A stretch of 20,149 bases of DNA. Origin: a virus. Shown one piece after another: positions 1 through 20,149 of this stretch. The DNA is taken from positions 1 to 20,149 of the IMG/VR virus record IMGVR_UViG_3300010883_000695; one strand, written 5' to 3'. A model generated the notes under the pieces. It saw only the letters and a list, made by a program, of their open reading frames with translations, had not been told where the DNA came from and searched no databases. The position numbers and the translations under genes are program-made. Position 1 is the first letter of the stretch. Each line of letters begins with the position of its first letter.

Positions 1-33
1 CTGATCCTATCCTGATCCTATCCTGATCCTATC
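1..33. repeat. 11-bp tandem repeat, three copies
   Basis: Three exact head-to-tail copies of CTGATCCTATC occupy 1-11, 12-22 and 23-33, followed by a CTCTCTTT tail. Because the first copy begins at base 1, the array may continue to the left of the window. No function can be assigned. Confidence 0.9.
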
Positions 34-113
34 CTCTCTTTAACCTAGGGTTTTTACTAACTTCGCACAATATACATTATGTCTAGTTCATTGGTATTCA
101 AGGGGTTAGGTTG

Positions 114-147
114 TAGGGTATAAGCCTTACGTAAGGGGTCTACCCTA
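114..147. repeat. Nested inverted repeat around a 12-bp palindrome
   Basis: CCTTACGTAAGG at 125-136 is a perfect palindrome. It lies inside outer arms TAGGGTA (114-120) and TACCCTA (141-147), which are reverse complements of each other. The whole can form a hairpin or cruciform, or be a protein-binding dyad. Just downstream, CCCTATATTAACAG (143-156) is followed by the similar CCCTATTAACAG (165-176) as a near-direct repeat. Confidence 0.6.
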
Positions 148-203
148 TATTAACAGGATATTAACCCTATTAACAGACAGGCACGCACGCAACAACAAGC
201 TGA

Positions 204-329
204 AGTACCATCAAGACGGTAGATGGCGGGCGCGCGCCCGCGCCGAGTACCATCAAGACGGTAGACGGCGGGCGCGCGCCCGCGCCGAGTACCTTCTTGA
301 CGGTTAATCGCCCGCATGAGGCGCCCGCG
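204..329. repeat. 42-bp tandem repeat with GC-rich palindrome, three copies
   Basis: Copies start at 204, 246 and 288 with an exact 42-bp period. The first two differ at a single base. The third is degenerate: it keeps AGTACC at its start, GACGGT in the middle and GCGCCCGCG at its end. Each of the first two copies contains GCGGGCGCGCGCCCGC, a perfect 16-bp palindrome (226-241 and 268-283). The copies abut with no spacer, so this is not a CRISPR array. Iterons or a recognition array for a DNA-binding protein are possible. Confidence 0.85.
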
Positions 330-481
330 CGGAGGGGAGGGGGGGGTTTTAAGGGGGTAGGGTGTATATACCCCTAGGCCACACTGGAAAAATCAGATTT
401 CAAATACTTGAAAGATGCAAGCTTTTTTTCATTTATATTCTTCCCCCTTTATTCCCTCGAATAATAGGGGAAAAATAAAAA

Positions 482-513
482 CCGAGTATTTAACTTTAAA
501 GGTTAAATACTCG
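482..513. repeat. 12-bp inverted repeat, copy 1 (GAGTATTTAAC dyad)
   Basis: The arms CGAGTATTTAAC (483-494) and GTTAAATACTCG (502-513) are perfect reverse complements around the 7-base centre TTTAAAG. The same sequence including the centre occurs again at 575-607. It has no T-run after it, so it is a poor terminator. A protein-binding dyad or an RNA hairpin is more likely. Confidence 0.7.
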
Positions 514-531
514 AATAAATATATTCAGTAG

Positions 532-570
532 TTCTTCCCCCTTTTTGTACCCCTAATAAAGGGGGAAGAA
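532..570. repeat. 13-bp inverted repeat TTCTTCCCCCTTT / AAAGGGGGAAGAA
   Basis: The arms at 532-544 and 558-570 are perfect reverse complements with a 13-base loop. In the homologous upstream module (438-479) only the left arm is conserved and the right side has decayed. Confidence 0.65.
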
Positions 571-574
571 TACC

Positions 575-607
575 CCGAGTATTTAACTTTAAAGGTTAAA
601 TACTCGG
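575..607. repeat. 13-bp inverted repeat, copy 2 (GAGTATTTAAC dyad)
   Basis: The arms 575-587 and 595-607 are perfect reverse complements. The central part and the loop are identical to the dyad at 482-513, and the outermost C-G pair makes this copy one base pair longer. Confidence 0.7.
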
Positions 608-610
608 TGA

Positions 611-654
611 ACTGCAATTAACTGCAATTAACTGCAATTAACTTTCTTGCAGTT
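611..654. repeat. 10-bp tandem repeat, three copies, with hairpin
   Basis: ACTGCAATTA occurs three times in a row at 611-620, 621-630 and 631-640. The last copy can pair with TTGCAGTT (647-654), forming an 8-bp stem from AACTGCAA (630-637) with a 9-base loop. The right arm overlaps the -35 candidate of the promoter listed next, so occupancy of the repeats could affect that promoter. That link is inference. Confidence 0.75.
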
Positions 655-677
655 TCTGGAAGTGAATCACTTATAAT
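647..677 (+). promoter_or_regulatory. Sigma70-type promoter candidate
   Basis: A perfect TATAAT sits at 672-677. The best upstream partner is TTGCAG (647-652), a 3/6 match to TTGACA with a 19-bp spacer, so the -35 is weak and may need an activator. The expected start would be near 684, just before the 16-bp dyad at 693-708. Confidence 0.4.
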
Positions 678-692
678 CACATCCCGGGTAAT

Positions 693-708
693 TGTTCTAC
701 GTGGAACA
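693..708. promoter_or_regulatory. 16-bp dyad resembling a parS (ParB-binding) site
   Basis: TGTTCTACGTGGAACA differs by one base (C to T at the sixth position) from the perfect palindrome TGTTCCACGTGGAACA, which belongs to the bacterial chromosomal parS family (consensus close to TGTTNCACGTGAAACA). It lies about 10-25 bases past the predicted start of the promoter at 647-677 and before the hairpin at 723-753. It could be a ParB or Noc-like binding site, or simply an operator for a phage repressor with the same dyad. No parB gene is in the window. Confidence 0.45.
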
Positions 709-722
709 TTTCTAACAAAAGC

Positions 723-756
723 GAAGGCCCCTAGGAGTCAACTAAGGGCCTTCTTT
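723..756 (+). terminator. Intrinsic terminator-like hairpin
   Basis: GAAGGCCC (723-730) pairs perfectly with GGGCCTTC (746-753). A further TAG/CTA pairing lies inside after one mismatch. The stem is followed by TTTG, so the T-run is short. An A-rich stretch precedes the left arm, so some bidirectional activity is possible. It would end transcripts arriving from the left, including one started near 684, before the terminase genes. Confidence 0.6.
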
Positions 757-852
757 GTTCCTAACCAAGGGACAAGTGAGTCTTCTATGAAGAGAAATAT
801 AAAATAGAAGTAATATTGACTATTGCAAGGAGATAAGTTCTTTTAATCCTCA

Positions 853-1191
853 ATGCCCCGGAAAAAAAAGAAGGTAGTAAAGAAAACGCTTGAAGGGGAG
901 GCTCCGTTACTACCAGCGATCAACGGTCCAGCAGAACCCCCTGAGTTCACGGCACGGGAGGCAAGAAACCACATAATATCTGCCTGTAAGCGGAAGGACT
1001 ATGATTCGGTTGCAAACATGATCGACCTCCGGCAATCGACTACTGACGAGAACCTACAATTTTCGATTGACCGGACATTAATGGAATACCAGTATCCTAA
1101 GATTAAGGGATCAATGATAGCGATTGGAGGAGGAGACGAACGGGAATTGAACATCACTATCACCAATTTCGGTGATGACGTAACGATATGA
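853..1191 (+). CDS. Candidate small terminase subunit
   Basis: A 112-residue protein directly before and overlapping the large terminase by 4 nt (ATGA), the usual place for the small terminase subunit that recognises phage DNA and regulates the large subunit. The first 12 residues are strongly basic (PRKKKKVVKK), fitting DNA contact. Residues 40-90 look helical and end in a YQYPKIKG segment, a Y-x-x-P-K pattern I associate with phage small-terminase-like proteins. The C-terminus, rich in beta-branched residues (LNITITNF), could bind the large subunit. No clear helix-turn-helix can be pointed out. The AAGGAG at 827-832 is 20 nt from the ATG, unusually far, so the start is less certain than others. 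The call is mainly positional. Confidence 0.5.
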   Translation: MPRKKKKVVKKTLEGEAPLLPAINGPAEPPEFTAREARNHIISACKRKDYDSVANMIDLRQSTTDENLQFSIDRTLMEYQYPKIKGSMIAIGGGDERELNITITNFGDDVTI

Positions 1192-2537
1192 CCAAGATAG
1201 AAATCCCTCATAATTTTTCCCCTAGGAGTTACCAGCGACCTTTATGGAAGTTTTTGGAGCGTGGGGGTCGTCGTGCGGTGGTAGTTTGGCATCGGAGGGC
1301 GGGAAAGGATTGGACCTGTTTACACTGGTTAGTTCGAGCTATGCTCTCTCGTGTTGGTGTTTACTGGCATTTATTCCCTACATACAATCAGGGGAAGAAA
1401 GTTGCATGGGACGGAATAACCTCTGAGGGGAGAGAATTTCTGGATGCCTTTCCGAAAGAGTTGGTTGTGCAGCAGAACAACACAGAGCAAAAAATACGGC
1501 TTATAAACGGTAGTATATATCAGATTGTAGGGGCAGACAAGTTAGGAAGTTTAAGAGGGCCAAACCCTGTAGGGATAATAGTTTCAGAGTATGCGGAGAT
1601 GAACCCCCGGATAAACACGATCATCGAACCGATACAGGGGGAGAACAACGCATGGATTGTATATATATTTACTCCGAAGGGCAAGAATCACGCGCACGAT
1701 CTCTACATAAACAGTTTAAACGAGCCGGAGGAGTTCACAGAGCTTCTGAAAGTCTCTGATACTAAACGAGATAACGGAAAGCCTGTAATCACAGAGGAAT
1801 ATATCAATGGCATTCGTCGGCGAGGGACGATGAGTGAGGAACAGATACAGCAGGAATATTATTGCAGTTTCGAGTCTCCTGTTATTGGAGCATATTATGG
1901 AAAGCAGATGATGGCTTTAGAGGAAGCCAAGCAGATATGCGACGTTCCTTGGCAGCCGGATTTCCCTGTTCACACAGCGTGGGATATAGGAGTAGGAGAT
2001 CCGACATCTATTTGGTTTTGGCAGGACATTGGGAAAATGCGGCACATGATAGAATATTATGAAAGCGAGGGGGAGGGAGTTTCCCACTACGCAAAAGTCA
2101 TCCATGAAAGGCCGTATGCTTACGGTATTCATTGGGGACCTTTTGATTTAAACAAGCGTGAATGGGGGGGAGACGGTCGTACGCAGAAGGAGATTGCCCG
2201 TGGACACGACATTCGGTTTAGGATTGTAAATAAGCACAGTTTAGAGGACGGAATAGATAGAGTAAGAAATGTCTTGCCAAGTTGTGTATTTGATCGTAAT
2301 AAATGCAAATTAGGTATAGAAGCTTTACGCCAGTATCGGCGGGCTTCAGACGAGAAAAAATCACTCACAGCAAAACAACCTTTTTATTTGGACTATCCTT
2401 ACCATGATTGGTCGAGCAACGGAGCCGATGCTTTTCGCTATTTCAGTATGGCAATCCGCAGAAACATGGACTCCAAACCAAAGTTACCTCGTTTCTCGGA
2501 AGGAGCTAACTATAATATTTTCGCAGTTGGTCGATAA
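1188..2537 (+). CDS. terL: Terminase large subunit (packaging ATPase-nuclease)
   Basis: The motor that pumps DNA into the prohead and cuts the concatemer. The 449 residues show the expected order: an adenine-side YQ at 15-16, a Walker A variant HRRAGKD at 35-41, a GADKLGSLRG segment (115-124), a Walker B IIVSEYAEM (130-138) with the catalytic acid at about E134 or E137, and the coupling motif FTPKGKN (161-167). The RNase H-like nuclease follows: WDIGVGDPT (265-273) with D266 and D271, PFD at 318-320 where relatives often have PHD, and a final acidic site HDWSSNGADAFRY with D414. The length suits a compact terminase. The start overlaps the upstream gene by ATGA with no Shine-Dalgarno, implying translational coupling. 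Confidence 0.95.
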   Translation: MTKIEIPHNFSPRSYQRPLWKFLERGGRRAVVVWHRRAGKDWTCLHWLVRAMLSRVGVYWHLFPTYNQGKKVAWDGITSEGREFLDAFPKELVVQQNNTEQKIRLINGSIYQIVGADKLGSLRGPNPVGIIVSEYAEMNPRINTIIEPIQGENNAWIVYIFTPKGKNHAHDLYINSLNEPEEFTELLKVSDTKRDNGKPVITEEYINGIRRRGTMSEEQIQQEYYCSFESPVIGAYYGKQMMALEEAKQICDVPWQPDFPVHTAWDIGVGDPTSIWFWQDIGKMRHMIEYYESEGEGVSHYAKVIHERPYAYGIHWGPFDLNKREWGGDGRTQKEIARGHDIRFRIVNKHSLEDGIDRVRNVLPSCVFDRNKCKLGIEALRQYRRASDEKKSLTAKQPFYLDYPYHDWSSNGADAFRYFSMAIRRNMDSKPKLPRFSEGANYNIFAVGR

Positions 2538-2556
2538 TTCCTAAACAGGAAAAACA

Positions 2557-3279
2557 ATGCCTAGAAACAGATTTAGAGACGATCCCAGAGACGCCCCAGA
2601 CACGATTTTAACAAAAGGAGGAGGTTCCTCTAAACTGAAGGAGACATCTTCGACGAAGAGAAAAACCTTTAAGCTTGGGGATAAGGTAGGCAAGCATGGT
2701 TTTGTTCTAGGTTTTAATAAGGACCCACACGGATATGATGATTTCCGTTCCCCTATAGTAGGGAATCCAGGGAGGCAAAAACAACTGGCAACAACTGGTC
2801 CTTCCGTTAAAAAGGTAGGAGAAAAAATTGGAAGAAACACTATTATAGGGTTTCAAGGCGGGTCTCCTCTTATCCAGCCTCCTAAATCGACAACAGACCG
2901 GGGAGCATATCCTTTTAATATTGCCGGGGTAAATCCTTTAGGTGTTGGACAAAACAAGGTGAACTCAAATTGGGTTACGAGTGGGAATCCAGTCCCTGAA
3001 GGCGCGGGATGGGTAAGCTGGACACAGGCCGACGAGGATGCGGGCCTTGAAATGAGGGCTAAAATGCAAGATAAAGGTTTTGGCATACAACGTCCTGCCA
3101 TCCCCTCCGGCGTTGGGCCGATTCGGCCTCCGAGACACAGTAGTTTTCAAAATCTGATAGGGGACACAGGGAAAAGAAGAAGGAAACCGAAAAAGAGGGG
3201 CCGGGCCTCAACAATTCTTTCGGGAACCTCTGGAGCTGAAGATTTCCCTGTAATGCGTGGACAACTTTTTGCAAGATAA
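2557..3279 (+). CDS. Basic low-complexity phage protein, unknown function
   Basis: A 240-residue protein between the large terminase and the portal. It is rich in Gly, Pro, Lys and Arg and has few hydrophobic segments, so much may be disordered. Short motifs recur, such as GRNTIIGFQGG (about 92-102). A strongly basic stretch (GKRRRKPKKRGR) near the C-terminus precedes ASTILSG and a final FPVMRGQLFAR. Small phage proteins near portals often end in a comparable GRASTIL...LLG-type tail, so it may be a distant, extended member of that group. A head-associated or DNA-contacting role is possible but not shown. It starts 19 nt after terL with a weak CAGGA, and its stop overlaps the portal ATG by 1 nt (TAATG). 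Confidence 0.75.
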   Translation: MPRNRFRDDPRDAPDTILTKGGGSSKLKETSSTKRKTFKLGDKVGKHGFVLGFNKDPHGYDDFRSPIVGNPGRQKQLATTGPSVKKVGEKIGRNTIIGFQGGSPLIQPPKSTTDRGAYPFNIAGVNPLGVGQNKVNSNWVTSGNPVPEGAGWVSWTQADEDAGLEMRAKMQDKGFGIQRPAIPSGVGPIRPPRHSSFQNLIGDTGKRRRKPKKRGRASTILSGTSGAEDFPVMRGQLFAR

Positions 3280-4958
3280 TGGCTGAAGCACTGGTAACAG
3301 AACAACCTCAAGCAACGCGAGATCGCGTTAAGATACGGAGCAAGCGCAAGGAGGCGATGAAAAATGGGCGCAGCCAATGGGATGCTCAATGGCAATCATT
3401 GAAAGACCTTGTACGTCCGGCATCGCCTGATTTTTACAACAGTCAGCAACGAGGTGAAGCTGTACAGAACCTTATTTATGATGGGACGGCTGGATGGGCT
3501 GCGGAGCAGCTGGCCTCTGGGTTACAGGCTTTCCTTACCTCTCCGACTGATCGTTGGTTTAATGTGACGGTAAAGAATACGCCAGTTCAATTTATATCCC
3601 ATGATGTCCAACTGTGGCTGGAACTGGTCAGCGACACAATTTATTCTCATTATGCTGACTCTCGGGTAAACTTTGACCCGATGATGCATGAACTTGATTT
3701 AGATATTATCGTTTTTGGGACAGGGAACCTCTTTCAGGAATGGAACTCGAAAGACAAGCATATTGTTTTTCGTTCACATGCGGTAGCTAATTGTTTTATT
3801 GCGGAGAATGAAAATAATATTGTTGACACCTTGATCAGAGAAATTGAATGGAGTGGTCGCCAGATTGAACGCCGCTTTGGAGGGTTGGATAATCTTCCTC
3901 CTAAGCTCCGGGCGATGTTAAAGAAGGACAACGATCCTGAGAAGGCTTATAACTTTTTACATAGTGTTTGGCCTCGCAAAGACCGAACACCGGGACTGGA
4001 AGTAGCAACTAATATGCCTTGGGCCTCAGTCTGGGATTGTGAGGAGACAGCGGAAGAAGTTTCTGTTTCTGGGTTTAATATGTTTCCCTATCATTGTCCG
4101 CGATGGATGAAGATTGCTGGAGAAACTTACGGTCGCTCTCCGGGTATGACCTGTTTACCGGATATACGAATGGTAAATGAGATGATGAAAAATCTTATTC
4201 AGACCAGCCAGCTCCGTATTGCCCCGCCAATTATGATGCCCTCTGACGGGTTCTCTATGCCTATTCAGTGGAAGCCCTACGGGATAAACTATTATGAACC
4301 GGGGTCTCAGGACAGGATTGAACCATTAAACGTGGGCGGGGATGCAGTATTTGGAATAGAATTTTTAACTTATATCCGCGAACAAATAACCCGTTGCTTT
4401 TATGTAGATTGGTTGTTACTCCAAAAAAATAACGTGGAAATGACTGCAACCGAAGTTTTAGATAGGCGGGAGGAAAAATTACGTTTGATGGCTCCCATGC
4501 TTGGTCGGTTGCAGTCAGAACTTTTAGGCCCCATGCTCAAGAGGACCTATACCCTTTTAAATAGTAAAGGACTTATTCCCGACGCACCGGAAGAAATGGC
4601 AGGATCAAGTTTAGATATTCAGTATGTGTCCCCTGCGGCGAAAGCACAGTTTGGAACAAGGGCGATTGCGGCTGACCGATGGATTCAGTCTCTTACTCCT
4701 CTTGCTCAAGCCTATGGCCCGCAGGTGCTTGATGCTCTTAACCCTGATCGATACGCTCAAGAATCAGCTACTTGGCATGATGTTCCTCGCCGCGTTCTTA
4801 ATTCTAATGAGGAAATAGAAGAAGTCCGCGCACAACGACAGACTGCTGCCGATGAGGAAACAGCCTTAGAACAGGCGAAGGTTGAGTCTCAGGTTGGGGT
4901 TGATACATCTACTGCTACTAGAAATATTGCGGCAGCACAAGAATCGCTTACAGTTTGA
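3279..4958 (+). CDS. Head-tail connector (portal) protein
   Basis: At 559 residues this matches the podovirus head-to-tail connecting protein family, the dodecameric ring through which DNA enters and leaves the capsid and on which the prohead nucleates. Recognisable segments are YDGTAGWAAEQLASGLQ near residue 67 followed by LTSPTDRWF, CFIAENENNIVDTLIREI near 170, a YGRSPGMTCLPDIRMVNEMM segment near 285, and the long C-terminal helical part with TATEVLDRREEKLRLMAP near 390 and LDIQYVSPAAKAQ near 448. The last 60 residues are Glu/Gln-rich and helical, as in the barrel or tail of portals. It starts in a 1-nt overlap with the upstream gene without a Shine-Dalgarno sequence, so it is probably coupled. 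Length and order fit the family well. Confidence 0.93.
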   Translation: MAEALVTEQPQATRDRVKIRSKRKEAMKNGRSQWDAQWQSLKDLVRPASPDFYNSQQRGEAVQNLIYDGTAGWAAEQLASGLQAFLTSPTDRWFNVTVKNTPVQFISHDVQLWLELVSDTIYSHYADSRVNFDPMMHELDLDIIVFGTGNLFQEWNSKDKHIVFRSHAVANCFIAENENNIVDTLIREIEWSGRQIERRFGGLDNLPPKLRAMLKKDNDPEKAYNFLHSVWPRKDRTPGLEVATNMPWASVWDCEETAEEVSVSGFNMFPYHCPRWMKIAGETYGRSPGMTCLPDIRMVNEMMKNLIQTSQLRIAPPIMMPSDGFSMPIQWKPYGINYYEPGSQDRIEPLNVGGDAVFGIEFLTYIREQITRCFYVDWLLLQKNNVEMTATEVLDRREEKLRLMAPMLGRLQSELLGPMLKRTYTLLNSKGLIPDAPEEMAGSSLDIQYVSPAAKAQFGTRAIAADRWIQSLTPLAQAYGPQVLDALNPDRYAQESATWHDVPRRVLNSNEEIEEVRAQRQTAADEETALEQAKVESQVGVDTSTATRNIAAAQESLTV

Positions 4959-5251
4959 TGCAATCGAAGATACTTCCAACAGGAAAAGAGAAAAAAGGGT
5001 TATTTATGCGGGTTTTAGGATCTGCTGATTTTGAGGACGGGCTTATACTGATAGGCTGTATTTTAGATATGGGCGGTGTTACAAAGAATCTTTCTTGCTT
5101 TAACGCGGGAATGCCTGATAAAACAGCCTATGATCTTGGAAAACACGATCTCGCTATGGAAATTTTACGTTTAGCCTATGACGAGAAGCAACTGGCAACA
5201 ATATTAAAACAAGGAGTAAATCATGAGTATCCTCAATTCAGCAAAACCTAA
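4958..5251 (+). CDS. Small protein between portal and scaffold (Bbp19-like?)
   Basis: A 97-98 residue protein. The frame opens with TTG at 4955 directly followed by ATG at 4958. I prefer the ATG because it gives the common 1-nt TGATG overlap with the portal stop. The segment MRVLGSADFEDGLILIGCILD followed later by a TAYDLGKHDLAMEILR pattern resembles small podovirus proteins of the Bbp19 type, which sit at this position and have no firmly known role. The end overlaps the scaffold gene by 29 nt and contains that gene's Shine-Dalgarno, so both genes are likely translated from one message. No membrane segment is seen. Confidence 0.6.
   Translation: MQSKILPTGKEKKGLFMRVLGSADFEDGLILIGCILDMGGVTKNLSCFNAGMPDKTAYDLGKHDLAMEILRLAYDEKQLATILKQGVNHEYPQFSKT
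5211..5216 (+). promoter_or_regulatory. Strong ribosome binding site for scaffold gene
   Basis: AAGGAG lies 6 nt before the ATG at 5223 and inside the end of the upstream gene. It fixes the scaffold start and is one of the few strong Shine-Dalgarno sequences in the window. Confidence 0.8.
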
Positions 5252-6113
5252 ACTACTTTTAGCGGAGGAGGAAGGCGATTCAATTATTAATTCCAGCGGA
5301 GTTGCTGGAGCTGTAGACTGGAAAAATAATATAGACGAAGAGTTTCGCAATGATCCATCGATTGCTGGCGTTTCCTCTTTGAACGATCTCGCAAAGATGA
5401 CCGTTAATGCCCAGAAATTAATTGGGGAAAACCGAACGGTGGTTCCAAAAAATGATTCGTCCCCAGAGAAATGGGATGATTTTTATTCTGCAGCAGGAAG
5501 ACCCGCTTCTCCTTCCGATTACCAGATGCCTCAAGTTCCCGAGGGAGTGTCTTTGAAGGAACAAGATTTAAATAAAACGAGGGATGCCATGTGGAAGCAT
5601 GGGCTTTCTCAAAAACAGTTTCAGGATCAAATGGGTTATTACCTTGGAAGTGTAGCGGAAGAATCATCTGCTGCCGGAGAAGCAAGTGTTAATAATATGA
5701 ACGAAGCGGTAGCTTCTCTGAAGGAAGAGTGGAAGGGGGAGTATGAGACCAATGTGGATCTTGCAAATGCTATGGTCAAGCGTTATGGGGGTGATGAGCT
5801 TTCGGAACACCTTGAGACTACGGGACTTGGAAACAATCCCGCGCTTATCAAATTTCTTGCTAATGTGGGCAAACATTTTTCTGAAGACACTAGCGACGGA
5901 CGAAAAATGAGTGACTTTTTTGTTATGAATGAGACAGCGGCGCAATCGGAAATTCAAAGACTGGAAGCAGATCCGGGTTTTATGAAACTATATGAGACAG
6001 GGGATCGTGGAGCGACTGAAAGAATGTTAAATTTAAGAAAAGTAGCAGATTCATCTGCAATTCAAACCGATTCAGTGCCATTAGTTTCTTCAAGCTCACA
6101 ACCGCTTTTATAA
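5223..6113 (+). CDS. Capsid scaffold (assembly) protein
   Basis: A 296-residue acidic, mostly helical protein immediately before the major capsid gene, the standard place for the internal scaffold that guides capsid assembly and is then lost. The segment around residues 35-100 follows a pattern I recognise in podovirus scaffolds: WKNNIDEEFRNDPSI, then SLNDLAKMTVNAQKLIG, then a Pro-rich linker with EKWDDFYSAAGRP and DYQMP. The centre (about 140-190) is Glu/Ala-rich, and the C-terminal part has RLEADPGFMKLYE, a motif often near the capsid-binding end. No protease domain is seen. It has a strong AAGGAG and is probably made in high amounts. Order and composition support the call, with no catalytic motif to prove it. 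Confidence 0.78.
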   Translation: MSILNSAKPKLLLAEEEGDSIINSSGVAGAVDWKNNIDEEFRNDPSIAGVSSLNDLAKMTVNAQKLIGENRTVVPKNDSSPEKWDDFYSAAGRPASPSDYQMPQVPEGVSLKEQDLNKTRDAMWKHGLSQKQFQDQMGYYLGSVAEESSAAGEASVNNMNEAVASLKEEWKGEYETNVDLANAMVKRYGGDELSEHLETTGLGNNPALIKFLANVGKHFSEDTSDGRKMSDFFVMNETAAQSEIQRLEADPGFMKLYETGDRGATERMLNLRKVADSSAIQTDSVPLVSSSSQPLL

Positions 6114-6137
6114 AAGTATTTCCCGGGGAATTTTCCC

Positions 6138-6154
6138 TGTCAAAAGTCTTGACA
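6138..6154. promoter_or_regulatory. Dyad TGTCAA-N5-TTGACA overlapping a -35 element
   Basis: TGTCAA (6138-6143) and TTGACA (6149-6154) are perfect reverse complements with a 5-base spacer. The right arm is also the consensus -35 of the capsid promoter candidate, so a dimeric regulator bound here would compete with RNA polymerase. Confidence 0.45.
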
Positions 6155-6178
6155 AGTCCAAAGAATTACTTTTTTCAT
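6149..6178 (+). promoter_or_regulatory. Candidate promoter for the capsid gene
   Basis: A perfect TTGACA at 6149-6154 is followed 18 bp later by TTTCAT (6173-6178), a 4/6 match to TATAAT. TATATT at 6178-6183 is a better -10 but at 23 bp. Transcription would start near 6185, at the beginning of the structured leader. The -10 is weak, so confidence is limited. Confidence 0.35.
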
Positions 6179-6184
6179 ATATTT

Positions 6185-6325
6185 ACCGGGTAGCTCTTAT
6201 AAGTCCGGTTGATTTCGGGTAAACCCGACGGGAAAGCTGACGTATCAGCTAGGGTTAGTCCGTCGTAAGATGGGTAGCTCATCCGAAGTCAACCTAGAAT
6301 CTTTTTTGCATAAGGACTTATAAAG
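6185..6325 (+). ncRNA. Structured 5' leader of the major capsid gene
   Basis: The last ~140 nt before the capsid ATG contain several mutually consistent pairings. An outer helix joins 6197-6206 (TTATAAGTCC) to 6314-6323 (GGACTTATAA), 10 perfect pairs covering the GGA of the capsid Shine-Dalgarno. Directly inside, 6207-6220 pairs with 6281-6294 (12 pairs including one G-U, plus two weaker). Further inside are a perfect 6-bp hairpin (6235-6240 with 6245-6250) and two crossing 5-bp pairings (6222-6226 with 6252-6256, 6227-6231 with 6260-6264) that would make a pseudoknot. An alternative hairpin at 6185-6189 with 6205-6209 would compete with both outer helices and free the ribosome site. I do not recognise a known riboswitch or ribozyme. 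Confidence 0.55.
6311..6316 (+). promoter_or_regulatory. Ribosome binding site of the capsid gene, inside a helix
   Basis: TAAGGA lies 9 nt before the ATG at 6326. Its GGA (6314-6316) is the start of the 3' arm of the 10-bp helix with 6197-6206, so it would be hidden when that helix forms. Confidence 0.6.
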
Positions 6326-7216
6326 ATGTCAACACAAATTGATACCGCGCTAGTTCAACAATATAGCGCAAATCTTGAAAGGGCTTTCCAGCAAAAAGGT
6401 TCACGTCTTAGAGATTGGGTTCGTGTCGAACGGCAACAGGGAGAACACGCATACTATGACAGAACGGGGAAGGTTTCAGTAAATGAGATTGTTACCCGAC
6501 ACGCTGACACAGTATTAACGGATACTCCTCACACTCGCAGACGGGTAAGCTTGCGGCATTGGTCGCATGCGGATATGATCGATGATCCTGATAAAGTTCA
6601 GACCATCGCTAATTTCCAATCACCCTATCTGACAGAGGCCAGAGACGGCATGGGCCGCCAATTAGATCAGCAAATTGTAGATGCAGCCGGTGGAACCTCT
6701 TATAGTGGTAAAACTGGCAGCACCTCGGTGGTATTTGATACCAACCAAGATGTTGCAGTAAATTATGTAGACAGTGGGGGCGCGGCAAATAGCGGTCTCA
6801 ATGTTGCTAAATTACGGCAAGCTAGGTATTTGCTGCAAAAGCAGGAAGCTATAGAAGGGAATGAAGTCTTTGTTGTAACAGCAAAGCAGCTTCAAGACCT
6901 TTTAAAAGAGACAGAAGTTACAAGTTCGGACTACGCTGCGGTGAAAGCCTTGGTGCATGGGGAAGTAAATACCTTTTTGGGATTTACTTTCATTTCGACT
7001 GAACTTCTTCCTCTTGTAACAGCTACCGATGTAAGGACATGCTATGCATGGACACGTCGGGCTATGATTGCAGCAATAGGTATGGAAATACAGACCTTTG
7101 TTGGTCCTAATCCTTCCAAGAATAATAATATTCAGCTTCAGGTGAAAGCGTCTTTCGACGCTTCCCGGATGTGGGAGGAAGGTATTGTGCGAGTCTATGC
7201 GGATGAATCACCATAA
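6326..7216 (+). CDS. Major capsid protein
   Basis: A 296-residue protein following the scaffold. It matches the pattern of the phage capsid family common in non-T7 podoviruses: the N-terminal helical segment QYSANLERAFQQKGSRLRDWV, EHAYYDRTGK, then RRRVSLRHWSHADMIDD with DPDKVQTIANFQSPYL (a conserved Asp-Asp-x-Asp-Lys region at about residues 85-105), GRQLDQQIVDAA near 112, a variable Gly/Thr-rich middle, KLRQARYLLQKQ near 166, LLPLV and AWTRRAMIAAIGMEIQ near 230-255, and a C-terminus with RMWEEGIVRVYADES. These fit an HK97-like shell protein built without a protease or delta domain. The gene has its own long structured leader and probably its own promoter, fitting its need for high expression, and it ends 15 nt before the next gene. 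Confidence 0.9.
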   Translation: MSTQIDTALVQQYSANLERAFQQKGSRLRDWVRVERQQGEHAYYDRTGKVSVNEIVTRHADTVLTDTPHTRRRVSLRHWSHADMIDDPDKVQTIANFQSPYLTEARDGMGRQLDQQIVDAAGGTSYSGKTGSTSVVFDTNQDVAVNYVDSGGAANSGLNVAKLRQARYLLQKQEAIEGNEVFVVTAKQLQDLLKETEVTSSDYAAVKALVHGEVNTFLGFTFISTELLPLVTATDVRTCYAWTRRAMIAAIGMEIQTFVGPNPSKNNNIQLQVKASFDASRMWEEGIVRVYADESP

Positions 7217-7220
7217 AAAT

Positions 7221-7226
7221 AAGGAG
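7221..7226 (+). promoter_or_regulatory. Strong ribosome binding site for the post-capsid gene
   Basis: AAGGAG sits 5 nt before the ATG at 7232, in the 15-nt gap after the capsid stop. Confidence 0.8.
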
Positions 7227-7231
7227 TTATC

Positions 7232-7717
7232 ATGATTAGTGTGGATTATAAATCTACTCAGGTGACCAATCAGGATGCAGTCGGATGGTCTGCCCTGAAA
7301 CCTTATGAAAGAGGTGGTCGATTGCGTATAGTCTCGTTCGATTATACTGTTCCAACCGGAACTATTGCTATAGCTACAGTTGTCAGCATGGCGACATTAC
7401 CTCCCGGGGTAATGCTGCTTGGTGGTAAGCTTGATAATACTGCATTAGGAACCGGAGCGTTGGCAGATATTGGACTCAGGGGACATGATGGAAACGGAAA
7501 TATTGATGACACATCAGGAGCTACGGTTGCTGATGATGCCGACTTGCTCGGTAATGACATTGATATGGCAGCAGCAGGTAATGATGATTTTAATCATACA
7601 GCTGCGTTAAACTTCCTTTATGTCACCAAAAAAGAAGTGGACCTTGTCTTCACAGTTGTAGGAGCTGTGTGGGCTGCGGCAGCCGTTGTTAAAGGTTATC
7701 TGATGTATTCAGAATAA
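7232..7717 (+). CDS. Small head protein downstream of capsid (decoration candidate)
   Basis: 161 residues, rich in Gly, Ala, Asp and Val, with a predicted all-beta look. The segment ATLPPGVMLLGGKLDNTALGTGALADIGLRG (about 50-80) follows a pattern common in small virion proteins encoded just after the capsid gene in podoviruses. The C-terminus (KKEVDLVFTVVGAVWAAAAVVKGYLMYSE) is hydrophobic but reads more like beta strands than a membrane helix. It has a strong Shine-Dalgarno, is co-transcribed with the capsid gene and is followed by a strong terminator, so it is probably abundant. A capsid decoration or head-stabilising role is the best guess from position and composition, and no conserved residue proves it. 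Confidence 0.7.
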   Translation: MISVDYKSTQVTNQDAVGWSALKPYERGGRLRIVSFDYTVPTGTIAIATVVSMATLPPGVMLLGGKLDNTALGTGALADIGLRGHDGNGNIDDTSGATVADDADLLGNDIDMAAAGNDDFNHTAALNFLYVTKKEVDLVFTVVGAVWAAAAVVKGYLMYSE

Positions 7718-7737
7718 TCATATTTAAATCTAACAAA

Positions 7738-7773
7738 GTCCCGGCCCCTGAACAAAGGGGGCCGGGGTCTTTT
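7738..7773 (+). terminator. Strong intrinsic terminator after the capsid operon
   Basis: CCCGGCCCC (7740-7748) pairs perfectly with GGGGCCGGG (7758-7766), extended by two G-T wobbles outside, with a 9-base loop and a TCTTTT tail. It ends the capsid/head-protein transcription unit and leaves only 7 nt before the next ATG. Confidence 0.88.
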
Positions 7774-7780
7774 ATATTAA

Positions 7781-8347
7781 ATGAATTTTACTGATATAGC
7801 CAATTCCGCTTTAATAAAGTTAGGACAGGACAGGATAGCCGCTCTTTCCGATACAACTAATAATGCGGAGGTAATGAACACTCGATTTGAAATGGTTAAA
7901 CGTGCTACGCTTCGAGATAAACCTTGGCAATGCGCTAAGAAACGGGTGCTTCCTGCCCTACTTGTAACAGAACCCGCTTTTGGTTATACTTACGAACATC
8001 AACTCCCTACGGACTATATCCGTGTAATTGATATTACCCCTACCGGGACGTTCTGGAGAATAGAGGGACAGAAAATTCTTTCTAATTCAAACACTTTGGA
8101 GTTGGTTTATATCTGGGATATAGATGAGGACAATGCTCAAGATATTGATGATCTTTTAGGGGAAGCTATAGCTTATCATTTAGCATGGGATACCTGTGTT
8201 AAGATAACTAATGATGGAGCTTTGCGGGATCAGATGGAACGAGGGTATAGAATGACTTTAGCGCAAGGGGCTTATGTGTCTTCAACAGAAGACAGTGTAA
8301 ATCAGGCTCAGATTACTTCTTGGACAACAGCAATAAGAGTTATATAA
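7781..8347 (+). CDS. Tail adaptor (tail tubular protein A / gp11-like)
   Basis: 188 residues with the typical start of the podovirus adaptor family: IANSALIKLGQDRIAALSD, then a helix with NTRFEMVKRATLRDKPWQCAKKR (residues 32-53), ALLVTEPAFGYTYEHQLPTDYIRVI (about 56-83), then DDLLGEAIAYHLAWDTCVKITND and a C-terminal helix ending MTLAQGAY. Such proteins form the 12-mer ring between portal and nozzle. The start is fixed by an in-frame TAA immediately before the ATG. There is no Shine-Dalgarno, and the ATG sits just after the terminator, so expression probably depends on read-through or an unseen promoter. The stop touches the nozzle start directly. Confidence 0.85.
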   Translation: MNFTDIANSALIKLGQDRIAALSDTTNNAEVMNTRFEMVKRATLRDKPWQCAKKRVLPALLVTEPAFGYTYEHQLPTDYIRVIDITPTGTFWRIEGQKILSNSNTLELVYIWDIDEDNAQDIDDLLGEAIAYHLAWDTCVKITNDGALRDQMERGYRMTLAQGAYVSSTEDSVNQAQITSWTTAIRVI

Positions 8348-11300
8348 ATGGCAAGCACTTCGACACGTCGGGGAAGAGCGCAGACTATTATTCAAACTAA
8401 CTTTTCTGCCGGGGAGGTTAGTCCTTATCTGTTTGGAAGAACAGACCTAAAAAACTATTTTAATGCTCTTGAAACATTAGAGAATATGGTTTGTAAAACC
8501 CAAGGAGGAATAGTTCGCCGCAGCGGGACCGCTTTTGTAAAAACAGCGAAAGACAATTCAAAAAAATCCCGCTTAGTCCCGTTTGAATTTTCAAATATTC
8601 AGGCGTATATGCTTGAATTTTGCGATAACCAGATTCGCGTCATGAGAGATGGGGGGGTAGTTCAGCCCGACAATGTCGCGGAATTGACCCAGGCTTCTGC
8701 GTTTGATCACGCTGATTGGGCAAAAAATAATGTAACAATAAGTGCGAATGCCGATGATGATCATTTAGGGGCGACTATTGTAGATGAAATTGTAGAGACG
8801 GGAGTAGGGGGATTACATGCTATTTCACAGGAGAATATAGGAACTGCTATTCTGACACTAGGTAAAACATATACTATGTCTGCTAAAGTAAAAAGAGGGA
8901 CAGGGACAAGAAATGCCCAATTATATGTAAGGAATCATGATAACACTATATGCACCGCTAATTTTGATCTAAGCGACGGGACGGTAAACGGATCGCCTGC
9001 CAATTCAACGGCTACGGTCCAAAAAACTCCCTTTTTATCTTATTATTGTATTAAGATGCATTTTTCCGCTGGAGCGTCTTATGCCAATCATGTGGATGTA
9101 GAACTTCGTATGCTTAAAGATGATTTCAGTTATAGTTATACTGGAGCGGGGTCGAGTAGCATAAAGGCTTATGATGTTCGTATAAGTGAGGGAGAGGATT
9201 CGGAAATAGTTGCTGTTACGTCTACTTATACGGAAGCGGAACTTCCCTTTATAAGCTTCACTCAAAGTGCAGATGTTCTTTTTATTGCCCATACAAACCA
9301 CGCTCCGGCAGAGTTTTCCAGAACAAGCCATACCGATTGGACTTTAACGGATTCTGTTTTTGAGGATGGCCCCTATCTTGATGAGAATATAACCGATACA
9401 ACTGTATATATAAGTGCTGTTACTTATCGAAAGGATCTTACCACTACAGGGAATTGGACAGGGTTTGGAACCGGAGATTACGTTGAATACATTGTAGGGG
9501 AAGACTATGCTTTAGGGAAATGGGTGTCTGTCTCAGAGCCAGTTGCCACAGTAGAGGCGATTGATAATGTATGGACGACATTAGATCCTACAGCAGCTTA
9601 TACTTTTTCCGCTGGAACTCCTGATACCTTAGTATCTGATAAATCGGTTTTTACAAATTCGATGGATGGGCATTATATCCGCTATCAGACAACCCCCGGA
9701 GGAGGGGTTTGGACTTGGTCTCTTGTTTCAAAATTTGTCGATGAGAAGAATTTGGAGATAAGTGCGGCTCCTTTAACGATGCATACACCTCCGGCAAATA
9801 TAACCGTCTCTAATGAGACTTATCTTGCCACAATAATTTCTACAGACGCAATTTTTGCTTCTACGGATGTTGCGGATAACAGGGTAATTAGGATGAATTT
9901 TGGTGGAGAGCAAGTTTGGGGAAAGATAGTAACCTTTAGTTCTACTACACAAATTAATGCAAATCTTACACGATTTGTTCCTCTTGATCCCTATGATCCG
10001 AGCATTTTCAAATTTTCTGGGAGGACACAGAAATGGAGGCTTGGTGCGTGGAAAGATGCCAATTGGCCCGGGTCAGTAGTTTTCCATCAGAACCGCCTTA
10101 CCTTTGGAGGATCGGTAGATAACCCTGATACAGTATGGATGTCTAACTCCGCTGAGTATAGGAATTTTTCCCCTACAGAAACAAATTCAACGGTTTTAGA
10201 CACTAACGCAATCACTGTAACGATTGCCGCGCAGGAGGTAAATACGATTCAATGGATGAGTTCAGGACCGATACTTATTATCGGGACCCTTGCGGCAGAA
10301 TGGGAAATTAAAGGTACATCTGTTTCTGCTCCGCTTACCCCTGCAAGTATTCGTATTTCAGAACACACTAATTTTGGTTCTGAAAAGGTAGCTCCGGTTA
10401 AAATAGATAGTTCTATTCTTTTTGTTCAACGTGCGGGAACAAAACTTAGGGAGTTTAAATATAATTTTGATATAGATGCGTATGTAGCAGATGATCTTAC
10501 AATCCTAGCGGAGCATATTATACGAGATGGGACAAATGTTGAGAGTATAGCTGTTCAGCGGTCTCCTGAGACTCTTATCTGGATAGCGAGAAATGATGGA
10601 GTACTTGTTGGGTTGACTTACAATCGATCTCAGGAAATTACCGCTTTTCACAGACATAAGATAGGTGGATCTTTTTCTACCGGAGATGCGGTAGTTGAAG
10701 GTGTGGCTGCCTGCCCTTCAGGGACAGGTCAGGATGATGATGTATATGTCGTAGTAAAACGAACAATTAATAGTGAAACTGTTCGATATATAGAAGTTAT
10801 TCAGAATGAATTTATTCCAACAGGGGTTCAGGATAAAAATAATATGCGTTATGTGGATTCCTCTTTAACTTATAACGGAGCAGCTGTTTTAAGTATTGCG
10901 GGTCTTGGTCATCTCCCCGGAGAATCTGTCCGGGTTGTTTCTGATGGGGAAGATATAGGAGATTTAACGGTTAGTGCAACGACAGGGAAAATCACTCTTC
11001 CGGAAACAGGATCAGTGGTACATGTAGGTTATCATAAAGCATCTACCATTAAACCGATGCCTTATGAGGTAGAGGATTCGCTTGGATCTACTTCTGGGAG
11101 ATTAAAACGGGTTCACCGACTCACACTTCGATTAATAAATACTTTAGGGTTTAAGCATGGAAAATCTACAACAGACCTTGTGCAGGAAGATTTCCGGGAT
11201 ACGAGTCCCGCGCATGATATGGATAAAACCCCTGATCTTTTTACTGGAGACAGAGAAATAAATTTAAATGTTAATTCGGATGTAAGGGATACCTTTGTAA

Positions 11301-11368
11301 TAGTTCAGGAACAGGCATACCCGATAGGTATTCTTTCTATAATTTCACAAATAACTTCCCAGAGATGA
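8348..11368 (+). CDS. Tail nozzle (tail tubular protein B-like) with an inserted domain
   Basis: A 1006-residue tail-tip protein. The N-terminus has the family signature: NFSAGEVSPYLFGRTDLKNYFNALETLENM (about 18-47), QGGIVRRSGTAFV (52-64), LVPFEFSNIQAYMLEF (76-91). The usual continuation, TYTEAELPFISFTQSADVLFIAH, appears only at about 293-315. Between them, residues ~105-282 form an apparent insertion (ASAFDHADWAKNNVTISAN, GKTYTMSAKVKRGTG, then Gly/Ser-rich SYTGAGSSS) resembling a carbohydrate-binding jelly roll. Later family features include AWKDANWPGSVVFHQNRL and FGGSVDNPDTVWMSNSAEYRNF (about 565-605) and RAGTKLREFKYN (about 697-708). The protein closes the tail channel and carries fibres. 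It starts immediately after the adaptor stop, with only a weak AAGAG 9 nt upstream. Confidence 0.88.
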   Translation: MASTSTRRGRAQTIIQTNFSAGEVSPYLFGRTDLKNYFNALETLENMVCKTQGGIVRRSGTAFVKTAKDNSKKSRLVPFEFSNIQAYMLEFCDNQIRVMRDGGVVQPDNVAELTQASAFDHADWAKNNVTISANADDDHLGATIVDEIVETGVGGLHAISQENIGTAILTLGKTYTMSAKVKRGTGTRNAQLYVRNHDNTICTANFDLSDGTVNGSPANSTATVQKTPFLSYYCIKMHFSAGASYANHVDVELRMLKDDFSYSYTGAGSSSIKAYDVRISEGEDSEIVAVTSTYTEAELPFISFTQSADVLFIAHTNHAPAEFSRTSHTDWTLTDSVFEDGPYLDENITDTTVYISAVTYRKDLTTTGNWTGFGTGDYVEYIVGEDYALGKWVSVSEPVATVEAIDNVWTTLDPTAAYTFSAGTPDTLVSDKSVFTNSMDGHYIRYQTTPGGGVWTWSLVSKFVDEKNLEISAAPLTMHTPPANITVSNETYLATIISTDAIFASTDVADNRVIRMNFGGEQVWGKIVTFSSTTQINANLTRFVPLDPYDPSIFKFSGRTQKWRLGAWKDANWPGSVVFHQNRLTFGGSVDNPDTVWMSNSAEYRNFSPTETNSTVLDTNAITVTIAAQEVNTIQWMSSGPILIIGTLAAEWEIKGTSVSAPLTPASIRISEHTNFGSEKVAPVKIDSSILFVQRAGTKLREFKYNFDIDAYVADDLTILAEHIIRDGTNVESIAVQRSPETLIWIARNDGVLVGLTYNRSQEITAFHRHKIGGSFSTGDAVVEGVAACPSGTGQDDDVYVVVKRTINSETVRYIEVIQNEFIPTGVQDKNNMRYVDSSLTYNGAAVLSIAGLGHLPGESVRVVSDGEDIGDLTVSATTGKITLPETGSVVHVGYHKASTIKPMPYEVEDSLGSTSGRLKRVHRLTLRLINTLGFKHGKSTTDLVQEDFRDTSPAHDMDKTPDLFTGDREINLNVNSDVRDTFVIVQEQAYPIGILSIISQITSQR

Positions 11369-11405
11369 TAACAACAGAAACACTGTACTTTAAGGGATTA
11401 GTATA

Positions 11406-12734
11406 ATGGCATTAGGAATATTGGGAGTTGTATCTGCAATTGCTTCAGTAGTAGGCACAGGGGCACAAATTATTGGTGGAATTAAACAAGCCAAAGCTGC
11501 GCGTGAGGCGGCGCAACAACAGGCGGCTTTAGCTAGGGAACAAGCAAGGATTAATGCGGAAAACGCGCAGCTTGCTGCTGAAGATTTTGAGTTTCAGGCG
11601 GACATCATTCAACGAGAGGATGAATTTTCGGCGGCGAATGCTTTAGCGAATGGGATATACCGCGCACAAATTATAGACGAGAACGCCGCCATGTCGTTAG
11701 AGACGGCTCGGTTAAATGCGGTTGCTTTAAATTACAAATCAGAAAAAACCGTCGAGCAGATGGTTCAAGAGATAAACGATATTCGTATGAGTTCGAGTGA
11801 AGCGGTTGCCAGCATACATTATGAAAGCGCGATAACGGAATCCGATATACAGTTTGATACAGCCGTTCTGGTAAATGATATACTCCTAACTACGGAACGG
11901 ACTCAGGAAAGATTGGGTGCTTCGGCGGAAGAGGATTTAGCGAGCGCATATTTTAATCGCAGTCAGGCGGGAAGCACAAGAGCCTATAGCCAATATAAGG
12001 CTAACAGGTTAAGAGTAACCAACAGCCGGTCTATAGCGGCAAATAAGGCCCGGATTGTTGGTGGGGGAATAACCTTTAGCGGGTCGGCGATGGACGTTGT
12101 TTATGATATGCAAAGGCAAGGGGATATGAGCGCAACAGATATTCTTTATGAGGCGAATGTTAAGGCAAATACTCAAGATATGATGTCTCTCCTTAATGAA
12201 TATTCTGCAACTCAGAAAATCAGAGAGGTCCAACTTGAGGGAGAGATAGGTGCTTATCAGGCCGGGCTTGCCGAGACTGACGCGGAGAGAAATATCACCA
12301 ATTTACGGGATCTTACTAAACTAAGGGCGGAAACGATAGAAGCATCTTCCATTCGTCAAACCATACTTACCCAACAACAACGGGAAAGTCAGGCGGCACT
12401 ATCTCGCTTAGATGCGTATAAATCTCAACTTGCGGGAGAAAATGCTTTAAAGCTCGGAACGCTTGAATCTGAAAAAGCTCTTAAGGAGGCTCAATTTGAT
12501 ACGGACAGGCTAAGACGAGACATCGATGATTATGAGATAGCTAAAGACAGAACCTTTGAACACGCTGACAGGGTAGCGGCTGCGTATCACGCGCTTGGAA
12601 ATCAAGAAGCCAATTTTGCGCTTCAAGCGGGCGAGACAAATAGAACAAATGCAATTTTAGGAACCGCCGGAGCCGTTGCGGGCGGGGTTGGAGAAGTTGC
12701 GAAAATAATAACTAACCCAAACTTTGATAAGTAA
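11406..12734 (+). CDS. Internal virion protein, gp14-like
   Basis: 442 residues. The N-terminus (LGILGVVSAIASVVGTGAQIIGG, residues 3-25) is hydrophobic and could insert in a membrane. It is followed by KQAKAAREAAQQQAALAREQARINAENA, the start of a long charged helical or coiled-coil region, the pattern seen in T7 gp14-type core proteins that are ejected and form the outer-membrane part of the DNA channel. Residues ~206-260 contain SIAANKARIVGGGITFSGSAMDVVYDMQRQGDMSATDI, the G-GS-[AP] motif that recurs in this group, and the C-terminus has another Gly/Ala-rich segment. It has AAGGG about 10 nt before the ATG. The family call comes from pattern and position, and I cannot confirm it by search. 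Confidence 0.65.
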   Translation: MALGILGVVSAIASVVGTGAQIIGGIKQAKAAREAAQQQAALAREQARINAENAQLAAEDFEFQADIIQREDEFSAANALANGIYRAQIIDENAAMSLETARLNAVALNYKSEKTVEQMVQEINDIRMSSSEAVASIHYESAITESDIQFDTAVLVNDILLTTERTQERLGASAEEDLASAYFNRSQAGSTRAYSQYKANRLRVTNSRSIAANKARIVGGGITFSGSAMDVVYDMQRQGDMSATDILYEANVKANTQDMMSLLNEYSATQKIREVQLEGEIGAYQAGLAETDAERNITNLRDLTKLRAETIEASSIRQTILTQQQRESQAALSRLDAYKSQLAGENALKLGTLESEKALKEAQFDTDRLRRDIDDYEIAKDRTFEHADRVAAAYHALGNQEANFALQAGETNRTNAILGTAGAVAGGVGEVAKIITNPNFDK

Positions 12735-12748
12735 TCCTCAAAAACATA

Positions 12749-15622
12749 ATGCCCCCTACACCTCCAAGACGAAGTTTACCAATACCAAGGCAACTTGATT
12801 TCTTTTCTGCAACGGATGTATCTCCGGGCTATCGCGCACTAGCGTTGGGCATTTCGGGGTTAGCACGGTCCGGTGTTGGGGTCGCGAACAATCAAGCTGA
12901 AAGAGAGCGCAGAGCGAAAGTGGAAAAGGATGCGGAAGATCGTAAAATCATTTTCGATACCTTTACAGATTGGGATCACAAAGGAATAATTTTTTCTGAG
13001 GAAAATAAAACAAATCCGGAGTCGGTAAAGGATTTTGATGCTTTATCGTCCGCGTATAAAGAAGCTTTTCATAAGAAGCATTCAGGCAACACTGACCTGA
13101 TCGCTATGTTTGATACGGGGTTAGCACAGCGGTATAATAGGAGTTTGTTACACCATATCGAAACTGAGAATTTCAATAAGAGTCAGGCAATAGCACTCTC
13201 TATTGGTGAAAAAGTTCTTACGATAAAAGAGAGTTTTCATTCCAGAGTTGATCTTACAGCCATGAACACCCAAGTAGAAGAACTCAACGCGACTATTGCT
13301 GACGGGGTAAATGCCGGAACAATAGACCCGAAAGTGGCGGTGAAAATGAGACTGGATGTAAATAACATTCCAACTGCCGCTATGTTCCGTCTGCTAACAA
13401 ACGAGCAATGGCCTGCCGTTTTAGATTTTCTTGATAGTCCTGAGGCTAAAGCCATCCCTGAACCTACCTTTGGGGAAATAAAAAGGAGTGCGACTGCCGG
13501 GCAGAAGACTAATAACAACTTTCTAAAGAAAAAAGCAGCCGATGTGGCAGAGGGATTCTTTGATGACTTAAGAAACAAAGGGATTAGGGGAACCGTCTAT
13601 AATAAAGAAGACGTTCTATCTTTATATAAAGATCCGGTTAGACGGGATTTAATGGAAAAGCACTTAGACTCAGAAGAGTATAAGGCGATTAAGTATTTTA
13701 ACTACGCTAATAAAGTAAAAGCTGGAACTTCCCGTGAGATGCTTGAAGTACAAAGGGAAATAAAGACACCCCTTAGATCTACCTATACTACAGAGGAACT
13801 TGAGGCCGGTAAATGGCAAAATGATAAAGAGGTAGAAAAGGATATAAAAACTTTAATTATCGAACAAAACACCTTGAGAAGGGAGGACCCTTACTCCTTC
13901 TATTCTCAAAACGCAAAGGTTCAGGGATTACAACAACGGTTAAATTCTACAAAGGACCCCGAGGAAATCAGGGCTTTATCTTCCGAGATAAGAAAAACTA
14001 TTCTTATGTTACAGGAAATGGATAATGTTCCATTACATAACCAAAGCGTTATGTCTCCGGAGATGGCGGAAGACTTTGTAGATAATTTAAACAATATGGA
14101 CTCGGAGCAAATAATAAATGAGGTCGGCATTTTTTTACAACTTTTTGGGGAAGATTTCCCGACAGCGTTTCAGGATCTGCTTAAACTTGATGAGGGAAAA
14201 GGCGTAAACGGTTCGGTTTTTGTTACGGCTATGCACACCGACACGGAAAATGGGTCGGTTCCAAAGTGGTTGAATACCGCTCTTGCCGCGCAAGGCACGG
14301 ATTTTAGTTTTTTACCTGAAGAGTCAATAGACGCGGTCAATGGGTATGTTCCAGATAATATCTTATATAAGAACTTTATAGCTAATAAGGTATTATCCAA
14401 CCCCGGAGCTAAAAATATGACGTCAGGCCTTCATGAATTTCTGACAAATTATGCCCTTGCGTTGCTTGGGCCAAAAATGGCTAAAAAAAAGGACCCATTT
14501 AGCCGTTCTAATTTTGAAGAGGAAACGGTAGCTGATGTAAGTAAACTGGTATTTGGGCAGTTTATTTTTACCTTAATTGACGGGGAGCCGATGATGATTC
14601 CGAAAAAGTATCGGACGAAGGACAAATCCCTAAAAGAATATACCCCCAATGAGCTTGAATTTTTACCCTCTTATCTGGAAATACTTAAAGGTGTATTGGA
14701 TTGGAGGTCTTTTGATGTTCGCGGGCTTGCTACCGCAACCTCTATGCCTTGGGATCTGGATAGGAATCTAAAATGGCATTTGTTAGAAACAGGAATACAG
14801 GATGAAACCACTTTTATTGTAGACCCGACGACGGATAGTGTGACACTATATCATGGTTATGATATAGGTGAAACGCCTCAAGCTGTTATGGCATGGGTCA
14901 GAGATGAGAACGGAGAGATTGTCAAAGACGAGACGGGAAAAAATGTGTCGGAACCCTATAGCTTTAAATTTTCCGAAGTCTTGGAAACCCGGTATTCTAA
15001 CATGGCAGCCTTACGGGCTATTTATCCTACAATGAGTGAGCAAGAACTTATCCGCCAAGCGGGGGTATTTAGCATGTATGGAAAACACAAAGATGCGCGA
15101 GCGGCTATTTCACTTAAATCAATTGAAGCGAGAGGGGCCTTCGATTTCCTTTTAGAGAGTGAGATTACTACCTTAAGGGAGGAATACCCTTGGGTTGAAA
15201 GGGCGATTAGTGAGGACCTTAGTATTGGTGATTCATCGGTTCTTACAGCAGTTGAAAGGGACGATAGGTCAGGACAATGGATGGTATTTCCCACTATACG
15301 TAAGGACTCTTCAGGAAACCTTGAGGAAAAGGAATTAAGAGAAGCACAACGAATAGCGGTTGAAAATCAAGATTTTATCCCTGTTAGGTCTTTAGAGGAA
15401 GGACAACGGATTTCAAAAGGACTTTCTACTTATTTGGGAACAGGAGAAGTATCTCCGCTTGAAACTCCAACATCGATTGACCCAATGAGTAGAGAACAGA
15501 TTGAATGGACAGCTTCAGGAAGACCTGTTCGCAAGGAGCATGAAGAATTTGAACTTCCTGATATGGCAGAAGAGGAGTTCTCAAAAGAAGTTAAAAAACT
15601 AATCGGAATTCTCGAAATATAA
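12749..15622 (+). CDS. Large internal/structural virion protein, gp15-like position
   Basis: 957 residues, mostly helical and charged, with no catalytic motif I recognise. The N-terminus has IPRQLDFFSATDVSPGYRALALGISGLARSGVGVANNQAERE, the Gly/Ala-rich start with a charged helix after it that is common among internal core proteins. Residues 60-250 alternate charged helices. A region near 655-680 (KWHLLETGIQ, DPTTDSVTLYHG) looks beta-rich, and near 835-870 there is an ERDDRSGQWMVFPTIRKDSSGN and IAVENQDFIPVRSLEEGQRISKGLSTYLG segment. Position between the gp14-like and gp16-like genes suggests T7 gp15's place in the ejected core. The start has no Shine-Dalgarno (TCCTCAAAAACATA precedes it). Its stop overlaps the next ATG by 1 nt. 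Function is inferred from order only. Confidence 0.75.
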   Translation: MPPTPPRRSLPIPRQLDFFSATDVSPGYRALALGISGLARSGVGVANNQAERERRAKVEKDAEDRKIIFDTFTDWDHKGIIFSEENKTNPESVKDFDALSSAYKEAFHKKHSGNTDLIAMFDTGLAQRYNRSLLHHIETENFNKSQAIALSIGEKVLTIKESFHSRVDLTAMNTQVEELNATIADGVNAGTIDPKVAVKMRLDVNNIPTAAMFRLLTNEQWPAVLDFLDSPEAKAIPEPTFGEIKRSATAGQKTNNNFLKKKAADVAEGFFDDLRNKGIRGTVYNKEDVLSLYKDPVRRDLMEKHLDSEEYKAIKYFNYANKVKAGTSREMLEVQREIKTPLRSTYTTEELEAGKWQNDKEVEKDIKTLIIEQNTLRREDPYSFYSQNAKVQGLQQRLNSTKDPEEIRALSSEIRKTILMLQEMDNVPLHNQSVMSPEMAEDFVDNLNNMDSEQIINEVGIFLQLFGEDFPTAFQDLLKLDEGKGVNGSVFVTAMHTDTENGSVPKWLNTALAAQGTDFSFLPEESIDAVNGYVPDNILYKNFIANKVLSNPGAKNMTSGLHEFLTNYALALLGPKMAKKKDPFSRSNFEEETVADVSKLVFGQFIFTLIDGEPMMIPKKYRTKDKSLKEYTPNELEFLPSYLEILKGVLDWRSFDVRGLATATSMPWDLDRNLKWHLLETGIQDETTFIVDPTTDSVTLYHGYDIGETPQAVMAWVRDENGEIVKDETGKNVSEPYSFKFSEVLETRYSNMAALRAIYPTMSEQELIRQAGVFSMYGKHKDARAAISLKSIEARGAFDFLLESEITTLREEYPWVERAISEDLSIGDSSVLTAVERDDRSGQWMVFPTIRKDSSGNLEEKELREAQRIAVENQDFIPVRSLEEGQRISKGLSTYLGTGEVSPLETPTSIDPMSREQIEWTASGRPVRKEHEEFELPDMAEEEFSKEVKKLIGILEI

Positions 15623-17130
15623 TGTCAGCGATACCTCTTTGGCAACCGAGGGCAAGCAATTCCCAGTTTGTACCCGCCGCCCCAATTCCCGGAACGGTGG
15701 ATTATTTTACGGCGGTTGCAAAAGATGCATTCTATCACTCTCCTTTTATGGGGATTCAAAGGATGACTGAATTATTTATGGAAGAGACAAACTCTTTTGG
15801 TTTAGGCGAAAAGTTTGAGTCATTAAGTTCAGGCCCGTTATTAGATAAAGATGAAGCAAACCGGATATATGGTATAGATGGACAACTATCTTTTGATTCC
15901 CCGATATATCAAACAGCGGCCCGATATAAACATGAGCGCAAACGACAGGAAATAGGTCGGGAGTATGTTATTCAGCATGGTACGTCAAGTGTTTGGAGGA
16001 TGGCGGGGTCATTTGGGGTAGGGCTTCTCGCAACAGCAATCGACCCAATCAATTTAGGCTCTATGTTTTTCCCTGTAATAGGATCGGCGAAGGCCGCTCA
16101 AAGTTTAAAAGCGGGATCAAAGGCGTGGGGAGGAGTAAGAGCGAGAGTCGCCCTAGGGTTATATGATGAGACAAAGTTTAACCAAAAAGTATTCGAGGTA
16201 TTAGGCGAGGGAATAACCCGCCGACGTATAGCTAAAGGCGTGATCGAAGGTTCAGTAGGAGCGGCGGTTGTGGAACCATTTGTACTCACTCCCGCATGGC
16301 TGGAAGATTCTAATTATAATTTAAAAGATACGATGATGAATTTCGGGTTTTCAGCTATTTTAGGAGCTACCCTCCATGCAGGATTTGGTAAAATATCTGA
16401 TAGTATTCTTCAAGCCAATTATAAAACGCATGCGAACGCGCATGTTTTAACTATTTCCCAGACTCTTAATGACCAGCCAAACACAGTAGGGGATGATCTC
16501 ATTTCCCTAGACCCTAATGTTATAGCGGCACAACGTGGTTGGGATGTAACTGATCCCGCAGACAAGAAAAAGATAGGGGAGGTGATCAACGAGCGTGGGA
16601 AGAAGCTGTCTGAACTTCGTAAGGAGGAAGAGGTAAGGGAAAGGGTTCAGAAACCAGATACTCCGGAAAATATTGTTACTGAGGTAGAGGACATAGAAGA
16701 GATGAGGCTAAATCCGGATACAGATATTCAAAGAAGCATTGATATTTTAGGACAGGAAGCGGATGATTTAGAATTAGAATTCAGGAATCAGGCGGAAGGG
16801 TTTAAAAATAATTTACAATCGGTAGAAAAAGATACGGTTCAAGCCTTGGATGATTTTGAGGTTTCTCCCTCTTTAGGAAATGCACAGAAAGCGGCTAGAT
16901 CAATAAACCGGGCGTTGGGAGATAAACCAATAAAAGGGTCAGGGGAACCCGGGCAAAGCGCGGAACAGATTGTTTCTCAGGTAAGGAAAAAGATACAGGA
17001 CATGCAACAGGCGCAAGATACATTCTCTCCTGTTGAACGGAGTTATATAGAGAGTGAAACGGTAAATGTTCCTGATAGGGAAAAAGGAATAAAAGCAGGC
17101 ATAGATTGTATTAGAGGAAAGGTTATATAA
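15622..17130 (+). CDS. Ejection (internal virion) protein, gp16-like N-terminal part
   Basis: 502 residues. Three hydrophobic segments lie at about 127-156 (MAGSFGVGLLATAIDPINLG and after), 205-225 and 236-256, preceded by a charged HERKRQEIGREYVI helix. This membrane-active layout with the AIDPIN motif is common near the start of very large podovirus ejection proteins. Residues ~310-500 are charged, coiled-coil-like and end abruptly. No lytic transglycosylase motif is seen. The ATG overlaps the upstream stop by 1 nt, and the stop overlaps the next ATG by 1 nt. The next gene looks like the remaining portion of such a protein, so the two may act together in the inner-membrane DNA channel; that is inference. 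Confidence 0.65.
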   Translation: MSAIPLWQPRASNSQFVPAAPIPGTVDYFTAVAKDAFYHSPFMGIQRMTELFMEETNSFGLGEKFESLSSGPLLDKDEANRIYGIDGQLSFDSPIYQTAARYKHERKRQEIGREYVIQHGTSSVWRMAGSFGVGLLATAIDPINLGSMFFPVIGSAKAAQSLKAGSKAWGGVRARVALGLYDETKFNQKVFEVLGEGITRRRIAKGVIEGSVGAAVVEPFVLTPAWLEDSNYNLKDTMMNFGFSAILGATLHAGFGKISDSILQANYKTHANAHVLTISQTLNDQPNTVGDDLISLDPNVIAAQRGWDVTDPADKKKIGEVINERGKKLSELRKEEEVRERVQKPDTPENIVTEVEDIEEMRLNPDTDIQRSIDILGQEADDLELEFRNQAEGFKNNLQSVEKDTVQALDDFEVSPSLGNAQKAARSINRALGDKPIKGSGEPGQSAEQIVSQVRKKIQDMQQAQDTFSPVERSYIESETVNVPDREKGIKAGIDCIRGKVI

Positions 17131-19733
17131 TGGCATTAGATTTTACAGATTGTATCAAAAGAATAACGCAAGTGTCAAAAAAGGCATTTACTCCGGCAGA
17201 AGCACAAGAAATAGTGGATGCGGTAAGGGCGCGTATCGACCCGGAAAACATGAGGGGGTCGGACATAGAATCTGTATTACAGGACGTAGCGGGGCGTATG
17301 CAACGAGAAGAAAATCTCGTAGCCAAGATAAGACGGCGTAATGCCATGCTCACGGTCAGAGCGGTTCGCCGGCAACGTAAGAAGATTGCCCGGTTCGACA
17401 CTCCCGGCGAGGGGTTAATGGGAGCAATGGAAGGAACGGCGAAAGACATTACCGGGGGCAGGGATTCTACGAACACAAAAAAGAACAGGCTCCTTGATCA
17501 ATTTTACGGGACATTACTTTCCCGATTATCTAAAGGGGGAGTCCTAGATGTGTTTAAGCGCGGGTTAGTGGATGAGGAAGTATATTTAGAAATCATGGAC
17601 GGTTTCGGATCTTCCGGAAATAAGGACGCGCAAAACATTGCGGAGGTGTGGATGGAAATTCAGAAAGATCTTGTTAAGATGCAAAACAGGCATGGGGCAT
17701 TTATCCATTTCTTACCGGATCATGTCATGCGTCAGACGCACGATAAAATAAAATTGATCCGACACTACACCCCGGAGGAATTTAAAGTGGGGACAAAAGA
17801 AGGCAATGAGGCCGCATTTAAGGCATGGGCGGTAGAGATCATCCCCATGTTGGACGATCTCCGGACGTTTGAAGGAAAAAACAAAGATAAATTTTTAAGA
17901 GGGGTATGGAAGGGCATCACTACAGATCAGCACTCAACTACTCCAAGGTTAGGAGACGCGGCGGAAATAAACCAAACCTATTCCGGGACAGGCTCCTTGG
18001 CAAAATCTGTCAGTGAGCGGCGGTTGTTACATTTTAAAGACGGCAAGTCGGCTTTTGAGTATAATAAGAATTTTGGAACTAATACCCTCCGTGAGGGAAT
18101 AACTATTGAACTACGGAAGGCAGCTGGAACAATTGGTCTTATGCAGGATTGGGGGCCGAACCCGCGGCAGACATTTTTAGACCTTGTTGAAGATTTAAAG
18201 AATGAGACAGCCGAAGAGTTAGGCGGGCCTTCGCCGGAGTTAGATTCCCTGCAACAGGGGTCGTTTACTAAAGTAATTGATACGATAGACGGGAGTATAG
18301 ATATACCCGAAAACATAACGGCTCACCGAGTTCATGCCGGATGGAACTCAATAGTAACTTCCGCTAATATGGGGGCTATCCTTTTGGCGGCTATCCCTGA
18401 TAAAGCATTTTTTCAAACTACTATGACGTATAATGGTCTCCGGAATATGGATACTTTTATTGAGCAATTTAGATTATTCCTTCCAAAAACTCAGGCGGAG
18501 AAAGAGTTCTTATGGGCAAACGGGGCGATGATTGATAGTTTTCTTGCCGAAGTGTCTACCCGATTTTCAGCTCAAGAGACAGGAACAAATAAGTTTTTAT
18601 TCAATATTCAAAAAGCTTTATTTAAATTAGGGGGCATGAATTGGTGGAATGACATACATACCGGAGCCTCTACAAGGATGATGACTATAGAATGGGGCCG
18701 ACAGGCGGATAACGCTATAGATAACCTTCCGGTTAATATGCGAAATCAAATGGATAGGTTCGATATATCAGGGGGCGAATGGGATGCGATAAGGGTGCAT
18801 AAGTATGATGATGTCGGAGGTTATACCTATGTCACTCCGGATAGGGTAGAAATGATCCCTTCTAATGTGATTAGTGACCTTATGGAAGCCCGAGGCGAAC
18901 GGGCAACAGGTATAGGCCGAGCGCGATTCCGTGATGAGCTAGAGGGGAAGTTCCGGGGATGGTTGTCAGACACAAAAGATGAAGCGGTTCTACGCCCCGG
19001 ATCAAAAGAAAAACGGATTACTACATTAGCCTTACAAGCGGGAACCCCCGAAGGGATAGCAAGCAGATTGTTTTTCCAATTTAAAAGCTTCCCTATAACC
19101 GTTTACACAAAGATTATGAAACGGGAATTTTACGGTAAAGGTCTTTACGGAGAGAATAACGCTAAGGGCATCATGGATTGGATAAGCCGAGGCCCCGCGA
19201 ATTTCCGTCTGATTCAAGTGGTAGCTCTCACAACAATTGGTGGGTATGTCTCTCTCACTATCCGGGAGGCGTTAAAAGGGAGAAAGCCGAGAAAATTAAC
19301 CGATCCCGACGGGTCGGTAAATTGGAGTGTATTAAGAGATTCTCTCTTACGTGGGGGCGGTCTGGGTATTTATGGGGATCTTATATTTAATGAGTATGAG
19401 AAAGGGTATAACAATTTTTTATCCCGCGTGTCCGGCCCGACTTTTGGGCAATTGCCCAATGCCGCCGCGTTGCTGACAGATATAGGAAAGTTCCCATTTG
19501 GGGAGACGGACTTCAAGGATCTGACAAAAGACAGCGCAAAATTACTTAAACGCAATATACCCTTCAATAACCTCTTCTACACAAAACCTGTCATAGATTA
19601 CCTTTTATGGTATAATATACAAGAAATGCTTGATCCGGGAAGTCTTGATAGGCTAGAATCAAAGGTAGAGGAACAAAATTCACAAGAGTTTTTCGCTTCT
19701 CCGAGTGAAGCGGCACAACGAGGAATCTTCTAA
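17130..19733 (+). CDS. Ejection (internal virion) protein, C-terminal-part-like
   Basis: 867 residues. Recognised segments match a large family of phage and prophage internal proteins: RQTHDKIKLIRHYTPEEFK and KAWAVEIIPMLDDLRTFEGKN (about 195-252), LAKSVSERRLLHFKDGKSAFEYNKNFG (about 290-315) with IGLMQDWGPNPRQTFLDLV, a central TSANMGAILLAAIPDKAF near 410-430, FFQFKSFPITVY at about 647-658, a hydrophobic segment IQVVALTTIGGYVSLTI (about 695-711), GGGLGIYGDLIFN near 742-754, and NLFYTKPVIDYLL plus LDPGSLDRLE at the end. In relatives these often belong to one giant polypeptide. Here the start is clear, with AGAGGA 11 nt before the ATG. It is probably packed in the head and ejected with the DNA. 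No enzymatic motif is evident. Confidence 0.68.
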   Translation: MALDFTDCIKRITQVSKKAFTPAEAQEIVDAVRARIDPENMRGSDIESVLQDVAGRMQREENLVAKIRRRNAMLTVRAVRRQRKKIARFDTPGEGLMGAMEGTAKDITGGRDSTNTKKNRLLDQFYGTLLSRLSKGGVLDVFKRGLVDEEVYLEIMDGFGSSGNKDAQNIAEVWMEIQKDLVKMQNRHGAFIHFLPDHVMRQTHDKIKLIRHYTPEEFKVGTKEGNEAAFKAWAVEIIPMLDDLRTFEGKNKDKFLRGVWKGITTDQHSTTPRLGDAAEINQTYSGTGSLAKSVSERRLLHFKDGKSAFEYNKNFGTNTLREGITIELRKAAGTIGLMQDWGPNPRQTFLDLVEDLKNETAEELGGPSPELDSLQQGSFTKVIDTIDGSIDIPENITAHRVHAGWNSIVTSANMGAILLAAIPDKAFFQTTMTYNGLRNMDTFIEQFRLFLPKTQAEKEFLWANGAMIDSFLAEVSTRFSAQETGTNKFLFNIQKALFKLGGMNWWNDIHTGASTRMMTIEWGRQADNAIDNLPVNMRNQMDRFDISGGEWDAIRVHKYDDVGGYTYVTPDRVEMIPSNVISDLMEARGERATGIGRARFRDELEGKFRGWLSDTKDEAVLRPGSKEKRITTLALQAGTPEGIASRLFFQFKSFPITVYTKIMKREFYGKGLYGENNAKGIMDWISRGPANFRLIQVVALTTIGGYVSLTIREALKGRKPRKLTDPDGSVNWSVLRDSLLRGGGLGIYGDLIFNEYEKGYNNFLSRVSGPTFGQLPNAAALLTDIGKFPFGETDFKDLTKDSAKLLKRNIPFNNLFYTKPVIDYLLWYNIQEMLDPGSLDRLESKVEEQNSQEFFASPSEAAQRGIF

Positions 19734-20149
19734 TGCTTACAACAACTAATTCACAAGCCTCCTATACAGGGGATGGGTCCACTACAGCTTTTGCTTTTAA
19801 CAATATGTTTCTTGCCGCTGGGGATCTAGAGGTAACTCTGACTATCGATGCTACAGGAGTAGACACTATTAAGACTATAACAACGCATTACACAGTAGCT
19901 GGAGCGGGTGTAGAGGCTGGAGGGACGGTAACGATGGTTACAGCCCCGGCTTCAGGAGAAACGCTTACTGTTAGGCGTAAGACGGCTCAGACACAATCTA
20001 CGGATTATACCGCTAATTCCTCCTTCCCTGCGGCATCCCATGAGACGGCCTTAGACCGGGTATCCATGTTAGCTCAAGAACTTTTAACTGGTTACTTAGC
20101 CGATAGGGGATTGAATACTGACGATCTATTAAAATTCCATGAGAAGAAC
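19733..20149 (+). CDS. Tail fibre/tail spike protein, N-terminal part (runs off the window)
   Basis: The reading frame starts with ATG overlapping the upstream stop by 1 nt (TAATG) and stays open for 139 codons to the window edge. The translation begins MLTTTNSQASYTGDGSTTAF and continues with FNNMFLAAGDLEVTL, then THYTVAGAGVEAGGTVTM, TAPASGETLTVRR and TDYTANSSFPAASHETALDR. This is the attachment domain of T7 gp17-type fibres, which fixes the fibre to the adaptor/nozzle junction, with its YTGDG, THYTV, PASGE and FPA..HE.ALDR hallmarks. The receptor-binding part lies outside the window. Confidence 0.85.
   Translation, partial: MLTTTNSQASYTGDGSTTAFAFNNMFLAAGDLEVTLTIDATGVDTIKTITTHYTVAGAGVEAGGTVTMVTAPASGETLTVRRKTAQTQSTDYTANSSFPAASHETALDRVSMLAQELLTGYLADRGLNTDDLLKFHEKN

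Follow-up and report, generated by a model that had tools for sequence, protein, structure and literature searches.

The major capsid gene and its leader

The window, by which is meant here the whole stretch of viral DNA analysed (20,149 nucleotides), is a 20-kb virus contig in which terminase, portal, capsid assembly/protease protein, a gap of 212 nt and the major capsid gene follow one another as in podoviruses of the HTVC010P type. The features of this gap and of the two genes flanking it are as follows (positions are those of the window).

5223–6113 (+), capsid assembly (scaffold/protease-type) gene 5′ of the leader (phrog_458 protease, phrog_3742)
6185–6209 (+), H1, the first conserved hairpin, ACCGG [GUAG] CU(CUUAUA)AG [U] CCGGU (hairpin parser, covariance-model match, covariation of the H1 helix in relatives)
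6190–6193 (+), strand A of the H1 internal loop, GUAG, facing U6204
6197–6206 (+), anti-Shine-Dalgarno strand TTATAAGTCC = UUAUAAGUCC, part of the H1 loop and of its 3′ strand
6207–6220 (+), 5′ strand of an outer helix proposed in the first-pass annotation, GGTTGATTTCGGGT, pairing with 6281–6294 (sequence only)
6216–6227 (+), middle hairpin CGGG(UAAA)CCCG, counterpart of the covarying P2 of relatives (alignment to model R1; P2 covaries in A3 and A4)
6235–6250 (+), AGCUGA(CGUA)UCAGCU, counterpart of the P3/pseudoknot element (read against L004, L026 and L093)
6250–6253 (+), UAGG immediately 5′ of H2, common to many relatives (alignment A3, reading of leaders)
6257–6279 (+), H2, the second conserved hairpin, of opposite orientation to H1, AG [U] CCGUC(GUAA)GAUGG [GUAG] CU (parser, model match, covariation of helix 5)
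6274–6277 (+), strand A of the H2 internal loop, GUAG, facing U6259
6281–6294 (+), 3′ strand of the proposed outer helix, ATCCGAAGTCAACC (from the sequence)
6311–6316 (+), Shine-Dalgarno sequence TAAGGA of the capsid gene
6314–6323 (+), GGACTTATAA = GGACUUAUAA, partner of 6197–6206, overlapping the Shine-Dalgarno sequence
6326–7216 (+), major capsid protein gene (phrog_3437, Pfam PF19821 Phage_capsid_2)

The capsid gene starts 46 nt past the end of H2, i.e., the leader directly precedes it. The leader region folds at −55.6 kcal/mol as compared with a mean of −35.9 kcal/mol for shuffled sequences (z = −5.1), none of 200 shuffles being as good, and the pair score of H1 and H2 together was reached by none of 1000. 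A known RNA class is ruled out by searches of Rfam 15, in which the window gave no match that reached the gathering score and its positions 6050–6450 none up to E = 10; likewise 17 relatives gave no match, and in nine relatives searched up to E = 1 a single subthreshold match (TeloSII_ncR30) was found, outside the leader. No Rfam ribozyme family matches the window or the searched relatives, and the leader thus does not count as a known self-cleaving ribozyme. No description of the RNA was found in the literature searched, subscription journals lying mostly outside that search, and an RNA family with this leader before phage capsid genes is apparently undescribed.

A family of related leaders

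Searches with capsid proteins yielded isolates as well as about 105 viral contigs, in most of which the capsid gene is preceded by a long gap. The relatives of the window thus retrieved are contigs identical to it in the searched gene (L001 and L236) and diverged ones. A DNA-level search with the leader in isolate phages found nothing. When the leaders are read side by side, the same two small hairpins, which were catalogued with a simple parser, are found in them, though the leaders are too diverged for ordinary DNA comparison. Between H1 and H2 lie optional hairpins and a covarying pseudoknot, and minimal members (Vibrio phage CKB-S2 and L040) consist of the two hairpins and a short linker only, without the pseudoknot.

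The structure was assessed with a MAFFT alignment (A3) of 25 marine leaders from which the window was left out. With H1, P2, P3, the pseudoknot and H2 as the structure, 91.3% of the cells pair versus 80.7% in shuffles, 16 of the 26 pairs vary on both sides, and the signal is lost when the partners are slid. The pseudoknot is formed by the loop of P3 and the stretch before UAGG; its pairs, too, vary on both sides, one of them being C-G in 11 leaders, G-C in 9, A-U in 1 and U-A in 1. A covariance model (R1) built from A3, i.e., from 25 other phages without the window, detects the window leader at 6184–6288 with 31.3 bits and E = 4.6e-5 in 338 kb, only L026 ranking above it, and in the window alone with filters off it gives E = 2.8e-6 versus 0.11 for the next match, these and all other covariance-model E-values being rough because of a short calibration. 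In 95 model-aligned members (93 distinct), 95.1% of the paired cells are standard pairs versus 73.8% after shuffling, and in the 93 distinct members 18 of the 22 pairs vary on both sides, which none of 500 shuffles equalled; since this alignment was fitted to the model, A3 and the match of the window are the cleaner tests.

Every helix that varies in the alignments of relatives shows compensatory changes. That the structure is merely a chance fold of an intergenic spacer, or an element acting at the level of the DNA, draws on nothing but the general abundance of inverted repeats; it is already refuted by the covariation and is hardly credible. The window leader is a genuine folded RNA and belongs to a large family found before the capsid genes of many phages, the existence of which is nearly certain. 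Isolates that carry the RNA are the Pelagibacter phages HTVC010P, HTVC024P and Skadi-4, Alteromonas phage ZP6 and Vibrio phage CKB-S2, and a further match (20.9 bits, E = 0.007) comes from a prophage-type contig of Dongia mobilis, a cultured bacterium. No strict hairpin was found in Yersinia phage YeP5, Dunaliella virus SI2 and Methylophilales phage MEP301.

The first-pass annotation had proposed an unrecognised structured leader at this place, to be checked by covariation in homologues, and in this it was right; its overall fold has to be replaced by one of H1, a pseudoknot/hairpin domain and H2. The hairpin AGCTGA/TCAGCT at 6235–6250 is present as described, and its AGC/GCU, by reading against L004, L026 and L093, matches the covarying pairing of relatives between a loop and a downstream stretch. 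The outer helix 6207–6220/6281–6294 can be formed by the sequence, its 5′ strand being compatible with H1 from 6209 onward, but by eye it was not found to be a general feature of relatives. Two crossing pairings had been suggested as a pseudoknot, AACCC (6222–6226) with GGGTT (6252–6256) and GACGG (6227–6231) with CCGTC (6260–6264). Both exist in the sequence, but as the conserved pseudoknot they are ruled out: the second is not the conserved pairing because its CCGTC is used by H2, into which CCGUC falls in the model alignment. The hairpin ACCGG/CCGGT (6185–6189/6205–6209) exists as well; rather than the alternative structure for which it had been taken, it is H1, the first conserved element. 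Finally, the rarity of such leaders among known capsid genes, which had been remarked on, is not borne out for the phrog_3437/PF19821 family, most examined members of which carry one.

The wobble-closed internal loop

H1 and H2 each contain one internal loop of four bases against one (GUAG/U, GCAA/U, AUAA/C or ACAA/C), which is closed by a G·U or an A·C wobble. The strand GG-RYAR-C precedes G-Y-CC in H1 and follows it in H2. The window fits this definition, with the A-strand first in H1, the B-strand first in H2, and the R-Y-A-R/Y loop GUAG/U in both.

When strict modules were counted with the first loop base and the base opposite left free, 71 hairpins were found in 87 divergent leaders, about 1 being expected from shuffles. 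The closing pair was G·U in 34, A·C in 31, A·U in 4, A·A in 2 and G-C in none. A looser scan of 166 leaders gave 92 G·U, 20 A·C and 2 G·C for H1, and 84 G·U, 26 A·C and 2 G·C for H2; it should be noted that in all these counts of closing pairs the events are not independent because the sequences are related, and kinship inflates the numbers. G·U and A·C are isosteric wobble pairs. Their exchange for each other, which would be meaningless in double-stranded DNA, therefore points to a three-dimensional motif in the wobble-closed loop. The wobble rule also forecasts which single mutations are tolerated.

Occurrence before capsid and scaffold genes

The link of the family to capsid genes shows in scans made without protein information. 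A blind scan with an H2-type DNA pattern gave at least 120 viral loci, at least 113 of them 33–146 nt before a phrog_3437/PF19821 capsid gene; the remainder among the matches listed are one at a contig end and six that are unrelated and without the structure. A strict hairpin scan of 6.7 Mb placed 266 of 293 distinct matches within 250 nt before a capsid gene. In loci fetched by protein alone, the module was present in 73 of 113, versus 11 of 1222 control windows. Two A·C-type H1 patterns, again among the matches listed, lay before a phrog_3437/PF19821 capsid gene at 207 of 242 places.

Seven of the other 35 H1 places among the matches listed are 68–135 nt 5′ of a gene of capsid type or of the start of one, and these genes belong to other families: phrog_212/GP7 (L280), phrog_1357 (L294) and phrog_267 (L364, L308 and L299, as well as L383 and L403). 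Only in L280 is the full RNA found before the capsid gene, on the minus strand at 956–853 (model R2, 26 bits, rough E = 3.4e-4); in the rest, such as L294 (about 970), L364 (about 820) and L383 (about 2418), only H1 is clear. The phrog_212 relatives Epsilon15, BPP-1, BcepC6B and Microcystis phage Mel-JY33 have no match and nearly no gap before the capsid gene, and L280 is therefore an exception within its capsid family; the phrog_1357 relatives checked gave no match either.

A second peak of hairpins lies 890–1150 nt before the capsid gene, with 18 matches from roughly eleven lineages, all of them single and of the H2 type, whereas about 1 was expected from the neighbouring bins. Most of these hairpins coincide with the start of the scaffold/assembly gene. 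For example, in L075 and L138 the hairpin is found directly before the ATG with an AAAGGA-like sequence in its loop, and in L013, L018, L021 (975–1020), L040, L241 and L363 within the first codons. One second-peak hairpin, in L416, lies away from the scaffold start and is probably due to chance. Scaffold-start hairpins are restricted to a minority of lineages, some overlap coding sequence, and the window has none. Over a large divergence the RNA thus stays linked to one gene or functional unit, the capsid and its assembly, as would be expected of an autogenous operator.

Pairing with the ribosome-binding site

In the window, positions 6197–6206 and 6314–6323 are perfectly complementary over ten bases, as the first-pass annotation had noted, and the helix covers the GGA of the Shine-Dalgarno sequence TAAGGA. 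Complementarity of this extent was equalled in 26 of 3000 dinucleotide shuffles (chance about 0.009). As the anti-Shine-Dalgarno strand belongs to the loop and 3′ strand of H1, the pairing excludes H1. In the group L104–L115 the ribosome site pairs in 11 of 11 leaders (p = 0.015 or less) via a strand of H1 or H2, and L066, L099 and L100 show such pairing likewise. The marine clade and the pelagiphages have no such complementarity, most relatives have none that is significant, and about ten members (L015, L016, L023, L031, L059, L092, L093, L094, L097 and L237) are without a recognisable Shine-Dalgarno sequence. The on/off switch that had been proposed is thus a candidate mechanism for the lineage of the window, where conserved fold and site pairing are mutually exclusive, but hiding of the Shine-Dalgarno sequence is ruled out as the general function of the family: ribosome-site pairing is lineage-specific.

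By secondary structure alone, the window leader has −57.5 kcal/mol in the closed state, −48.6 kcal/mol in the best state with an open Shine-Dalgarno sequence and −47.2 kcal/mol with H1 forced. The closed state is thus favoured by about 9 kcal/mol, and exposing the ribosome site therefore needs tertiary stabilisation, a ligand or kinetics. Kinetics could in principle suffice, since H1 is the 5′-most element: it would form first on the nascent RNA with the ribosome site open, and later refolding into the more stable closed state would shut the site without any ligand. We consider such a timer very unlikely, as it leaves the two conserved loops and the members without ribosome-site pairing unexplained.

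If a ligand is involved, it could be a small molecule or an ion, with the hairpins and pseudoknot as aptamer and the Shine-Dalgarno pairing as expression platform. Such a riboswitch would account for the aptamer-like conservation with a pseudoknot, for the GNRA-type loops and for a closed state that is preferred without extra stabilisation; a platform mutually exclusive with the conserved domain, i.e., with H1 or H2, is indeed present in the window and in L104–L115 (11 of 11). However, this platform is absent from most members and the pseudoknot from the minimal ones, hairpins are found singly at the start of the scaffold gene, and the RNA is essentially confined to capsid-gene leaders, among the matches listed for the pattern scans, rather than found at metabolic or transport genes. 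A riboswitch is on these grounds unlikely.

As a separate observation on L104–L115, sequences at the ribosome site in this group, GGTTATCC, GGTTGACC and ATTGTCCC among them, mirror an A-strand, either that of H1 or that of H2, of the same leader, and look like competitors of strand B for it.

Possible function as a translational operator

The leader family probably controls the amount of capsid protein, and the gene context points to a regulator of capsid assembly. The reading that we favour, and to which we give an even chance of being right, is that the leader is a translational operator for such a regulator, coupled in the lineage of the window to a Shine-Dalgarno switch. H1 and H2 would then bear one and the same recognition module, an R-Y-A-R loop that faces a single pyrimidine and is closed by G·U or A·C, and because H2 carries it in inverted orientation, the pair could form a pseudo-two-fold surface. 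The module would be the operator for a trans-acting protein, most likely encoded by the phage and tied to capsid assembly, candidates being the capsid protein, the scaffold protein or a dedicated regulator. The bound factor would set translation of the capsid gene and, in lineages with a hairpin over the start codon region, that of the scaffold gene too. That the ligand is a protein, which protein it would be and in which direction it would act are inferred.

A trans-acting binder is favoured over a self-contained aptamer by the lone hairpins at a second capsid-assembly gene. Indeed, a module that is double before the capsid gene, single at the scaffold gene, and accompanied by a variable or missing pseudoknot looks more like a trans-acting recognition site than like a metabolite aptamer. 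The presence of the module or the full RNA before phrog_212, phrog_1357 and phrog_267 capsid genes fits poorly to autoregulation by one particular capsid protein. As to the sign, the Shine-Dalgarno sequence can be paired by an H1 or H2 strand in the window and in one or more other lineage groups, so that forming the conserved fold would expose the ribosome site. For the window such exposure seems to be the effect of the conserved fold, contrary to simple repression, and formation of this fold would mean activation; where a hairpin covers the start of the scaffold gene, repression would be the likelier sign.

An operator is not the only way in which a leader could serve a protein required in very large amounts. 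A compact fold at the 5′ end of the mRNA could shield it from RNase E, or could be a ribosome standby site, in both cases without a ligand. Alteromonas phage ZP6 (L509, 1346–1500) has a strong sigma-70-like promoter, TTGACA-17-TATAAT, just before H1, and in L020, L026 and L075 strong promoters of this type also stop a few bases before H1, which would therefore be the 5′ end of the transcript; this suggests that in these four the capsid transcript starts at the RNA. Over all members the enrichment of promoters is small (mean score 8.2 versus 7.9 for shuffled sequences) and the −10 element of the window is poor, so that a promoter directly before H1 is weak as a rule of the family. Moreover, a stabiliser or enhancer would have no need for the same wobble-closed loop twice, for its inverted orientation or for hairpins at the scaffold gene, and we consider this explanation improbable.

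Returning to the translational operator, a wider version of it seems quite possible, if somewhat short of an even chance: the apparently undescribed module, an inverted pair of hairpins in which a wobble closes the R-Y-A-R bulge, may be a common control device for capsid and scaffold genes of tailed phages, crossing unrelated or very distant capsid families and read by a shared phage or host factor.

Comparison with known systems

To our knowledge, structured cis-regulatory RNAs of structural genes of tailed phages are hardly known. In leviviruses (MS2) the coat-protein operator is a short hairpin with unpaired bases in the region of a start codon, which is bound by the capsid protein and thereby represses another gene. 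The single hairpins at the scaffold start resemble it in form and place, although MS2 is an RNA phage with an unrelated capsid fold, a single-base bulge and only one hairpin. Autoregulation of the P22 scaffolding protein is an example from tailed phages in which genes of capsid assembly are under post-transcriptional control by one of the assembly proteins; the RNA element and the gene family differ.

In the autogenous leader of T4 gene 32 a pseudoknot lies 67 nt 5′ of the start (PMC3014915). Like the capsid leader, it is a structured, pseudoknot-bearing leader in the mRNA of a phage gene that has to supply much of its product, and gene 32, the translation of which is controlled by its own protein, is a model for the possible role of the capsid leader. 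They differ in that the constant part of the capsid leader is the two wobble-loop hairpins, the pseudoknot being optional, in that the gene is a capsid gene, and in that control is by the gene's own protein in T4, whereas for the capsid leader a protein is proposed. Glutamine (glnA-type) riboswitches are found in marine phages such as Melnitz and Mosig, in Melnitz linked to tmRNA (PMC9004378). They, too, are structured RNAs and belong to phages that infect SAR11 and OM43, but they are of a known Rfam type, whereas the capsid leaders match no Rfam family.

The RNA recurs before capsid genes in HTVC010P-type SAR11 phages, in culturable phages of Alteromonas and Vibrio, and in the prophage-type contig of D. 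mobilis. The leader family is a testable entry to the long-standing question of how phages set the ratio and timing of capsid and scaffold protein.

Sequences around the hairpins

In the marine clade, e.g., in L035 (1866–1967), a small upstream open reading frame crosses the RNA and stops about 14 nt before the capsid gene; the RNA may therefore overlap coding sequence. In L004, L093 and L097 long palindromes, e.g., GGGTCTACG-TGTGATAA-CGTAGACCC, are found 5′ of H1, between the scaffold gene and H1. They overlap promoter-like sequence and are possibly an operator or a terminator.
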